Of a DNA stretch of 64,000 nucleotides, positions 1 to 64,000 are shown in pieces (the stretch's first letter is position 1; the number at the start of each line of letters is the position of its first letter). The stretch lies in contig JAENYN010000005.1 of assembly GCA_016841765.1 (NCBI GenBank), forward strand, positions 1 through 64,000, written 5' to 3'. Both the position numbers and the translations under genes were made by a program. The notes beneath the pieces were generated by a model. The model saw nothing but the letters and a program-made list of their open reading frames with translations. It made no database searches and was not told the DNA's origin. The DNA is from Guptibacillus hwajinpoensis. GTDB lineage: Bacteria > Bacillota > Bacilli > Bacillales > Bacillaceae_O.

Positions 1-82
1 ATGATAACTCGGCTACGCCTGCGGGGTCTCAGCCTTTCCTCTATTTCCCGTTGGAGTCGAGTGTCTTCCGCTCCATTCCACT
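1..82 (-). repeat. Degenerate copy of a GC-rich interspersed element
   Basis: The first ~82 bases match the reverse complement of the element at 30661-30730. Shared blocks, in order, are GCCTGCGGGGTCT, CCCG..GGAGTC, TG.CTTC.CTCCA and TTCCACT. The copy is cut by the window edge and carries substitutions, so it is an old or partial copy. It lies 3' of yhgE. No gene is visible in bases 1-136. Confidence 0.6.
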
Positions 83-136
83 AGTTCTTAAAATAGGATG
101 CAAAATTACAAGATTGATTTAAGAAAGTAAATAAAG

Positions 137-189
137 ACCCGAACGGTCAGGCGAAAGATTCATTGAAATCTTACCTAACCGTTCGGGTT
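137..189 (-). terminator. Terminator downstream of yhgE
   Basis: Inverted repeat with arms GACCCGAACGGTCAGG and CCTAACCGTTCGGGT and a further inner AAGATT/AATCTT pairing. On the minus strand it is followed by a T-rich stretch. It sits 56 bases beyond the yhgE stop codon, as expected for an intrinsic terminator. Confidence 0.75.
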
Positions 190-244
190 TATCATTGGCT
201 GAAATTCTTATGTCCCAGCCCTTTGGTTTCTCATCTATTCAGTT

Positions 245-2689
245 TTAGGCCGTTCTCTTTTTGCGTTCTGCAAAAATGCCGAACTTACGGTTAAAGAAGT
301 AGGCAAAGTAAGCAAACGTTCCGGCCATCATGGTTCCTGTAAATATACTGATGACTGATGCATTTTTCCACATTGCTGCATAGTCGCCGCTTGAGATAAC
401 AGCCTTAAATCCGGCCACTGTATACGTCATCGGCAGCAACCCATTGAAGTGCTGCAGAAAATCCGGTATCAGTTCCAGCGGGAAAGTCCCGGCACTTGTC
501 GTCAGCTGCAAAATCAATATAATGATAGCAGCAAAACGTCCTGGGTCACCGAAAACTGTCACCAGAAATTGAATCAAGGTCATAAAGGCGAGGCTTGTAA
601 AAAAGGTGAACAAAATGAAAAGCGGTACACTTTGCACTTCAAGTCCCAACACCCCGAGCAGAAGCCCATCGGCAAGGAGCGTTTGCAATAGACCGATGAT
701 TACAAGTACGCCAAATTTACTCATGAACCAACTGATGCTACTTGCCGGTATGCCGGCAGGATCACGCAATGGAAATACAATCGTTAATATCAACGCCCCG
801 ACATATAAACCAAGCGACAGGAAATATGGCGTAAAGCCAGTCCCATAATTGGGGACATGATTCAGCTTTTCCGTACTTAATGTTACCGGAGATGCAAACA
901 TTTCATATATCCGGTCATTTCCATTTACCTCCCCGGTTTCTTCTGCAGCATCTGATAATTCACCGGCTAATTCAGCCGAGCCGCCGGCCAGTTCAGCAAT
1001 ACCGCCGGACAACCCGGCAGCCCCATCGGTAAGCTTCCCGGCGCCATCAGACAATCTTCCTGACGCTGACACCAGTTCGGATAAGCCGCTGTCAAGCTGC
1101 CCCGATCCTTTTACCAGTTTTTTCTCGGCGGAAGCCAATTCCCCTACATTAGCAGCAAGGGTTTCCCAGCCTGCAGCGGTTTGTTCCGTTCCAGCCGATA
1201 CTTGTTTCGAACCACTGTAAAGTTTCTTTGCCCCATTTTGAGCTTCCGTAATCTTCTCGCCGAATAAACGCAAGCCATCGGTCAAACCAGGCTGATTGTT
1301 GGTTCCATCAAAACCGGCAGCCAACTGCCCGGCACCTGTTTCCAGCTGTTCCTGGCCCTCCAGCAGCTGACCCAGCCCTCCGGAAAGTTCTTTCATGTTG
1401 GCTGGCAGGGAGGCAAGGTCCTGTACAGAATCCAGTTCAACCTGATCGAGGCCGTCTGTACTTTTCTTCAGTTCGCCAAGTCCGGCAGCAAGACTTTGAC
1501 TGCCGCCTGTCAGTTGCTGCAATGTCAACTGCAGTTGCTCTTTTTCGGGCCCTTCCGGCATTGAAGCAATCACTGGCTCCATTTGTTCGGATAAACTCTC
1601 CATCCCTTCAGCAAGATCCGCTGATCGTCCAGATAGGACATTTACAGCTTCCCCCGCTTTTGCCGCATCTTCAAGGGTGGATGTCAGGCCTGCCATATCC
1701 TTCTCATCAGGCATTGACCCGGCACTTTGGTCGACTTTCGCTTTCATCATCTTGATGCCTTCTGCAGATTGGTTCAGCCCCTCCTCCAGAGCACCTATCC
1801 CAATCCTTGCCTGATCGGCACCCTCCAGAAGTTTTTCCTGAGAAGTTTTCATTTGTCCAAGTCCATTTTCCAGTCCTTTCAGTCCGCTGCTCAACTGTCC
1901 TGCCCCATCAGCAAGTTCATTGATTTGCGGCTGTTTGCCTTCAATGCCCTCTACAAGCCTTTCCGTTGCTGTACTGACCCGGTTCATCCCATCATTCAGG
2001 GCAGCACTGCCTGTTTTTGCAGATGAGACGCCTTCCCGGAAGTCAACGGTTCCACGGGCAAAAGCAGACAATTTATCTTTTAATTCATTCGATCCTGTCC
2101 TGGCTCTTTCGGCTCCGTCAGCAAGTTCGCCTGCCCCATCCCCTGCTTTCTCAAGGCCTCCGGATATTTTATCAATCGTATCAAACATTTTTTCGCTGTA
2201 TGCGCTCGTCAGTTCATTACTGACCTCTTCTTTGATGCGGCTGATTGCAGTCTCACCTATCTGGGCAGACAGAAAGTTATAGCTTTCATTTGGAAGGTAA
2301 CGAATTTCCATCTTTTCAGGAGATTCATCCATTACGGTAGCTGCCCGGCTGGAGAAATTCTCCGGTATTTCAATCACCATATAATAGCTTTGATCGGCCA
2401 AACCCTGTTCGGCTTTCTTTGCTGAGACAAAGTCCCATTCAAATTCAGGATTCCCCTTCAATTTATCAACAAGTTCATCACCGATTTGCAGTTTTTCTCC
2501 GCTGAATTCAGCCCCTTCATCCAGATTGACAACGGCAACCGGAAGATTATCAAGCTGTTCATAAGGATCCCAGAAAGCCCATAAAAACATCCCTGTATAT
2601 AACACAGGTACAAGCAGCACCGCCAAAATCGGAATCAGCAGTCTTTTGTTTTTTCCGATTCCAATAAGTTCTTTACCAAACAATCGCAT
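245..2689 (-). CDS. yhgE: YhgE/Pip family membrane protein
   Basis: Product of 814 aa with the YhgE/Pip arrangement: one N-terminal membrane segment (about residues 17-38), a long extracytoplasmic region full of degenerate L-x-x-G-A-x-x-L-x-x-G repeats (about 180-610), and a C-terminal block of five hydrophobic segments resembling an ABC-2 permease. Relatives include the phage infection protein Pip of lactococci and the ESX/type VII-associated YueB/EsaA group; the role of YhgE itself is not settled. The start at MRLFGKEL is preferred over an upstream in-frame start because an AAGGGGG ribosome binding site precedes it. It is the last gene after yhgD, and its upstream DNA carries a copy of the sequence found before yhgD, so repression by YhgD is likely. 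Confidence 0.9.
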   Translation of the reverse strand: MRLFGKELIGIGKNKRLLIPILAVLLVPVLYTGMFLWAFWDPYEQLDNLPVAVVNLDEGAEFSGEKLQIGDELVDKLKGNPEFEWDFVSAKKAEQGLADQSYYMVIEIPENFSSRAATVMDESPEKMEIRYLPNESYNFLSAQIGETAISRIKEEVSNELTSAYSEKMFDTIDKISGGLEKAGDGAGELADGAERARTGSNELKDKLSAFARGTVDFREGVSSAKTGSAALNDGMNRVSTATERLVEGIEGKQPQINELADGAGQLSSGLKGLENGLGQMKTSQEKLLEGADQARIGIGALEEGLNQSAEGIKMMKAKVDQSAGSMPDEKDMAGLTSTLEDAAKAGEAVNVLSGRSADLAEGMESLSEQMEPVIASMPEGPEKEQLQLTLQQLTGGSQSLAAGLGELKKSTDGLDQVELDSVQDLASLPANMKELSGGLGQLLEGQEQLETGAGQLAAGFDGTNNQPGLTDGLRLFGEKITEAQNGAKKLYSGSKQVSAGTEQTAAGWETLAANVGELASAEKKLVKGSGQLDSGLSELVSASGRLSDGAGKLTDGAAGLSGGIAELAGGSAELAGELSDAAEETGEVNGNDRIYEMFASPVTLSTEKLNHVPNYGTGFTPYFLSLGLYVGALILTIVFPLRDPAGIPASSISWFMSKFGVLVIIGLLQTLLADGLLLGVLGLEVQSVPLFILFTFFTSLAFMTLIQFLVTVFGDPGRFAAIIILILQLTTSAGTFPLELIPDFLQHFNGLLPMTYTVAGFKAVISSGDYAAMWKNASVISIFTGTMMAGTFAYFAYFFNRKFGIFAERKKRTA

Positions 2690-2719
2690 GCTTATGTTCC
2701 CCCTTAGTTGTATAAAACA

Positions 2720-2747
2720 AATGACTATTTTGTTCATTCAGTCAATT
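2720..2747. promoter_or_regulatory. Candidate YhgD operator upstream of yhgE
   Basis: The imperfect palindrome AATGAC...TTCATTCAGTCAATT lies 31 bases before the yhgE start. It resembles the reverse complement of the element at 3357-3383 upstream of yhgD, including AATGAC and TTCATTYAGTCA. Shared operators before a TetR gene and its neighbour are typical of local autoregulation. Binding by YhgD is inference. Confidence 0.5.
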
Positions 2748-2768
2748 CATAGTAAAAAAAGAAGGGGT

Positions 2769-3341
2769 CTATTGTGAGAGCCCCTGCAGCAGGTACATTT
2801 CAAACAACTCGGCAATTTTTTCCTTAGATAGCGGTTCGTGGCCTTTTTCCCAATCAAAAATAAGGGCAATGTAAAGCTTCATCATGACAAATGCCGTTAT
2901 CTCAGGATCACAAGGCCGGATTTCACCTTCAGCAACCGCCATTTCAATTTCACGACTAATAAATTGCACAATCGCATTTTCAAGTTCACTCATGACATCT
3001 TGCACAACAGGTGTACCAATTTCTTTTTCTTCCTGAAATAGTTTGATTGTAAGCTGATGCTGCTTTCTGTATTCCAAAATACTGATAAGAGCCATATGGG
3101 CATTTTCAAAAAAGGACCGATCTGGCTTTATTGCATTCCGGGCAGTATCTTTCATTTCGGCAATCAGCTTGTTGATAATTTCATGAAAAAGCTCTTCTTT
3201 ATTTTTGAAGAAAGTATATATGGTTCCCTTTGCCACATTCGCCATGCCAGCAACCTGGTCCATAGTGGTAGCCTTATAGCCAAACTCGGCGAAGGACTTC
3301 GCCGCCGCATCCAAAATAAGTTGTCTTCGGTCAGTAGCCAT
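2769..3341 (-). CDS. yhgD: TetR/AcrR family repressor YhgD
   Basis: Product of 190 aa. The N-terminal ~50 residues are a TetR-type helix-turn-helix with the usual G-x-x-x-T-T-M-x-x-V-A and G-T-I-Y-x-F-F-x-x-K-E-E-L pattern. The rest is an alpha-helical ligand domain. The start at MATDRRQ is chosen because AGGAGAG lies just upstream; a longer reading frame runs back through the probable operator and is rejected. It sits between hemY and yhgE, as in B. subtilis. The inferred role is control of its own gene and yhgE through the palindromes at 3357 and 2720. Confidence 0.9.
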   Translation of the reverse strand: MATDRRQLILDAAAKSFAEFGYKATTMDQVAGMANVAKGTIYTFFKNKEELFHEIINKLIAEMKDTARNAIKPDRSFFENAHMALISILEYRKQHQLTIKLFQEEKEIGTPVVQDVMSELENAIVQFISREIEMAVAEGEIRPCDPEITAFVMMKLYIALIFDWEKGHEPLSKEKIAELFEMYLLQGLSQ

Positions 3342-3356
3342 GCAATCTCTCCTATA

Positions 3357-3383
3357 AATGACTAAATGAATGTTTTGGTCATT
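3357..3383. promoter_or_regulatory. Candidate YhgD autoregulatory operator
   Basis: AATGAC-N15-GTCATT palindrome located 16-42 bases before the yhgD start, in the position expected for a repressor site overlapping a promoter. It shares sequence with the site at 2720-2747. Confidence 0.5.
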
Positions 3384-3540
3384 TGGTACATAAATGATCT
3401 TACTACTTTTCCAAAACCATTGCAAGCATGGAAATATACTTTTGGTATATTAATAAAATTTCATTGCCGGAATCCCATTTGGCTGGAAATGTGAAATAAG
3501 CGAGTTCCGGCGTGAATGCCAGCCTGTATTGCGTGTAAGG

Positions 3541-4185
3541 ATGCTGACCGGATTTTGCGGCGGTCCTGTCGATGGGGCTTCGCGTCGAACTTACCAATTT
3601 TCACGCCAAACAAGTCCCTTTTCACGCCGATTCGAGCGGGTTTCACGCCATTCGCTCCGTTTCACGCCGTTTGGGCCGGTTTTTACGCCATATGGTCGCG
3701 GTTTCACGCCGTTCGGACGTTCCATCAAGCCGTCCGGATTTTTGCGGCGGTCCGGTCGGCAGGTTTCCCGCCGAACTCACTGATTTTCACGCCAAACAAG
3801 TCCCTTTTCACGCCGATTCGAACGGGTTTCGCGCCAAACCTGCACGTTTTCACGCCATTCGTTCCGTTTCACGCCGTTTGGGCCGGTTTTTACGCCATAT
3901 GGTCGCGGTTTCACGCCGTTCGGACGTTCCATCAAGCCGTCCGGATTTTTGCGGCGGTCCGGTCGGCAGGTTTCCCGCCGAACTCACTGATTTTCACGCC
4001 AAACAAGTCCCTTTTCACGCCGATTCGAACGGGTTTCGCGCCAAACCTGCACGTTTTCACGCCATTCGTTCCGTTTCACGCCGTTCGGGCCGGTTTTCAC
4101 GCCATATGGCCGCGGTCTCACGCCGATTGGACGTTGCATCAAACCGACCGGATTTTGCGGCGGTCCAGTCGGCGGGTTTCGCGCC
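3541..4185. repeat. Tandem 207-bp repeat built from TTTCACGCC words
   Basis: About three tandem copies of a 207-bp unit (corresponding points at 3661, 3868 and 4075), preceded by a shorter copy from 3541 and followed by a diverged partial one. Within it the word TTTCACGCC, or a one-base variant (TTTTACGCC, TTTCGCGCC), occurs about twenty times, spaced roughly 15-40 bases apart. The array fills the gap between the hemY terminator and the yhgD promoter. Several frames are open because the repeat lacks stop codons and 207 is divisible by three, but there is no ribosome binding site and the translation is not protein-like. I therefore treat it as non-coding. Confidence 0.85.
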
Positions 4186-4193
4186 TAAAAAAG

Positions 4194-4221
4194 AAAAACC
4201 GAAGCAATAAGCTTCAGTTTT
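4194..4221 (-). terminator. Terminator of the hemEHY operon
   Basis: On the minus strand the stem AAAACTGAAGC/GCTTCGGTTTT is followed by TTCTTTTTT. The hemY stop codon lies inside the left arm. Confidence 0.8.
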
Positions 4222-5638
4222 CCTTCCTTTCATCAAGGAAGCTGATGATCTTTTCCACAGCTTCCTCGCCCTGGTCGATGCAATCCGGCAGGCCGACACC
4301 TTCATAGGAACCTCCGGCAAGGTAGATGCCGGGCAAATCTTGATCCATGTCTTTTTTAATGGATTCAAACCGGGCTTTATGACCGACAGTGTATTGGGGC
4401 ATGGCGTCTTTCCATCTGGTGACAATTGAAAATTCCGGTTCATCGGTGATATCCATAATTTTATTTAAGTCCGCCAGTACGATTTTAGTTATTTCCTCAT
4501 CCGATTCATCGACGATGCTTTCATCCGAAGGCCGTCCTACATAGCAGCGCAGCAGCACTTTGCCTTCAGGAGTCGTGTGCGGCCATTTTTTATGTGTCCA
4601 GGTGCAGGCGGTTATCCGGAAGTCGCTGTTTCGCGAGACGACAAAGCCGGTGCCGTCAATATCCTGCTTCACAGCAGAAGCCGGAAAGGCCATGGCAACT
4701 GTCGCAACCGAGGTGGCCGGCATTTCTTCAAACGGCTTGAAAAAGTCGTATTCAGGCATCATGCCATGAACAGCCTGGTGCGGTGCTGCGATGATAATGC
4801 CGTCAGCGGTGACGGTTTCTTTGCTGTCCAATTTCAGTTCATAGCCGTCATCCGTCTTGATAATCCGGTTCACTTTTGTATTTTTTAAAACAGTTCCTTC
4901 CTCAAGCTTCTCTTCAACTGCCCTGATGAAAGATTCCAGCCCTGTGTTAACGGTTAAAAACATTCCTTTTTTCTTTGGGGCAGCCCGCCCGGTTTTCGGA
5001 GCGGGCATTGTTTTTTTAATGCCCAGCACCAGGCTGCGATACTTTTGCTCAAGATTATAGAAATTAGGGAAGGTGGACATCAGGCTCAATTTGTCAAGGT
5101 CGCTTGCATAAATGCCGGAAAGCAGCGGTTCAATCAAGTTTTCAACGACATCATCCCCGAGTCTTCTCCTGAAAAAGTGGCCAAGCGATTGATCTTCGGC
5201 CGGCTTGGAACGGGGCAGCACAAAGTCCCCGGCGGCCCTGAACTTACCCGGCCATGAAAACATGCCGGAAAATGCAAACGGCAGGATTTTCGTTGGTATC
5301 CCCATGAAAGACCCTTCAGGCATAGAATGGAGTTTACCGTCAACAAGGACATAGGATTTTCCTGTTGCATTGTTCACAAGCCGGTCTTCCATTCCCACTT
5401 CTTCAACGAGCCGTGCCATGCTTTTTTTCCGGGCCAGAAAAGAGTCCGGGCCCTGCTCAACAGTAAATCCATCTTTTGTGAAAGTCTGAACTTTTCCACC
5501 CAGGCGCGGGCTCGCCTCAATCAACATAGTGTCTATCGGAAGCCCTTTTTCCTTTATTTCTTTTTGAAGGTAATATGCAGCGGACAGGCCTGAAATGCCG
5601 CCGCCGATAATTACCGCTTTTTTTCTATTATCACTCAT
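4214..5638 (-). CDS. hemY: Coproporphyrinogen III oxidase (HemY/CgoX)
   Basis: Product of 474 aa, the usual length. It opens with an FAD-binding dinucleotide fold ([17 protein letters not shown], residues 8-24, G12/G14/G17) and ends with the [18 protein letters not shown] flavin signature. In Firmicutes this oxygen-dependent flavoenzyme oxidises coproporphyrinogen III to coproporphyrin III in the coproporphyrin-dependent haem route, although it was long called protoporphyrinogen oxidase. The start codon overlaps the end of hemH by 8 bp, implying translational coupling. It is the last gene of hemE-hemH-hemY and ends in a terminator overlapping the stop codon. Confidence 0.96.
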
Positions 5639-6581
5639 TGTATTCGCCTTCTTTATCCATTTTCTTCATGATGACATCCGCCATTGCCTCAACGAACAGC
5701 GGATTGGCATTCGGCATTTCCGGTCGGTAATAGGAAGCGCCGAGTGAATCTGTGACAACTTTGCACTCATAATCATTATCATAAAGCACTTCAAGGTGGT
5801 CGGCGACAAAACCGACAGGCGCATAGACAAATGCCCGATATCCTTTTTCTTCATATAATACACGGGTAAGATCCTGCACATCCGGGCCGATCCACGGCTC
5901 TGGCGTATTTCCGGCGCTTTGCCAGCCGTTTTCGTAGTCGTTTATGCCGGCCTGCCCGGCAATCAGCCTTGCCGTTTCTTTCAGCTGTTCCGGATAGGGG
6001 TCACCTGTTGCAAGAATACGTTCCGGCAGGCTGTGCGCACTCACAATCAGCACTGCTTTTTCCCGTTCTTCAGCAGGCATGCTGCTGTAAACATCACGCA
6101 GCCTGTCAGCCCAATACTGGATAAACTTAGGCTCTTCATACCAGCTTTCAACAGAGACGAATTCAGGTCCGCCGTGTTTTTCAGCCGTTTCTTTGACCCG
6201 CCCGTTATATGACTTGATGCTGAAGGTTGAATAGTGCGGCGCAAGGACAATGCTGACCGCTTTTTTGATCCCGTCTTCATTCATTTGTTTAACGGCATCT
6301 TCGATAAAAGGTTCGATATGCTTCAATCCGATATATGCCTTGAACTCTATATCTTCAAAACGTGAGTTCAATTCCTGTTCGAGTTTTGCTGTCTGTTCTT
6401 TCGTTATTTGTGCCAGCGGGGACACGCCGCCGATTGCAGCATACCGGTCTTTCAAATCCTGCAGCTGTTCAGGGGAAGGCTTGCGTCCCCTGCGGATATG
6501 CGTATAATACCGTTCGATATCGCCTTCGCTGTATGGGGTCCCATATGCCATCACCAGAAGGCCGATCGTTTCTTTTTTCAT
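5631..6581 (-). CDS. hemH: Coproporphyrin III ferrochelatase (HemH/CpfC)
   Basis: Product of 316 aa. It inserts iron into coproporphyrin III to give coproheme, which HemQ (not in this window) decarboxylates. His183 and Glu264 fall exactly at the numbers of the B. subtilis catalytic pair, and Tyr13 in MAYGTP is the residue associated with the monomeric coproporphyrin-type enzymes. The start at MKKETIG is chosen because GGAGG lies 9 bases upstream; a longer in-frame start has no such site. hemE ends 16 bases upstream and hemY overlaps the 3' end. Confidence 0.96.
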
Positions 6582-6597
6582 TTTTTCATACCTCCGA

Positions 6598-7647
6598 TTA
6601 GTTGGAAGCTTTTTTTTCAGCAGAATATTCGTGTACAAATCGGGTCAGTTGCTGCAGGGTTTCCACTTTTACTTCCGGAAAGACGCCATGGCCGAGGTTG
6701 AAAATATATCCCGGGTCTTTCATGCCTTCGTCCAGGATTTCTTTCGCTTTTTCTTCTATGACAGGCCATGGGGCCAGCAGCATTGCCGGGTCCAGGTTGC
6801 CCTGCAGCGTTTTGGTCATCCCCATAGAGCGGGCTTCTGAAATCGGGAGGCGCCAGTCAAGACCAACAACATCAAGAGGCAGGTCATGCCAGTCCATCGC
6901 AAGGTGTCCTGCTCCGACGCCAAACATGATGAGTGGGACGCCTTCTTCCTTCAAACTGGAAAAAATCCGCGTCATCACCGGTTTGACATACTTGCGGTAA
7001 TCATCCTTATTCAATGCGCCGACCCATGAATCAAAGATCTGGATTGCCTGGGCCCCGGCGTTGATCTGTGCTTTCACATAATCAATGACCATGTCGCCCA
7101 GTTTTTCCATTAATAAGTGCCAGCCTTCAGGGTCTGTATACATAAATGCTTTCGTTTTGTAATAATTTTTGGAAGGTCCGCCTTCAATCATGTAGCTCGC
7201 CAATGTGAAAGGCGCTCCGCTGAAGCTGATCAGTGGAACGGATAACTGTTCACGGAGCAACTTGATCGTATCGAGGACATATGGCACATCCTGTTCCGGC
7301 TTGATGATGCCGAGCCGTTCAACATCCGCCCGGGAGGAAACCGGGTTGCTGATGACCGGGCCGATTCCCGGCTTGATTTCGACATCGATCCCGATTGCCG
7401 GAAGCGGAGTCATAATGTCTTTATATAGGATTGCCGCGTCCACGCCGTGCTGCTCTACCGGCAGTCTTGTCACATACGCGCACAGCTCTGGCTGGTGGGT
7501 TATTTCAAAAAGGGAATATTTTTTCTTGATTTCACGGTATTCAGGCTGATAACGCCCGGCCTGCCTCATATACCAGACCGGAACATGGTCTGTTTCTGCA
7601 CCCCGGCACGCTTTTAAAAACGCATCATTAAACGGCTTAGTCGTCAT
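6598..7647 (-). CDS. hemE: Uroporphyrinogen decarboxylase
   Basis: Product of 349 aa. It decarboxylates the four acetate side chains of uroporphyrinogen III to give coproporphyrinogen III. The family signature WYMRQAGRY spans residues 25-33 and the catalytic aspartate is probably Asp77 in [17 protein letters not shown] ribosome binding site precedes the ATG. It is the first gene of the hemEHY operon, whose order is the same as in B. subtilis. Confidence 0.97.
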
Positions 7648-7976
7648 GACATCACACCTCTCTATTATGTAGGCTCTATTTGATCTTTTTGCTGTAAATT
7701 CAAATTGAATCGTATGCTAAGGGCATGCTGGAAGCGCCGGCTTGAAGCGGACACGGCGCCCGGCATTGTCACTGCCATAATCACGCCGGATTACAGGCGA
7801 ATATTGCCCGAGTTTTTTGGAAGCAAAAAAAAGAGCCTTCGAATTAAACAAAACTGTCAACTTTTCTGCACATAGGTGAATTATATCATAAATCCGCCCG
7901 CCAAATCATATTCCGGGCCGTTTGTCCATCTAATCGGCAGAAAACACCAAATGCATTGCGCATTCAGTGTTTTGCT
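7648..7976. other. Intergenic region upstream of hemE
   Basis: 329 bp between hemE and the M50 peptidase gene, both on the minus strand. It must contain the hemE promoter. TTGACA (minus strand, complement of 7855-7860) is a candidate -35, but no good -10 follows at the right spacing. The right end holds the terminator of the peptidase gene. No repeat or small gene was recognised. Confidence 0.4.
7941..7973 (-). terminator. Terminator of the M50 peptidase gene
   Basis: Imperfect hairpin AAAACAC-TGAATGC...GCATTTG-GTGTTTT on the minus strand, directly after the stop codon at 7977 and followed by TTTTC. Confidence 0.55.
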
Positions 7977-8642
7977 TCAGAAGAATATAGCTGAAAACAG
8001 GCTGTCAAGAAAACCGGTCACAGCCGGAATCACCCGGTTGAAAATAGGCTGTATCGTGTAGCGATATAAGGGGGTGATAATGAGAAACAGAAAGATGATG
8101 ATGCCGAATGATTCATATCGAGTCAGCTTCGCCCTAACATCAGGGGGTGACAAATCTTCAACAATCCGATACCCGTCAAGCGGAGGAAACGGGAGCAGGT
8201 TAAAGACGAATAAGATGACATTCAGATAAATGAACGTATTGAAAAATTGGTAAATGATATCAGATACTGCCCCTGACATCGTCTCCTCAATGCCGGTCAC
8301 AATCATGGCATACCAGAGCACAAACCCAAGGGCGGCCAGAAGAAGATTGCTGAACGGCCCCGCAGCTGATACGAGGATCCCGGAAAGGCGGGGCTTTTTA
8401 AAATAAAACCGGTTGACCGGAACAGGGCGTGCCCATCCGAATCCGGCAATCAAAATCATGACCGTCCCGAATACGTCGAGATGAGCAAACGGCGATAACG
8501 TGAGCCTGCCCTGATTCTTCGCCGTTGGATCGCCGAATTTATAGGCGACATACGCATGGGAAAATTCATGGACCGAAAAGGCAATTGCGAGTGTAATTAA
8601 AAGATAAGGTAAATCCTCCAGTTCAAAAAAGAAAAAGTCCAT
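7977..8642 (-). CDS. Site-2 protease-like (M50 family) membrane metallopeptidase
   Basis: Product of 221 aa, strongly hydrophobic with about five or six membrane segments. The zinc motif HEFSH is at residues 25-29 and the third-ligand motif PPLDGYRI places Asp156, both characteristic of compact YwhC-type M50 peptidases that cleave within membranes. There is no PDZ domain, unlike RseP. The substrate cannot be told from the sequence. It lies between pbpF and hemE, a position where B. subtilis has no such gene, so it is probably a lineage-specific insertion into a conserved backbone. Confidence 0.85.
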   Translation of the reverse strand: MDFFFFELEDLPYLLITLAIAFSVHEFSHAYVAYKFGDPTAKNQGRLTLSPFAHLDVFGTVMILIAGFGWARPVPVNRFYFKKPRLSGILVSAAGPFSNLLLAALGFVLWYAMIVTGIEETMSGAVSDIIYQFFNTFIYLNVILFVFNLLPFPPLDGYRIVEDLSPPDVRAKLTRYESFGIIIFLFLIITPLYRYTIQPIFNRVIPAVTGFLDSLFSAIFF

Positions 8643-8678
8643 TCCTGCCCCACCTTTTTTTCAAGTTATTGAATTTAT

Positions 8679-10859
8679 TCACCAAACTTTTTCCTTCAGC
8701 TCATCAAGCCTGCTGTTTCCCCAACCTGGAGTGAAATACTTCGGAACAGCCTTGTTGGAACGTTCTCCTTCTGAATCGGTCAGCTTGTTATAAGGAACCA
8801 CAGTATATGTTGGCGGGTCAAAGACGTTGACATTTTTGATGGTGAATTTACCTGAACCCGTAACAGTCCCCACTTTCTTTCTGGATCCATCCTTCTCTTC
8901 ATAAACATGATAAACGACCCGGTCATCCTCAGCAGGTGTCCATGACAGTTCAGCCGTAAACAGGCTCAGTGCTTTAAAGGACAAATCCACTGTCAGGTCA
9001 TTGATTTGTGGCAGCTTGATTGGATTTTCAAGATCATCAACGCCTTCCGGCTTCGGAAATGCCTTTTCCTTTTTTATCCCGCCTTCAGACAAAATCCTTT
9101 TGAACAGAGCTGCCGCATAGGCGCTCCCTTCTTTCAAATGCTGATCTTTACTCGTTTTGTCATAGCCCATCCAGAGTGTTCCGGTCACACCTGGCGTATA
9201 TCCGGCGAACCAGGCATCCGCAGAAACACCCTCCACTCCCGAAAAGGAGGTTGTTCCGGTTTTGCCGGCCAGCGCTCCAGCGAATGACCCTTTTCGGGCA
9301 GTCCCTTCCTCGACAACGGCGGAAAGCATGCGTGTCATATACCAAGATGTCTGCTTCGAAAACACTTTCCTTTTTTCCGGGTCCGCCTCCCCGAGCTTTT
9401 CGCCTTCACGATCATAAATTTCCTGGATGAAATACGGTTCAATCGCTTCGCCGCCTGCCGGAAAAGACCGATAAGCGCCGGCAAGCTCGAGCGGCGTGAC
9501 ACCGTCACTCAATCCGCCAAGCGCGATGGCAAGACCCGAATCAGGTGTAGGAATTGCTGCTTTTTCAAGATATTTTTTACCTGTTTCGATGCCGATTTCA
9601 TTCAATGTCCATACCGCCGGCGCATTGTCAGAATGGACGATGGCGTCATACATGGATATTTCACCGTCGTACTGATCATCATAATTTTCCGGTGTGTAAT
9701 CACCATACGTCCTTTTTTCATCAACGAGCATACTGTAAGGCCCGAATTTGTCTTCCTCAATTGCCGGCCCATAAACCGCCAGCGGTTTTAAGGCCGAACC
9801 CGGCTGGCGCTTCACAACTGCACGGTTCAGCCCTTTATGGACATAATTCCGGCCGCCAATAACAGACAAAACGCCGCCTGTTTTATTATCAAGCAAGACA
9901 AAAGCACCCTGCACTTGCTCATCTGTTCCAGGAAAATACTTTTCTTCTTGAAAAAGCTTGTACGCTGCCTTTTGAACTTTTTTATCCATCGGCACTTTAA
10001 TCGAATAACCACCCGTCATCACTTCTTCGTAAGAGAGATGATACTTTTCTTTCGCTTCCTTTAATACCATATCTATATACGAGGTATAAGAAGCATCCTG
10101 CCTTTCTTTCAGCCCTGCAACTGAAACTGTCTTCCCCTGATTGCGCACAGCCTGCTCCGGTTCAATATAACCTTGTTTTTCCATCAGGGACAGGACAAGA
10201 TTGCGCCGCTCTTTGCTTTTGTCAGGATGATTGACAGGCGAATACGTCGCCGGAGCTTTTGGAAGACCGGCCAGCAATGCTCCTTCATCAACGGTCAGTT
10301 CCGAAACATCCTTATCAAAATATAGCTTGGCGGCAGACTGGATTCCATAAGCGCCGTGCCCGAAATAAATTTGGTTCAAATACATTTCCAGCAATTTATC
10401 TTTACTGTAATTCCGCTCAAGATTAATGGCAATGACTGCTTCCTTTGTTTTTCGCAGCAATGTTTTTTCATGGGAGAGAAACACATTTTTGGCAAGCTGC
10501 TGGGTTATCGTACTGCCGCCCTCCACCTTTTGGCCGGCGAGAATATCCTTATACAGCGCCCTTATAATCGACTGGGCGTCAATGCCCGGATGATCATAAA
10601 ACCTGGAATCTTCAACTGCAATGAAGGCATGCTGAACATGTTTCGGAATATCATTAATATCAACCAGTTCCCGATTGACAGAATAGATTTTTGTAATGCG
10701 GTCCCCTTTTGCGTCAACAATTTCTGAAGTGGAGTCCATGACAAGCTTTTTATCGTCAATCACGTACTCCCCGGCCAAAATGATAATAATGTAACCGGCC
10801 AATCCCAGTAAAAGGGCTGACGCAGCAAACACAGCACCGATTAAGACTTTTCTCATCAT
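8679..10859 (-). CDS. pbpF: Class A penicillin-binding protein (PbpF-like)
   Basis: Product of 726 aa, a bifunctional peptidoglycan synthase anchored by one N-terminal segment (about residues 5-30). The glycosyltransferase domain (GT51) shows EDSRFYDHPGID with catalytic Glu83 and GGSTITQQ at 114-121. The transpeptidase domain has S355-A-L-K358, SDN at 410-412 and KTGT at 533-536. The C-terminus carries a fibronectin-III-like segment (about residues 625-705). Its place beside hemE matches pbpF (PBP2c) of B. subtilis, a sporulation/germination-linked class A enzyme. AAAGGAG lies upstream of the double ATG. Confidence 0.92.
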   Translation of the reverse strand: MMRKVLIGAVFAASALLLGLAGYIIIILAGEYVIDDKKLVMDSTSEIVDAKGDRITKIYSVNRELVDINDIPKHVQHAFIAVEDSRFYDHPGIDAQSIIRALYKDILAGQKVEGGSTITQQLAKNVFLSHEKTLLRKTKEAVIAINLERNYSKDKLLEMYLNQIYFGHGAYGIQSAAKLYFDKDVSELTVDEGALLAGLPKAPATYSPVNHPDKSKERRNLVLSLMEKQGYIEPEQAVRNQGKTVSVAGLKERQDASYTSYIDMVLKEAKEKYHLSYEEVMTGGYSIKVPMDKKVQKAAYKLFQEEKYFPGTDEQVQGAFVLLDNKTGGVLSVIGGRNYVHKGLNRAVVKRQPGSALKPLAVYGPAIEEDKFGPYSMLVDEKRTYGDYTPENYDDQYDGEISMYDAIVHSDNAPAVWTLNEIGIETGKKYLEKAAIPTPDSGLAIALGGLSDGVTPLELAGAYRSFPAGGEAIEPYFIQEIYDREGEKLGEADPEKRKVFSKQTSWYMTRMLSAVVEEGTARKGSFAGALAGKTGTTSFSGVEGVSADAWFAGYTPGVTGTLWMGYDKTSKDQHLKEGSAYAAALFKRILSEGGIKKEKAFPKPEGVDDLENPIKLPQINDLTVDLSFKALSLFTAELSWTPAEDDRVVYHVYEEKDGSRKKVGTVTGSGKFTIKNVNVFDPPTYTVVPYNKLTDSEGERSNKAVPKYFTPGWGNSRLDELKEKVW

Positions 10860-11081
10860 GCTGTCTTTCGACTCCTTTGAATGGTTAATTACCGGGTTTT
10901 ATTTTCCCGGCAGCAAGACAGGCAGTGACTCCAGCAAAACAATAGCCGCTGCCTAAAATAAGAATACACTCCATCTTATCTTATTTTCGACAACTTTTGA
11001 ACTATTATGTTTAATTTATCAGGGTTTTCCGCTCTTCTAAAAAGGTAAACTAATAACAGAATATGTGAAGGAGGATGGAAT

Positions 11082-11567
11082 GTGGATAAACTTCATATCA
11101 CCCATGGCACTTATCCGTTTTTGAAAAAAATGAAAGAACAAAATGAACAAGAATCCATGCTGCTGCTTTTGAAAGACACCGGTGCAGTCATGCTTCATGA
11201 AACTGCCGGAAAAACTCTGTTTAAAGGCGGCTCTTCCTATGATGTATTTGCATCAAAAGGAGATCTATCAACCGGAAAGTTTGCCGTTCTCGACCATTTT
11301 CCGGTTCGGGATGAAGGCCGGCCGCTTTTTGAGGACGAGGTGAGCCAGAAAGTTGATGGGGTCTCGAAGGAGGAGGGCCTCCTTGCCGTACGCGGGCTCA
11401 AGCCTTTGAAAGGCGATACGTATATTGTCCTGACTGTATGGAAAACAGAAGGGGCGTATACGACCTGGTCGGCCCAGCACCCTGATTTCCCGCTTGCAGA
11501 GGAAGATAAGTCGGTATTGAAAAGCCCTGTTTATAGCTCTGAATATGTCATACCGAAGTCTAAGTGA
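11082..11567 (+). CDS. hmoB: HmoB-like haem-degrading monooxygenase
   Basis: Product of 161 aa with a C-terminal antibiotic-biosynthesis-monooxygenase (ABM) fold (about residues 65-158) behind an N-terminal extension, the layout of B. subtilis HmoB (YhgC). HmoB opens haem to release iron. His133 in WSAQHPDF is the likely haem ligand. The start is GTG, supported by AAGGAGG seven bases upstream; an ATG two bases earlier is out of frame. The gene is divergent from pbpF, and nearness to hemEHY pairs haem synthesis with turnover, as in B. subtilis. Confidence 0.85.
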   Translation: MDKLHITHGTYPFLKKMKEQNEQESMLLLLKDTGAVMLHETAGKTLFKGGSSYDVFASKGDLSTGKFAVLDHFPVRDEGRPLFEDEVSQKVDGVSKEEGLLAVRGLKPLKGDTYIVLTVWKTEGAYTTWSAQHPDFPLAEEDKSVLKSPVYSSEYVIPKSK

Positions 11568-11636
11568 AAGGATGGGGGGCAGCCACAAAGCAGTGCCGTT
11601 TTTTGGAAAAACACATCTGGTTGCATGCTCATTAAC

Positions 11637-11666
11637 AGACCAAACCTCACAGGTTTGGTCTGCTTT
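11637..11666 (+). terminator. Terminator of hmoB
   Basis: Stem AGACCAAACC/AGGTTTGGTCT with loop TCAC, followed by GCTTTTGC. Confidence 0.85.
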
Positions 11667-11757
11667 TGCATATATATCAATGATTAATGGGTTTTAGCAG
11701 ATTAGGGGAAATGAAGGATTGTTCTTCAGTTTTAGCAGAAAGGGACAATATAAATAC

Positions 11758-11784
11758 AAACGCCTGGTTTGCACCCAGGCGTTT
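11758..11784 (-). terminator. Terminator of the liaFSR-like operon
   Basis: Stem AAACGCCTGG/CCAGGCGTTT, about 90 bases beyond the liaR stop on the minus strand, followed by GTATTTATA. Between this and the hmoB terminator (11667-11757) nothing further is recognised. Confidence 0.7.
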
Positions 11785-11873
11785 AGTTTGCTATTTGCAC
11801 AATCATTTAAGGTTTCATTGACTATTACATCCGTTTTTCACAACGTTATCAGAAATCTCCAACCGTTTCCTTT

Positions 11874-12521
11874 TCAAGTGCTTCTTGTAATATTATGCCG
11901 GTTGGCATACACTGCAGCCTGGGTCCTGTCCTGGACTTCAAGCTTGCTCAAAATATGGCTTACGTGCGTCTTAACGGTTTTGATTCCAATGAACAGTTCG
12001 TCGCAAATTTCCTGATTTGTCATTCCTTCCCCGAGACATTGCAAGACTTCAAGCTCCCTTTTGGTTAGTTCTTCGTGAAGCCTTTTTTGCCGGGGGGAAC
12101 GGAAACGGTTCATCATCGTGCTAGCCGCCCGCGCCTCAATAACCGATTCACCGTCAACAGCTTTTTTTATCGCATCCGTAATATTTTCTGCCTTAGCCGT
12201 TTTCAGCAAATAACTAAATGCACCTGCTTCAATTGCCGGGATAACCTGATCTTCGTCATAGAAGCTTGTAATGATGATGATTTTGCATTCAGGGGCAAAA
12301 GCCATTATTTCTTTTGTAGCCTCAACTCCCGTCCCGTTTTCCATAAGCAAATCCATCAGCACAACATCCGGCTGTTTCTCTTTAACAAGCTGAACCGCTT
12401 CCCTGCCGCTTGATCCTTCACCAGCAATTTCAAAATCCGGTTCTGTCATCAAATAAGAAAGCAAACCTTTCCTGACCATTTCATGATCGTCGACGACCAC
12501 TATGCGAACGGACTCCCCCAT
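11874..12521 (-). CDS. liaR: LiaR/VraR-type response regulator
   Basis: Product of 215 aa: a receiver domain (Asp11/Asp12 acidic pocket, phosphoacceptor Asp57, conserved T and K switch residues) followed by a LuxR/NarL-type helix-turn-helix (LTKRELEVLQCLGEGMTNQEI...). This is the LiaR/VraR architecture. Such regulators respond through LiaS to cell-envelope stress, for example lipid II-binding antibiotics. The reading frame overlaps the liaS 3' end by 41 bp. The target liaIH genes are not next to it here, so its targets must lie elsewhere or differ. Confidence 0.88.
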   Translation of the reverse strand: MGESVRIVVVDDHEMVRKGLLSYLMTEPDFEIAGEGSSGREAVQLVKEKQPDVVLMDLLMENGTGVEATKEIMAFAPECKIIIITSFYDEDQVIPAIEAGAFSYLLKTAKAENITDAIKKAVDGESVIEARAASTMMNRFRSPRQKRLHEELTKRELEVLQCLGEGMTNQEICDELFIGIKTVKTHVSHILSKLEVQDRTQAAVYANRHNITRST

Positions 12522-13566
12522 TTTCCTTCTCCTCCTTTACCGGTACCCGAATCGTTAAATAGGTTCCTTCCCCTTTTTGTGATTTAAGGCCGATTGCCGC
12601 CCCTATCTCCTCCGCCCTTTCCTGCATCGTTTTCAATCCATAAGAAGTTTTTCGTTCATCCTGTAAATCAAACCCTTTTCCATCATCACGTATATATATG
12701 TATAAATGGTTTTTCTGTAAAGATCCTTCCAATTTGACCATACTGGCTTCAGCATGCCGAAGAACATTCGAAAGGAATTCCTGGATGATTCTGAATAAAT
12801 GGTCCTCAACTCCTCGGGAAAGATCAGGCGATTTTCCGAGACTCACCTGGAAATCAATTGTGCATTTCGCCCTCAACTCCCCAATCAGTTTTTCAATTCC
12901 GTCCCATAATGTATCTCCGCTCAAGTGGACCGGCCTCAGGTGCAGCATAAGAGCCCTCATTTCCACCTGGGCCTGTGCAGCCATATCCGAAATCTGCTGC
13001 AACTGTTCTTTTGCCTTCCGCTCATCCCTGTCAAAAAGCCGAATAGCGGCAGATGACATCATACTTAAAGCAAATAGCTGCTGACTGACCGCATCATGGA
13101 GATCCCGGGCGAGCCGCTGCCGTTCTTCAATTGCGGCTGCTTTGTGCGCTTCTTCTGCAAGATCAGTTTTTTCATCCGCCAGTCGCTGCAGCGATTTCAC
13201 CTGGCTATCGATTCTTTCTGCAAGATCATTTAAATCATTCGACATGCGCCCGATTTCATCGTTCCCTTCCTGATCAATGCGTCTTGACAGATTCCCTCTT
13301 GAAAGGACTGCAATAAATGTGGACAATTTCTCCAAACGATCTTTCAGCGGCTGGCTGCTTATGTATCCCGCATAGATGCCTGACACCAGGGCAGCAGTAA
13401 ATACCAAACCCGTCAGCCACAAAATGGCTGAAAGCCCAAGTGGATTGGCCGGCATGAACAGTAAAGCGAACTGCAGACCCACAAAAAATAAGATGCCGGT
13501 CGCCAATGCGGCAAATATATGCATACGCAAAATATGATAGCGGATACTGGAAATTTTCTTCAGCAT
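12481..13566 (-). CDS. liaS: LiaS/VraS-type sensor histidine kinase
   Basis: Product of 361 aa with two N-terminal membrane segments (about residues 15-38 and 46-68) and only a short extracytoplasmic loop, as in intramembrane-sensing kinases. A HAMP segment (about 70-125), a HisKA_3 domain with RDLHDAVSQQ (phosphoacceptor His157) and a C-terminal ATPase domain with DDGKGFDL follow. Start MLKKISS is chosen over a longer frame that overlaps liaF. The partner regulator overlaps its 3' end, and LiaF, its usual inhibitor, is upstream. Confidence 0.88.
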   Translation of the reverse strand: MLKKISSIRYHILRMHIFAALATGILFFVGLQFALLFMPANPLGLSAILWLTGLVFTAALVSGIYAGYISSQPLKDRLEKLSTFIAVLSRGNLSRRIDQEGNDEIGRMSNDLNDLAERIDSQVKSLQRLADEKTDLAEEAHKAAAIEERQRLARDLHDAVSQQLFALSMMSSAAIRLFDRDERKAKEQLQQISDMAAQAQVEMRALMLHLRPVHLSGDTLWDGIEKLIGELRAKCTIDFQVSLGKSPDLSRGVEDHLFRIIQEFLSNVLRHAEASMVKLEGSLQKNHLYIYIRDDGKGFDLQDERKTSYGLKTMQERAEEIGAAIGLKSQKGEGTYLTIRVPVKEEKENGGVRSHSGRRRS

Positions 13567-13582
13567 ATACTTCCGTCCCTTC

Positions 13583-14299
13583 CTATACCCTGTCAATCCG
13601 GATGTCACCGGCCTTCAATTTGATCCGAAAAGTCAGTTTTCTCGCAGCTTCCTCATATCCGGCAGTTTTGAAATTGTAGTCCCGGTTCACACCATCCGTA
13701 CTCTGGCCGAGCACCTGTATACTACCGGCTTTGATTTGGGCATCAACCGCAAATTCAAGTTCCTCAGGAATCAGGATTTTCACATCCCCCACCCAACCTG
13801 AAATTTTGATGGGGATTTCTTTTTCCGGTAAAAAACCTTTTGTGAAGTCGAGATGGTAGTCTCCTATTGCATTCCACAAATTCATCGGTTCTACTGACCA
13901 GTTTGGCGAATCGTACTTAATGTCTCCAATCGGAAAACCGCTTGCCTTCGCATCTTCACCATCTTTATTGAAAAACAGCTTGATGCCTAAATAAACCAAC
14001 AGCAGAGGCCACAGTTTCCATACCATTCCAAGCGTGAATGTGATCACCTCAAACCGGTCAAGCATGAGCAGTATGCCAAGGAATAGGAACAACAGCCCCC
14101 AAAACCAGCTTCCTCCTGATTTTCTTATCACCCGCACGAGTGCCCTCAATCCAATCGCAATTAAGATGACAGGGTAAAAGAAAACGATCAGCTCTTTTAC
14201 TTCCATCGTTAATATGCCGATATTCACAAGCAGCAGCAGCACACCCAACCCTATTAAAGTGAAGGCTGCAATTAGTTTTCCTATTGATTGTCCGCCCAT
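13583..14299 (-). CDS. liaF: LiaF-type membrane inhibitor
   Basis: Product of 238 aa with four hydrophobic segments in the first ~115 residues and a soluble C-terminal beta-rich LiaF domain (DUF2154-like). LiaF proteins keep the LiaS kinase off in the absence of envelope stress. GGGAG lies 6 bases before the chosen ATG (MGGQSIG), which is why this start is preferred to upstream ATGs. It is the first gene of liaF-liaS-liaR. Confidence 0.85.
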   Translation of the reverse strand: MGGQSIGKLIAAFTLIGLGVLLLLVNIGILTMEVKELIVFFYPVILIAIGLRALVRVIRKSGGSWFWGLLFLFLGILLMLDRFEVITFTLGMVWKLWPLLLVYLGIKLFFNKDGEDAKASGFPIGDIKYDSPNWSVEPMNLWNAIGDYHLDFTKGFLPEKEIPIKISGWVGDVKILIPEELEFAVDAQIKAGSIQVLGQSTDGVNRDYNFKTAGYEEAARKLTFRIKLKAGDIRIDRV

Positions 14300-14357
14300 T
14301 TTCATCTCCCTCTTTCCACCTATATACAATTTCCGCATCGGCCTTCATTTTCCTGTC

Positions 14358-15617
14358 TCAGTCATATGCTAACGTGCGGAGTTCCTTCAAGTTGAATGAC
14401 AAAATGGCAATTAGGCAGACTGCCAGTCCGGCATATAAAATGATAGAACCGATTCCTGTTCCAGACCCGATGATGAGTGAGGTAACAAAATATGAAACGG
14501 GGACCAGTCCTGTGGCAACCGTCATCAACAGGCTCATCACCCTGCCGAGCATGCGGGCATCTGTCTTTGACTGGACGACGGTCAAAATCGGTATATTGAC
14601 GACCTGCATCAACATGCCGATAGCAAATAATAACGGAATTGCAAACAGCAGCGATGGGACAACGCCCAGCAATGTAAAAAGCGCAGTTTGAACCAACAAG
14701 CCGTACAGGACGAGCAACCCCGGCCTTTTTACAGATTTCAACACAGTCATCAACAGGGCGCCGCCAAGCGCACCAATGCCCAACGCCATTTCCATCGCCG
14801 TCAGCCCGAGGGCATTTGCCTGATATACGTCTTTTACAAGAAGTGGAATACCCATTGACAGCGGTCCGGTTATAAAAAAATTGACCAGGAATGCCATCGA
14901 CATGACAGACAGCAGCAAGTTATTGCTTTTCACGTAATTGAATCCTGTCTTTATGTCGTGAAAAATGCTTTGCTTCGACTCCTGGGAGGCTTCCTCTTGC
15001 ATCAATGTAATCCGGGCAACAGTCCAGGCGGCAATGACAAGCATGACAGCTGCAGCAGTAAAAATCCCTTTGAATCCGATTGTCACAATGAGCGTTCCGC
15101 CTGCAGCCGGCCCGATAATCGGGCTTAACTGCTGTGTCATCTGAAGTGTGCCATTGCCCCGCTGCAGCAATTCTTTAGGCAAGATTTCTGCCACAAGTGA
15201 ATTCATGCTGGGATGCGAAAACGCATCCGATATGCCAAAGAAAACAGATAATATGATGAGATGCCAGGCTGCCACAGCATCAAACCATACTAGAACAAGC
15301 AAAACGGATACCATAGCCGCTCTGGACAGATCGGAAAGGAATAATATAGTCCTTTTATTTAGCCGATCTGCAGCCGCTCCGCCGTACATCATAAAAATCA
15401 GCCTTGGAATTGAAGCGGAGACAAACAGCATCCCGAAATAAAAACGGTTTCCGGTAATGGAGAGCATGAGCCACTCACTGCCTATCAAATAAACATAGTA
15501 TCCCGGAGAAGAAAATAGCGCGCCGATGAATAGATATAAAAAATTTCGATTTGAAAATGGATTGTTCTTTTCTGGCATGACATGATCGAAAACGGTCACC
15601 CCCTGTTCCTGATCCAT
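14358..15617 (-). CDS. MFS transporter, EntS/MFS_3-like
   Basis: Product of 419 aa with about 10-12 membrane segments and the cytoplasmic loop motif G-x-A-A-D-R-L-N-K-R between segments 2 and 3. The N-terminal 25 residues precede the first segment. The closest architecture is the MFS_3 group that includes the enterobactin exporter EntS and macrolide exporters, so drug or siderophore export is plausible but the substrate is unknown. It lies 58 bp upstream of liaF on the same strand and may be co-transcribed with it. Confidence 0.8.
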   Translation of the reverse strand: MDQEQGVTVFDHVMPEKNNPFSNRNFLYLFIGALFSSPGYYVYLIGSEWLMLSITGNRFYFGMLFVSASIPRLIFMMYGGAAADRLNKRTILFLSDLSRAAMVSVLLVLVWFDAVAAWHLIILSVFFGISDAFSHPSMNSLVAEILPKELLQRGNGTLQMTQQLSPIIGPAAGGTLIVTIGFKGIFTAAAVMLVIAAWTVARITLMQEEASQESKQSIFHDIKTGFNYVKSNNLLLSVMSMAFLVNFFITGPLSMGIPLLVKDVYQANALGLTAMEMALGIGALGGALLMTVLKSVKRPGLLVLYGLLVQTALFTLLGVVPSLLFAIPLLFAIGMLMQVVNIPILTVVQSKTDARMLGRVMSLLMTVATGLVPVSYFVTSLIIGSGTGIGSIILYAGLAVCLIAILSFNLKELRTLAYD

Positions 15618-15824
15618 GCGGTAATCCCCCTATCATTTTTCCATTTATTTTCTGCTTTCTTACAGTTTAATGGTATAGGCCTTCCGCCAGATACGAACCT
15701 CAGTCGGGAAAAGTCTCAGTCTCCAGACCGATTTTTACAATGGCTGCCATCACAACAAATCCTTCCGGAACATATCCTGCTATAGGTGAATGCCTCATTT
15801 GCCAGACTGAAAGGAAGGGGTTCC

Positions 15825-17225
15825 ATGGAAGTAATCGCTTTAACGTCCCTGCATTGGATTTATGTTTGTTTCATCTTGCTGATCATCGGCTTTATGCTAT
15901 TCAAGAGAGATACGACACTCGTCTGCATAGCCGGCATCTTTCTTCTTGCCCTGACAGCCACCGGTTCGCTGACCGGAGCAGTCAGCGGCGTTTTCAATAG
16001 TTTCATTTATGCAATCACTGAATTGCTTTCCACGATTCTTGTCATCTCTATCATTGTAGCGATGAGCAACACCCTGACGAAAACAGGGATAAATGATGTG
16101 ATGATTTCACCGTTCACGAAGCTGATGCGGACCCCCGCACTCGCTTACTGGACCATCGGAATCTTGATGATGGTGATTTCATGGTTTTTCTGGCCTTCCC
16201 CGGCCGTCGCGCTGCTCGGAGCCGTTCTTCTGCCGGCGGCCATCCGTGCAGGACTTCCGGCACTCGGTGCGGCCATGGCAATGAACCTGTTCGGCCATGG
16301 CATTGCCCTGTCAGGTGACTTCGTCATTCAGGCAGCCCCGAAACTGACTGCCGACGCTGCAGGCCTCCCTGTAGGGGAAGTTGTCCAGGCAAGCATCCCG
16401 CTCGTTTTCATAATGGGTGCCGTGACAACAATATCTGCTTTTTATTTCTTGCGGAGAGATATGAAAAAAGGGAAATTGACGACAGGCAGCCATGAGTTGG
16501 AGACATCCAGGGGACAGGAGCGTGAAACCGTCCGCTCGTTATCCGATTCAGCCAGAAAATTCTTTGCTGTCTTTGTTCCAGTCCTGTTTCTCCTGGATGT
16601 TGCCGCAATGTTCTTGCTCAACTTACAGGGCGGGGAAGCGACTTCGCTTGTAGGGGGAACCGCAATCTTAATCCTCGTGTTGATTTCGCTTGCGGCCCAT
16701 AAAAACAAAGGTCTTGAAGAAGTGACAAATTACTTGATCAAAGGCTTCCAATTCGGATTCAAAGTATTCGGCCCTGTCATTCCGATTGCCGCCTTTTTCT
16801 ACCTGGGCGATGCGGGCTTCAATGCTATCATCGGCGATTATTTGCCAAAAGCCTCACAGGGGATTGTCAACGACCTTGGGGCGGCACTTGCTGCCAACGT
16901 GCCAATGAATGCGCCGGTCGGAGCGGTTACGCTGACCACAGTCGGCGCCATAACCGGACTTGACGGTTCCGGCTTTTCCGGAATCTCGCTGGCAGGTTCC
17001 ATCGCCCACTTATTTTCCATGGTGATCGGGTCAGGCGCCGCTGTATTGACAGCACTCGGCCAGATTTCAGCCATCTGGGTCGGTGGCGGCACGCTCGTCC
17101 CATGGGCGCTTATTCCTGCAGCTGCCATCTGCGGAGTTGATCCATTCGAACTGGCCAGGCGCAATTTCCCGCCGGTGTTGATTGGTCTTGCTGTGACGAC
17201 GATTGCAGCGATGTTTTTGATCTGA
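15825..17225 (+). CDS. yhfA: YhfA-like multi-pass permease
   Basis: Product of 466 aa with about 11-12 hydrophobic segments and a charged cytoplasmic loop near residues 210-250. Glycine-rich re-entrant-like stretches (GITGLDGSGFSG and VGGGTLVPWALIP) resemble ion-transporter-type carriers. Substrate unknown. Length and neighbourhood (next to hmoB/pbpF) match B. subtilis YhfA, so that symbol is given by synteny. Start MEVIAL follows AAGGAAGGGG; an ATG 39 bases earlier lacks a ribosome binding site. Confidence 0.7.
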   Translation: MEVIALTSLHWIYVCFILLIIGFMLFKRDTTLVCIAGIFLLALTATGSLTGAVSGVFNSFIYAITELLSTILVISIIVAMSNTLTKTGINDVMISPFTKLMRTPALAYWTIGILMMVISWFFWPSPAVALLGAVLLPAAIRAGLPALGAAMAMNLFGHGIALSGDFVIQAAPKLTADAAGLPVGEVVQASIPLVFIMGAVTTISAFYFLRRDMKKGKLTTGSHELETSRGQERETVRSLSDSARKFFAVFVPVLFLLDVAAMFLLNLQGGEATSLVGGTAILILVLISLAAHKNKGLEEVTNYLIKGFQFGFKVFGPVIPIAAFFYLGDAGFNAIIGDYLPKASQGIVNDLGAALAANVPMNAPVGAVTLTTVGAITGLDGSGFSGISLAGSIAHLFSMVIGSGAAVLTALGQISAIWVGGGTLVPWALIPAAAICGVDPFELARRNFPPVLIGLAVTTIAAMFLI

Positions 17226-17252
17226 ATAGCTTTTTTCTAAAATAAACCTTCT

Positions 17253-17276
17253 GCTGGCGTTCGAAAAGACGCCAGC
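17253..17276 (+). terminator. Weak hairpin after yhfA
   Basis: Stem GCTGGCGT/ACGCCAGC 28 bp after the stop codon, followed by only a short T/C-rich tail. A second, stronger hairpin lies at 17359. Confidence 0.45.
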
Positions 17277-17358
17277 TTCATCCGCTTTTGGGTTCCATCC
17301 TGAAACTTATGTTAGAGTGACAAACGTTTCTACTTCTATATTGATATATAAGAAAGCC

Positions 17359-17387
17359 AAAACTCGCCATTATGTTTGGCGAGTTTT
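17359..17387 (+). terminator. Hairpin terminator downstream of yhfA
   Basis: Stem AAAACTCGCCA/TGGCGAGTTTT with loop TTATGTT. It is A/T-flanked on both sides, so it could act in either direction. Confidence 0.65.
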
Positions 17388-17617
17388 CTAGTTAATTCTA
17401 GTTCCTATTCAGCTGAAACAACCTTCACTGGAATAAATTTCCTGTAATTGCTAATAGAGTGTTCCCGAGTTCTCTGCGGCCTTTCCGCTGGCAGGGATTC
17501 GATTCTGTGGAATATAAGGAACCGCACAGTACCATAGTCTGAATAGGCTTTATATAGGTGCTTAATCAGAGTTCAATGCCCATACTCAACTTTATTGGCG
17601 TGGTAAGATGATCAATT

Positions 17618-18022
17618 GAATTGGACCTGGTATGTGCACTGAACCTTCATTCAGTGCAGATAATCAATTGAATTGGACCTGGTATGCGCACTGAACCATC
17701 ATTCAGTGCAGATAATCGATTGAATTGGACCTGGTATGCGCACTGAACCATCATTCAGTGCAGATAATCGATTGAATTGGACCTGGTATGTGCACTGAAT
17801 CTCCATTCAGTGCAGATAATCAGTTGAATTGGACCTGGTATGCGCACTGAACCATCATTCAGTGCGCTTAATCAGCTAAGTAAGCTTGGTATGTGCACTG
17901 AATCTCCATTCAGTGCACATAATCAGTTGAATTGGGCCTGGTATGCGCACTGAACCTTCATTCAGTGCGCTTAATCAGCTAAGTAAGCTTGGTATGCGCA
18001 CTGAACCCTCATTCAGTACCCT
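17618..18022. repeat. Eight-unit hairpin array, 51-52 bp period
   Basis: Eight tandem units with the word ACTGAA at 17638, 17690, 17742, 17794, 17846, 17898, 17949 and 18000. Each unit is an inverted repeat of the form GCACTGAA-N6-TTCAGTGC (about 26 bp) plus a spacer such as ATAATCAGTTGAATTGGACC. Outer stem bases vary (TGTGC or TGCGC), and in the units at 17846, 17898 and 17949 the arms match. No open frame or cas gene accompanies it. It occupies the gap between convergent yhfA and the PfpI gene. The part between 17400 and 17600 shows nothing recognised. Confidence 0.92.
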
Positions 18023-18082
18023 TAATCAGCTGAATATCCATTGTAGACGTGCGGAATCCAGTATTCCCAAAAACCAAAACAA

Positions 18083-18109
18083 AAACCGGCCCTCAATCTG
18101 GGCCGGTTT
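18083..18109 (-). terminator. Terminator of the PfpI-family gene
   Basis: Stem AAACCGGCCC/GGGCCGGTTT; on the minus strand it runs into TTTTTGTTTTGG. Confidence 0.9.
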
Positions 18110-18115
18110 CACTAC

Positions 18116-18634
18116 TTATCCCTTTTCTTTCAAAAGCTTCTTCGATTCTTCAATAAATGCCGGAATATCATCCGGATTACGGCTTGAAACAAAGTTGCGG
18201 TCAACAACCACTTCTTCATCAAATACGTTTGCACCTGCATATTTCAAATCGGTTTGAATGGACTTGTACCCGGTCACATTCCGGCCTCTCAGCACTTCTG
18301 CAGTAATGAGGAGCTGCGGCCCATGACAGATCATCAGCACGGGTTTATCTTTATATACAAAGTGCCTTGCGAAATCGACATACCTTTCATCGGCGCGGAG
18401 TTGATCTGGCGAGAACCCGCCGGGAATGAGAAGGGCGTCAAAGTCACAAGGGGAAGCATTATCGATGGATGCATCAGCGGTAGCTGTCACCTTCCCCTGC
18501 TTCCCTTTTAGTTCTTCATCTTGCTGTTTGCTGATCACTGTTATGTCATGGCCCTCTTTTTTGAGTGCCTCCACTGGTTTTTCATATTCGACGTCTTCAA
18601 AATAAGGAGCAAGCAGTACTGCGACTTTACTCAT
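18116..18634 (-). CDS. PfpI/DJ-1 family protein
   Basis: Product of 172 aa, a complete PfpI-type domain. The nucleophile elbow is M-I-C103-H104-G-P-Q, the Cys-His pair of this family, and Glu17 is a plausible third active-site residue. Relatives include the YfkM/GSP18 general stress protein of B. subtilis, PfpI proteases and YajL-like deglycases; which activity applies cannot be told. A strong AGGAGG site precedes the ATG. It is divergent from the ferritin-like gene. Confidence 0.88.
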   Translation of the reverse strand: MSKVAVLLAPYFEDVEYEKPVEALKKEGHDITVISKQQDEELKGKQGKVTATADASIDNASPCDFDALLIPGGFSPDQLRADERYVDFARHFVYKDKPVLMICHGPQLLITAEVLRGRNVTGYKSIQTDLKYAGANVFDEEVVVDRNFVSSRNPDDIPAFIEESKKLLKEKG

Positions 18635-18719
18635 TTTACCGTCCTCCTATTATAAAAAATTCTACCTTTATTTGTTACCACTATACAGATTGGAATAAAC
18701 TCCAGACAAAAGTTTGTCC

Positions 18720-18744
18720 GTTTTAAATAACTTAAAACGGGTAT
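18720..18744 (+). promoter_or_regulatory. Sigma-B-type promoter of the ferritin-like gene
   Basis: GTTTTA (18720-18725), 13-base spacer, GGGTAT (18739-18744), 43 bases before the start codon. This fits the sigma-B pattern GTTTAA-N12-15-GGGWAW closely. Confidence 0.7.
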
Positions 18745-18787
18745 CTTTACTAGTGGAGACAAAATTATTTAGGAGAGTGATTTTGTA

Positions 18788-19222
18788 ATGGATCAAAAAA
18801 TGCAGGAATTAATTGACGGACTCAACGAAGACCTTGCAAATGAATATGCAGCAACGATTATGTATACGTATAACGCAGCTGTCGTTTCCGGAATCCACCG
18901 CCAATCGCTAAAGCCATTCTTTGAAAGCGAAATTCCAGATGAACAGGGACACGCCCTTTACCTTTCTGAGAAAATCAAAACGTTGGGCGGAACACCGACG
19001 ACAACTCCAAAAGAAGTGAAACAGGTAACAGAAGTTAAAGAAATGCTGGAGCAAGCATATAATGCAGAAAAAGATACAATCGACCGTTATGAAAAACGTA
19101 AACAGCAAGCTTCAGAACTCAGATTGACCGAGCTTGTTGTCAAGCTTGAAGACATGATTTCAGATGAAACGACTCATAAGGAAGAAATGGAGCGCATCCT
19201 GAACGATCCGTTGTTCAAGTAA
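18788..19222 (+). CDS. Ferritin-like (bacterioferritin/Dps-type) protein
   Basis: Product of 144 aa, predicted four-helix bundle. Candidate diiron ligands are Glu19, Glu52-x-x-His55, Glu94 and Glu127-x-x-His130, the classic E...ExxH...E...ExxH spacing. Likely role: iron storage or peroxide-linked iron oxidation. The sigma-B-type promoter upstream suggests general-stress expression. AGGAGAG lies ~12 bases before the ATG, slightly far but with no better start. Confidence 0.85.
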   Translation: MDQKMQELIDGLNEDLANEYAATIMYTYNAAVVSGIHRQSLKPFFESEIPDEQGHALYLSEKIKTLGGTPTTTPKEVKQVTEVKEMLEQAYNAEKDTIDRYEKRKQQASELRLTELVVKLEDMISDETTHKEEMERILNDPLFK

Positions 19223-19236
19223 TTGTTCCTTTATGA

Positions 19237-19266
19237 AAGCCCGCCGTTTTGACGGCGGGCTTTTTG
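19237..19266 (+). terminator. Terminator of the ferritin-like gene
   Basis: Stem AAGCCCGCCGT/ACGGCGGGCTT with TTTT tail. Confidence 0.93.
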
Positions 19267-19342
19267 TATGGAAATTGAAGGAAAGGTAGACTGTGCCTCT
19301 AAACAGAGGTGGATCCACATTACAGGCATGACAGACTGCTTC

Positions 19343-19440
19343 TCGTGCCTATATTCAGAGCTGAACACACATTATAGGCACACCACACTGTTTCCCGTGC
19401 CTATATTCAAAACAGATCTTACATTGACGGCTGTATAGCG
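19343..19440. repeat. GGCAC/GTGCC hairpin array with 52-bp period
   Basis: Two full units and a partial third, starting with ATTACAGGCA (19350), ATTATAGGCA and ATTGACGGC, spaced exactly 52 bp. Each carries an inverted repeat AGGCAY...CGTGCCTATA. The sequence differs from the array at 17.6 kb but the period and design (hairpin plus spacer) are the same. It lies between convergent genes. A related array is at 43.3 kb. Confidence 0.8.
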
Positions 19441-19518
19441 CCTGCTCTAACCAGCCAAATGAGTCCAAAACCCGAGCCCCTGACTTCGTCCCCCCGATTG
19501 TCCTGAAGAAGTATTGCC

Positions 19519-19602
19519 TTTTACTGTCCAATTCACTGACTTTACTGTCGAGTTCTTGCATTTTACTGTCCAATTCAGCGACTTTACTGTCCAACTCGAT
19601 AA
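19519..19602. repeat. Four 21-bp tandem units
   Basis: TTACTGTCC-type units start at 19521, 19542, 19563 and 19584, exactly 21 bp apart. On the minus strand they would read as a seven-residue peptide repeat E-L-D-S-K-x-x in an open frame (19355-19630), but there is no convincing ribosome binding site and the frame runs into the hairpin array. A two-unit relative is at 43505-43540. Confidence 0.75.
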
Positions 19603-19668
19603 ACTCCCAAAGCCGTGGCAGATTACCCACAAAAAGAAATTTAATAGTACGCTAAACACCAAAAAAAC

Positions 19669-19693
19669 AATCCCAGCCGCATCGGCTGGGATT
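19669..19693 (-). terminator. Terminator of the cst operon
   Basis: Stem AATCCCAGCC/GGCTGGGATT, followed on the minus strand by GTTTTTTTGG. Confidence 0.9.
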
Positions 19694-19762
19694 GCTGTAT
19701 TCGCTCTGTATCAATAGTGGTAAGTGGAGTGAAAAAAATCAATCAAACAACGATTGTTTTAG

Positions 19763-20896
19763 TTAGGCAGTATGGTGAACAGCACAGCGGTTCGGACCGA
19801 TTTCAAGTTCTTGCTGCTTCTCGATATCGGCATCCATTTCCCCGCGGTTGATCGCAACGATTTCTTCGAAGTTCGGAGGTGTGTCGGTGCTTGCGGAAGC
19901 TGCAACATGATCGACGAACTCATCTTCTGATTTATTCATCATGATTTCATTGCGCTCACGGATATGGCCAAGCGATTCACCGATATATCCTTCGCTGTTC
20001 ACTTCTTCATCAAAGTCGGCATAGTGGGCAGGAAGTACGATGACTTCATCACCGATTTCAGCAACTTTCTCATAAACTGTTTCGTAAAGGTCTTTCGCCC
20101 ATTCGCGCACTTTTCCGCCAAGGTCCGGACGGCCAAGTCCGCTAACGAAAATTGTATCCCCGGAGAATAGAACTTTATCATTTACGAAGAATGATACGCT
20201 TCCTGGTGTATGGCCAGGTGTTTTAACAGCCAGTACTTCAAGTTTTACATTTTCAAATTCAATTTTGTCATGGTTTTCAAGGGCTTCGAAGTCGAATGTT
20301 GCCCCTTCACTCTTCATGAGGTAGTATTTTGCACCGGTGTCTTCTGCAAGCTCGCGGCCGCCGGAAATGTGGTCGGCATGCAAGTGTGAATCGACGATGT
20401 GAGTGATTTTCACATTGTCAGCTGCAGCTGCTTCTTTATATTCTTCTGTGAAGCGGGCCGGGTCGACAACGACTGCTTCATCGCCGGATACGACCATGTA
20501 AGAAAGACAGCCTTTCCCTACACGCACAAATTGGTAAACCTTGATGTCTTGATCCTGATATACTTCTGTTTTATACAGGTATTCGCTCCAGGATTTCATG
20601 CCGCCTTCAAGGAACCTTGTGTCAAGGCCTTCTTCGCTGACCATTTCTGCAACCATTTTTGAAGATCCTTCTTTGGCGCAGACAACGACGATTTCCTTAT
20701 CTTTTGGCAGTTTATCCATTACTTCGTCTACTCCGTCGATTAGATCGAAGTATGGGATGTTCAAGTACTCAAGCTTCTGTCCTTCGACTTTCCAGTCACT
20801 GAAGTCAGACTCATTGCGGACATCAAAGATGAACAATTCTTCACCGCTGTTGATCTTGTCAAAAAGTTCTCCTGCTTTAATTGGTTTTACACTCAT
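19763..20896 (-). CDS. Rhodanese-MBL fusion, persulfide-processing hydrolase
   Basis: Product of 377 aa. An N-terminal rhodanese domain (about residues 1-110, Cys73 in VVVCAKEG) precedes a metallo-beta-lactamase domain with H171-x-H173-x-D175-H176, His229 in TPGHTPGS and Asp247, as in persulfide dioxygenases and CstB/YrkH-type proteins. Likely role: oxidation or transfer of sulfane sulfur from low-molecular-weight persulfides. The domain order (rhodanese first) is that of YrkH rather than staphylococcal CstB. It is the last gene of the CstR-controlled operon, with a GGGGGA ribosome binding site. Confidence 0.87.
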   Translation of the reverse strand: MSVKPIKAGELFDKINSGEELFIFDVRNESDFSDWKVEGQKLEYLNIPYFDLIDGVDEVMDKLPKDKEIVVVCAKEGSSKMVAEMVSEEGLDTRFLEGGMKSWSEYLYKTEVYQDQDIKVYQFVRVGKGCLSYMVVSGDEAVVVDPARFTEEYKEAAAADNVKITHIVDSHLHADHISGGRELAEDTGAKYYLMKSEGATFDFEALENHDKIEFENVKLEVLAVKTPGHTPGSVSFFVNDKVLFSGDTIFVSGLGRPDLGGKVREWAKDLYETVYEKVAEIGDEVIVLPAHYADFDEEVNSEGYIGESLGHIRERNEIMMNKSEDEFVDHVAASASTDTPPNFEEIVAINRGEMDADIEKQQELEIGPNRCAVHHTA

Positions 20897-20954
20897 GTTT
20901 TCATTTCCCCCTTGAAATATTGTTTGACCAAACTTTCTCCCAAGTATTACTGAA

Positions 20955-21254
20955 TTAGTCCAGGTCCCCTGTCCAAGACATGAGGCCGCCTTCCATATTC
21001 TTCACCTGATAACCTCTGCTTTCAAGAAGCTGAGCCCCAAGTGAACTGCGGTTTCCTGATCGGCAAACGACAATATATTCTTTTCCTTTGTCCAGTTGAT
21101 CCAGATTCTGCAGCAAAAAGCTGAGCGGGATGTTAATGGAACCAGGAATTTTTCCAGCAGCGAACTCATAAGGTTCGCGCACATCCAAAATGTTCAATCC
21201 TTCTGTTTTATGAAGCTCATTCACTGTTGTCGGTGTAATATCCATTACTGGCAT
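20955..21254 (-). CDS. Single-domain rhodanese
   Basis: Product of 99 aa comprising one rhodanese domain with the active-site loop C64-R-S-G-N-R-S. It transfers sulfane sulfur between thiols. A TTG nine bases upstream also opens the frame, but ATG at 21254 has the better spacing from AGAGAGG. It lies between two other sulfur-transfer genes in the cst operon. Confidence 0.88.
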   Translation of the reverse strand: MPVMDITPTTVNELHKTEGLNILDVREPYEFAAGKIPGSINIPLSFLLQNLDQLDKGKEYIVVCRSGNRSSLGAQLLESRGYQVKNMEGGLMSWTGDLD

Positions 21255-21297
21255 ATCCTTCAATCCTCTCTGAATTCAATTATGTTGTTTTTCGTTC

Positions 21298-21675
21298 TTA
21301 AACCCGCTGGCCCTGCCAGGCTGACATGCCGCCTCTTACATTGGCCACTTTTTCAAAACCTAACTTTTTCAGTTTTTTAGAAGCGACCCCGCTTCTATTG
21401 CCGCTCTGGCAAATGAGAACAAGCTCTTTATCCTTGGGCAGCTCAGAAACGCGTGCCTGGATCTGCTGCAGCGGAACATTTTTGAACTTCTTGATATGGC
21501 CGCTTTTGAATTCGCCCGGAGTACGTACATCAATGTAATAGGCGTTCTTGCTGTTCTTTTTCATTTCATCTGCGAGTTCAGCTGTTGTCAGCTGGCGCAC
21601 TCCTTTGGCAGGGGCTGAACGTTTAATGAAAAGAAATACGACAAGCCCTAATGCGATAATCCAAATCCAATCCAA
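21298..21675 (-). CDS. Membrane-anchored rhodanese
   Basis: Product of 125 aa with an N-terminal membrane segment (about residues 2-17) and a rhodanese domain carrying C89-Q-S-G-N-R-S. I prefer a TTG start at 21675 because AAGGGAAG lies seven bases before it; an ATG at 21693 in the same frame has no ribosome binding site and would add six residues. Together with the neighbouring soluble rhodanese it would give membrane-side and cytosolic sulfur carriers. First gene after the operator-promoter at 21729-21770. Confidence 0.85.
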   Translation of the reverse strand: MDWIWIIALGLVVFLFIKRSAPAKGVRQLTTAELADEMKKNSKNAYYIDVRTPGEFKSGHIKKFKNVPLQQIQARVSELPKDKELVLICQSGNRSGVASKKLKKLGFEKVANVRGGMSAWQGQRV

Positions 21676-21728
21676 TAGAAATCTTCCCTTCATTATAAAG
21701 TTATTACGTTAAAAAACATCGTTACCAT

Positions 21729-21770
21729 TACCCCTATGGGTATAATATTAAATGAAAAAAATTTTGTCAA
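21729..21770 (-). promoter_or_regulatory. Sigma-A promoter with overlapping CstR operator (rhodanese operon)
   Basis: On the minus strand TTGACA (21770-21765), 17-base spacer, TATTAT (21747-21742). The palindrome TACCCCTATGGGTA (21729-21742) begins at the -10 and covers the transcription start. Its half-sites match those known for CstR/CsoR-family regulators. Confidence 0.8.
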
Positions 21771-21881
21771 CCCTTTTTTGCCCTTTTAAAAAATAGGCCG
21801 ACAAACAGATTTCAATGCCTGCCTGATCATTGCTTCAATGCACACCCAACAATAGACTTAACAGGAAAAGTATTCCGCCCT

Positions 21882-22142
21882 TTATCTGCTGCGGATCAGC
21901 AAGTTAATGGCCTCTTCCACACTCTCGCTGCTTTCTTCACCTGATTCTTCTTGCTGCACGATACAATGTTGAAGGTTCTGTCCGAGAATGTGCCCCATTG
22001 CCCGGTCAAGCGCTGAACGTGATGCCGTCAGCTGCGTGATGACATCTTTGCACTCTTTCTCATCCTCCATCATGCGGATAATTCCGCGAATTTGCCCCTC
22101 AACACGCTTTAAACGATTTTTGATCTCAGGAGCATATTCCAT
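21882..22142 (-). CDS. cstR: CstR-type persulfide-sensing repressor
   Basis: Product of 86 aa, DUF156/CsoR family. Cys31 (KECKD) and Cys60 (LQHC) fall at the numbers of the two reactive cysteines of Staphylococcus aureus CstR. The residue four before the second Cys is Asn56 where copper-sensing CsoR has a His ligand, so this is a sulfur sensor and not a copper sensor. It should release its operators when the cysteines form a polysulfide bridge. It has its own operator-promoter and precedes the rhodanese genes. Confidence 0.9.
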   Translation of the reverse strand: MEYAPEIKNRLKRVEGQIRGIIRMMEDEKECKDVITQLTASRSALDRAMGHILGQNLQHCIVQQEESGEESSESVEEAINLLIRSR

Positions 22143-22219
22143 CGCATTTCCTCCTCAATATTAAATTACAGAAAGTTGTTTTCATCTTCTTATTCTAGTT
22201 GCCGAAACAACATTCATTT

Positions 22220-22262
22220 ATACCTGTAAGGGTATTATAGCAATCGTGGATATGGTTGTCAA
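22220..22262 (-). promoter_or_regulatory. Sigma-A promoter with overlapping CstR operator (cstR)
   Basis: On the minus strand TTGACA (22262-22257), 17-base spacer, TATAAT (22239-22234), a perfect sigma-A promoter. The palindrome ATACCTGTAAGGGTAT (22220-22235) overlaps the -10 and start region, implying autoregulation. Confidence 0.82.
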
Positions 22263-22290
22263 ATCGTGATGTGTTTTGTTTTTTCAGCAT

Positions 22291-22318
22291 AAAAATTGCC
22301 TGGCAATTGCCAGGCAAT
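22291..22318 (-). terminator. Terminator of the ecsABC operon
   Basis: Near-perfect palindrome ATTGCCTGGCA/TGCCAGGCAAT followed by TTTT on the minus strand. Confidence 0.85.
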
Positions 22319-22329
22319 CATTCACAACA

Positions 22330-23052
22330 TTAGCTCCCGGTTTTTTCGGCAAAATACCTCATCCTGTATCCGTTCAGTGCGGTTTCACCGAGGTGGCCGA
22401 GAAGCCTGTAGTTGGCCGCCGCACCTGCTGCTGCACCGATGACCGGCAGGAGCTGGATCATTTTTGCTATGTCAAGATAGTCCCGGTATTCCTGCTGGAA
22501 CGTTTTCCAATCGATTGACGGCACCTCCGCCTTCTCTTCATCCCAGTTGGCAAGCCTCCCGAAGATTTCACGCTGATGATCGGTGCTCGAAAATGCAAGC
22601 TGGAACAAATATAAGAGGTAGATCCGTTCTTCATATTGATTGGTGTCATATCCGTGGATTTCGGCCGTTTCAAATAAAAACTTCATTTTCAGCATCAAGA
22701 GAAGCGGGAAATCGGCAGCACCAAGGACAATGCCGCCGAACCCGGTGCCCGCTCCCTCTGCTGCCGCAGTTTTCCGATAAAAAGCCAGACGCCTGTGGAT
22801 CAATGTTTCTTTCCCTTCCAGGCTGTCGGGAATGGAAGCAAAGGGGCTGCCGATTATGTTTGATCCGGCCAGCACCGCATCGATCATGCTTTTAACCGCC
22901 CCTGTCACCGCTTCGTGCACTCTGTCAGGTATCTTCTCATTTATGGAAAGTTGAACTTGCTTTGACATGCGGCCAAGCATCGACGGCCTTTTTTCCAACC
23001 GGCGCTGCCATCTTTCCAACTCTTCGAACGCCTTTCGTTCGTAAGCATTCAT
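22330..23052 (-). CDS. ecsC: EcsC family protein
   Basis: Product of 240 aa, an EcsC-domain protein. It has glycine/alanine-rich hydrophobic stretches (GTGFGGIVLGAADFPLLLMLK and LLPVIGAAAGAAANYRLLG) typical of the family, which is membrane-associated and of unknown biochemical role. It is the third gene of ecsA-ecsB-ecsC. Start MNAYERK lies 25 bp after ecsB; a longer frame would overlap ecsB. The GGAGGCGG site is rather far (about 13 bases). Confidence 0.88.
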   Translation of the reverse strand: MNAYERKAFEELERWQRRLEKRPSMLGRMSKQVQLSINEKIPDRVHEAVTGAVKSMIDAVLAGSNIIGSPFASIPDSLEGKETLIHRRLAFYRKTAAAEGAGTGFGGIVLGAADFPLLLMLKMKFLFETAEIHGYDTNQYEERIYLLYLFQLAFSSTDHQREIFGRLANWDEEKAEVPSIDWKTFQQEYRDYLDIAKMIQLLPVIGAAAGAAANYRLLGHLGETALNGYRMRYFAEKTGS

Positions 23053-23077
23053 GTATGTGATCCCGCCTCCAATTTGT

Positions 23078-24292
23078 TCATATGGAAATGCGCTTTTCCG
23101 TATATTGATACACAAACAGATAGCTGAATAAAAGCCCAATAATAAGCAAAGCAGCAGCGGGCATCCACGGCAGTGTCATAAAAGCGGCTGGTGCGATCAG
23201 AATGCTTTCAAATGCGAGCAGCCGGAACAACAGGGCAAGAAAAGATTTTTTCCTGTACGTTCCCTGAACAGGATAAAGATCAAGCCAAATCTTCGCGGCA
23301 TGGTGGCGCCAGAGCGGCCTGACTTGAAAAGCGGTCAGAGCGATAAATATAACAAAAGCAATCCCTTTGCCGACTGTGTACGGCACCGCATATACAGCGA
23401 TGAATCCGATTGCCGCCAGCCTCAGATAGATGCCGAGATATTCACCTGTCCTGATGAACGACCGTATATACAAATAGCGGTATGTCGTTTCTTTAGAGTA
23501 TGGAACGCTTGATGCAACCCAATTGAGCCACTTTCTCGGTTTCAACCTGTTCGACATGCCCGGTACATCCGTGAACAGGTTGGCGAGCCGGTAAAAACGT
23601 GACATCCGATGGTTCTCGGCTTCCACAAGCAGGTCCCATTTCAGCGTATGCTTTTGCCTGGCTGAAAAGTCTTCATATAATAGGAAACCCGCCATCAAAA
23701 CAACCATGATCATTATAAAAATCCACGGAGCCTGTGAAAACAGCAGATAAACGAACACAAAGTTGATCGCTGTCCGAATCGTCTTTTCTCCAAGGCGCAG
23801 CATCGGGTCTCGCACATAAAAAAGATACCAGGCCAGCAATTGGTTCCATCCTTTTACGATTAACAAGATAAGCCCATAAACTGCATATTGTCCGGCCGTC
23901 ACCTCCGCTGTGCGGAAATAAAGCGGCGCCAGTGCGGCGACAACGAAAATCAGCAAATACACCTGCAGCGAGTAGCTGAACAGCACCGATTTTTGAAAAT
24001 AATTGCGCAGCCGGGTCTCAAGCGGCAGCAAAAATACAAGGTCAGGTTCTTTTAAAAAGGTGAAAATCGGGCTGTACGTCAGGAGAAGACCGATTATGAC
24101 GGCTGCAAGCAAAGCAGCCGGAAAATCGGGAGAAACTCCCGCCAGCCATTTTTGATAATAAAAAGCGCCCGCCCCAAGGCCGAAAATCAGCACAAACTTG
24201 ATATGATCATTCAGGATGTAACGGCCATAACGCTTTGTTTCAGAAAAGAATGACTCCAGCCGTTTTCTCCATAACTGGTCAATTTCATTCAT
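23078..24292 (-). CDS. ecsB: EcsB, ABC transporter membrane subunit
   Basis: Product of 404 aa with about eight to ten membrane segments. It is the permease partner of EcsA; loss of Ecs in B. subtilis affects exoenzyme secretion, competence and RasP-dependent intramembrane proteolysis. The start at MNEIDQ is preferred to an ATG two codons earlier because AAAGGAAG has correct spacing only for the former. It overlaps ecsA by 8 bp. Confidence 0.9.
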   Translation of the reverse strand: MNEIDQLWRKRLESFFSETKRYGRYILNDHIKFVLIFGLGAGAFYYQKWLAGVSPDFPAALLAAVIIGLLLTYSPIFTFLKEPDLVFLLPLETRLRNYFQKSVLFSYSLQVYLLIFVVAALAPLYFRTAEVTAGQYAVYGLILLIVKGWNQLLAWYLFYVRDPMLRLGEKTIRTAINFVFVYLLFSQAPWIFIMIMVVLMAGFLLYEDFSARQKHTLKWDLLVEAENHRMSRFYRLANLFTDVPGMSNRLKPRKWLNWVASSVPYSKETTYRYLYIRSFIRTGEYLGIYLRLAAIGFIAVYAVPYTVGKGIAFVIFIALTAFQVRPLWRHHAAKIWLDLYPVQGTYRKKSFLALLFRLLAFESILIAPAAFMTLPWMPAAALLIIGLLFSYLFVYQYTEKRISI

Positions 24293-25028
24293 TTTCATCT
24301 TCCTTTGTCAGCTGCAGGTAAATATCGTCAAGTGACGCCTGCGGCATGTTGAATTGGTTCCGCAACTCTTGAAGTGTCCCGTTGGCCCGCACCTTGCCAT
24401 CATGGAGGATCACGAACCGGTCGCAGTATTTTTCCGCAGTGGAGAGGATGTGGGTGGACATGAGTACACCTGCTCCCTCATCCTTCATCTTCATCATCAA
24501 ATCAAGAAAGGATTGGATTCCGACCGGATCGAGGCCGACAAACGGTTCGTCGACAATATATAATGAAGGCTGGACGAGGAATGCGCACATGATCATCACC
24601 TTTTGCCGCATCCCTTTTGAAAAATGGACCGGAAACCATTTTAATTTTTTCTCCATCCTGAATTCCTTCAATAAATACGGAAGCCGTTCTTCGAACACTT
24701 TCTTATCGAGCCCATATGCCATTGCCGTCAATTCGAGATGCTCCTGCAATGTCAATTCATCATATAATATTGGGGTCTCCGGAATATATGTAAAATGGGA
24801 TCGGTAATCATCCGGGTTTTCCTTAAACGTTTCGCCTTCAATCGTGACCGTTCCGCTTCTCGGTTCCATTAGTCCGATGATATGTTTGATGGTTGTGCTT
24901 TTTCCGGCTCCATTCAATCCAATCAATCCGACTATTTCATTTCTGTTCACATCAAAACGGACGTCATGGAGGACTGCCTTTTTGGAGTAGCCGCCAGTTA
25001 TCCCGTTAATCGATAGTAAATCGGCCAT
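24285..25028 (-). CDS. ecsA: EcsA, ABC transporter ATPase
   Basis: Product of 247 aa. Walker A is GLNGAGKS at residues 37-44 and Walker B is LYIVDEPF. The signature motif is degenerate (FSKGM rather than LSGGQ), as is usual for EcsA. Start ATG at 25028 follows AGAAGGG by five bases; a GTG two codons upstream is less likely. First gene of the ecs operon, divergent from hit. Confidence 0.93.
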   Translation of the reverse strand: MADLLSINGITGGYSKKAVLHDVRFDVNRNEIVGLIGLNGAGKSTTIKHIIGLMEPRSGTVTIEGETFKENPDDYRSHFTYIPETPILYDELTLQEHLELTAMAYGLDKKVFEERLPYLLKEFRMEKKLKWFPVHFSKGMRQKVMIMCAFLVQPSLYIVDEPFVGLDPVGIQSFLDLMMKMKDEGAGVLMSTHILSTAEKYCDRFVILHDGKVRANGTLQELRNQFNMPQASLDDIYLQLTKEDENE

Positions 25029-25726
25029 AAACACCCTTCTTTCTATAACCTGTCATCAGTATCAGTTTATCAAATTCCCGCTGAGTTAACAGCATCCTAC
25101 AGTTGGAAAGCATCGAATATGGGGACTGCCGGCTTTCTTAAATAAACGGCAAATCGAATGCATAACATGAAGCAGACTGGACAAATTAAGTTATGAAGAG
25201 GAGCAAGAACCAAATCACTTACTTCTGACACTGCTGCTAAAAGAGAAATGGAGATGATCGCATTGGACAATGTGATGATCCATTAATCATTCCGGTTTTA
25301 AACTTGGAAATGAGGTGTCTCTGAAAGACAGTTCAGTATGATGAACCCATATCATTTTTTAAAAGATGAAATGAGGTGTCTGTTAAAGGCATTGTAAGCT
25401 GAGGTGATTTTCAAGGTGCTGCTTGCAGCGGCAACAAGAAAATAAACCTGTGTTCTTCTCTTCTTCCCCCACAAGGCAGGATGCTTCCGCATCCTGCCTT
25501 TTCAGTGTTATTATCCAGTGTCGCCAAGTGCCGCCTGCGGAATGCCTCTCACTTCGGTTGAATCCCTCAAAAAGGTAAAATAATTTGCAGCGGAGATCAA
25601 CTTTCCATGTATATTGATTGCAAATATTCTTCCATCTTCCTCCTAATTTGAATGGATCAAAGTTGAACTCCGGCCGCCAACCCGCTAACATGAAAAGAAA
25701 AAGACTTTGCTGAAAGGGTGACCAAA
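25029..25726. other. Intergenic region between ecsA and hit
   Basis: 698 bp between divergent genes. It must hold both promoters. GAAATGAGGTGTCT occurs twice (near 25308 and 25369), each in a short frame ending in E-M-R-C-L. Candidate peptides of 13-19 residues can be read, for example 25340-25399, but none is convincing. A plus-strand hairpin terminator at 25473 has no gene before it. Confidence 0.4.
25473..25503 (+). terminator. Orphan hairpin terminator between ecsA and hit
   Basis: Stem AAGGCAGGATGC/GCATCCTGCCTT, loop TTCC, tail TTC. The stem is twelve perfect pairs. On the plus strand no gene precedes it, so it may end a small RNA or a short leader. Confidence 0.7.
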
Positions 25727-26149
25727 ATGTCTGATTGTATATTCTGCAAAATAATTGAAGGTGAAATCCCGTCCGCCAAAGTGTATGAAGATGAACATGT
25801 CTTTTCGTTCCTTGACATCTCGCAGGTGACAAAAGGCCATACGCTTGTCATTCCAAAAGAACACCATAAAGATGTCTATGAGCTGCCGCCGGAGGTTGCC
25901 GCCAATGTCTTTGCGGCTGTCCCCAAAATCGCGAATGCGATTAAAAAACAATACGATCCAATTGGCTTGAACGTCCTGAACAACAACGGGGAATCCGCCG
26001 GCCAATCCGTCTTCCACTTCCACATCCACCTGCTCCCACGATACGGAAAAGGCGACGGCTTCGGTGCTGTATGGGAGGCACATAACAGCGACTATACCCC
26101 TGAACAGCTGCAAAACATCGCCCGGACAATTGCAGATGGAATCGAATAA
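25727..26149 (+). CDS. hit: HIT family nucleotide-binding protein
   Basis: Product of 140 aa, HINT-type purine nucleotide hydrolase. The histidine triad is H97-F-H99-I-H101 and the N-terminal CIFC pair can bind zinc. The preferred start is the ATG (MSDCIFC), with AAAGGGTG six bases before it; a GTG nine bases earlier overlaps that site. It is divergent from ecsA, as in B. subtilis. Confidence 0.94.
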   Translation: MSDCIFCKIIEGEIPSAKVYEDEHVFSFLDISQVTKGHTLVIPKEHHKDVYELPPEVAANVFAAVPKIANAIKKQYDPIGLNVLNNNGESAGQSVFHFHIHLLPRYGKGDGFGAVWEAHNSDYTPEQLQNIARTIADGIE

Positions 26150-26162
26150 GCTACATACCAAG

Positions 26163-26412
26163 AAATGCGCAAGGCGCCTGCTTAGCGGCGTACGCATAAG
26201 CGGGGGTACCCGCAGGAAGGCGGCCTTTCCTTCCGGAGGGGATCACCGCTTATGACGATAGCCGCTGGCGCCTGGAGCTGGATGAACAAAAGCGCAGGGC
26301 GCCCGCTTAGCGGCGTACGCATAAGCGGGGGTACCCGCAGGAAGGTGATCTTTCCTTCCGGAGGGGATCACCGCTTATGACAATAGCCGCTGGCGCCTGG
26401 AGCTGGATGACT
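26163..26412. repeat. Two tandem copies of a 125-bp element
   Basis: Units 26163-26287 and 26288-26412 differ at only a few bases. Each starts with GCGCARGGCGCC.GCTTAGCGGCG and ends with GCCGCTGGCGCCTGGAGCTGGATGA, so the ends are partly complementary. Internal palindromes surround GGTACC and GGAAGG...CCTTCC. It resembles intergenic elements common in Bacillus genomes. It lies between convergent hit and the YGSN gene. A deletion derivative is at 43142. Confidence 0.88.
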
Positions 26413-26460
26413 CCCTTCTGGCTTTTTATCCACAACCCAAAAATTTTATCGTCTCTTAAC

Positions 26461-26491
26461 AACAAAAACGGCCGGACTGGCCGTTTTTGTT
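26461..26491. terminator. Bidirectional terminator between convergent genes
   Basis: AACAAAAACGGCC/GGCCGTTTTTGTT with loop GGACT; T-runs on both strands. A second palindrome GCCTGGC/GCCAGGC lies at 26506-26528, closer to the minus-strand stop. Confidence 0.85.
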
Positions 26492-26547
26492 ATCCGCCTG
26501 AATGAATTGCCTGGCATTTGCCAGGCAACCATACCGAAGCGGGAGCA

Positions 26548-27441
26548 TCATCCCTCTTTGAATGTACTTTCGATGCTGTACATGGTAAGGAGTTCTCCTG
26601 ATGTTTCCCAATCGGGGTGGTTGAATAGTTCTTCTGACTGCTTCAGCAATTCATTGACCCTGAATTTGAAGTCGATGTCCCAGCGCAACGAGTGAATGAA
26701 TTCTTCACGTGTTCCGTTGAACTTCATTTCATCTTTAAGCCGGTTGATCATATCCGATTCCCATACGGAAGGCAAAGGCGAGTTTCCAGGTATATCTTTG
26801 TACCGGGTCATCGTGCCGTCCCATTTAAGCGCCTTCGGATAATAATATGCATACAGGGTATCGAATATCTGACCGTTTTCCAGGACAACTTTTTTTCCTG
26901 TGTGCTTTCTGAGCTCGTATGAAGCTTCCGTCCTGTTCACAAGCTCCAGTTGGTTGCGGTCCACAAGTGTCACCCACACTTCAGTTTCTGCCCCTTTTAC
27001 TGGTGCGATAACCGCAGGCAGGGCTCCGTATGGGGCCAGAAAGCTTCCGTACACAATATCCGAATCCGTAATCGTGCTGCGGATGGCAATGAACGGGTCA
27101 TTCAGGCTCGGATCCAATGAAAATTTATACTGAAGCTGGGCCAGGCATACATTCGAACCGTAAGCGACGACCGGAACCCTGTCTTCCAAATGCGGGAAAT
27201 TATACCGGTCAAGATAAGCAGCCAGCTCTGCCTGCTCAAAGCCTGCAGTGACAAGCGACCCGGCAATTTCATTATTTGCAGAAAGATGGATGGCCGACTT
27301 TTCAAGCGGCTGGCCCTTTTTCAGCTCGAGACGGTGAGCCTGTCCATTATGAAAAACGAAGGACGAAGAGGGACGTGGGCCGGGATAAATATCGGGATGA
27401 TCATAAGGGCTCAGGTGAATTGGTTTGTTGTTGCGGTACAA
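26548..27441 (-). CDS. Gamma-glutamylcyclotransferase-like (YGSN) protein
   Basis: Product of 297 aa, family not certain. Residues 91-97 read VVAYGSN, the hallmark of the gamma-glutamylcyclotransferase fold, and a later NRTEASYELRK segment resembles the D/E-x-x-E...Y region of that fold. The N-terminal ~85 residues and a long C-terminal part (about 215-297) are additional, so the protein is much longer than simple cyclotransferases (~120-190 aa). The start is TTG, supported by AAAGGAG nine bases upstream. It lies between hit and serC on the opposite strand to both. Confidence 0.7.
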   Translation of the reverse strand: MYRNNKPIHLSPYDHPDIYPGPRPSSSFVFHNGQAHRLELKKGQPLEKSAIHLSANNEIAGSLVTAGFEQAELAAYLDRYNFPHLEDRVPVVAYGSNVCLAQLQYKFSLDPSLNDPFIAIRSTITDSDIVYGSFLAPYGALPAVIAPVKGAETEVWVTLVDRNQLELVNRTEASYELRKHTGKKVVLENGQIFDTLYAYYYPKALKWDGTMTRYKDIPGNSPLPSVWESDMINRLKDEMKFNGTREEFIHSLRWDIDFKFRVNELLKQSEELFNHPDWETSGELLTMYSIESTFKEG

Positions 27442-27584
27442 GCTGAAAAACTCCTTTCGATTTTAACTGACATTTTTAAATATTGAAAAACATGATAGTC
27501 CATATCACTATTTCATGATACGATATAGAAAACCTTCTGCTTTATTATGATAAAGCAATTCTTTGAAGAAAGGAATGTCGATCA

Positions 27585-28667
27585 ATGAAACGCGCTTACA
27601 ATTTTAACGCAGGACCCGCTGCATTACCGGCAGAAGTTTTGACACAGGCCCAGGAAGAACTGCTTGATTTCCAGGGAACCGGAATGTCTGTCATGGAACT
27701 GAGCCATCGCAGCAAAGCATATGAAGCGGTCCACGAAGAAACGAAAGCATTGCTCAGAGAACATTACCGCCTGCCGGATGACTATGACATCCTTTTTTTG
27801 CAGGGCGGCGCCAGCATGCAGTTCGCGATGATTCCTATGAATTTCCTGCAGGCAGGCAAGCTGGGAGCATACGCACTCACTGGCTCCTGGTCCGAAAAAG
27901 CGCTCAAAGAAGCAAAGCTTGCCGGTGAAACAGCTGTCATCGCCAGCGGTAAGGAAGGCGGATACCGTTCCATCCCAAATCCGCAGCTTTCCATCCCTGA
28001 TGAATCTGCTTATGTACACATCACGACAAACAATACAATTTACGGCACACAGTGGCATGACATGCCTGATACCGGGAACGTACCGCTGTTTGCAGATATG
28101 TCCAGTGATATTCTCAGCAGGGAGCTCCCGATCGAACGGTTTTCACTCATCTATGCCGGTGCCCAGAAAAACATGGGTCCTTCAGGCGTGACGGTCGTCA
28201 TCTTGAAAAAAGAATTGCTTGATCGGATTAATGGCGGCCTGCCGACAATGCTCGATTACCGCACGCATGCTGAAAAGAAATCTCTTTACAACACACCTCC
28301 GACATTTTCAATTTATATGATGAATCTTATCCTTAAATGGATCAAGCGAAACGGCGGATTGGCCGGAATTGAACAGACAAACCGGAAAAAATCTGCGCTG
28401 ATTTATGATGCGATTGATGGCAGCGGTGGATTTTATACCGGCCATGCCGACAAAAACAGCCGTTCATTTATGAATATCACCTTTACGCTGCCAGATGAAA
28501 CATTGACCGAAGCATTCCTGCAAGAAGCAAAAGAACAGGGATTCAGCGGCCTAAACGGCCATCGTTCAATCGGGGGCTGCCGTGCTTCTGCTTATAATGC
28601 TGTCAGTATGGAAGCCTGTGAAGCGCTGAGTAACTTCATGGTCGGATTCCAGCGGCGCCATCAATGA
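27585..28667 (+). CDS. serC: Phosphoserine aminotransferase
   Basis: Product of 360 aa, class V aminotransferase. PLP-binding Lys195 lies in YAGAQKNMGPSG and the N-terminal NFNAGPAALP is the family signature. It converts 3-phosphohydroxypyruvate and glutamate to phosphoserine in serine synthesis, and can act in pyridoxine synthesis. AAAGGA lies upstream of the ATG. It precedes trpP as in B. subtilis but is separated from it by a promoter. Confidence 0.97.
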   Translation: MKRAYNFNAGPAALPAEVLTQAQEELLDFQGTGMSVMELSHRSKAYEAVHEETKALLREHYRLPDDYDILFLQGGASMQFAMIPMNFLQAGKLGAYALTGSWSEKALKEAKLAGETAVIASGKEGGYRSIPNPQLSIPDESAYVHITTNNTIYGTQWHDMPDTGNVPLFADMSSDILSRELPIERFSLIYAGAQKNMGPSGVTVVILKKELLDRINGGLPTMLDYRTHAEKKSLYNTPPTFSIYMMNLILKWIKRNGGLAGIEQTNRKKSALIYDAIDGSGGFYTGHADKNSRSFMNITFTLPDETLTEAFLQEAKEQGFSGLNGHRSIGGCRASAYNAVSMEACEALSNFMVGFQRRHQ

Positions 28668-28694
28668 AATTTTCAGAAAATGAGCGGTTAACGG

Positions 28695-28723
28695 TTCCCA
28701 TTCGATTGTTGAAATGATATAAT
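28695..28723 (+). promoter_or_regulatory. Candidate promoter of trpP
   Basis: TTCCCA (28695-28700), 17-base spacer, TATAAT (28718-28723), 77 bp before the trpP start. Confidence 0.5.
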
Positions 28724-28773
28724 ACCTTTACCCTCGCAGCAGGCAACAGTGCACTGTTGGAGGGATACCAGGT

Positions 28774-28813
28774 TAGTACGAGAAGAGGAGAGATGAGGAA
28801 ATGAAAATGAGAG
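28774..28813 (+). promoter_or_regulatory. TRAP-binding site overlapping the trpP start
   Basis: A TAG triplet at 28774 and GAG triplets at 28780, 28785, 28790 and 28795 are spaced by 2-3 bases, with further GAGs at 28809 and 28811 inside the coding start. This overlaps the Shine-Dalgarno region, as known for B. subtilis trpP, where tryptophan-bound TRAP blocks translation. Confidence 0.78.
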
Positions 28814-29325
28814 AACTTGTGTCGATTGCGCTTTTGATTGGAATGGGTGCTGTATTGCATGCCATCATGCCGCCGATTTTCTTCGGCATGAAACCGGATA
28901 TGCTGCTTACGATGATGTTTTTGGCAATCATGCTGTTTCCAGGTGTAAAGAACGTCCTTCTTGCCGGGGCGGTCACTGGGTTCCTGTCAGCTATGACAAC
29001 AGGATTTCCGGGCGGGCAGCTGCCAAATATTATTGATAAGTTCATCACGGCATTCTTATTTTATCTGCTGTTCCTTGCAGCGAAGAAACTGATGGAAAAC
29101 CGTCCGGTGATGACATCAATCGGCCTTGCAATTGCCGGAACGTTAATCAGCGGAACCATTTTCCTTTTATCAGCTCTATTGATTGTCGGTCTCCCTGGCG
29201 GAGCGACATTCACACCGCTCTTTCTGGCAGTAGTATTGCCGGCAGCCGCTTTAAACAGCGTTCTTATGTTCTTTGTTTTTCCGGCAGCCTCATCAGTCAA
29301 AGGACGATTTGCAAGTACAGTATAA
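28801..29325 (+). CDS. trpP: Tryptophan transporter TrpP
   Basis: Product of 174 aa with about five membrane segments, TrpP (YhaG) family, beginning MKMRELVSIALLIGMGAVLH. It is thought to import tryptophan. The family's usual position after serC is kept. The upstream TRAP-type triplet series indicates translational repression when tryptophan is plentiful. Confidence 0.92.
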   Translation: MKMRELVSIALLIGMGAVLHAIMPPIFFGMKPDMLLTMMFLAIMLFPGVKNVLLAGAVTGFLSAMTTGFPGGQLPNIIDKFITAFLFYLLFLAAKKLMENRPVMTSIGLAIAGTLISGTIFLLSALLIVGLPGGATFTPLFLAVVLPAAALNSVLMFFVFPAASSVKGRFASTV

Positions 29326-29340
29326 CCTTTTAATCATTGA

Positions 29341-29376
29341 AAGGACCCGGAGGCTTAAGTGCCCGGGTCCTTTTTT
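29341..29376 (+). terminator. Terminator of trpP
   Basis: AAGGACCCGG...CCCGGGTCCTT followed by TTTT. Confidence 0.92.
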
Positions 29377-29396
29377 GCCGTATAGGAAGTATAAAA

Positions 29397-29491
29397 TGTC
29401 AGCAAGGGAGTATTTTGACGAAGCAGCCAATTTTAAGAATCTAGATAAGGGCAACTATGCCTCTGTCTTCGCCAATCGGCGAGTTTTCCTC
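29397..29491 (-). repeat. Dispersed ~95-bp element, copy 1 (reverse)
   Basis: The reverse complement reads GAAAACTCGCCGATTGG ... GACAGAGGCATAGTTGCCC, TTATCTAGATTCTTAAAATTGGC and CTCCCTTGCTGACA, matching copies at 34646, 43618 and 63685. It lies between the trpP terminator and the convergent 65-aa gene. Confidence 0.85.
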
Positions 29492-29581
29492 ACTGTTTTC
29501 GCTCTGTTAAGCCAGAGGAAAGTGATGACCCGGCATTTCATCCGGGCCATCCGGTCCTGTCCCTCTGTTCGGTTCTTACAT

Positions 29582-29779
29582 TCAAAATGGAAAAAATAAA
29601 TAGACGCAGGCAGCTGTTGTACTTATGAGGCCAAGAATTAAAAAACGCACCGCATTCACTTTCGCGGCCGCCCGTTTTGTTTCCGGCGCATTTCTGTTTA
29701 TTCCCACCTTGAAGTAATTAAATGCGGCATAGACAGAAAGTATACCTGTAATCAATAAACAGAAAAGGATTCCTGCCAT
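29582..29779 (-). CDS. Small two-segment membrane protein
   Basis: Predicted 65-aa protein with hydrophobic segments at about residues 2-22 and 43-64 joined by a basic loop (NAPETKRAAAKVNAVR). AAAGGGG precedes the ATG at a fair distance. I do not recognise a family. It is convergent with trpP and divergent from yhaH. Confidence 0.6.
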   Translation of the reverse strand: MAGILFCLLITGILSVYAAFNYFKVGINRNAPETKRAAAKVNAVRFLILGLISTTAACVYLFFPF

Positions 29780-29989
29780 TTATCCGGTCCCCTTTCCTTT
29801 TTATCCTATGAGTGTCTTGATTGGTTTATGTATTCGCCGCTTTAAGTTCCAAACCTCTTTTAAATACCCTGGTTTTCGCCTTTTTTAAACTCGTTTCATC
29901 TCTTTCTTAAAAGAAGGGTAATGACGTAAGAAAGCAGAATATTTATAATAATACTATAGAGTTTCATATTTGGTTGGGAGGGACAACAA

Positions 29990-30349
29990 ATGGGACAATT
30001 CAAATCACTGCTGGCTGGCATTGTTGTCGGGGGTATAACAACAGGGGCTGCAGTTTTATTCACAGCACCCCGATCGGGCAAAGAACTAAGGGGAAATATC
30101 CAGAAGTGCAGCGGCAACGTGAAAACCGCTTTTTCTGACATTAAAAAAAGCGGCATTGCCATCAAAGAGCAAGTGGAACAGACATCAAAAGAAAGCGCTG
30201 TCATCATTAAAGATTTTTCCGATGACCTGAAGAAGTCAATTGAACAGTGGAAAAGAGAAATCGAACCCCATCAGAAAAAAATCCAGGACGAGCTGAAGAA
30301 AATCGAACAAACGATGGATGACCTCGAAAAAACCGCTTCGTCCAAGTAG
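29990..30349 (+). CDS. yhaH: YtxH-domain protein YhaH
   Basis: Product of 119 aa with an N-terminal hydrophobic segment (about residues 6-26, LLAGIVVGGITTGAAVLFTAP) followed by the R-S-G-K-E-L-R motif of YtxH proteins and an amphipathic coiled-coil tail. Members are general-stress or late-growth membrane-anchored proteins of unknown role. The position between trpP and hpr matches yhaH. GGGAGG precedes the ATG. Confidence 0.85.
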   Translation: MGQFKSLLAGIVVGGITTGAAVLFTAPRSGKELRGNIQKCSGNVKTAFSDIKKSGIAIKEQVEQTSKESAVIIKDFSDDLKKSIEQWKREIEPHQKKIQDELKKIEQTMDDLEKTASSK

Positions 30350-30401
30350 ATAAAAAAACCTGACACTTCATTTTTCAATAATAAACAACAAACCGAGAAG
30401 C

Positions 30402-30432
30402 AGACCAAACCATATGTTTTGGTCTCTTCTTT
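30402..30432 (+). terminator. Terminator of yhaH
   Basis: AGACCAAAC-CATAT-GTTTTGGTCT followed by CTTCTTTTCTTT. Confidence 0.85.
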
Positions 30433-30483
30433 TCTTTAGCGAAAAGATTTATAAAAATAGCCCTTTAGAACAGGGAGTTGATT

Positions 30484-30512
30484 TGCGCTGCAGGGGCTCG
30501 CTTTCCGCGTTG
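30484..30512 (-). repeat. Fragment of the GC-rich interspersed element
   Basis: GCGCTGCAGGGGCTCGCTTTCCGCG is a diverged reverse copy of the right end of the element at 30661-30800. Confidence 0.55.
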
Positions 30513-30660
30513 CCAATAAGAATAATCGTTTGATTGTATTCTTCTATCCTATCTAGTGTATCTGGTTTTATTTCAAAGGGTGATGATCCAGTTTCCTTAA
30601 TTATTCACAGTGGCGTTGAGCATCCTATCAAAGTTGTTCATTACTTTTGCAAACTATAGT

Positions 30661-30800
30661 TTAAACCTGAGTGGATTGGAGAGGAAGGCATGAGACTCCT
30701 GCGGGACGAGCGAACAGGGAAGACCCCGCAGGCGCGAATAGCGCCGAGGAGGCTTCCCGGACGCCCCGCGGAAAGCGAATGCCTGCAGCGGAAAGGAACG
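30661..30800 (+). repeat. GC-rich interspersed element, full copy
   Basis: About 140 bp beginning AGTGGATTGGAGAGGAAGGC and ending GAATGCCTGCAGCGGAAAGG. Internal complementary pieces (CTCCTGCGGG/CCCCGCAGG and GGAAGACCCC/CCCCGCGGAAAG) allow folding. A minus-strand frame across it (30641-30919) is an artefact of base composition. Similar elements are widespread between Bacillus genes; no transposase is present. The rest of 30350-31171 shows no gene. Confidence 0.75.
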
Positions 30801-31142
30801 GATAAGTTCCAGAGAACCTCTATATCATCCCTATGACGAACAGAGCCTAAGGCTTCTCTTTCATTCAAAAGAAAATGGAGAAGGATTGCTGGTTTGTATA
30901 CAAACCTCTGCTTGAACAAATAAAACGAGGTAACTGTTTATGCACCTCTCAATCGACCGGAAGAGGCTCGACTGCTCGAAAACATAAATCACTTTCCTCG
31001 TGGGACAGATACGCACTTATGCCTGTGGGGGAAACTGGCCATGCAACGGAAATTAACTTTCCGTTTTCTAAATGCATTCCCTGATGTCATTCTTCCAATC
31101 TCCTGCTCCGCTAATTACATTAACAGAGCCATAAAAAAAGAA

Positions 31143-31168
31143 AAAAGCCGGGTTCCCCCCGGCTTTTT
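31143..31168 (-). terminator. Terminator of the opuA operon
   Basis: AAAGCCGGG/CCCGGCTTT followed on the minus strand by TTTTTTCTTTTTTT. Confidence 0.92.
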
Positions 31169-31171
31169 CTA

Positions 31172-32101
31172 TTACTCTTCTGCTTTCAAATCTTCAATTG
31201 AGTCGATATCCATATAAGATGGAACAACCAGGCCGACTTTTGCACCTTCAAGGTTCGGGCCAAGGTCTTTCACATCAGCCTTATAATCTTCCATGTAGCT
31301 GGCATGAGTAGCTGGAAGCCATGCTGCAACAATCGCATCCGCATCACCGTTAGCTACTGCAGCCCACATCGGCGCCGCTTCGACCTGGGTCATTTCAGTT
31401 TTGAAGCCCATGTCTTCAAGCACTTTCGCAATGACGTTTGTGGAAGCAATTTCTGAATCCCACGCTACATATGCAAGGTTGATTTCTTTTCCGTCAACCT
31501 TTTCTGCGCCTTTTGTCCATTCAGACACTTTATCTTCATTCTCTTTGATCCAGTTGGCTGCGGCTTCTTCAGGATCGGCCCCATCGTTGACTTCAAGCAT
31601 TACGCTTTCCATGTCAGCTGTTTCCCAATTGAACTGATCAAGAATTTTATATGCATTCGGCATATCTTCTTCCAGGCCTTTACGTGCGATGGTATGGATT
31701 TTTTCTTCACCGCCGAAGACGCCTTTCGGATCATCAAGATACTTCAAATCATACTTCGCGAATTTCCAGTGCGGCGTCCAGCCTGTAACAACAATCGCTT
31801 TTTCATCTTCGATCGCATCGCTGAGAGCCTGGGTCATGGCAGCGGATGAACTTGCCTGCAGCGTATAGCTGTCCAGCTCATATTCTTCAATAGCTTTTTC
31901 TGCAGCCTGCATTACGCCTGCTCCAGCATCAATACCGGTAATTGTGTTATCAAGCTGTTCAGCAACAGAGGCACTTTCATTTCCTTCTGAACCGCCATTC
32001 GAGCTGTTGTCAGCTTCTTCACCGCCTCCGCAGCCTGCAACGAGCAGAGACAGGGATAAGCCTGCAGTAAGTCCAAGCTTTTTCCAATTAAACTTTGGCA
32101 T
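31172..32101 (-). CDS. opuAC: OpuAC, glycine betaine-binding lipoprotein
   Basis: Product of 309 aa. The signal peptide ends in the lipobox LVAGC with Cys24, followed by a Ser/Asn/Glu-rich linker. The mature part is an OpuAC-type substrate-binding domain with several conserved Trp residues (VTGWTPHWKF, MWAAVANGDADAIVAAWLPATH) that cage the trimethylammonium group. It delivers glycine betaine to OpuAA/OpuAB for osmoprotection. Start MPKFNWKK is preferred because AAAGGGAG lies ten bases upstream. A 99-bp gap separates it from opuAB. Confidence 0.94.
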   Translation of the reverse strand: MPKFNWKKLGLTAGLSLSLLVAGCGGGEEADNSSNGGSEGNESASVAEQLDNTITGIDAGAGVMQAAEKAIEEYELDSYTLQASSSAAMTQALSDAIEDEKAIVVTGWTPHWKFAKYDLKYLDDPKGVFGGEEKIHTIARKGLEEDMPNAYKILDQFNWETADMESVMLEVNDGADPEEAAANWIKENEDKVSEWTKGAEKVDGKEINLAYVAWDSEIASTNVIAKVLEDMGFKTEMTQVEAAPMWAAVANGDADAIVAAWLPATHASYMEDYKADVKDLGPNLEGAKVGLVVPSYMDIDSIEDLKAEE

Positions 32102-32200
32102 AGTAATCAATCTCCCTTTAAAGTGTATTTGTTATATATAAGAAGGCCCGGGGAAATACCCGCGGGACTCTTCAAACGATGTGCAAAAAAGCGCTGGTTA

Positions 32201-33046
32201 TTAATCAAATTTTTGCCTGTTCAAGTTTTGTGAAATCCTGTCCAGTACAATTGCCAAAATGACAATGGCAAGCCCTGATTCGAATCCCTGGCCGGGCTCA
32301 TTCCGGGTAATGGACCTGTAGACTTCAACTCCAAGCCCTTTTGCTCCGATCATGGAAGCAATAACCACCATGGAAAGCGCAAGCATGATTGTCTGGTTGA
32401 TGCCGGCCATAATCGTCTTCTTGGCCATCGGAAGCTGCACCTTGTACAGTTTCTGGTTTCCTGTCGATCCGAAAGCATCAGCGGCTTCGATCAACTCCGG
32501 CGACACTTGCCTGATTCCCAGATTAGTAAACCTCACTGTCGGCGGCATTGCAAAAATTACCGATGCAATGATGCCTGGCACCATTCCGATTCCGAAGAAA
32601 GAGACAGCCGGAATCAAATATACGAATGCTGGCATTGTCTGCATAAAGTCCAGTATTGGCGTCACGACGTTTTCAACAATTTTGCTCTTTGCCATCCAGA
32701 TGCCGATCGGAACCCCGATGATGACGGATATCAGACTGGCCGTCAGAACAAGGGAGAGCGTCAAAATGGTGGCTTCCCAGTAACCGAGATTATCTATGAG
32801 GAATAATCCGAGCAGCACAAAAATCGGAAGTCCGATTTTCCGCTTTGCCAAAAAGAAACTGGCTGCTGCCACCACGATGATGAACAGCCAGGACGGCACG
32901 AGCAGCAACGTCGTGCTGAGCCATTCAACTAACCAATCGAGCGACTCTTTTACAGGATCAAAAAACCATGTCGCATTATCTACAAGCCACTCAACCAGGC
33001 TGTCGACCCATTTGTCGAGCGGGATTTTCGGAAACATCTCATTCAT
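32201..33046 (-). CDS. opuAB: OpuAB, glycine betaine permease
   Basis: Product of 281 aa with a long amphipathic N-terminus, then about six or seven membrane segments and the binding-protein-dependent transport loop around E-A-A-D-A-F-G-S-T. The first residues overlap the end of opuAA. ATG at 33046 is chosen over ATG at 33052 for its spacing to GAGGTG. Confidence 0.94.
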
Positions 33047-34232
33047 ATCCATTCACCTCATTTCCAGCCAGAACCGCAAGGACGGATCCCCTTACAACAA
33101 TGCCTTTCAGGATTTTCCCTTCAACTACGGCCACAGGTACTGGAGAATCATGGATGATATCGAATAACTCATTCAGTGGTGTATCAAGGGAAACTTGCGG
33201 GACATCTGTTTCAAGGATCGCTTTGATATCTTTTTCGCCTTCTTTAACGGCAGCAGAAGCTTTGTCAGCCGTTACGTAACCGAACAGTTCTTTTTTCCGG
33301 TTCACTGCATAGATGCTGGAAATCCCCTCATCTCTCATGCGCTGCAATGCAACCCGCGGACCGTGCTTATCCACATCGATCGTTTCGGGACGTTTCATGA
33401 CATGCTGGGCCGTAAACACTTTGGAACGGTCCACATCCTCTACGAACCTTTCGACATAGTCATTGGCCGGGTTCATCAAAATTTCCTCAGGCGTGCCAAT
33501 CTGTACGATTGCCCCGTCTTTCATCAACGCAATCCGATCGCCGATTCTGAGTGCCTCGTCCAGATCATGGGTAATGAAAATAATCGTTTTTTGCATCGCC
33601 TCCTGCAAATCCAGAAGCTCATCCTGCATTTCTTTCCGAATGAGCGGATCAAGCGCCGAAAAGGCTTCATCCATCAAAAGAACATCCGGGTCATTCGCTA
33701 GTGCCCGTGCCAACCCGACACGCTGCTGCATTCCCCCGGATAACTCGTTCGGATATTTATCCATATAGCCTCCAAGCCCTACCATCTCCAGTGACTGCTT
33801 CGCTTTTTCTATGCGATCCGCCTTTTCAACGCCCTGAACTTCAAGGCCGTACTCCGCATTTTCTAAAATGGTCCGATGCGGAAACAGGGCGAATTTCTGG
33901 AAAACCATACTCATTTTCTTCCTGCGGACATCACGAAGCTGTTGCTTATTCATGGAAGAAAGGTCTTGATCATCTATATAGATGTCTCCGGCTGTCGGTT
34001 CAATTAAGCGGTTCAACAGCCGTACAAGTGTTGATTTACCGCTCCCTGACAGTCCCATAATAACGAAGATTTCCCCTGCTTCGACCTCAAAGGAAGCCTG
34101 ATTTACGCCGACTGTCATGCCGGTTTCTTTCAAAATTTGATCTTTTGTCTTCTTTTCGTTAAGCAATTTAACTGCCATTTTCGGATTTTTTCCGAATACC
34201 TTTGTAAGATTTTCAACTGCAATCTTAGGCAT
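33039..34232 (-). CDS. opuAA: OpuAA, glycine betaine ABC ATPase
   Basis: Product of 397 aa. Walker A is GLSGSGKST (60-68), the signature is LSGGMQQRV, Walker B is [13 protein letters not shown], and tandem CBS domains occupy about residues 275-395; in OpuA-type importers these sense ionic strength or cyclic di-AMP. AAAGGGTG precedes the ATG. First gene of opuAA-AB-AC. Confidence 0.95.
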
Positions 34233-34645
34233 GATCTCACACCCTTTGTTTAGCTTTGTTATTATCCCATGATCCTGCTATCTTACTATATCTTATAAAC
34301 TACGAAGAGAACAAACCGAATATTCATTGATAATTTTTCATAAAGTACGTACAGATTTTATTGTACAAACTGAGTCCCGGTCATTCTTTGAATTCCTCCA
34401 TATTCGGACATATTCCCTTAATATTTGTATATAGGGTGTAATTATCTTGTAATTATTGAAAAATTCTTTATCTTTCTTCGATTTATCTCTGCTAATGGAA
34501 AAAAACGGAATATTATGAGTCCGCGGCAGGTACATCACAAAAATTCTTGTGCTATGGGCAGAAGTAACCAGCTTATCAACAGATTTATATGTAGCGAGAC
34601 CTATTCAAACACCGGTTGATTGATCTTTGATTTATTTTCTTCAAA

Positions 34646-34743
34646 GAAAACTAGCCGATTGGCGAGCCTTCAGGCGAAGACACAGGCGTAGTTGCCCTTA
34701 TCTATATTCTAAATTGATAGCTTTAACCACTCCCTTGCTGACA
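34646..34743 (+). repeat. Dispersed ~95-bp element, copy 2
   Basis: GAAAACTAGCCGATTGGCG ... CAGGCGAAGACACAGGCG, TAGTTGCCCTTATCTATATT, and CTCCCTTGCTGACA. It lies immediately 3' of the terminator of the DUF5667-type gene. The remaining part of this gap (34233-34645) is AT-rich, must hold the opuA promoter, and shows no gene. Confidence 0.88.
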
Positions 34744-34769
34744 ATTTATGCTTTCTTATATAGGAACGA

Positions 34770-34804
34770 AAGAACTCCCGGCCATTTACCGGCCGGGAGT
34801 TCTT
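34770..34804 (-). terminator. Terminator of the DUF5667-type gene
   Basis: Stem AAGAACTCCCGGCC/GGCCGGGAGTTCTT, 14 perfect pairs; on the minus strand followed by TCGTTCC. Confidence 0.85.
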
Positions 34805-34819
34805 CAGTAATCTATTGTT

Positions 34820-36370
34820 CTATTCTTTTCCGTGATTTTTACCGCTATTCTTTCCTTCAGCTTTTTTCTGTTCGTGCTCTTTCTTTTCTTCAGCCTTTTT
34901 CAATGCTTCCGCTTTCTTTTCTTCGGCCTTTTTCACGGCTTCAGCTTTCTTCTCTTCCGCTTTTTTCAATGCCTCAGCTTTCTTTTCTTCTGCTTTTTTC
35001 AACGCTTCGGCTTTCTTTTCTTCCGCTTTCTTTCGATTTTCGGCAGCTTTTTCGGCTTTCTTTTCTTCTTTTACTGCAGTCATTGCAGCTGCAGCAACTT
35101 CAGTCTCTTCTTTGGCTTCTTCTGTCTCTTCAGTTGCCTCTTCTTCTCCTTCAGAAACCTCTGTTTCTTCATCATATTCTACATCACCGGCCGGGACTGT
35201 TTCTTCCGATTCTTCGGTGTCAGCGATCACATCCGCCGCTTCTTCCTCTTCAAGGGAGACACCGAGTGCTTCCAGCTTCATTAGAAGTTTTTCGGCTTCG
35301 GTTTCATCACCTTTGGCCAGTGCTTTCTCGTATTTGGCAAGCAGTTTTTCTGCCTTTCTTTCCATCCTTTCGGCGCGCTTTTCATACCCTTTTTTCACTG
35401 CATTCATTTCAGAAGGGTGCAGATTAAGGGCCTGGGCGATTTCACCGAATCCCATGTTGCCCTCTGTCACCATTGCCGCCACTTCATCTAATTCGGTGCC
35501 GGAAGCTTCTGCGAGTGCAAACACATGTGAAATCTGGCCATAACCGAGACCAAGTTCACGAAGCTCCAGAACCTTTTCAGGGTCAAGTCCTTTGACAACG
35601 TTTGCGGTGATCATCGCTTTTTCCACTTCTTCTTTTACCAGTTCATCTTCTTCCAGCAGTTCATCATCAACATCCGTCAATTCTTCAAGCTGTTCTACCA
35701 GTCCATCGATTTCTTCCTTTTCTTCCTCTGTCAATCCTGCAAACATTTCTTCAATGGATGCGGATACTTCCTCAAGCTTTGTTGTGTAGTCTGTGACTAC
35801 TGCTTCCAGCAGGGACTCCCACTCTTCCCCGTCAATTTCACCTGCAGCCGCTTTTTCTTTCAACACCTGCAATTCTGCCATTCTCTCTTCTGTAATCGAT
35901 GTGAGCAGAAGGGCTTTTTCCTGTTCATTGAAGGCAAAGAAAAGTTCAACTTTCTCAAAAAGTTTATCGAAAAAATAAAGGGTGCTTTCCGGTGTCAGGC
36001 CGGCCGCTTCTTCCTCAAGTCCGCTGCTTTCTTCCGTTTCTCCCTCTGTTCCGGTCTCTTCCTCGTCAGCTTCTTCAGAAACTTCTCCGTCTGTTGCGCC
36101 TTCTTCCATTTCTGTTTCTTCCTCGTATGTAGATTCTTCTTCAGTTGATTCTTCCACGGCATTACCATCCGTTTCTTCTGTACCTGGTTCAGTCGTTGTT
36201 TCCCCGGAATCATCAACTGTTGTTTCGTTTTCTTCCACAATGACTGTATCCTGTTCTATTTCAGTCGCTTCGCCATTCCCTTCAGCAAATGCCGGTGCCC
36301 CAGCACTGAAAATCAAGCCGGATATGACCCCCGCCGTCATCAACTTATACGCAATTTTCTTCACTTTCAT
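34820..36370 (-). CDS. Secreted DUF5667-type protein with acidic and Lys/Glu-rich repeats
   Basis: Product of 516 aa. Residues 1-29 form a signal peptide (cleavage after AFA). Residues 30-122 are almost entirely Glu/Thr/Asp/Ser. LTPESTLYFFDKLFEKVELFF (about 125-145) starts a DUF5667-like helical domain reaching about 235, then a segment with two related motifs (GLGYGQISHVFALAEASG and MGFGEIAQALNLHPSE). The C-terminal ~90 residues are Lys/Glu/Ala repeats of an 11-residue unit (K-K-A-E-E-K-K-A-E-A-L). No sortase motif or membrane anchor is seen, so it is probably released or held electrostatically in the wall. Function unknown. GGGGAGG precedes the ATG. Confidence 0.8.
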   Translation of the reverse strand: MKVKKIAYKLMTAGVISGLIFSAGAPAFAEGNGEATEIEQDTVIVEENETTVDDSGETTTEPGTEETDGNAVEESTEEESTYEEETEMEEGATDGEVSEEADEEETGTEGETEESSGLEEEAAGLTPESTLYFFDKLFEKVELFFAFNEQEKALLLTSITEERMAELQVLKEKAAAGEIDGEEWESLLEAVVTDYTTKLEEVSASIEEMFAGLTEEEKEEIDGLVEQLEELTDVDDELLEEDELVKEEVEKAMITANVVKGLDPEKVLELRELGLGYGQISHVFALAEASGTELDEVAAMVTEGNMGFGEIAQALNLHPSEMNAVKKGYEKRAERMERKAEKLLAKYEKALAKGDETEAEKLLMKLEALGVSLEEEEAADVIADTEESEETVPAGDVEYDEETEVSEGEEEATEETEEAKEETEVAAAAMTAVKEEKKAEKAAENRKKAEEKKAEALKKAEEKKAEALKKAEEKKAEAVKKAEEKKAEALKKAEEKKEHEQKKAEGKNSGKNHGKE

Positions 36371-36585
36371 TCTTTTTCCTCCCCGCTTTTTTTTCCTTAT
36401 AACAATTCGGGCCTATTATAGCGTTAAAAGGGGGTCTTTTATTACAAATATGACAAAATGATTACAAAGACCCGCTTTTTTATTTTTCTAATAATTTGAA
36501 CTTTATTCTTGAATGATTTATTGGCATAATAAAGGTAATCACTATCTCTACGTTGAATACTTTTATGAAGGCAGGTGAAAAGAGA

Positions 36586-37182
36586 ATGAAAGATAACAAC
36601 AGCACACGTGAAATGGTAGAGGCGCTTATATTCAGCCAGCGGGTTGCCCAGCTGAGCAAAGCCCTCTGGAAAGCGATTGAGAAAGATTGGCAGCAGTGGA
36701 TCAAACCATTTGATTTGAATATTAATGAACATCATATCCTGTGGATTGCTTATCACTTGAAAGGCGCTTCCATTTCCGAGATTTCCAAGTTCGGGGTTAT
36801 GCATGTTTCCACAGCTTTCAATTTCTCTAAGAAGCTTGAAGAACGTGGCTATCTCACTTTCTCTAAAAAACAGAACGACAAAAGGAACACCTATGTAGAG
36901 TTGACTGAGGAAGGGGAAAAGCTGCTGCTCAGAACGATGGAAAGTTACAATCCGAAGGAAAATGATGTGCACAGCGGTGCGCTCCCACTACGGAGCCTAT
37001 ATGGAAAATTTCCGGAAATGCTTGAGGTCATGTGCATTGTCCGCAATATTTATGGGGAAGACTTCATGACAATCTTTGAAAAATCATTTGACAACATCAA
37101 TGAGGAGTTTATCGAAAAGTCCCGCGATTTACGAGTTGATGAAAAAAAAGAAAACGAAGAGAACTTGACGGCTAATCTTTAA
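36586..37182 (+). CDS. scoC: Transition-state regulator ScoC (Hpr), MarR family
   Basis: Product of 198 aa. The winged-helix core ([38 protein letters not shown]) and [21 protein letters not shown] are nearly identical to what I know of B. subtilis Hpr/ScoC, which represses extracellular protease, oligopeptide-transport and sporulation genes. Start MKDNNST is chosen over an earlier ATG because AGGTG lies just upstream. The 3' end overlaps yhaI by 11 bp, tail to tail. Confidence 0.95.
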
Positions 37183-37191
37183 TATTAGCCG
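37169..37191. terminator. Shared palindrome at the convergent scoC and yhaI stops
   Basis: CGGCTAAT-N7-ATTAGCCG contains the stop codons of both genes. The plus strand continues CTTCTTCTTTT. It may serve as a bidirectional terminator. Confidence 0.55.
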
Positions 37192-37516
37192 CTTCTTCTT
37201 TTAATCGCCTCATCAATTCCTTATAAATCCCCTGGGCATAAAGAGATTCAATCGTTTCCTTAGGTTCCAGCCGGGGGTGCAGCATGCCGACAAACTGGGT
37301 AAGGAGCATCACGAACGAGACATACCCTTCCTCTGCCTGCCGCTCATATTCTTCGTTCAGCATTCCACAAAGAGACAGAATTTCCTCGACTTCCCCTTCT
37401 GTGAGGTCTTTCTCGACCACCAGCTGATAAAAAGGATACCTATTGGCCTGAACCATGTTCAGTAAAAGCCGCTGATGGTATTCAAGCTTCCGCATCCGTT
37501 CTTCGAGTGACTCCAT
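37172..37516 (-). CDS. yhaI: YhaI, DUF1878 family protein
   Basis: Product of 114 aa, mostly helical, matching YhaI ([39 protein letters not shown]). No catalytic motif. Start MESLEER is preferred to an in-frame GTG two codons earlier on the basis of AAAGGA spacing. Convergent overlap with scoC is noted separately. Confidence 0.88.
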
Positions 37517-37673
37517 AACCACTTTCCTTTCTATCCTTATATAATAGGTGGTGTGAACGTTCTGTAACGTTCCTATAAATTTCTTGAAAAATTTCTCGGA
37601 AACTATTGATTTCTATTATAAAACATCGTAAATTATTTGAGTAACGATTAAGGAACTGAAAGTGGTGAAATTT

Positions 37674-38225
37674 ATGAACTGCTGGAAATCCGTTCATTTG
37701 ACAAGAGACTACGGATCATTTCGTATCCTTATTATATCAATGTTTGCGATGCTTTTTACATTTATTTTCCTTTATCTGTCATTCAGTATCATCCACCCAT
37801 CGGCTACACCGCACGCGGACCATTTTGCATGGTTTGCTGCCGGGCTTCTGCTCCTTTCGCCTGTGCATAAACTGCTGCATGTGATGCCTTTTTGGGTTTC
37901 AGGAAAAAAAGTTCAAATAAGAGTCAAGCGCCGCAGCGGCCTGCTTCCAGTCCTGCAATTCCGGTACCGACAATCGATGCCGCGCAATTTGTTTATCCTG
38001 GCTACTTTATCGCCGGCCCTTGTGATTACGATTCTGGCAATATCACTGAGCATGGCCATGCCGGAGTACATGCATTATTTTATCATTGCGGCGGCTGCCA
38101 ACGCCGGTCTGTGTGTAACTGACTTTATCTTCCTGTCCCAGTTTTTCCGGGCACCGAAGCATTGTTACGTCCAGGACTTTGAAGGCGGCTATGATATTTT
38201 GGTCAATAATCAACTGAAGGCATGA
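37674..38225 (+). CDS. yhaJ: YhaJ-like DUF3267 membrane protein
   Basis: Product of 183 aa with four membrane segments. DUF3267 proteins are metallopeptidase-like and usually carry an HExxH motif; here the equivalent is H65-K-L-L-H69, lacking the glutamate, so proteolysis is doubtful. Start ATG (MNCWKS) matches family usage as I recall it; two GTG codons upstream (37662, 37665) with AAGGA in front are alternatives. Confidence 0.78.
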   Translation: MNCWKSVHLTRDYGSFRILIISMFAMLFTFIFLYLSFSIIHPSATPHADHFAWFAAGLLLLSPVHKLLHVMPFWVSGKKVQIRVKRRSGLLPVLQFRYRQSMPRNLFILATLSPALVITILAISLSMAMPEYMHYFIIAAAANAGLCVTDFIFLSQFFRAPKHCYVQDFEGGYDILVNNQLKA

Positions 38226-38235
38226 AAAAAACAGC

Positions 38236-38266
38236 AAAGAGCATCCAGACGGCGGATGCTCTTTTC
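38236..38266 (+). terminator. Terminator of yhaJ
   Basis: AAAGAGCATCC/GGATGCTCTTT followed by TCTTATT. Confidence 0.88.
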
Positions 38267-38387
38267 TTATTAAACGTGTTCCTTTCCCTTAAAAAACGTT
38301 ATAATGATAAATAACTATCTCTTCGTTTGCTTTCATCCCTTTTTCATGCCATAGTTAGTATCATAGATTATGTAATGGAGTGATCCC

Positions 38388-38567
38388 ATGATTTATATAT
38401 ATATTCCGTTTGCACTGTTCATTTTATATACATTTAATAAACTGACAAACAACTTGATCGTCCAGCGGGAAATCCCCGAAGAAAAGCATTCCCAGATTTT
38501 CCGGACCATCAATGTGCTCATCACTATTCTGCTGATCTCTTCTTATATTGAAATTTTGTACACTTGA
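38388..38567 (+). CDS. Small membrane protein of 59 aa
   Basis: Reads MIYIYIPFALFILYTF then a polar segment (NLIVQREIPEEKHSQIFRT) and a second hydrophobic stretch (INVLITILLISSYIEILY). GGAGTG lies six bases before the ATG, and a terminator follows at 38632, so I regard it as a real gene. Two membrane segments with a charged cytoplasmic or external loop. Family not recognised. Confidence 0.75.
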   Translation: MIYIYIPFALFILYTFNKLTNNLIVQREIPEEKHSQIFRTINVLITILLISSYIEILYT

Positions 38568-38631
38568 CAGCGGACCTGCTCCCGGATCGAGTTCGGCTGG
38601 CAGCCCTGCCCCGTCACATACATATATATGT

Positions 38632-38669
38632 AAAAGAGGCTGCCCCGCAAAAGGGCCAGCCTCTTTTTC
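38632..38669. terminator. Bidirectional terminator between the 59-aa gene and the YjcZ-type genes
   Basis: AAAAGAGGCTG...CAGCCTCTTTTT; T-runs on both strands. Confidence 0.85.
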
Positions 38670-38724
38670 ATCCCGATCTGCGGCAAACATCCACCGCATC
38701 GCAGGTATTCTCCGCTTTTCTATA

Positions 38725-38820
38725 TTAGTATCCCCACCATGCTGCACCTACAATGATCAGCAAGATGAACAATACTACGATTAAGGCGAAACCGCCGCCG
38801 TATCCGTAACCTCCGCTCAT
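38725..38820 (-). CDS. YjcZ/SscA-type small hydrophobic protein 1
   Basis: 31-aa product [20 protein letters not shown].. ending in GAAWWGY. The Gly/Tyr-rich N-terminus and a single membrane segment define the YjcZ family of Bacillus, several members of which are sporulation-associated. A near-perfect AAAGGAGGTG stands five bases before the ATG. A paralogue follows at 38917. Confidence 0.9.
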
Positions 38821-38916
38821 GACGACACCTCCTTTTTCTATCGTTGTTACATTGTATGCAAGTCAGTAAGTTGGCGATTAGGCTATTGCCCGCTATTTGC
38901 TCGACTTGGGCTTAAT

Positions 38917-39009
38917 TTAGTACATCCAAGCTGCTCCTACAATGATCAAAAGAATGAACAATACTACGAGCAGGGCAAAACCGCCACCGTATCCATATCC
39001 ACCACTCAT
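38917..39009 (-). CDS. YjcZ/SscA-type small hydrophobic protein 2
   Basis: 30-aa product nearly identical to its neighbour, differing at one position of the membrane segment and in the C-terminus (AAWMY instead of AAWWGY). AAAGGAGG precedes the ATG. The two genes are a recent tandem duplication with diverged intergenic DNA. Confidence 0.9.
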   Translation of the reverse strand: MSGGYGYGGGFALLVVLFILLIIVGAAWMY

Positions 39010-39278
39010 TTTTTCACCCTCCTTTATAAGGTTCACCATATCCTATGGCTCCCGTTACTGATGTGTATAGTCATTCACCTATCTTCGAGAAAATTTGTTT
39101 CGGAAAGCTTTCCTAAAAGCCAGGGCTTCACAGCTGCCGCTAACCCTTTTAGTTGATTTTCAAGATATCCTTAAAAAAGAAAAATACTGTTAATCTCTGC
39201 CTTCTGTATGTTATAGTAGTTATTGTGAATTTTGGACATACTGCAAACAGAAAAAACATCTTTTTAGGAGTGTAGATT

Positions 39279-40160
39279 ATGAAAAAAGTACTCATTTCCA
39301 TTACTGCTGCAGCGAGTATTTTCGCAGTATCGGCATGCAGCGGCGATGGCGGGGAAAATAATTCGAAAGTACTTGTTGAAACCAGCGCCGGCAATGTGAC
39401 ACAGCAGGATTTATACGAACAAATGAAAGAGCGTGTCGGGGACCGGGTTTTACGAGAAATGGTTGAAAATAAAATTCTTGAAGAAAAATTCGACGTCAAA
39501 GATGAAGAAGTCCAAAAGCGCATGGACGAACTGAAGAGCCAGTACGGCGATCAATTCGATATGGTGCTGCAGCAATACGGCTATCCTGATGAAGAAGCCT
39601 TCAAGAAGGATATCCGTTCCGGTATTTTGCGGGAAAAAGCCATGCAGGCATCTGTGGACATCAGCGAGGAAGAAATGAAGGATTATTACGAAAAAATGAA
39701 AACCCAGGTGAAAGCGAGCCATATCCTTGTCGAGGATGAGAAAACCGCCAATGAGGTATATGAAAAGATCCAGAGCGGTGCTAAGTTTGAGGAACTTGCA
39801 AAAGAGTACTCCAAAGATCCTTCTGCCCAGAACGGCGGGGACCTTGGTTACTTCGGTCCTGGCGATATGGTGCCTGAATTTGAAAGCAAAGCATACAGCC
39901 TGGAAGTCGGGGAAGTCAGCAATCCCGTGAAAAGCCAGTTTGGCTACCACGTGATCAAAGTGACCGACAAGAAGCCGGCTGAAGAAGAAGTAAAGCCTTA
40001 TAAAGAAATGAAAGACGAAATCAAAGCGACACTTGCCCAGCAGAAAGCTGATCCGAATGCAGTCCAAAAAATCATTGAAGAAGCCGATATCGATATTAAA
40101 GAAAAAGAGTTCAAAGACTTGATGGATGCACCGGCTCAAGAACAGCCGCCTGCACAATAA
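39279..40160 (+). CDS. prsA: PrsA, foldase lipoprotein
   Basis: Product of 293 aa. The signal peptide ends at VSAC with lipidated Cys20. The parvulin peptidyl-prolyl isomerase domain runs from about 145 to 230 (KASHILVEDE, GGDLGYFGPGDMVPEF, VKSQFGYHVIKV). N- and C-terminal helical parts form the chaperone bowl. It assists folding of secreted proteins outside the membrane. AGGAGTG precedes the ATG. TTAATC-N16-TATAGT ahead of it is a weak promoter candidate. Confidence 0.95.
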   Translation: MKKVLISITAAASIFAVSACSGDGGENNSKVLVETSAGNVTQQDLYEQMKERVGDRVLREMVENKILEEKFDVKDEEVQKRMDELKSQYGDQFDMVLQQYGYPDEEAFKKDIRSGILREKAMQASVDISEEEMKDYYEKMKTQVKASHILVEDEKTANEVYEKIQSGAKFEELAKEYSKDPSAQNGGDLGYFGPGDMVPEFESKAYSLEVGEVSNPVKSQFGYHVIKVTDKKPAEEEVKPYKEMKDEIKATLAQQKADPNAVQKIIEEADIDIKEKEFKDLMDAPAQEQPPAQ

Positions 40161-40166
40161 TAACGA

Positions 40167-40196
40167 AAAATCCTGCCGGCAGGCAGGATTTTTTTC
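40167..40196 (+). terminator. Terminator of prsA
   Basis: AATCCTGCC-GGCA-GGCAGGATT followed by TTTTTC. Confidence 0.9.
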
Positions 40197-40307
40197 ATGA
40201 AAGGCTTTGGTAATGGTTGTTGTATCCGGAACAGGCTATTGACGAGGATTAATTCTGTTAAAGGCTGTATTAGATGTCCTGCTGGAGATTGGCTTTCACC
40301 TCTGCCG

Positions 40308-40502
40308 TCATCCAGCCTGATGCTGCCTTTTTCTATCTTTTCTCCTCTCTTTTTCTTCCCTTATCCGGTCGAGGTACACTCTTCCCTCTTTTTCAATGTA
40401 GTACTGCTCCATCTTCTTTTCATCTATCACTGTTTTAATCAGCATAAATGCACTCCCTGCAATTCCGGCAAAAACAAAATAAATCCACCAGGGCAGCAGC
40501 AT
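40308..40502 (-). CDS. yhaL: YhaL-like small membrane protein
   Basis: Product of 64 aa: one N-terminal membrane segment (LLPWWIYFVFAGIAGSAFMLI) and a strongly charged helical tail (EKKMEQYYIEKEGRVYLDRIREEKERRK). It matches YhaL, linked to sporulation in B. subtilis, in sequence pattern and in its place next to prsA. Start MLLPWW has AAGGAG in front; an upstream ATG in the same frame does not. Confidence 0.82.
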   Translation of the reverse strand: MLLPWWIYFVFAGIAGSAFMLIKTVIDEKKMEQYYIEKEGRVYLDRIREEKERRKDRKRQHQAG

Positions 40503-40586
40503 CTCCTCCACTCCTTTCAGACAAGCCTTAGATGCTATATACATATGGCTGAAAAGCTGGAAATATGCGTATTGGAGTTCATTTCT

Positions 40587-41888
40587 TTAGGCCGTTTCCA
40601 CAGGTGCCGCCGTTTGCCCGTTTCCTGCTCCCTTCATCCGTTTGAACATGCTGTAATACAAAACAGCAGCCAGAACAGCAAGAAAGCTCAGGATGGCGAA
40701 TGTCCAGCCGTATCCGACCCATAATGTCAGCGGGATGGAAATCGGGGCGATAGTCCGCCCGATGGTGAACCGCAAAGAGGCAGCAGCGAAATATTGGCCG
40801 CGCATCGACTCGGGCGCCAGTTTCGCAATAAAGCTTTCCTGTATGCCGACAACCATCAATTCGGCTGCCGTAAAAATGGCCATCGCCGCAAATAGGACCC
40901 ATACGTTGCCGGAGCTGCCGAACAATAATATGGCAACGGCATATGTAAGGGACGAGGCAACGAACACCCTGTGTTCAGGGTATTTTGCTATCCATCGGGT
41001 CACAACGACAGTGAAAAGCGCAACGAGGAAGCCGTTTTCAGCAATGATCAGGCTGAACGCCTTTTCGCCTGTTAACGCAAATTCCCATTCGCCGATTGCA
41101 AACAGCGTCTGTTTGCCGACAACTTCGTTCGTATAAACCGCCATTAACAAGTCCATCTGCATGAACGTTTGGGCAACGAGGATGCCTGCTGCAATGAACA
41201 TTAGGAACGTCCGGTCATATAAAATGACCCGGTAATCCTCAAGCTGCGATAAGATTGCACGATGCCATTTCACATCCCGGTTGTTTTTGAGCATCGGCCT
41301 GTTCCCTGTTTCGGGAATCGTTTCCCTCAAAAAACGCTGCAAGACAGCGAACAGCCCAAAGCTGATCAGTGCCCCGGCAACAAGCAGTCCGAATCTGTGC
41401 TCAAAGAAAAAATATCCGCCTAACACCGGTCCGAAGACAACTGCAATGTTGATTGCCGTATAAAAAACCGCAAACACAGAACTCCGGTGTTCTTCAGGTA
41501 CGACATCCGCCACCATGGCATGGCTTGCAGGCCAGTACAGCGAGCCGAAAACACCCAGGGCTGAAAATGCCAGGAATGTCACAAATGCCGACTGATACCA
41601 TGGTGAATTTGCATAAGCGAACACCATAAAAGCGATTCCCTGGCCCAGTGCCGAAGCGGCCATCATTTTCTTGCGCCCATATCGGTCTGCTGCATACCCT
41701 CCAAACAAGTTTGCAAACACTGACACAACCTGAGAGCCGATCAGCAGCATTCCCGCTGTCGTTTTACCAAGGGTGTCAGCAAAATAAATCGCCATGAAGG
41801 GAAAGAACATCCAAAACAGAACATTCATAAGCCCTTCACCGGCGAGCCTAATCTTCAAATTAGGATCCCAATCTTTCCATTTCATCAT
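40587..41888 (-). CDS. MFS transporter
   Basis: Product of 433 aa with about 11-12 membrane segments and the loop 2-3 signature G-G-Y-A-A-D-R-Y-G-R-K-K. It resembles the MdtH/YttB-type multidrug exporter group; substrate unknown. AGAGGG lies just before the double ATG. It sits between yhaL and yhaM on the same strand, an insertion relative to the B. subtilis order. Confidence 0.82.
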   Translation of the reverse strand: MMKWKDWDPNLKIRLAGEGLMNVLFWMFFPFMAIYFADTLGKTTAGMLLIGSQVVSVFANLFGGYAADRYGRKKMMAASALGQGIAFMVFAYANSPWYQSAFVTFLAFSALGVFGSLYWPASHAMVADVVPEEHRSSVFAVFYTAINIAVVFGPVLGGYFFFEHRFGLLVAGALISFGLFAVLQRFLRETIPETGNRPMLKNNRDVKWHRAILSQLEDYRVILYDRTFLMFIAAGILVAQTFMQMDLLMAVYTNEVVGKQTLFAIGEWEFALTGEKAFSLIIAENGFLVALFTVVVTRWIAKYPEHRVFVASSLTYAVAILLFGSSGNVWVLFAAMAIFTAAELMVVGIQESFIAKLAPESMRGQYFAAASLRFTIGRTIAPISIPLTLWVGYGWTFAILSFLAVLAAVLYYSMFKRMKGAGNGQTAAPVETA

Positions 41889-41945
41889 AAGTCCCTCTAT
41901 TCTTTTTTATCGCCATTTCCAAAAGCATGCAGAATGGCCTGGATA

Positions 41946-42890
41946 TCAGTTATGGAACGAGGGCTTATAAAACGACCTGTTTTCCAGAGCAAACACCCGC
42001 TCTGTAAATTCGCCAGGCTTTGTTTTATCAAGGGCCCGGTCCATCATATTCATTTTCGCATCAATATTGTCAATATAATGCAGAATCTCCGCTTCTTTGA
42101 TCATCGGCGGTTTCGGGCTGCCCCATTCCGCTTTGCCATGATGGCTGAGGACCAGGTGCTGTAAAATGGTCACTTCTTCGCCCTCAATCGCCAATTCTTC
42201 GGCGGCTTTCCCGATCTCATTGACCATGAGGCTGATATGGCCGAGCAGGATCCCGTCTTTTGTATAAGAAGCGGCCACAGGTCCGGATAGCTCAGTCACT
42301 TTGCCGAGGTCATGGAGAATGATGCCGGCAAAAAGCAAATCGGTATCAAGTGACGGATATAAGTTCCCGATTGCTTTCGCCAGATCCAGCATCGAAACAA
42401 CATGATATGCAAGACCTGACACAAATTCATGATGATTCTTAGTCGCAGCCGGAAAATCGAAAAACGCATCGGCATGTTTTTTCAACAAATGGCGGGTGAT
42501 CCTCTGGATATTCGGATTTTCCATTGCAAAAATATACTGGGTAATCCGTTCCTGCATTTCTTCCTTTGAAAGAGGTGCTGTTTCAATGAAATCCTCATGT
42601 TTCACCTGCTCATTCGGATGAGCAGGGCGGATATTCCTGATTTTAAGCTGGTTCCGTCCGCGGTAATTTGTAATATCTCCGAGTACCTTCACAATTTGTT
42701 CAGCCGCATAATGCTGCTCATCTTCAGTGGAGGCATCCCACAACTTCGCTTCAATTTCTCCGGATTTATCTTGAAATATAAGGGTCAAAAATGGTTTTCC
42801 GTTACTTGCAACACCTTTTACAGATGATTTGATCAACAAATGAACATCGACTTGCTCGCCCACTTCATGATGGACAATACCTTTTTTCAC
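41946..42890 (-). CDS. yhaM: 3'-5' exoribonuclease YhaM
   Basis: Product of 314 aa. An N-terminal OB-fold (about residues 10-90) binds nucleic acid and an HD domain follows, with H163, and H193-D194 in GIILHDLGK as metal ligands. YhaM trims RNA and can degrade single-stranded DNA. The start is GTG with GGGGGAA six bases upstream. Confidence 0.93.
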
Positions 42891-43141
42891 GCTATTTCCC
42901 CCGTTCCGTTTCTCACTCTTTTAATCTATGTGCATAAACAGCCGATTCTTACAGCTGTTTCAAACTTCCATACAACCTTTTATTTTATATTATTAACGAA
43001 GGAAATGCCATTGATTTCCCATCTTGCCAGGCGGGTGCAGGCGCAGGACGAACGAGCGTCCAGGTGCAGTCAGAGGCCCAATTGCATTCACTAGTTATCC
43101 GCTGCATTGCCTTGCTGGCAATTTAAACTTTTATCAGGTAC

Positions 43142-43200
43142 AAAAGCGCAAGGTGCCCGCTTATGACAATAGCCGCTGGCGCCTTGCGCAATAACCCCCT
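43142..43200 (+). repeat. Deletion derivative of the 125-bp element
   Basis: AAAAGCGCAAGGTGCCCGCTTA is joined directly to TGACAATAGCCGCTGGCGCC. In the full element at 26288 these pieces are separated by about 70 bp flanked by CCGCTTA on both sides, so the deletion fits recombination or slippage between those short direct repeats. It lies 5' of yhaM. Confidence 0.8.
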
Positions 43201-43309
43201 TCTGTTATCCATCACGCATAATACTTCATTGAATGGATTAAAAACAAACGAAACAATAAACGGATTGCCAAACAACTGAAACTTTATAAATTCAGTGAAA
43301 CAAAATATC

Positions 43310-43460
43310 GGTACGGTAGTTCCCGTGCCTATAATTAAAGAGGAGCTGCCATTACAGGCACGGCAGTCTGGTCCTCGTGCCTATAATCAGACCAGGTCCT
43401 GCATTACAGGCACGGCAGAAGGGTCTTCGTGCTTATAATCAGTTAAATGAACAAATTACA
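43310..43460. repeat. GGCACG/CGTGCC hairpin array with 52-bp period
   Basis: Units begin ATTACAGGCACGG twice, exactly 52 bp apart, with a partial unit before (CGGTAGTTCCCGTGCC) and a transition after into ATTACAAGCACTGAAT, which resembles the 17.6-kb family. The hairpins pair AGGCACG with CGTGCCT. Related to 19343-19440. Confidence 0.82.
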
Positions 43461-43503
43461 AGCACTGAATTCTATAAACCCCGTTTTCTCCTCATCCTAT
43501 CCA

Positions 43504-43545
43504 ATTTATTGTCCAGCTCTTGTATGTTACAGTCCAACTCGCCTC
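43504..43545. repeat. Two 21-bp units related to 19519-19602
   Basis: TTATTGTCCAGCTC (43505) and TTACAGTCCAACTC (43526) are 21 bp apart and match the TTACTGTCC units at 19.5 kb. As there, they follow a GGCACG hairpin array. Confidence 0.65.
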
Positions 43546-43617
43546 TCAACAACTCATCCTGGGTTATGGCCAATTATATACAAATGGAAATTTGATAATA
43601 TCCGGATAAACAATTAG

Positions 43618-43722
43618 AGAAAATCCGCCGATGGACCAGCCTTTAGACGCAGACACAGGCGTAGATGCCCCTTATCTATATTCTTAAAATTGGCAGCTGC
43701 GTCGAAATCCTCCCTTGATAAG
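43618..43722 (+). repeat. Dispersed ~95-bp element, copy 3
   Basis: GAAAATCCGCCGATGGACCAGCC, GCAGACACAGGCGTAGATGC, CCTTATCTATATTCTTAAAATTGGC and CTCCCTTGATAAG. It lies 3' of the gbsR-like terminator. Confidence 0.88.
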
Positions 43723-43725
43723 CAA

Positions 43726-43763
43726 AAAAGGAGATTCATGGCTCCCGCCAATCATCTCCTTTT
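43726..43763 (-). terminator. Terminator of the gbsR-like gene
   Basis: AAAAGGAGAT...ATCTCCTTTT on the minus strand, T-run TTTTTTTGC; the stop codon lies in the hairpin. Confidence 0.8.
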
Positions 43764-44318
43764 TCTCGGCTGTTCCGGCCGGGGAATGAACTCAAAGATT
43801 TTCCCTGTTTCCACCACTTCAATGAATTGAAGCAGCCAGGAATAGTATTCCTCAGCATAGTCCAGTTTTGCTATATCATCATCAATGTGGGCAATCAATT
43901 TGCTGTCTTCTGTTTCTTCCCGGATCATGCTTAATTTCTTCTTTGTTTTTTCAGCTTCTTCCACGTTGCGCCTGGTGCCGCTTTTCCATCGTTTGGAGAA
44001 GTGCTCCATGAACGATTGATACCAATCTTCGGATGTCTGGTAAAGGTCCTTGCGTACACCTTTCTTAAAAACAGGCTCTACCATTTTCATTTCCTGGAGA
44101 GTCCTTACACCCGTACTCATGCTTGTCTTGCTCATATGAAGGGCTTCCCGCATATCATCAAGCGTCATCGGCTGTCCCGCGAAATACATTGTGCCGTACA
44201 GGCGGCCTATCGATTGGTTCAAGCCATACAAACCCATATTACTGGCGATTATCTGGATGAATTTTTCTTTTAATTCTTCATATTCGCCCCATTCTTCTGC
44301 GGATTGCTGTTCATTCAC
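43752..44318 (-). CDS. GbsR-like MarR-family regulator
   Basis: Product of 188 aa. A winged-helix domain with SIGRLYGTMYFAGQPMTLDDMREALHMSKTSMSTGVRTL and KGVRKDLYQ is typical of the GbsR/OpcR subgroup, which controls glycine betaine synthesis and import genes in response to choline or osmotic conditions. The start is GTG, eight bases after GGAGG; an in-frame TTG overlaps that site. opuA lies 10 kb away and may be a target. It precedes yhaN's terminal neighbour region on the same strand. Confidence 0.87.
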   Translation of the reverse strand: MNEQQSAEEWGEYEELKEKFIQIIASNMGLYGLNQSIGRLYGTMYFAGQPMTLDDMREALHMSKTSMSTGVRTLQEMKMVEPVFKKGVRKDLYQTSEDWYQSFMEHFSKRWKSGTRRNVEEAEKTKKKLSMIREETEDSKLIAHIDDDIAKLDYAEEYYSWLLQFIEVVETGKIFEFIPRPEQPRKRR

Positions 44319-44341
44319 CAATATTACCTCCAAAACATTAA

Positions 44342-47300
44342 TTACCTTTCAGCTGGAATATGCTGCGCCCCTTCGCTGCTCAAATGGATGACATTTGAAT
44401 GATTGACAGACTCGAGCAGATGGGGATGACAGGTAAACAGGAAAACTTGCCGATGACCCGCCTCTTTTTCCAACAAGTTCATTACCGTATCAGTCCGCTC
44501 CCTGTCAAAGTTGACAAATCCGTCATCAATTAAGAGCGGGAACTTCACAGACACAGGATAAACCTTTGCCAGTGCCAGGCGAATGGCCAGATACATTTGT
44601 TCTTTTGTTGCCTGGCTTAACTCGTTGGGCAAAAAACGGAAGCCATCAAACCGCTCGGCAATAAAAGTGTCTTTGCCCCCTGGAACATGGATTCTTACAT
44701 AACGGCCGCCAGTCAACATCGCGAAAATACGTTCAGATTCCTCGATGACCTGCGGAAGCTTTGTTTCCCGGTACTGCTCTTTCGTTTTCTCCAGCAGACG
44801 TGCCGCAAGGGCGTGAACCGCCCATTTTCTTGCTTCCCGATCAAAATCGGATTTCTTATATTCAAATTTGTGGACAGCATCAGCCGCAGTCCCGTCTTCT
44901 ATCATTAATACCATCTTTTCCTCAAGTCTTGCAAGGCGTTTCTCTTTTTCCTTACCTTTCCCTTCGGCAGCCGTGAGTGAAACTTCCAGATTTCCTAATG
45001 CATCGGGGGTAATATTGCGGGCTTTCTCCTTGATTTCCTTTTCCCCAATCCGGCCTTCAAGCAACCTTGTAATTTGAGCGTCGATATTTGCCAGTTCATG
45101 CTCAATTCTTCCCTGTTCCTCCACGTTCTTGCCAAGGCGGATGAACTCTTCCTCAGTATTCGCTCCTACAGAAGTGAGAAGTTTTTTTATGTCCTGGCGG
45201 ATGGAGTCAATCCGTCCGTCGAACTGGTTCATGTCTGTCTGCAAATTGAACAGCTGGATTCCGATCTGGTTTTTGGCATTTTTCTTTTCAAGCTCTTCTT
45301 GAAGGCGGCGGTATATCAGTTCAATTGAGGCGACGGGATCACCAGGGTGGTCATCAGGCATCGCCTTCATGCAAAGACTCGCCACCCGCTCTCCATAATC
45401 GGCATACTCTTTTTCAAGTTGAACAGCCATTTTCCGCTGACGCATCCAGTCTTCATATGCTCTGGACAACTCTTCTGCAGCGGCCATTTTTTTCTGCAGA
45501 AGGGAGAGAGGAAGTTCAGGGGAAAAACCGGCACCGGTACACCACTGTTCCTTATTGCCGGCAAATTCATTGAATTCATGCTCCCATTCCTCGAACTGCT
45601 TGACGACTTTATCGAACTGTTTTTCGGCTGCAGCCATCCGATCTGCAGCCCGGTCTGCCCTGGTTTTGGTCTCCGCATCTTTCCTTAATTGCCGCTCAAG
45701 TTCAATGCCGTCAAGTTCTGAACCATCACTTTCAGCAAGTTCCGTGTCAAGTCGTTTGAGCTGTTCAATCAGGTAAGCTCTCTCAGCCGAATACTCTTTT
45801 CCATTTCCGGAGGATTTCCGGATAGAAAAAATCTGCAGCGCACCGGTCCCTGCCACAAGCAGCACCAGGCCAAGAATCAGCCAGTTTTGTTCGATAAGCA
45901 AAAATAAGGAAGCGAGTGCTGTGGCGGCAAACAGGATGACGCCCGGAAGCAGCGGCCTGCCTGCCTTTTCTTTTTGCCTGCTTTCATTCGGCAAAGAAGC
46001 AAGTGCACCTTCAAGGGATTTTTTGCGGGCTTCCTGTTCCGCTCTGCCACTGATCCTTTCCAGCTTTTCTTCAAATTCTCTCCGGGTATGTACAGGTAAC
46101 ATGTCACGCTTAAGCTGCTCCGTTTCCTTTTCAGCAAATTCAAGCTCTGACTTGGCCTCCTGGAAACTGCGGTCCAAAAGCGCCTTTTTTTCATCCAGTT
46201 TAACCTTGCGGCTGTGAAGCTCATCCAAAACAGGTTTCGTTTGAACGACTTCTTTCAGGTGTTCGGCACTTTCACTGGTGGCCGGAAGCCCAATATCACC
46301 AAATCCCTTTTCAAGTTCCTCATAGCTTCTGTCTGCTGCCTGTCTGGCCGAGCGGGATTCTTCACGGGTTTTCAGCTGCAGCGGCTTGTATTCATACAGT
46401 TCAATAACCTGTTTTTGAAAACTAAGCAAATTATCATCGACACTTCGGGCATCATACTCTTCTTTTAATTGTTTTTCCCTGGCCGCCATCCCTTTCCGGC
46501 TGCTATTGAGCGGCACAAGCTGGGATTGCAGGGAAGCAAGTGTTTCAAGGCCGTTTTTCGGAAATGAAGCCGGGGCATCCAACTCATGAAGTTCAGCTGA
46601 CAGTTTATCTTTTTCCTCGATATACGGCATGACCGACTTTACCAGCCGCTGCGTTTCGAGGTTGTTTTTCAACTCTGTGATTTCAGCCTGGAGTGCTTCT
46701 GTTTGCTCCTGCAGGATCGAACGCTCTCTTGCCGCTTCTTCGTAGTCTTTCAACATTTCTTGTTTCTTTTTTACAATCTGTTCGAGTTCGGTCGCCTCAA
46801 CCATCTTCTGATTGAGCAAAGGCTTGCGCCCGTTTGGTTTATATAAATCTTCCAGGCTTTTCTGAAGCTGCTTTTCAACACGCGCCAGTGAACCGGCACC
46901 CGTCATTCCGGCCGCAAACAAATATTCTCCGACCTGGTCCGCATTCACATTTTCAAGCTCCTGAAGCCCGTCAAGACCAAATGAAAAAATCGATTCGAAT
47001 TTGCTCCTGGTCATGCCTTTGAGCAGGTTATGCAAATCGTCGCGGGTTCCAGTTGACCCATCTTCATATAAAACGGACACTTCCCCGCCTGCTTTGCCTT
47101 TCACCCGCTCAATCGTGACAAGTCCCCGCTGTTCGATATCGAGAGTGACACTTCCCCCATATTTCATGCCGGTTTTCGGTTCATAGCGATTCGCTTTTTG
47201 CTGTCGTGCCGGAAAACCGAACAGGACACTTAATATAAAAGCCTTCAACGTTGATTTGCCCGCTTCATTTTGGCCATATATCAGCTGAAGGCCCGGTTGA

Positions 47301-47362
47301 AAAGAAAGCTTCATGTCCTCCAGGCCGCCAAACCCATAGATATGTAAAGATGCAATCCTCAT
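44342..47362 (-). CDS. yhaN: YhaN, SMC/Rad50-like ATPase
   Basis: Product of 1006 aa. Walker A GQNEAGKST is at residues 30-38 and the C-terminal Walker B region reads FPLLIDDGFVNFDRER. Long coiled coils separate them. Near the midpoint (about residues 470-515) two hydrophobic stretches form a probable membrane hairpin where Rad50 and SMC proteins have a zinc hook or hinge. YhaO lies 16 bp upstream, so the pair resembles Rad50/Mre11 or SbcC/SbcD. AAGGAGG precedes the ATG. Confidence 0.92.
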   Translation of the reverse strand: MRIASLHIYGFGGLEDMKLSFQPGLQLIYGQNEAGKSTLKAFILSVLFGFPARQQKANRYEPKTGMKYGGSVTLDIEQRGLVTIERVKGKAGGEVSVLYEDGSTGTRDDLHNLLKGMTRSKFESIFSFGLDGLQELENVNADQVGEYLFAAGMTGAGSLARVEKQLQKSLEDLYKPNGRKPLLNQKMVEATELEQIVKKKQEMLKDYEEAARERSILQEQTEALQAEITELKNNLETQRLVKSVMPYIEEKDKLSAELHELDAPASFPKNGLETLASLQSQLVPLNSSRKGMAAREKQLKEEYDARSVDDNLLSFQKQVIELYEYKPLQLKTREESRSARQAADRSYEELEKGFGDIGLPATSESAEHLKEVVQTKPVLDELHSRKVKLDEKKALLDRSFQEAKSELEFAEKETEQLKRDMLPVHTRREFEEKLERISGRAEQEARKKSLEGALASLPNESRQKEKAGRPLLPGVILFAATALASLFLLIEQNWLILGLVLLVAGTGALQIFSIRKSSGNGKEYSAERAYLIEQLKRLDTELAESDGSELDGIELERQLRKDAETKTRADRAADRMAAAEKQFDKVVKQFEEWEHEFNEFAGNKEQWCTGAGFSPELPLSLLQKKMAAAEELSRAYEDWMRQRKMAVQLEKEYADYGERVASLCMKAMPDDHPGDPVASIELIYRRLQEELEKKNAKNQIGIQLFNLQTDMNQFDGRIDSIRQDIKKLLTSVGANTEEEFIRLGKNVEEQGRIEHELANIDAQITRLLEGRIGEKEIKEKARNITPDALGNLEVSLTAAEGKGKEKEKRLARLEEKMVLMIEDGTAADAVHKFEYKKSDFDREARKWAVHALAARLLEKTKEQYRETKLPQVIEESERIFAMLTGGRYVRIHVPGGKDTFIAERFDGFRFLPNELSQATKEQMYLAIRLALAKVYPVSVKFPLLIDDGFVNFDRERTDTVMNLLEKEAGHRQVFLFTCHPHLLESVNHSNVIHLSSEGAQHIPAER

Positions 47363-47378
47363 CCATCACGCCTCCTTT

Positions 47379-48617
47379 TTAGTCCATTTCCTTCAGCAGT
47401 TCATTGAGGAGCAGCCGTTCGGCATCCTCCAGGAGCTGGCGTTTTTCCATTTCATCCGGACGGGAGAGATATTTTCTTCCTTTTTTGTGGCGATAAAGGG
47501 GCGCAAGTGTTTCCTCTATTTCATCAAAGACGTCAATCGTCCTGATCAAATCACCGAGAAAGTGGCCGTCAGCTGCCAGGTCTTCCCGATTCCAATTCGG
47601 CACTGTTTCAACTTGCCATGAATTGATCCATACAAATGATTCCTCCAGTTCCTCACCTTCATTTATAACGGAAGCCAATTCCTCAAGAAATCCTTCCTGT
47701 TGCAGTTCAACGTGCAGCGGGCCGTCACCGATAAATCGGATATCCAGCAAAACACCTTGCCCCTCTGTTCTCGATTCCTCCATCGAATCTTCAAGCACCC
47801 CGGTAAGTTCCGTCACATTGGCGAGCCGGCTGATTGACAGATCGACTGTACTCCATTTGACTGAACAAGCTGAATTGAAGTAAAGTTCAGCTGCCTCTCC
47901 CGGCGCCTGTATTTCCACAAGGTAAAAGCCTTTATCACCTGTTTCTTTGCGGTGCCGTCCCTGGAGATTACCTGGATAGACAACCGGAGGATACATGCTT
48001 AAGCGGCTTCGTTTATGGATATGGCCGAGGGCCCAGTAATCGAACTCCTTATCAGCAAGGTCAGACGTCTTAAACGGGGCATAGCGGCTGTGTCCCTCAC
48101 TTGTCTCTTCGCTGCCGTGAAGGACGCCGATGTGGTAAAGCGGACCGGATTCTTTCCGGTAATGGTGCGTCATGTTTTCCGTTGTGGACCGCTCCCCATA
48201 ACTGAAGCCGTAGAGGCCGGCGACAAGACTTCCTTCTTTATAAAAAGGAAGCATCTCAACCTTGCCGGGCGGAAAAAAGTATACATTTTCCGGCCATGAC
48301 AGTTCATTCATCGTGCCGGAAACATGGTCATGATTTCCGTGCATAACATACACGCCGATCCCTTCGCCGGCAACGCGGGACATCTCACGGTTGAACCGTA
48401 GCTGGGCCTGCAGGCTCCTATTCTCATTGTCAAATACGTCTCCGGCAATCACGACAAAATCCACCTGCTCCCGAATCGCTGTATCTGCAAGGCGCTTCAG
48501 CGCCGTATATGTACTCTCTTCCATTTTTTCAAACAGCCTGGCTGGAAGCGACCGCAACCCTTTAAACGGACTATCAAGATGCAGGTCGGCCGCATGGATG
48601 AAACGCAGCGAATGCAT
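47379..48617 (-). CDS. yhaO: YhaO, Mre11/SbcD-like phosphoesterase
   Basis: Product of 412 aa. Calcineurin-like metal motifs are all present: D11-L-H13, G-D60-V-F-D, G94-N-H-D-H, His167 and G198-H-I-H201. The C-terminal ~190 residues should bind the YhaN coiled coil. Likely nuclease subunit of the YhaN/YhaO pair in DNA end processing. AAAGGGTG precedes the ATG. Confidence 0.92.
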   Translation of the reverse strand: MHSLRFIHAADLHLDSPFKGLRSLPARLFEKMEESTYTALKRLADTAIREQVDFVVIAGDVFDNENRSLQAQLRFNREMSRVAGEGIGVYVMHGNHDHVSGTMNELSWPENVYFFPPGKVEMLPFYKEGSLVAGLYGFSYGERSTTENMTHHYRKESGPLYHIGVLHGSEETSEGHSRYAPFKTSDLADKEFDYWALGHIHKRSRLSMYPPVVYPGNLQGRHRKETGDKGFYLVEIQAPGEAAELYFNSACSVKWSTVDLSISRLANVTELTGVLEDSMEESRTEGQGVLLDIRFIGDGPLHVELQQEGFLEELASVINEGEELEESFVWINSWQVETVPNWNREDLAADGHFLGDLIRTIDVFDEIEETLAPLYRHKKGRKYLSRPDEMEKRQLLEDAERLLLNELLKEMD

Positions 48618-48728
48618 GGTAAAGCACCCTTTCCGTAAGTCTTTTCTATATTTTACTTGTACTGAAGGCCCCTGTCGAATTATCGACTAAAATTGTTATT
48701 CTGCGACATAGGATTGTGCACTGCAGAA

Positions 48729-48756
48729 AAACCCGGAGGACTTTTCCCCCGGGTTT
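48729..48756 (-). terminator. Terminator of yhaQ-yhaP
   Basis: AAACCCGG...CCGGGTTT followed by TTCTGC on the minus strand. Confidence 0.85.
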
Positions 48757-48760
48757 CCGA

Positions 48761-50014
48761 TTACTGCTTTGAAAGCTCCATCGCTTTCTTCATATCTTTC
48801 AAAGATGTTGACTTGCCGTACATTAGCACACCGCCCCTATAGACCTTTGAAGCGAGTACGGCAAGGGCCCCAATCGTGACTATCATCAGGCCGATACTGA
48901 GGGCCACTTCCCATGCCGGAATGTCCAGCATGCCGACACGCAGGAACATGATCATCGGCGTGAAAGGGGGGATAAAAGACATAATGGTGATGAACATCGT
49001 CTCCGGATTGGTCAACCCGAACATCGCAATCATAAAGGCGGCCACAATCAGAAGCGTCATCGGCATGATCATCTGCTGGGCGTCTTCAATGCGGCTTACA
49101 AGCGAACCCAGCATGGCGGCCAGCGTCGCAAAAAAGAAGTAGCCTAAAATAAAGAACACGACAGCATACACGAAAGTGGCTGCCGGCAAACCATCAAGGC
49201 CCATGACCTCAAAAAATCCGCCCCTCAGTTCGTCCATGTTTTCTTTTAAAGAAAAATAACCGATTCCAATGATGAAAATGTACTGTGTCAAACCGAGCAA
49301 TGCAATGCCCAAAATTTTGCCGAACATCTGCTTGACTGGTGAAACGCTGGAAATGATGATTTCCATCACGCGCGAAGATTTCTCAACCGCAACTTCCATT
49401 GCAATCATATTCCCATAGAAAATAACCGAGAAATAGATGACAAACAGTAAAATGTAAACGAGCCCGCGCGCCTGATTCAGTTCCTCGGCTGTTTTGGCAC
49501 TGGCCAAAAGCGCTTCCTGATCAAATTGTACGGGACTGTAAACAGCAGCCACCTCTGTACTGCTGAGCCCGAGCTGGTTGGTTGCAGCGGCCACTTTTAC
49601 TTGCTGCAAAGCATTCTCGAGAGCGCCGGACACCTTCTGTTCCGCAATTTGCATCGCTTTGTATGTCCCCTGCGGCAGCTCATCCGGCCCTGTCTCAATA
49701 ATCAGCAGCCCCGTGAACTCACCATCCTTCACCTGCTGCTCCGCTTCACTTTCAGAACCGGAAAAGGAGGCAAGCGTTATCTTTGCATCTGCTGCATCCA
49801 ACTGGGCCCTGAGCGGTGCAAGCGAAGTTTCTGTCCGGTCTACGACGGCAACCGTCGACGTTTTATTCTTCCCGCCGTTGAATAGATCTCCAATCTGGGA
49901 TGCATTGGCAAGTCCGACAATAATAAGTGCTGTTAACAGCGTCGTGATAATAAACGATTTTGACTTCAGCCTGGTGAGATATGTATGAGATAGAATTATC
50001 CAAAACTTATTCAT
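48761..50014 (-). CDS. yhaP: YhaP, ABC-2 type permease (NatB-like)
   Basis: Product of 417 aa: an N-terminal membrane segment, an extracytoplasmic domain (about residues 45-180) and five or six C-terminal segments, the ABC2_membrane_3/NatB arrangement. The partner ATPase is YhaQ, whose last codons overlap this start (ATGAATAA), implying coupled translation. Probably exports a cation or peptide; substrate unknown. A longer frame beginning inside yhaQ is rejected. Confidence 0.9.
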   Translation of the reverse strand: MNKFWIILSHTYLTRLKSKSFIITTLLTALIIVGLANASQIGDLFNGGKNKTSTVAVVDRTETSLAPLRAQLDAADAKITLASFSGSESEAEQQVKDGEFTGLLIIETGPDELPQGTYKAMQIAEQKVSGALENALQQVKVAAATNQLGLSSTEVAAVYSPVQFDQEALLASAKTAEELNQARGLVYILLFVIYFSVIFYGNMIAMEVAVEKSSRVMEIIISSVSPVKQMFGKILGIALLGLTQYIFIIGIGYFSLKENMDELRGGFFEVMGLDGLPAATFVYAVVFFILGYFFFATLAAMLGSLVSRIEDAQQMIMPMTLLIVAAFMIAMFGLTNPETMFITIMSFIPPFTPMIMFLRVGMLDIPAWEVALSIGLMIVTIGALAVLASKVYRGGVLMYGKSTSLKDMKKAMELSKQ

Positions 50015-50906
50015 AGGAAGCACCGGCCTTTTCGATGAAAATGTCATTCAATGAAGGTTCCTCCAATTCAAACTTCCGAATAAACCCGCGATCCTTTACC
50101 AGCTCAAAAACACCTGCAGCCGCTTCCTCATTTTCAACTTGCAGTATTATGCCGTCAGCCTGTTTCCGGCTCCTAACGACTCCCGGTGCCGTTTCAAGGT
50201 CCGCCATATCAAAATCAGCCCGGATCTCAATGTTTTTCTTGCCGAATGACCGCTTTATTTCACGCAATGAACCTGAAACAATTGGTCTCCCGTTTTGGAG
50301 AATGCACAGGTTTTCACATAATTCCTCGACATGTTCCATCCGATGGCTGGAAAACACGATCGATGATCCTCTTTCTTTTAAATCGATGACGGCTTCCTTC
50401 AGCATTTCGACATTCACCGGATCCAGTCCGCTGAATGGCTCATCAAGGATAATCAATTTCGGTCGATGAATGACAGCCGCGATGAACTGTATTTTTTGCT
50501 GATTCCCTTTGGACAGCTCCTCGACCTTTTTATCCATATAATCAGGGACGCGGAATCGATCAAGCCAGTACTCGGCCTCCTGGATGACATCTTTTTTTGT
50601 CATTCCTTTCAACTTCCCAAGATACAGGAATTGCTCCCGGACTTTAAGCTTCGGATAGAGGCCCCTTTCTTCCGGAAGATATCCGATCATGTCGCTTGTT
50701 TCATAATTGATCGGCTTGTCATTCCATGTAATCGTGCCCTCGCTGATATTGAGCAGGCCAAGGATCATCCTGAAGGTTGTTGTCTTTCCCGCTCCATTGG
50801 CTCCGAGAAATCCGAAAATATTGTTTTCTGGTATTTCAATCGTTAAATCATCTACTGCCGTAAACGAACCAAAACGTTTTGTCACATGGTCGATCTTAAG
50901 AGCCAT
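50007..50906 (-). CDS. yhaQ: YhaQ, ABC transporter ATPase (NatA-like)
   Basis: Product of 299 aa. Walker A is GANGAGKTT, the signature is LSKGNQQKI and Walker B is LIILDEPFSGLDP; a C-terminal domain of ~80 residues follows, as in NatA-type ATPases. AAGGAGG precedes the ATG. First gene of yhaQ-yhaP. Confidence 0.93.
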   Translation of the reverse strand: MALKIDHVTKRFGSFTAVDDLTIEIPENNIFGFLGANGAGKTTTFRMILGLLNISEGTITWNDKPINYETSDMIGYLPEERGLYPKLKVREQFLYLGKLKGMTKKDVIQEAEYWLDRFRVPDYMDKKVEELSKGNQQKIQFIAAVIHRPKLIILDEPFSGLDPVNVEMLKEAVIDLKERGSSIVFSSHRMEHVEELCENLCILQNGRPIVSGSLREIKRSFGKKNIEIRADFDMADLETAPGVVRSRKQADGIILQVENEEAAAGVFELVKDRGFIRKFELEEPSLNDIFIEKAGASYE

Positions 50907-51046
50907 AATTGTCCCTCCTTATCTCCTTCTATTATAACGTTTGCACAAACATTCAGGTTTCACTTTTTTTGCAATAAATAGGAGGAAAACAAGAAATGAC
51001 TCCGAATATGTTTATTAGGCGAAATTCGACAAAGGGGATGTAAAAG

Positions 51047-51241
51047 ATGAAGACCTATACACTCACCGTTTTTGATGAAAGCGGCGAAAAGCTGCTCGAA
51101 GAAACATTCGAAGCACCAAATGATGACGATGCAAAACAAATTGGAGGCAACCGCATTGAAGATGAAGGGTATGGAAAACGGAACTACCGCGTCACCTCTT
51201 CCGCCGGCGAGCTTGTCATGTTCAACTCCTCGACACGCTAA
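51047..51241 (+). CDS. yhzD: YhzD-like small protein
   Basis: Product of 64 aa, MKTYTLTVFDESGEKLLEETFEAPNDDDAKQIGGNRIEDEG..., matching the YhzD family by pattern and by position near yhaQ. No catalytic motif. AAAGGGG precedes the ATG and a strong terminator follows. Confidence 0.87.
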   Translation: MKTYTLTVFDESGEKLLEETFEAPNDDDAKQIGGNRIEDEGYGKRNYRVTSSAGELVMFNSSTR

Positions 51242-51336
51242 AGGAAAAATTGATAGCGGAAAACTCATAAAGAGCGGTCGTTTCGGCAGGTTTCTGCAAT
51301 TCCTTATTCATGAAAAAAAAAGCGAAATACCATATG

Positions 51337-51370
51337 AAAAAGACCAAACCTCGTGTTTTGGTCTTTTTTT
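51337..51370 (+). terminator. Terminator of yhzD
   Basis: AAAAAGACCAAAC-CTCGT-GTTTTGGTCTTTTTTT. Confidence 0.92.
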
Positions 51371-51544
51371 ATTACTATTATTATCGTATTTTTCGATTTT
51401 AAACAATGACTCTGGTAATTGATGCGTATGGGTTCTAGTGGTGGAAATGGCTGCCATTTTCTTCGTGCGGTGAAGAGCTTGGGAAGTTTATTCATGCCCT
51501 GCGGGAGATAAGGGACAGCTAAGGCCCGGCAGGAGTGTATCTTT

Positions 51545-51885
51545 CGGCCACTGAACTACTATTCAGTGCCTGTTGTTAGGCGACCGGGGACGATTATGGG
51601 AGACTGAATCTTTATTCAGTGCTTGTAATTACGCGACCGGCGGGATTATGTGCACTGAATCTTTATTCAGTGCACATAATCAGGAGAATGCGATGAGTAG
51701 GCGCACTGAATCTTCATTCAGTGCAGATAATCAGATGAATTAGAGAATTATCCGCACTGACTCTCCATCCAGGGCCTAAAATTAGAAGAACGAGAAGATT
51801 ATAGGCACTGAATCTTCAAACAGTGCCTATATTTTAACAAAGTACATCAATATAAGCACTGAACCCTCATTCAATGCCTATATTT
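51545..51885. repeat. Seven-unit hairpin array, 51-bp period
   Basis: ACTGAA-type words lie at 51550, 51603, 51654, 51705, 51756, 51807 and 51858; after the first step of 53 all steps are 51 bp. The unit at 51654 has 16-bp perfect arms, ATTATGTGCACTGAAT and its complement. The unit at 51807 has TATAGGCACTG paired with CAGTGCCTATA, showing changes on both arms. It lies between convergent yhzD and yhaR. Same family as 17618-18022. Bases 51371-51544 show nothing recognised. Confidence 0.92.
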
Positions 51886-51962
51886 CAAGAACCCCCTGAT
51901 GACTGCCATAACATACACAACCACTATTCAGCCGCCACCGGCCTATCCCGGGAATCCGGATG

Positions 51963-52751
51963 TCAGCGCCCTTTATACTCAGGTTTGCGCTTACCCAAAA
52001 AAGCGGTGATCCCTTCCTTGTGATCCTCTGTTCTGCGCATCTCCAGCTGCTTCGTTTTTTCCATTCCAAGCACACGGTCAAGCCTTTCAGTATTAAGGTC
52101 AGCCATGATTTGCTTTGTCGCGATCATCGCCAGCACCGGCCGGCTCAGCCAATCTTCCGCTTTTGACCTGGCTGCAGCCAGGACATCTTCACCGGCAATC
52201 TCATCAATTAAGCCTGTTTCGAGTGCTTCGGCTGCTTGCATGTTTTTGCCTTCCCATATGATGCGTTTCGCTTTTTCGGGACCAAGCCGTTTTTCCATAA
52301 AAAAGTGGCCGCCGCCATCCGGTATTAAGCCGATATTGATGAAATTCATAGCGAATTTCGCCTGCGGGCTCGCAATCAGATAATCCGCAGCGAGGGCAAA
52401 GCTGAAGCCCAGCCCGGCTGCAGGGCCGTGAACCGCACTGATGACCAGTTTCGGCATTGTGTAAAGCGACCTGATCATTTCCCCGATTTTGTCCATGACA
52501 GGGTTAAACTGGGACTCATCCAATTCAGTCAGCATCGTCCGGATGTCACCGCCTGCGGAAAATCCCCGCCCGCTCCCTGTGATGATGAGAACATCTTCGT
52601 TGCGGCCCCTGATTTCGCGCATCGCTTCATTTAATTCTTGGATCATCTCGACATCCATCGCATTCAGTACATCCGGCCGGTTCAGTTCAAGATAGAGAAC
52701 CCTGCCTTCTTTTTGAAGGTTGATCGTTTTCATTTCGCTGAGAAGCTCCAT
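51963..52751 (-). CDS. yhaR: Enoyl-CoA hydratase/isomerase family protein YhaR
   Basis: Product of 262 aa, crotonase fold. The oxyanion-hole segments are GSGRGFSAGGDI and HGPAAGLGFSFALAADY. In the usual second catalytic Glu region the sequence is IGLIPDGGGHFF, with Asp in place of one Glu, so isomerase rather than hydratase activity is possible. It ends the beta-oxidation cluster. AGGAGTG precedes the ATG. Position after yhaQ matches B. subtilis yhaR. Confidence 0.85.
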   Translation of the reverse strand: MELLSEMKTINLQKEGRVLYLELNRPDVLNAMDVEMIQELNEAMREIRGRNEDVLIITGSGRGFSAGGDIRTMLTELDESQFNPVMDKIGEMIRSLYTMPKLVISAVHGPAAGLGFSFALAADYLIASPQAKFAMNFINIGLIPDGGGHFFMEKRLGPEKAKRIIWEGKNMQAAEALETGLIDEIAGEDVLAAARSKAEDWLSRPVLAMIATKQIMADLNTERLDRVLGMEKTKQLEMRRTEDHKEGITAFLGKRKPEYKGR

Positions 52752-52977
52752 TTTATCACTCCTATTTTTTCGTTATGTACAAGATTCAGCCTTTGTTCAA
52801 AGTAAAACCCGCCCATGGAAGCTGAGGGCATTCCGTCAGCTATCATGCAGCGGGCCGTATTCCTGCTGTTCAGCCTTCTGTTTTATCATTCGACAAACTG
52901 GGCCTGTTTTCCTTTTTAAATGGGGGAAATCCCGGACTCTGCATTCATGGGAAGGCTCTGATTCGCGATTGGAAGGC

Positions 52978-54525
52978 TTACGTATTCACCTTTTTGCCTC
53001 CTGATTCGTCTTCTGAATATTGGGTGCGAAGCCGATATTTCAGCACTTTACCTGATGCATTGCGCGGAAGCTGCTCCATTTCATATAAGATTTTTGGCAC
53101 TTTGTATCCTGCAAGTGATTGCCGGCAATATTCCTTCACCTCTTCATGGTCGACCGTCTGCCCTTCTTTCGGCACGATGACAGCTGCGACTGTTTCACCC
53201 CATACTTCATGCGGAACACCGATGACGGCCGCTTCAAGAATTTGCGGGTGGCTGTACAAGGCCTGTTCCACTTCAGTTGAATAGATATTTTCTCCGCCTG
53301 AGATGATCATGTCTTTTTTACGGTCGACTAGCGAAATATAGCCGTCTTCATCAATGACTGCAAGATCGCCAGTATACAGCCAGCCGTCTTTCAGCGCCTT
53401 TTGTGTTTCTTCCGGCTTGTTGTAATACTCTTTCATAATCGTTTCGCCGCGTAAAATGAATTCGCCGATTTGGCCGGGCTCTGTATCTTCACCGTTTTCA
53501 TCGACAATCCTTGCTTCCGTACCAGGAATCGGCCTTCCAGCTGTACCGAGTTTTATCTTATGGCCTTCCGGAGTGAGGCAAATGCCTGTCGGACCGCCTT
53601 CTGTCAAACCGCACAAATTATAGAACCGGTCATGGCCGAACAGTTCCATTGAGTTTTCGATGAGTGATACCGGCATTGGAGCCGCTCCATATGCACAGGC
53701 CCTGATGGACGACAAATCGAATTCGTTTGCATTGGGCACCTGCAGAAGAAAGTTGTACATCGTCGGCACGCCAAAGAAAAGAGTGATCTTATGGTCTTCG
53801 ATCGCTTTCAGCACATCTACCGGATTGAAGTCTTTATGGATGACCTGCGTACAGCCGACAAATGTGCCGAGGACCATGAACAAATTCAGCTCGGCACAAT
53901 GGAAAAGCGGTGCCAGGTGAATCATCCTGTCTTCAGGGGTGACAGCCATCATCGCCATCAGATTGACGCCGACATGGAATACACGGTGATGGTCAAGCAG
54001 CGCACCCTTCGGCCGCCCGGTAGTGCCGCTCGTATACAAAATTTGTGCATCATCGCTTTCGCTAATATCGACATCCGGGTTGCTGTCATCTGTTGAGCGG
54101 AATTCTGCCAGCGAAATCTGTCCAGGCTTTTTGCTGGCGCCTGCCGAAACCTTATGGCGGATGGCATCGATCCCTTCCGCCGCTTTGCTGATGACGTCCG
54201 CGAATTCAGAATCAAAAACAGCCATCACGGAATCGGAATCATTCAAAATATAGTTGATTTCTGATGCGGTTAACCGGAAGTTTACCGGGACTGCGACCGC
54301 ACCGGTCTTCATTATGGCATAAAAAACTTTCACAAACTCATCGGAGTTTTTCATAATCAGGGCGATTTTATCGCCCTTTTTAATTCCAGCGTCAATCATG
54401 GCATTGGCAATCCGGTTCACTTCTGCGTTCAACTGCCGATAAGATGTTGTCCTTCCTTCAAATACAAGTACCGGTTTCTCGCCAAGCCTGGATACGTTCC
54501 GCTCCAGTGTCAACCCTAAATGCAT
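52978..54525 (-). CDS. Acyl-CoA ligase (AMP-forming) 1
   Basis: Product of 515 aa, ANL superfamily. Motif A3 reads ILYTSGTTGRPKGALL, A5 is NLCGLTEGGP, A7 is WLYTGDLAVIDEDGYISLVDRKKDMI, A8 lies in the hinge ISGGENIYSTEVE, and the catalytic Lys is in NASGKVLKYRLR. It activates a carboxylic acid to its CoA ester; the chain length cannot be told. GGGGGAG lies eight bases before the ATG. It is separated by 174 bp from the ligase upstream. Confidence 0.88.
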   Translation of the reverse strand: MHLGLTLERNVSRLGEKPVLVFEGRTTSYRQLNAEVNRIANAMIDAGIKKGDKIALIMKNSDEFVKVFYAIMKTGAVAVPVNFRLTASEINYILNDSDSVMAVFDSEFADVISKAAEGIDAIRHKVSAGASKKPGQISLAEFRSTDDSNPDVDISESDDAQILYTSGTTGRPKGALLDHHRVFHVGVNLMAMMAVTPEDRMIHLAPLFHCAELNLFMVLGTFVGCTQVIHKDFNPVDVLKAIEDHKITLFFGVPTMYNFLLQVPNANEFDLSSIRACAYGAAPMPVSLIENSMELFGHDRFYNLCGLTEGGPTGICLTPEGHKIKLGTAGRPIPGTEARIVDENGEDTEPGQIGEFILRGETIMKEYYNKPEETQKALKDGWLYTGDLAVIDEDGYISLVDRKKDMIISGGENIYSTEVEQALYSHPQILEAAVIGVPHEVWGETVAAVIVPKEGQTVDHEEVKEYCRQSLAGYKVPKILYEMEQLPRNASGKVLKYRLRTQYSEDESGGKKVNT

Positions 54526-54699
54526 CCGTCCATCTCCCCCTGTTTTTTGTATTAAACGTTATTCAGTATGGGATGATTCTGAAGTGGCCATTGACTAAGA
54601 AGTCAGGCCTCCTTTTTCCGCTGTGTCAATTCCTCTTTGGAGAACCGGCACGAGACCGGGGATTATCTCTGCCTTTCTATTTTTTCAAACAGCCCCCTA

Positions 54700-56322
54700 T
54701 CATGCCCGGGGCGAAGACAGATGATCTTTCAGCTGGTTCCGCAGGGCCCGCTTAAGGAATTTCCCGACAGACGTTTTTGGAATTTCTTCCATGAAGACGA
54801 TGTCGTCCGGGAGCCACCACTTTGCAAACTGCGGACGCAAAAAGTCCAGCAGCATTTCTTTCGTCACCTTGTTTTTGTAATCATCCTTAAGGACAACGGC
54901 GGCAATCGGCCGCTCCTGCCATTCTTCATGCGGAACCGCTATGACTGATGCTTCAAAAACGCTTTCATGAGCCATCAGGGCATTTTCCAGATCAACCGAT
55001 GAAATCCATTCCCCGCCGCTCTTGATTAAATCTTTTGTCCGGTCGACAATTTTGATGAATCCTTCGCTGTCGACTGTGACAACATCACCTGTATACAGCC
55101 AGCCGTCCCGGAACGCCTCCTCTGTCCTGTCATCGTGATAATATTCGCTCGCAATCCACGGGCCGCGCAGGAGCAACTCGCCCATTTCCTCGCCGTCCCA
55201 TTTCACTTCACCATCTTTTCCGGTCACTTTCATTTCAACACCTGGCACAAGGTATCCCTGTTTTGCACGGATATCAAGTCTTTCATCCTCGGTGAGATTG
55301 GCCTGATTGCTCTTCAGTCTGGAAAGGACAACGAGCGGGGAAGTTTCAGTCATTCCGTAAGCATGGATGAATGGGATGTTGTATTTTGATTCAAATGTCT
55401 TGATCATCCCTTTCGGAGCAGCTGACCCTCCGCAAAGCACGGCCCGAAGGCTTGATGTTTCATAGTTTCCTTCTTCGAGTTCTTTCAGCAGGCCGAGCCA
55501 GATCGTTGGGACGCCGGCTGTCAGGGTCACTTTTTCGCGATCGATCAATTCAGCCAGCACTCTTGGCGTAAACTGAGGGCCGGGCATAATCTGTGTCGAT
55601 CCGAACCAAACAGCCGCAAATGGCATACCCCAGGCATTTGCGTGGAACATCGGCACAACCGGCATCACCCGGTCCGATTCGGAAATGGCTGCACTGTCTG
55701 CAAGGCCGAGTGCCAGGCTATGGAGAACAATGCCGCGGTGGGAATACACGACCCCTTTCGGATTCCCGGTTGTCGCTGATGTGTAGCACATGCCGGCAGG
55801 CGCATTCTCATCAAGGTCCTTCACAAACTCATACTCTTCATTACCTTCGGAAAGCAGCTTTTCATAATGATAGACCGGTGAAAGTGAAGTATCCGGAAGC
55901 GTTTCTTCATCGGTCATCACCACATAAGCTTCAACAGTTTTAAATGTATCCTTCACCCTTTCAATGAGCGGCACCAAATCGGCGTCAATCAGTAAAACTT
56001 TATCCTCGGCATGATTGACGATATAGCTGATATGCTCGGGAGACAGCCGCAGGTTGATCGTATGAAGGACGCCGCCCATGCCCGGTATCCCGAAATACGC
56101 TTCAAGGTGGCGGTGATGGTTCCAGGCAAAAGTTCCGACCCTGTCGCCGCGCCCGACGCCGAGTTTTTCAAGTGCACTTGCAAGAGCCCTGGTCCGGCGC
56201 CCGATTTCCGCGTAGGTCATTTCTGTCTTTCCGGCTGACGTGCGGCTGATCACTTTCTTGTCTGAAAAGAACTTTTCCGCATGTTCCATCATCATCGGCA
56301 GCAGCAGTGGTGTATTCATCAT
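54700..56322 (-). CDS. Acyl-CoA ligase (AMP-forming) 2, AlkK-like
   Basis: Product of 540 aa. Motif A3 is CYTSATTGNPKGVVYSHRG (YTSATTG instead of YTSGTTG), typical of the medium- and long-chain AlkK/LcfB-type group. Later motifs are YGMTETSP, WLYTGDVVTVDSEGFIKIVDR, KSGGEWISSVDLE and catalytic Lys in KTSVGKFLKR. Its start overlaps the preceding gene's stop by 4 bp and AAAGGAGG is upstream. A weak GC-rich hairpin spans its stop codon. Confidence 0.9.
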   Translation of the reverse strand: MMNTPLLLPMMMEHAEKFFSDKKVISRTSAGKTEMTYAEIGRRTRALASALEKLGVGRGDRVGTFAWNHHRHLEAYFGIPGMGGVLHTINLRLSPEHISYIVNHAEDKVLLIDADLVPLIERVKDTFKTVEAYVVMTDEETLPDTSLSPVYHYEKLLSEGNEEYEFVKDLDENAPAGMCYTSATTGNPKGVVYSHRGIVLHSLALGLADSAAISESDRVMPVVPMFHANAWGMPFAAVWFGSTQIMPGPQFTPRVLAELIDREKVTLTAGVPTIWLGLLKELEEGNYETSSLRAVLCGGSAAPKGMIKTFESKYNIPFIHAYGMTETSPLVVLSRLKSNQANLTEDERLDIRAKQGYLVPGVEMKVTGKDGEVKWDGEEMGELLLRGPWIASEYYHDDRTEEAFRDGWLYTGDVVTVDSEGFIKIVDRTKDLIKSGGEWISSVDLENALMAHESVFEASVIAVPHEEWQERPIAAVVLKDDYKNKVTKEMLLDFLRPQFAKWWLPDDIVFMEEIPKTSVGKFLKRALRNQLKDHLSSPRA

Positions 56323-57458
56323 ATCTTTTCATCCTCCTTTATTTTCATGCTGGATAACGTGCCAAATACTTCTTCTGTATGTTCACCAAGGCCCGGAGCC
56401 GGCCCCCGGTCTCCAGCCGGCCTCCCAAAGCCGGTTGCCGTCAGGACAGCTCCCCCGCTCTTCCTTCTTACAAGCCTTCTTTCTTTCAGCAATGGATGGA
56501 CTGATGCCTCACCGGGTTCAAGGACAGGCGTCAGGCAGCAATCCACCGTTTCACCAAACTTCCGCCATTGTTCCATCGTTTTCGATTGAAAGAAAGATTG
56601 GATAGCGGCATACACCGGATTGCTTGGATCAGCCGGTGTAAAATGGGCTGATAGCCATTCTTCTTTTCCGGCAGCTTCACAAAAATTGCGCCAGAATTTT
56701 GGTTCGAGGGCGGCCAGGCTTACAAACCGCCCATCCTCCGTTTCATATAAATGGTAGGAAACAATCCGGCCGTTCAGCGGTTCAATCCCCGTTTCAATCC
56801 CTGATTCTGCACTTATGGTGTAATGATGGCTTAAAAATGCCGCCATCGCATCGAGCAGCGAAAGATCGATATAAAAGCCTTCACCTGTTCGCTCCCTTTT
56901 GAACAGTGCGGCAGTGATCGCTTCACTTGCCGCCATTCCGCCTGCCATATCTGCAAGCGTGACCGTCGGATGCACCGGCCTGCCGCTGCTATCCTTGAAT
57001 TGGGAAAGCATCCCGCTTACCGCCATGTAATTCAAATCATGGCTGCCGAGTCTGCTATAATCCCAATCCTGTCCATATCCGCTCATTGAACAGTAAATGA
57101 GATTGTGCCTCGCTTTTTTCACACTCTCATAATCCAACCCGAGCCTGCGCATAACCCCGGGCCGAAAGCTTTCGATCACCACATCCGAAGTTTTGATGAG
57201 ATTCAGGATCCGGCTGCGTTCATCTTTATCTTTCAGATTTACAGCCACACTTTTCTTGCCGGCATTGTTCAGCTTGAATACTGGATTATTTCCACCGTTC
57301 CCTCCGCCGACGCCGCGGGCAAGATCACCGGCGGGAGATTCCACCTTGATGACTTCCGCCCCCATATCGGCAAGCCGCAAGCTTGCGGATGGCCCGGGGA
57401 GATACTGGGAAAAGTCAAGAACCCGGATTCCTTCAAGCATTTGAGAACCTGCTCCCAT
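56319..57458 (-). CDS. CaiB/BaiF family protein, alpha-methylacyl-CoA racemase-like
   Basis: Product of 379 aa, family III CoA-transferase fold. The N-terminus (LEGIRVLDFSQYLPGPSASLRLADMGAEVIKVE) is general to the family. GSHDLNYMAVSGML with candidate catalytic Asp141 and the following P..LADMAGG segment resemble alpha-methylacyl-CoA racemases, which convert 2R- to 2S-methylacyl-CoA so that branched acids can enter beta-oxidation. A longer frame reaching into the dehydrogenase gene is rejected. It starts two bases after the dehydrogenase stop. Confidence 0.85.
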   Translation of the reverse strand: MGAGSQMLEGIRVLDFSQYLPGPSASLRLADMGAEVIKVESPAGDLARGVGGGNGGNNPVFKLNNAGKKSVAVNLKDKDERSRILNLIKTSDVVIESFRPGVMRRLGLDYESVKKARHNLIYCSMSGYGQDWDYSRLGSHDLNYMAVSGMLSQFKDSSGRPVHPTVTLADMAGGMAASEAITAALFKRERTGEGFYIDLSLLDAMAAFLSHHYTISAESGIETGIEPLNGRIVSYHLYETEDGRFVSLAALEPKFWRNFCEAAGKEEWLSAHFTPADPSNPVYAAIQSFFQSKTMEQWRKFGETVDCCLTPVLEPGEASVHPLLKERRLVRRKSGGAVLTATGFGRPAGDRGPAPGLGEHTEEVFGTLSSMKIKEDEKI

Positions 57459-57460
57459 TT

Positions 57461-58606
57461 TTACAGCCCCATCCGCTTTGCGATTATGGACTTCATAATT
57501 TCGTTGGATCCTGCGTAGATGGCAGAGACCGGAATATCGCGGTACCTTCTGGCAATCTCGTATTCTTCCATATACCCGTAACCGCCATGGAGCTGCATGC
57601 CTTCTGCGGCGGTGCGCTTCGCCATTTCGGTTGTCCACCATTTTGCCATCGACACTTGTGAAACGATGTCCTCGTTTTTCATATGGCGGGTGATCAAATC
57701 ATCAATGAAGGTCCTGCCAATTTCGATTTCCGTGGCCATTTCAGCAAGGCGGAATTGTACCGTCTGCAACTTGCTGATTGGCTGGCCGAACGCTTTTCTT
57801 GTTTTTACATAGTCAAGGGTCTGTTTCATCATTTCCTCGGCCGCCACCTGTGCTGCAATCGCGACAACAAGGCGTTCCTGCTGCAGTTTTTCCATCAAAT
57901 AATAAAACCCTTTGCCCTCTTCACCGATCAAGTTTCCCTTCGGCACCTTCGCATCCTCAAAAATAAGCTCGGCTGTATCCTGGGCATGAAGGCCGACTTT
58001 TTCCAGCTTGCGGCCGCGGGAAAAACCCGGTGTATCGCGTTCAATTGCAATCAGGCTCATTCCTTTATGGGGAGGATTCGCCTTCGGGTCCGTTTTTACG
58101 ACCACCACGACAAGATCGGAGTGGATGCCGTTGGTGATGAATGTCTTTTCGCCATTTACAATGTAATGATCGCCTTCAGCAATCGCTGTTGTCCTGATAC
58201 CGGCAAGATCCGAACCGGCTCCCGGTTCGGTCATTGCTATGGCTGTGATCATCTCACCGCTGATGAATTTTGGCAGCCAGCGCTGTTTTTGCTCTTCCGT
58301 CCCGTAGTCAGCGATGTATGGTGCCACAATATCATTATGGAGGCCGATGCCAACGAGGCTTGAACCGATTTTTTCAAATTCTTCGTTTAAAATGGCCGAA
58401 TAGCCGAAATCTGCTTCAAATCCCCCATATTTTTCATCGACCCATGGGCACAGAAATCCGTTTTCACCCATTTTGGCCCAGAGCGACCGCGGGATGATTC
58501 CGTCTTTTTCCCATTGGTCATAGTAGGGGCGGGCTTCTTTATCAAGAAACTTTCTGACGGCTTCCCGGAATATGCTGTGTTCCTCTTTTATATAAGCTGC
58601 TGTCAT
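57461..58606 (-). CDS. Acyl-CoA dehydrogenase, long-chain (LCAD) type
   Basis: Product of 381 aa. Typical motifs are AMTEPGAGSD (residues 125-134), TFITNG and GGYGYMEEYEIARRYRD. The usual C-terminal catalytic Glu is absent (IYAGSNEI instead of IYEGT), but Glu244 in QERLVVA matches the position used by long-chain and isovaleryl-type enzymes. FAD-dependent first step of beta-oxidation; electrons would go to ETF. GGAGG precedes the ATG. Confidence 0.92.
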   Translation of the reverse strand: MTAAYIKEEHSIFREAVRKFLDKEARPYYDQWEKDGIIPRSLWAKMGENGFLCPWVDEKYGGFEADFGYSAILNEEFEKIGSSLVGIGLHNDIVAPYIADYGTEEQKQRWLPKFISGEMITAIAMTEPGAGSDLAGIRTTAIAEGDHYIVNGEKTFITNGIHSDLVVVVVKTDPKANPPHKGMSLIAIERDTPGFSRGRKLEKVGLHAQDTAELIFEDAKVPKGNLIGEEGKGFYYLMEKLQQERLVVAIAAQVAAEEMMKQTLDYVKTRKAFGQPISKLQTVQFRLAEMATEIEIGRTFIDDLITRHMKNEDIVSQVSMAKWWTTEMAKRTAAEGMQLHGGYGYMEEYEIARRYRDIPVSAIYAGSNEIMKSIIAKRMGL

Positions 58607-58639
58607 GTGTGCTTCCTCCGTTTCTGTATCGTCCTCGTT

Positions 58640-60214
58640 TTAAGCCGTAGGATCGGCCTGTTTTTCCTCAAACTGTTTCCTCAACAGGAATTTCTGGATC
58701 TTACCGCTCGCATTTCGCGGCAATTCTTCTACGAAATAGTACGCCCGCGGCCGTTTATAGTCAGCCAGATGGTCACTGTTTTTACAATAGGCATCCAACT
58801 CTTCTTCTGTCAGGGTTTCATCTTTCTTCACGACGACTGCGGCAACCCGCTCGCCCCACTTTTCATCCGGCTCGCCAAGAACGGCGACATCAAGAATCCC
58901 TTCATGGGCGTGCAGCAAGTCTTCCACTTCCCGTGGATATACGTTTTCGCCTCCACTGATAATCATGTCGTCGACTCTGTCAGCCACATACAAATATCCG
59001 TCCTCGTCCAAGAAACCGAGATCGCTTGAATGGTACCAGCCTTTATACAGCGCTTTTTCCGTCGCCTCTTCCCTGTTATAGTATCCGGCCATCATGCAAG
59101 GGCCCTTGATGATGATTTCGCCCACTTCACCAGGCGGCAACATATCATCCGGTTCCGACGGGCCGTTTTCATTCGGCCGCACCACCCGGATTTCATGATT
59201 GTAGGCGGCTTTGCCGGCTGAACCGGCTTTCGTGATTTGCTCGTTCTCGGCCAAAAATGTGACGGCAGGCCCCATCTCCGTCTGTCCATATGCCTGAATC
59301 AGGTCAATGCCAAGGCGCTCCCGCACCGCTTTTACAAGGACAGGGGCCATTGGCGCTGCTCCATATAGCCCGATACGGAGGGAATCAAGCTTAACGTTTC
59401 CAAGATCTTCCTGAAGAAGCATGTTCCACATCGTCGGAGCCGCGAAAAAGGTTGTAACTTTCTCCTCCTCAATCGCGCGAAGCACCTGTTTCGGTTCAAA
59501 ATGGTGGATGATTATATTGCTGCCGCCGGTATGAACACGCGGGAGGAACGCACAATGAAGCTCGGCACAGTGGAACATCGGGGCGGTGACAAGCCCGGTA
59601 TCCTGATCCGACAATTTGATTACCGCAGCACAGATCAAGCTCATTTCCACCATATCACGGTGGCGATGAAGCACTCCTTTAGGCCGGCCGGTTGTCCCGC
59701 TTGTATACATGATGGCATACATGTCATCCTCGCTTACGTCGACAGCCGGTTCGTCAGCAGAAGCCCGGTTCATTTTTTCATAATAGTTTTCCGCATATTC
59801 AGGTGTGTCTTCATTGATATACCAGAATGCCGTATCCGGATGCTGTTCATAAACGGTTTTCACCTGGTCAGCAAGTGCTTTTTCAAATAAAAACACCCTG
59901 GGCTTGGCGTCCCTGAGAATATAATCGATTTCCTGGGCTTTGAGCCGGAAATTGATCGGATTCAGCACCGCGCCGATTTTGGCGCTGGCGAAAAAAACGG
60001 TAGCCAGCTCACTCGAGTTGAACAGAAACGTCGAAATCCTGTCCCCTTTTTTCACCCCGGCTTCCATAAGGGCATTTGCAAGGCGATGGACATCATCCCG
60101 CCATTCTTCGTACGTCCACCGTTTATTCAGCGTCTTGTCCACCAGTGCTTCCTTTTTCGGGAACTTCAGAACCGTCTGGTCAAAAATTGTTCCGATTGTC
60201 GGATGAAAAGCCAT
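58640..60214 (-). CDS. Acyl-CoA ligase (AMP-forming) 3
   Basis: Product of 524 aa. Motifs: IMYTSGTTGRPKGVLHRH, QAYGQTEMGP, WYHSSDLGFLDEDGYLYVADR, ISGGENVYPREVED and catalytic Lys in NASGKIQKFLLR. First gene of the operon-like series ligase-dehydrogenase-racemase-ligase-ligase-yhaR. AGGAAGGGG precedes the ATG. It is closer to ligase 1 than to ligase 2 in its motifs. Confidence 0.9.
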   Translation of the reverse strand: MAFHPTIGTIFDQTVLKFPKKEALVDKTLNKRWTYEEWRDDVHRLANALMEAGVKKGDRISTFLFNSSELATVFFASAKIGAVLNPINFRLKAQEIDYILRDAKPRVFLFEKALADQVKTVYEQHPDTAFWYINEDTPEYAENYYEKMNRASADEPAVDVSEDDMYAIMYTSGTTGRPKGVLHRHRDMVEMSLICAAVIKLSDQDTGLVTAPMFHCAELHCAFLPRVHTGGSNIIIHHFEPKQVLRAIEEEKVTTFFAAPTMWNMLLQEDLGNVKLDSLRIGLYGAAPMAPVLVKAVRERLGIDLIQAYGQTEMGPAVTFLAENEQITKAGSAGKAAYNHEIRVVRPNENGPSEPDDMLPPGEVGEIIIKGPCMMAGYYNREEATEKALYKGWYHSSDLGFLDEDGYLYVADRVDDMIISGGENVYPREVEDLLHAHEGILDVAVLGEPDEKWGERVAAVVVKKDETLTEEELDAYCKNSDHLADYKRPRAYYFVEELPRNASGKIQKFLLRKQFEEKQADPTA

Positions 60215-60278
60215 TCAATCCCCTTCCTCTCTTTTTGATTACTGTCTTTATCCGGCTTTGCTTTTCATTTCTCTTCAT

Positions 60279-60292
60279 CGAAAGCGTTTACA
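60279..60292. promoter_or_regulatory. Catabolite-responsive element (cre) upstream of the fatty-acid cluster
   Basis: CGAAAGCGTTTACA matches the cre consensus TGWAANCGNTNWCA at 13 of 14 positions. It lies 65-78 bp before the ligase start and downstream of the candidate promoter, where CcpA would act as a roadblock. Confidence 0.75.
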
Positions 60293-60318
60293 AAAACAAA
60301 ACCGGCAGTCCTTCTTTT

Positions 60319-60348
60319 ATTATAATTTTCTTAATTATCTAATAACAA
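60319..60348 (-). promoter_or_regulatory. Candidate promoter of the fatty-acid cluster
   Basis: On the minus strand TTGTTA (60348-60343), 18-base spacer, TATAAT (60324-60319). The -35 is weak. Confidence 0.5.
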
Positions 60349-60445
60349 CACTTTTTCAAAAAAACTGCCAGATAATTGTTGCCTTTACAGAGAAAATCTT
60401 TTGAAAGTTCACATTTCCTCAACAGAATAAGGGTTTCCGCAATGC

Positions 60446-60824
60446 TATAATGTAGGTGAAATAATATAACAGCTGCAGAGACTCAGCCATCCTGGTTGGT
60501 TCCGTTCGAAAAACGAAGTACCAATCGGTGATCTTTTTTCCAGAAAGATATGAAGCAATGCATGTAGGATGCATGACTGCTCTGATGGAGAGTCCACTAA
60601 ATGATACAGGGGGGTTGTCTCGTTTCCAGGCTTCTGAAAATAGAGAATTTTGCTTTACCCGCCCCATCTGTTCGCAGCGGAAGCAACACACACGAGATCC
60701 TCGTGCTTTTAAGGCCAGGTTGCCTGGTATGGCATGCCTGCCAATCATTAAAAAATCGAGTGTCCTGTGGCATGGTTGGGTCCCTGGAGCTGTTAGCGAA
60801 AACCGGCATGAGTGCCGGTTTTTT
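60446..60824 (+). ncRNA. Candidate structured RNA with own promoter and terminator
   Basis: An extended -10 (TGCTATAAT, -10 at 60446-60451) is followed by a gene-free stretch ending in a strong terminator at 60799. Bases 60480-60594 fold as a multibranch: GACTC/GAGTC (60480-84 with 60590-94) and CCATC/GATGG (60487-91 with 60584-88) enclose three hairpins (60496-60524, 60531-60549, 60555-60580). Further hairpins are TTGCTT..CCGC/GCGG..AAGCAA (about 60651-60686), CACGAG/CTCGTG and CCAGG/CCTGG. I recognise no known riboswitch, 6S, tmRNA or RNase P consensus. Frames open through it are not protein-like. Confidence 0.4.
60799..60824 (+). terminator. Terminator upstream of the VOC gene
   Basis: AAAACCGGCA-TGAG-TGCCGGTTTT followed by TTCTG. 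No coding gene precedes it on this strand. The remaining bases up to 61029 show no gene. Confidence 0.88.
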
Positions 60825-61029
60825 CTGTGCAACAAAAAGGAAATAGAACCTCGTTTTCCGGGCAGATCTGCATCCGTGCAGGATGTTCCCTCGTCCCCTG
60901 CCGTTACCGGCATCCCATCCCAGGCACTGAATGCGATCGTGCACACACAGCCGCTGAATTGCAATATTTTCCCTTTTATCTTCCATATCATGTTAATCTG
61001 AAAACAGTATCAAGAAAGGGGAAATGATA

Positions 61030-61413
61030 ATGACAAGTCCAATCAAAAATCAGGCCGGTGCTGTTTTCATTCATGTATCTGACATGAAACGCGCCATCGG
61101 CTTTTACAGCAAGCTACTGGGCCTGCCCATCCTTGAGGCAGCACATGAAGGCAACATATATGACCTGCCGGTGCAGAGCGGTACCCAAATCATCCTCGAT
61201 AGCCATCATAGAAAAGCCCCTTCCAATGATAATCTGCCGCTGCTGTTTTTTGACACTGATGATCTTCAGGCTTCTTACGCCTTTATTGTCAGTGAAGGAA
61301 TCGAAGTTGCAGGTGAGATTGAAATCCATGACGATATTTCATTTTTCACATTCCGGGATCCGGACGGAAATGTCTTGATGGTGTGTGAAGATAAACGGAA
61401 AACCGTTTCTTGA
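61030..61413 (+). CDS. VOC (glyoxalase/bleomycin-resistance fold) protein
   Basis: Product of 127 aa with paired beta-alpha-beta-beta-beta modules (FIHVSDMKRAIGFYSKLLGLP and FRDPDGNVLMVCE). This superfamily includes glyoxalases, dioxygenases and resistance proteins; the specific role is not evident. ATG at 61030 is preferred to one two codons earlier because AAAGGGG has proper spacing only for it. Confidence 0.85.
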   Translation: MTSPIKNQAGAVFIHVSDMKRAIGFYSKLLGLPILEAAHEGNIYDLPVQSGTQIILDSHHRKAPSNDNLPLLFFDTDDLQASYAFIVSEGIEVAGEIEIHDDISFFTFRDPDGNVLMVCEDKRKTVS

Positions 61414-61526
61414 TTCACATGTATGTGCATCTTCACAAGAATGGCTTTTATTTTTTCTTTTTCTACCCCTTCCCTGCCCGAATTTGTTACGATTAAAAAA
61501 GCAAATGCAGCAAAAGGATGGGAAAT

Positions 61527-63674
61527 ATGCTTACGAAAGCAAAACAAGTGCTTGAACAATATTTTGGATATACTTCATTCCGGCCGGGACAGGAGAAGGC
61601 GGTAGGGCATGCCCTGAACAACGAAAATACACTGGCCGTCATGCCGACGGGCGGCGGAAAATCGCTGTGCTACCAGATTCCAGGACTCGTGAAGGATGGT
61701 ACGGCTGTCATCATTTCACCACTTATCTCGCTGATGAAAGACCAGGTCGATGCCTTAACGGCCGCCGGCGTGGAAGCGACTTTCATCAATAGTTCACTGA
61801 GTTTCACCGAACAGCAAGAACGGCTGCAAGAATTGCAGGCTGGCCTTTATAAGTTTGTGTATGTCGCACCGGAACGGTTTGAATCACAGGATTTCATCCA
61901 CGCAGTCAGGAATCTCCCTCTTTCGTTGATCGCCTTCGATGAAGCACATTGTATTTCACAGTGGGGACATGACTTCCGGCCAAGCTATCGATCTATCGTA
62001 CCCAATTTAAAACAGCTTCCGAATCTGCCGGTCCTTATGGCTCTTACGGCCACTGCCACTGATGAAGTGATTGCTGATATCCAATCACTGCTGGATATTG
62101 ATGCAGATGACATCGTGAACACCGGGTTTGCAAGAGAAAATCTCCATTTCCAAATCGTCAAAGGGGTGACAAAGCCGGATTTCCTGCTTGATCAAGTGGA
62201 AAAAAGGCCGGGCGAATCGGGAATCATTTATACGCCGACCCGCAAAGTGACGGACCAGGTGTACAAAATGCTTGCAGACAAAGGCATAAATGCGGCCCGT
62301 TATCATGCCGGAATGTCTGAAAACGCCCGAAAAGAAGCGCAGTCTGCCTTCATTCAGGATGAGGCTGCCGTCATGGTGGCCACCAACGCATTCGGTATGG
62401 GAATCGATAAAAGCAACGTCCGCTTTGTCATCCATTATGCGCTGCCGATGAATATCGAGTCCTACTATCAGGAAGCGGGGCGCGCCGGACGGGACGGCGA
62501 ACCGAGCGAGTGCATCCTGCTGTTTGCTGCAAAGGACATCCAGCTGCAGAAATTTTTGATTGAGCGGTCCTTCATGGACGAGACTAAAAAGCGCCAGGAA
62601 TATAAAAAGCTTCAGGATATGGCAAGTTATTGCCACACGAACCGGTGCCTGCAGCGTTATATCCTCGATTATTTCGGCGATGAAGCCGGGGCCGAAGCAT
62701 GCGGGCGCTGCAGCAACTGCCTCGGAAGCGAACAACGGGCCGACATGACCCTTGAAGCCCAGATGGTGTTATCGTGCGTGGCCCGGATGGGGGAACGGTT
62801 CGGCGCTTCCATGACGGCAAAAGTGCTGAAAGGTTCGAAAAGCCAGAAAGTCATTGACTTCAATTTTAACCGGCTGTCAACATATGGTCTTCTCTCGCAG
62901 TATACCGAGAAGGAAATCATGAACTTGATCAATTACCTTGCCGCTGACGGATACTTGCAAACGGAGGACGCAAAGTTTCCGACCTTGAAGCTGACCCCGC
63001 TCGCTGGTGAAGTGCTGAAAGGGAATGAAGCCGTCTATGTCCAGGCGTTACCGAAAGCGGCAGCTGTAAAAGATGACTATCACTCCGGATTGTTTGAAGC
63101 ACTACGTGTGCTGCGGAAATCGATTGCCGGTGAAAAAGGGGTGCCGCCCTATGTCATCTTTTCAGATGCAAGCCTGAAGGAAATGGCACGTTTCATTCCG
63201 GAAACAAAAGAAGAGATGCTGAGGATAAAAGGTGTTGGAGAAAAGAAGTTTGACCAATACGGTGAAGTGTTTTTAGAAGGGATCGATCGTTATCTTGATG
63301 AACATGGCCCGCTCGAAAAACAGGCTCCCTCTCCTTCCCCTTCTGGTGCAGAAATCCAAAAGAAGACGGAAGATGACAGCCGTCCAAGCCATATGATTTC
63401 CTATGAGATGTTTTGTGCCGGCAGCAGCACAAAGGAAATCGCCAAAGAACGCGGCCTTACCGCACAAACCGTTGAAAACCACTTATTCAAAGCCGTGAAG
63501 GAAGGCAATGAACTCGATTGGAACTTATTTTTCAACAGCGACACGGAAGCACTCATTCTTCAGGAACACAGCCAGCTGGATGAGAAGAAGCTTAAGCCGC
63601 TTAAAGACCGGCTGCCGGATGAGATCAGTTACTCCGAAATCAAAGCTGTTCTTGTCAAACATGATTTAATGTAA
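61527..63674 (+). CDS. recQ: ATP-dependent DNA helicase RecQ
   Basis: Product of 715 aa. Walker A is PTGGGKS (Lys45), the DEAH box is at 138-141, motif VI is QEAGRAGRDGE, and four zinc-binding cysteines lie in CHTNRC...CGRCSNC (about 370-400). A winged-helix RQC domain, an HRDC domain (about 515-590) and a C-terminal HTH_40-like region (SYEMFCAGSSTKEIAKERGLTAQTVENHLFKAV) follow, making it longer than the 591-aa B. subtilis RecQ as I recall it. Start MLTKAKQ fits AAAAGG spacing better than an ATG nine bases earlier. Confidence 0.93.
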   Translation: MLTKAKQVLEQYFGYTSFRPGQEKAVGHALNNENTLAVMPTGGGKSLCYQIPGLVKDGTAVIISPLISLMKDQVDALTAAGVEATFINSSLSFTEQQERLQELQAGLYKFVYVAPERFESQDFIHAVRNLPLSLIAFDEAHCISQWGHDFRPSYRSIVPNLKQLPNLPVLMALTATATDEVIADIQSLLDIDADDIVNTGFARENLHFQIVKGVTKPDFLLDQVEKRPGESGIIYTPTRKVTDQVYKMLADKGINAARYHAGMSENARKEAQSAFIQDEAAVMVATNAFGMGIDKSNVRFVIHYALPMNIESYYQEAGRAGRDGEPSECILLFAAKDIQLQKFLIERSFMDETKKRQEYKKLQDMASYCHTNRCLQRYILDYFGDEAGAEACGRCSNCLGSEQRADMTLEAQMVLSCVARMGERFGASMTAKVLKGSKSQKVIDFNFNRLSTYGLLSQYTEKEIMNLINYLAADGYLQTEDAKFPTLKLTPLAGEVLKGNEAVYVQALPKAAAVKDDYHSGLFEALRVLRKSIAGEKGVPPYVIFSDASLKEMARFIPETKEEMLRIKGVGEKKFDQYGEVFLEGIDRYLDEHGPLEKQAPSPSPSGAEIQKKTEDDSRPSHMISYEMFCAGSSTKEIAKERGLTAQTVENHLFKAVKEGNELDWNLFFNSDTEALILQEHSQLDEKKLKPLKDRLPDEISYSEIKAVLVKHDLM

Positions 63675-63684
63675 CCATCCGGGA

Positions 63685-63775
63685 CAGCCGACTGATGAGC
63701 CTGCAGGCGAGAGACAGAGGCATAATTTCCTTTATCTATAATCAGAATCAGCCACTTCTCCGGGAATCTTCCTTT
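63685..63775 (+). repeat. Dispersed ~95-bp element, copy 4 (most diverged)
   Basis: CAGCCGACTGATGAGCCTGC, AGGCGAGAGACAGAGGCATA, TTTCCTTTATCTATAATCAG. It lies between convergent recQ and the yebC-family gene. Confidence 0.75.
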
Positions 63776-63787
63776 CTAAAAGCAGAA

Positions 63788-63816
63788 AAGACCCCCGGCA
63801 TTTTGCCGGGGATCTT
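63788..63816 (-). terminator. Terminator of the yebC-family gene
   Basis: AAGATCCCCGGC-AAAAT-GCCGGGGGTCTT on the minus strand, followed by TTCTGC. Confidence 0.85.
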
Positions 63817-63833
63817 CATTCTTATTCTGCAAA

Positions 63834-64000
63834 TCATTCACCTGAATCAACGTTGTGGTACACCTGCTGAACATCTTCCAAGTCTTCAAGAACATCAATC
63901 AGTTTTTCAAACTGTTCCTGGCTGTCTTCCGGAAGCGTGACGTCACTTTGGGCAAGCATTGTCAGTTCCGCAACGGAGAACTCGGTGATGCCGGCATTTT
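63834..64000 (-). CDS. YebC/PmpR family protein, C-terminal part only
   Basis: The last 55 codons are present; the start lies beyond the window. They end [20 protein letters not shown], ...[18 protein letters not shown], the typical C-terminus of YebC/TACO1-type proteins. These are about 240 aa long and have been described as transcription regulators and as translation factors that relieve ribosome stalling at proline tracts. Confidence 0.85.

What the first reader, a model, noticed from the sequence alone, without database searches (positions are those of the whole stretch)
51545..51885. Hairpin array with two-sided (compensatory) changes and exact 51-bp period
Seven units spaced 53, then 51 five times, each with a palindrome of GCACTGAA...TTCAGTGC type. 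The unit at 51654 has 16-bp perfect arms. The unit at 51807 changes TGTGCAC to TAGGCAC on the left and GTGCACA to GTGCCTA on the right, keeping pairing. Paired changes mean the palindrome itself is under constraint, either as an RNA hairpin or as a dimer-binding site. A period of 51-52 bp is close to five helical turns, which would place every palindrome on the same DNA face. I know of no described Bacillus element with this design.
Basis: partly seen in the sequence, partly recalled or inferred. Interest (0 to 1): 0.72.

Follow-up and report, generated by a model that had tools for sequence, protein, structure and literature searches.

The report
Spaced palindrome arrays after gene ends
This isolated Bacillus-like lineage carries dozens of tandem arrays of one short DNA palindrome, repeated every 51-52 bases just past the ends of genes and conserved although the sequence between copies is scrambled, which most simply suggests regularly spaced docking sites for an unidentified DNA-binding protein.

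Summary
In detail: seven units at window 51548-51877, spacings 53 then 51 five times. They belong to a dispersed family of about 200 units (up to 2 mismatches) in the genome and 90 in the only other held member of its GTDB family. No array was found in 247 other genomes of the order. The unit is ATTA-n3-GCACTGAA-n6-TTCAGTGC-n3-TAAT plus a free linker. Core, loop length (6) and linker length (29 or 30) are fixed, while central linker sequence is random between arrays. That pattern argues for selection on a phased dyad site.

Arrays avoid divergent (promoter) gaps, are enriched between convergent genes, and usually lie beyond the terminator. Terminal units are degenerate, copy number differs between species, and three of three arrays tested without bias are absent at the orthologous site, this one included.

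Best reading: phased sites for a dimeric DNA-binding protein, working like BIME or sopC arrays but failing REP membership tests. No protein is identified. New variant of a known kind.

The parts
51548..51877 (.). The array: seven dyad units, spacing 53, 51, 51, 51, 51, 51
51548..51569 (.). Unit 1 core, CCACTGAA CTACTA TTCAGTGC (degenerate terminal unit)
   Evidence: terminal units are degenerate family-wide
51601..51622 (.). Unit 2 core, AGACTGAA TCTTTA TTCAGTGC
51652..51673 (.). Unit 3 core, perfect GCACTGAA-N6-TTCAGTGC; extended arms 51644-51660/51665-51681, 17 bp perfect
51703..51724 (.). Unit 4 core, perfect
51754..51775 (.). Unit 5 core, degenerate (GCACTGAC TCTCCA TCCAGGGC)
51805..51826 (.).
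51856..51877 (.). Unit 7 core (GCACTGAA CCCTCA TTCAATGC)
51337..51370 (+). Intrinsic terminator of the left (+) gene, lying between that gene and the array
   Evidence: (12-bp arms AAAAAGACCAAA/TTTGGTCTTTTT)
51041..51241 (+). Small left flanking gene reading toward the array (conserved in G001)
   Evidence: sequence shows an ORF from ATG 51048
51963..52751 (-). Right flanking gene, enoyl-CoA hydratase-like (family named from knowledge), reading toward the array; 89% identical protein in G001, where no array follows it
17636..18019 (.). Second array of the same family, eight units, period 51-52; ortholog in G001 (L073) has three
43325..43413 (.). Sister-form units GTGCCTATAAT-N15-ATTACAGGCAC, period 52
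19316..19416 (.). Sister-form units, period 52

Best explanation
Each unit is a DNA site for a homodimeric protein: two half-sites TTCAGTGC-n3-TAAT in inverted orientation around 6 bp. Units are repeated at 51-52 bp, close to five helical turns, so neighbouring dimers can contact each other or bend and wrap the DNA together. The arrays sit past gene ends and terminators, mostly where two genes converge, and would act there as architectural, topological or insulating elements. Copy number and linkers turn over by unequal exchange or slippage, as in satellite DNA, while the protein-facing positions and the spacing are kept by selection. Shown: the anatomy, conservation, spacing, placement, turnover and lineage restriction. 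Inferred: that a protein binds, that it is a dimer, and what binding achieves.
For: Core and flanking TA steps are near-invariant across arrays while the 13 central linker bases are at chance identity (27.6%). Loop is 6 nt in 226 of 228 short-loop cases, and linker is 29 (99) or 30 (42) nt with nothing else except two N-gap artefacts. Outside the arrays non-coding DNA has about 0.12 indels per substitution, so saturated linkers should have changed length. Bases -2 and -3 beyond the core are free and do not pair, yet the TA beyond them is fixed, as for groove contacts rather than a helix. 23 of 43 arrays between convergent genes (odds ratio 5.0, p 2.6e-6), one in a divergent gap (odds ratio 0.05). 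In 11 of 17 codirectional cases a terminator lies between gene and array (1.45 expected), against 2 beyond the array. Same unit and period in both species, kept in orthologous arrays whose linkers have diverged.
Against: No binding protein was identified and none was sought by proteome comparison. Plus or minus 1 bp changes are common, so long-range rotational phase is not kept. Arrays are absent at three of three orthologous loci tested without bias, so no single array is essential. The 6-bp centre is directional and its purine strand follows the upstream gene (p 0.0125, 18 arrays), which a symmetric dimer site does not predict.
Confidence: 0.45

Rival explanations
1. Selfish or neutral satellite: the repeats spread and homogenise by slippage, unequal exchange or an unknown mobile process, with no host function. 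The core is conserved because the spreading machinery recognises it.
For: Terminal units are degenerate and inner ones homogeneous (1.71 against 0.48 mismatches, p 3e-11), and two-unit higher-order repeats exist. Presence/absence and copy-number differences between the two species. Dispersed over many contigs and restricted to one lineage.
Against: Fixed linker length with random linker sequence between arrays is not expected of plain slippage. Strong preference for gene ends can reflect mere tolerance. No cognate mobile enzyme: the Y1_Tnp genes are present in nearly all array-free relatives and have no units beside them.
Confidence: 0.25
2. RNA hairpin arrays in 3' ends or read-through transcripts, acting in mRNA stability, termination or protein binding.
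For: The minus-strand RNA folds strongly (z -9.45). On the purine strand the loop reads T-R-N-N-G-R, and U.G closing outnumbers C.A 34 to 12. In codirectional arrays the purine strand is the mRNA strand (p 0.0125) and does not follow replication direction (rho 0.13, p 0.39). Pair -1 covaries.
Against: Any palindrome folds. No covariation in the core and none at -2 and -3. Hairpins do not need 51-52 nt spacing. Terminators usually precede the array. No loop-linker pairing. Arrays lack a T-tract. No Rfam family.
Confidence: 0.17
3. Site-specific recombination sites: 8-bp inverted arms around a 6-bp asymmetric overlap, used by a tyrosine recombinase, with recombination between units changing copy number.
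For: Loop length exactly 6, and loop positions 2 and 5 avoid complementarity (1.5 against 11.9 of 41), so the centre is almost never symmetric. Loops are alike within an array. Copy number varies.
Against: No recombinase linked to arrays and none was sought. Loops often differ between neighbouring units, which would block exchange. Tandem 51-bp sites are too close for excision by circle formation.
Confidence: 0.06

Closest known systems
REP/PU elements and BIMEs (RAYT-linked GTAG and CGTC families; PMC3733652)
   Same: Short palindromes of similar stem length, clustered, dispersed, extragenic, mostly between convergent or codirectional genes
   Different: No GTAG or CGTC tag, no associated RAYT, head-to-tail tandem units at one fixed 51-52 bp period rather than head-head or tail-tail dimers; Firmicutes are not among the phyla listed for those families in PMC3733652
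sopC-type centromere arrays (F plasmid, 43-bp direct repeats each with an inverted repeat bound by a ParB-type protein; from knowledge, not tested here)
   Same: Tandem units of near-integral helical turns, each with one short palindrome, conserved dyad and free linker
   Different: About 35-40 chromosomal loci at gene ends, rather than one plasmid partition locus
bcr1 and other stem-loop repeats of Bacilli (Bant-1, Bhal-1; PMC2267715)
   Same: Intergenic stem-loop repeats restricted to one lineage
   Different: Those are 72-167 bp elements; the paper's passages read here describe no fixed-period arrays
Alpha-satellite DNA with CENP-B boxes (from knowledge)
   Same: Tandem units turning over by unequal exchange, with a conserved protein site inside otherwise drifting units and higher-order repeats
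   Different: Bacterial, short arrays (up to 18 units), many loci

Membership tests
REP/BIME (GTAG or CGTC super-families) | Tetranucleotide tag GTAG or CGTC next to the stem | tested here: not met
   Consensus of 41 arrays is nnATTAnAnGCACTGAATnnTnATTCAGTGCnTnTAATnn
REP/BIME (GTAG or CGTC super-families) | Linked RAYT (Y1 transposase flanked by REPs) | tested here: not met
   Two PF01797 matches in G000, but 37 of 41 genomes have them and all but two of those lack arrays; no units within about 3 kb
REP/BIME (GTAG or CGTC super-families) | Extragenic, near 3' ends, depleted between divergent genes | tested here: met
   23 convergent, 18 codirectional, 1 divergent of 43
CRISPR array | Near-identical repeats with unique spacers | tested here: not met
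   Linkers are related within an array and loops vary
CRISPR array | cas genes nearby | not tested
   Not searched
Intrinsic terminator | Hairpin followed by a T-tract | tested here: not met
   Units are followed by n3-TAAT, no T-tract; separate terminators usually precede the array
Known structured RNA family (Rfam 15) | Score above a family's gathering threshold | tested here: not met
   No match at gathering; best sub-threshold match 19.7 bits against 80
Protein-binding centromere-like array (sopC type) | Bound by a ParB-type or other dimeric protein | not testable with these tools
   Needs binding assays
Satellite-like tandem repeat | Homogeneous interior, degenerate ends, copy-number variation | tested here: met

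The most novel reading that the evidence does not exclude
A lineage-specific chromosomal protein loads on about 35-40 phased dyad arrays placed past gene ends, forming a dispersed, satellite-like set of nucleoprotein anchors or insulators between convergent transcription units, a chromosome-organising layer not described in Bacilli.
Probability: 0.2. Interest if true: 0.8.

Novelty: new variant of a known kind. Interest (0 to 1): 0.5.

Why it matters
If the arrays are protein sites, this lineage has a chromosome-wide set of strictly spaced nucleoprotein sites at gene ends, and the sequence itself gives the bait (one 51-bp unit) and the key test (shift the spacing by half a turn). Even if they are neutral satellites, fixed spacing with randomised linkers is an unusual and testable mode of repeat evolution in bacteria, and a clean lineage-specific counterpart to REP/BIME elements outside the phyla where those were catalogued.

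Tried and rejected
RNA stem under covariation: only pair -1 covaries. Loop-linker pseudoknot: complementarity at chance (3.22 against 3.12). Arrays as replacement terminators: terminators generally present before the array, and no link between loop polarity and the gene lacking one. Orientation by replication strand: no correlation with GC skew or coding majority. RAYT-driven REP. Mobile spread by plasmid or phage: no match in either collection. Homologues elsewhere in the order: only isolated singletons of at most 32 bits; the eight fetched have no tandem copies beside them, and several are terminators or coding sequence. The first scan of genome contigs with a two-unit pattern found nothing. 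Coding function: period 51 keeps frames open and makes spurious ORFs, but 51 and 52 are mixed within arrays.

Full report
What is there. Seven copies of GCACTGAA-N6-TTCAGTGC lie at 51548-51877, with spacings 53 and then 51 five times. With up to 3 mismatches the pattern occurs 19 times in the window against 2.9 in shuffles. A second array of the family is at 17636-18019. A sister form with the palindrome GTGCCTATAAT-N15-ATTAYAGGCAC and a 52-bp period is at 43325 and 19316. The two forms can occur in one array in the same register (L083).

A dispersed, lineage-restricted family. The own genome (G000, 4.27 Mb, 91 contigs) has 199 core matches with up to 2 mismatches, and the only other held genome of its GTDB family (G001) has 90. 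The reversed control gives none. None of the 59 other genomes searched had a match with up to 1 mismatch. A covariance model built from 41 arrays found runs only in G000 and G001 among 249 genomes of the order. Elsewhere there were single hits of at most 32 bits; the eight that were fetched showed no tandem copies beside them, and several were terminators or coding sequence. Plasmid and phage collections gave nothing. The closest named proteins for a window gene are only about 70-73% identical, from Cytobacillus, Bacillus and relatives, so the organism is an isolated Bacillaceae-like lineage; the own or very near records may be left out of that collection.

Anatomy. Array-weighted composition gives TTCAGTGC-n-Y-n-TA-W-T as the half-site. 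The fixed parts are the 8-bp arms, the 6-nt loop (226 cases against 2 with 7 nt), the TA three bases outside each arm (34-35 of 35 arrays), and the 29- or 30-nt linker (99 and 42 exact cases; the two 43s are assembly-gap artefacts). Free parts are the three bases between arm and TA, and the linker centre, whose identity between arrays is 27.6%, that is chance. Non-coding DNA outside arrays shows about 0.12 gap openings per substitution between the two species. Linkers that have lost all sequence similarity should therefore have changed length, and they have not. This is the strongest evidence for constraint on spacing. The inference assumes linkers descend from common ancestors and were not each built anew at fixed length.

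Is it a covarying stem? Sampling one unit per array and dealing the partner bases among arrays, the pair directly outside the core covaries (21.1 pairs against 13.2, sd 2.9). Pairs -2 and -3 do not, and the core pairs are invariant or vary on one side (core variation is limited because units were found by the core pattern). The named-structure count agrees: 83.1% paired against 81.3% shuffled, four pairs with two-sided change against 5.1 shuffled, although more cells have a two-sided change than in shuffles (33 against 23). Loop positions 2 and 5 avoid complementarity (1.5 against 11.9 of 41). The strong predicted RNA fold (z -9.45) follows from the palindrome and is not independent evidence.

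Placement. With larger flanks, 43 distinct arrays lie 23 between convergent genes, 18 between codirectional genes, one in a divergent gap and one at a contig edge. Array-free gaps of 100 bp or more were 68, 173 and 108 convergent, codirectional and divergent. Genes were taken as long ORFs, not curated, so single assignments may be wrong. In codirectional cases a predicted terminator lies between gene and array in 11 of 17 (1.45 expected by shuffling) and beyond the array in 2. Arrays therefore mostly lie outside the main transcript.

Polarity. The 6-nt centre is directional: on its purine strand it reads about T-R-N-N-G-R. In codirectional arrays this strand is the strand of the upstream gene's mRNA (p 0.0125, 18 arrays), and it does not follow replication direction as read from GC skew (rho 0.13, p 0.39). 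Loop and linker purine content are anticorrelated (rho -0.41, p 0.008). These were found while exploring, without correction for the number of tests, and remain unexplained.

Evolution. Terminal units are degenerate and inner ones homogeneous, as in satellites shaped by unequal exchange. Orthologous arrays exist in both species with different copy number, for example 4 against 8 units at L060/L103, with changed linkers and kept cores. The window array itself is absent in G001, where the same convergent genes are separated by a short gap with a terminator. Two further long arrays chosen without knowledge of G001 (14 and 18 units) are also absent at the orthologous gene. The shared loci were found through G001 arrays, so the shared fraction is not estimated.

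Interpretation. Fixed dyad, fixed TA, free bases between, fixed spacing near five turns and placement outside transcripts fit best with phased sites for a dimeric DNA-binding protein (confidence 0.45). What binds and why is inferred. BIMEs (bound by gyrase and IHF in E. coli, cited in PMC2267715) and sopC are the nearest in working principle. Membership in REP/BIME fails on tag and on RAYT. The neutral satellite rival is serious, because no array is indispensable.

Limits. About 85% of the units in G000 were read in context (169 of 199). Only two genomes of the family are held. No expression or binding data exist here.

Noticed in passing
L132 (G018) 1-324, 334-1228, 5771-6081, 9679-10139: A different genus of the order has four intergenic tandem arrays of period 53 in a 20-kb sample, with other sequences (GTGTCCCGCAAGAGCGTCTCGCGGACCAC..., GGTATACCAGAGGAAGCCGCCGCGGTATAG...); dyad symmetry significant in only one. 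Intergenic arrays of about 50-60 bp may be commoner in Bacillales.
   Followed up: partly
L131 (G017) 2969-3232 and 12521-13154: Tandem arrays of period 59 built on GGTGCCAGACCCC in another family of the order
   Followed up: partly
L138 (G027) 6542-6650: Alternating GTACCAGGTAC-like inverted sites, period 50, in an intergenic gap of another genus
   Followed up: no
window 3620-4185; L062 about 2470-2560: Another dispersed repeat, TTTCACGCC about every 20 bp within a 207-bp tandem in the window, also seen beside an array at L062
   Followed up: no
41 arrays in G000 and G001: Loop positions 2 and 5 almost never complementary, and the purine strand of the loop follows the upstream gene; loop and linker purine content anticorrelated
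   Followed up: partly
window 26163-26410 and 34842-35162: A 125-bp tandem duplication and 33-bp and 15-21-bp tandem repeats
   Followed up: no

Follow-up and report, generated by a model that had tools for sequence, protein, structure and literature searches.

A predicted free-standing RNA gene of Guptibacillus hwajinpoensis represents a structured RNA family of one Bacillales order that is probably tied to carbon and redox state

Known large RNAs and the gene unit in the window

It is rare for a new class of large structured RNA to be found in bacteria, and OLE, ROOL, GOLLD and raiA turned out to be unusual RNPs (ribonucleoproteins) or RNA-only complexes. OLE RNA, of about 600 nt, occurs in extremophilic Firmicutes and is localized at the membrane, and in Bacillus subtilis RoxS and SR1 are controlled by carbon or redox state. 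Protein partners are known for OLE RNA (PMC11332333, PMC9723947), and the raiA motif RNA (ModT) is a structured trans RNA found widely in Bacillota (PMC11706538).

As a kind, large free-standing structured RNAs are already known, and by sequence comparison the family described here appears related to none of those listed in Rfam. Like OLE, its members are large, ornate and free-standing, belong to Bacillales and relatives and may have a function tied to adaptation; however, the closing stem and core differ and the OLE model matched no locus tested. ROOL and GOLLD are likewise large, size-variable and ornate, but gave no Rfam match, and we found no association of the present family with phages or plasmids. 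The raiA motif RNA differs in size range and core, again with no Rfam match. RoxS/RsaE and SR1 resemble the family in being free-standing Bacillus RNAs tied to redox or carbon control (a putative tie here), but they are much shorter and their Rfam models matched no locus tested.

The comparison was made with Rfam 15, including OLE, ROOL, GOLLD, raiA, RsaE, 6S, RNase P, SRP, group I/II introns and HEARO, and no family reached its gathering threshold in the window (the whole 64,000 nt stretch of DNA that was analysed) or inside the RNA in 38 family loci. A first-pass annotation of this DNA had been unable to match the element to a known class, and this search bears that out. Rfam matched the family loci only outside the RNA, with 5S rRNA and BsrG; the BsrG-type RNA (type I toxin–antitoxin) is at 1957–2204 of L158, in the same locus as one family copy. 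In the open literature we found no description of such an RNA in these genera or of its signature words; a prior description in subscription papers is possible. As judged by these comparisons, the RNA is a compact member of a predicted family previously unlisted in Rfam and found in one Bacillales order.

From its sequence features, the stretch at 60446–60825 is a free-standing structured RNA gene with its own predicted promoter, a closed fold and an intrinsic terminator. Its parts, all on the + strand, are as follows, with the basis for each in brackets.

60402–60413, +, degenerate operator-like site TGAAAGTTCACA, about 32 bp upstream of the −10 (sequence; position of the cre or Rex/Fnr-like site of relatives)
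60443–60451, +, extended −10, TGC TATAAT (sequence; a TG-extended −10 is present in most family members)
60467–60490, +, 5′ arm of P1, TAACAGCTGCAGAGACTCAGCCAT, its inner part nearly invariant in the family (covariation; pairing probability)
60495–60504, +, 5′ arm of P2, GTTGGTTCCG (family comparison; p 0.78 in the window fold)
60505–60677, +, variable non-coding domain inside P2 (length comparison; about 173 nt in this copy and as many as about 850 nt in relatives)
60678–60687, +, 3′ arm of P2, CGGAAGCAAC (family comparison; window fold)
60688–60695, +, 5′ arm of P3, ACACACGA (P3 covaries in the family; seven of eight pairs possible in the window)
60756–60763, +, 3′ arm of P3, TCGAGTGT (as for the 5′ arm)
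60772–60795, +, 3′ arm of P1, ATGGTTGGGTCCCTGGAGCTGTTA (covariation; window fold)
60799–60825, +, intrinsic terminator, AAAACCGGCA TGAG TGCCGGTTTT with a T-tail, directly after P1 (sequence; fold)

The extended −10 and the perfect terminator that had been read here at first pass are thus both present in the sequence, and transcription would start near 60458. A T-run also follows P1 in nearly all relatives of the window RNA. The ends given at first pass, 60446 and 60824, coincide with those of the conserved stretch, which is 87% identical in a sister species (G001); longer aligned blocks around the RNA are about 85% identical between the two, and the intergenic DNA just downstream (60833–60946) gave no alignment with G001. 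The 367-nt stretch has a folding energy of −136.3 kcal/mol, compared with −106.9 kcal/mol for shuffled sequences (z −5.4), and is more stable than 100 of 100 dinucleotide shuffles. By this fold score and by its conservation relative to the flank, the element is far beyond chance, as the annotation had supposed. Its suggestion of a standalone RNA is favoured by the promoter and terminator and by the unrelated neighbours of the RNA in other genomes.

Closing stem and junction core

P1 is common to all homologues and has 24 bp, pairing 60467–60490 with 60772–60795 in the window. The 11 inner pairs (GRCUCARCCAU against AUGGUUGRGUC) hardly change in sequence, whereas most of the outer 13 vary and covary, and the window copy has both parts. 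In the window ensemble the inner pairs at 60478–60490 form with probabilities of 0.83–1.0, except for an A–C mismatch at 60479. Among 25 distinct sequences, 95% of the P1 cells are paired and 12 of the 24 pairs have changes on both sides. The covariation and arm-swap tests are inflated by the relatedness of the sequences, and under them P1 scored 0.364 for covariation compared with 0.146±0.012 in shuffles (0 of 500 reached it), while the outer P1 arms gave −15.1 kcal/mol with their own partners and −8.1 kcal/mol when swapped (0 of 2000 permutations reached the observed value). As the outer part of P1 was outside the search pattern used to collect members, its covariation was not built in. With slid partners the covariation score was at most 0.092, and all four Watson–Crick types are present at one P1 pair; together these speak against kinship as the source of the P1 result.

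A multibranch fold had already been proposed at first pass, with a long-range stem of 60480–60491 with 60584–60594. The multibranch idea was right, but this helix has an ensemble probability of 0.0 and was rejected: its 5′ strand pairs instead with 60772–60782 (p about 0.8–1.0), which is the pairing that evolution preserves, and P1 takes its place.

Inside P1, the long-range helix P2 (GUWNGUUYC with a GGAANNRAAC-like partner) is present in the window with one mismatch and a pairing probability of 0.78. The P2 arms gave −10.8 kcal/mol with their own partners and −8.6 kcal/mol when swapped, supporting the helix overall; outside Halobacillaceae the arms hardly vary and the arm-swap test was not significant (192 of 2000). 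P3, between the 3′ arms of P2 and P1, gave −11.8 compared with −7.5 kcal/mol, a difference that none of 2000 permutations reached; in the window seven of its eight pairs are possible and it is absent from the minimum-energy fold (p about 0.0005). The mean fold z-score over 15 members was −6.8, and −3.8 for the interior without P1. Taken from this family comparison, the predicted core is a three-way junction in which P1 encloses P2, itself around the size-variable domain, and the covarying P3. Alignments of divergent members were unreliable over the variable arm, and no helices were drawn from them there.

Distribution of the family and its upstream operators

Homologues of about 250–1,000 nt were found at unrelated loci in at least 45 of 397 sampled genomes of the order, covering 15 of 47 families; this count comprises pattern matches with a complementary 3′ arm plus three genomes found by R1 (a model of the Halobacillaceae 3′ domain) alone, and all pattern-based counts are lower bounds. 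A DNA search of 61 genomes gave, beyond G001, one short match, in a genome of another family (G007). The window and G007 copies share the same layout, with a terminator directly behind each, but differ in the sequence of the outer stem, which is AACAGCTGCAGAGACTCAGCCAT..ATGGTTGGGTCCCTGGAGCTGTT in the window and GACCATTGAAGAGGCTCAACCAT..ATGGTTGGGTCCCTTCAGTGGTC in G007. With the G007 copy as the query, matches appeared in 25 of the 44 genomes of its family, and in some of them two or three copies are linked. The pattern CTCARCCATN{2,6}GTWNGTTYC gave 57 matches in the 397 genomes, compared with six for the reversed pattern, and most of these have a complementary 3′ arm 215–960 nt downstream, nearly always followed by a T-run. 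Scanning named genomes by pattern placed the members found with the G007 query in Halobacillus, Pontibacillus and Thalassobacillus, and R1 added the family f36, with two copies of about 980 nt. R1 fails to find the window copy, which was joined to the Halobacillaceae members through intermediates, namely G007 (L003) and then the pattern.

Outside the order, and in viral contigs, the pattern matched at the control level and without a P1 partner. An R1 match in G014 was dropped as it sits in an apparently coding stretch, and L045 was a false member that was left out of later counts. Also discarded as chance matches were L142, L149, L152, L172, L173, L176, L177 and L179, which have no P1 partner, as well as L185, L187 and L188 from outside the order and L218–L223 from viral contigs. 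The result is a family that is widespread in one order and absent from Rfam, with a strongly supported core, and the several copies in some Halobacillus genomes provide natural comparisons.

Among 47 non-redundant promoters aligned on the −10, 27 contain a cre (CcpA) site with no more than one mismatch, compared with a mean of 0.13 and a maximum of 2 in shuffles. A Rex/Fnr-type palindrome, TTGTGAANNNNTTCACAA, with up to two mismatches is present in ten (0.03 in shuffles), and a direct repeat, TTHACA-N5-KNCAM, in 24. Nearly all of the cre and Rex-like sites end at one of two preferred distances upstream of the −10, 39–43 or 29–32 bp, which differ by about one helical turn; this is the geometry expected of an activator and would suggest activation rather than repression. 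These sites suggest that in most of the family CcpA and/or a redox regulator acts as the switch. The site TGAAAGTTCACA in the window falls below both the cre and the Rex thresholds. Neither a consensus cre nor a consensus Rex site is present in the window copy, and no cre or Rex/Fnr-like operator lies 29–43 bp upstream of its −10; it seems to have lost a consensus operator. As many members are without one, the operator was not counted as a defining feature of the family. The genome from which the window comes has genes for CcpA and for one Rex-type repressor. The operators hint at the conditions of expression, making function testable in culturable species such as Halobacillus.

Two further observations concern the flanks of the RNA. 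At 60279–60292, between the RNA gene and a minus-strand acyl-CoA synthetase gene, lies a near-consensus cre, CGAAAGCGTTTACA, which may put the fatty-acid cluster under CcpA. In L125, L126, L141 and others a conserved leader, GAUGUAAGGAAGAGAUAAACAAA, has its complement just before P1, giving a leader hairpin that the Halobacillaceae copies do not have.

Proposed role and alternative explanations

The genes beside the RNA differ between subclades, and no gene family recurs next to it across them. There is a local exception in some Halobacillus strains, in which a polyphosphate kinase 2-like gene adjoins copies of the RNA, and acyl-CoA dehydrogenase and CoA-transferase-like genes lie near both the window and the G007 copies, in different orientation. 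Without a fixed neighbour across subclades, the RNA would act, if at all, in trans. In 8-kb windows from Halobacillus (L038, L061 and L070), two or three tandem copies surround the polyphosphate kinase 2-like gene, which is on the opposite strand, and in L041 and L058 this gene lies beside one copy.

We consider it probable that the RNA gene in the window is an independent one, encoding a structured, non-coding RNA of about 350–370 nt that acts in trans, and that this RNA belongs to a new Bacillales family that serves as an RNP scaffold and is switched by CcpA or redox state in most members. The 24-bp P1 would clamp the ends of the RNA, with P2 and P3 forming the three-way-junction core inside it. 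A clamp and core that are almost invariant, beside an arm that is free to expand, make the pattern of a ribonucleoprotein scaffold, and for this reason we infer that the P1/junction core probably binds protein, the arm being lineage-specific. Transcription would be set by carbon and redox state in most species. Judging from the cre and Rex/Fnr-like sites, placed about 30 or 40 bp before the −10, the particle probably helps cells to adapt to carbon overflow or to a shortage of oxygen. The family is thus probably an RNP component tied to carbon/redox state. A broader proposal, which we put forward only tentatively, is of a wholly new class of large ornate RNA, assembling into an RNP or RNA complex in which the three-way-junction core is invariant and the arm lineage-specific, and serving as a CcpA/redox-switched controller of central metabolism across the order.

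The main rival to the RNP scaffold would be an antisense sRNA with a large stabilizing fold, i.e. a RoxS- or SR1-like regulator that base-pairs with mRNAs and in which P1 and the folded body only stabilize the molecule. The carbon/redox operators fit the kind of control reported for two Bacillus subtilis sRNAs, RoxS and SR1 (sRNAs discussed in, for example, PMC5419742 and PMC8216469), and many members have a conserved A/G-rich leader, GUGUAAAGAAGAUAACAAA, ahead of P1. However, the family RNA is much larger than sRNAs of this type, its most conserved nucleotides sit within helices and the window copy does not share the conserved leader, so that we regard this explanation as unlikely.

Membership of a mobile element, as a retron-type RNA, the guide RNA of a transposon nuclease or an intron remnant, is very improbable. 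Linked tandem copies in some Halobacillus genomes and the unrelated loci between subclades would fit such an origin, but it is opposed by the lack of a gene family recurrent beside the RNA, by viral contigs yielding chance matches only, by a plasmid search with one member as the query that gave no match and by the absence of any Rfam intron, retron or HEARO match. Group I intron, retron and guide RNA were rejected for want of an Rfam match or a recurrent partner gene. The faint likeness to group I introns remarked on at first pass likewise falls away: Rfam intron models give no match, no host gene is interrupted, and the RNA lies between genes and has a promoter and terminator of its own.

That annotation had also offered the RNA as a leader for the downstream VOC gene. 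This gene lies on the same strand and begins about 200 bp beyond the RNA, a position kept in the sister species, yet the terminator closes the RNA unit upstream of it, and the downstream genes of other members differ and are often in the opposite direction. In other genomes the homologues do not precede VOC genes, and the validated copies have their own closing stem as their end, with a T-run terminator behind it in nearly all cases. With no such context in other genomes, we rejected a cis-acting leader or attenuator, a reading that is barely credible.

To a protein-coding region or a chance fold we give practically no credence: ORFs of 157 aa (+ strand) and 190 aa (− strand) span the RNA stretch, but between the window and the sister species the 157-aa ORF has a protein identity (72%) below its DNA identity (87%) in an alignment with indels, on which grounds coding was rejected, the body of a homologue of about 1 kb contains no ORF longer than 68 aa, and the covariation of the stems speaks against either possibility. 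No ORF here looks conserved, in agreement with the original description of the stretch as gene-free.

The copies of about 980 nt in L106 (about 7540–8500) and L107 (about 90–1100) exceed the window copy more than twofold in size and have no ORF, and their expanded arm merits a structural study of its own.
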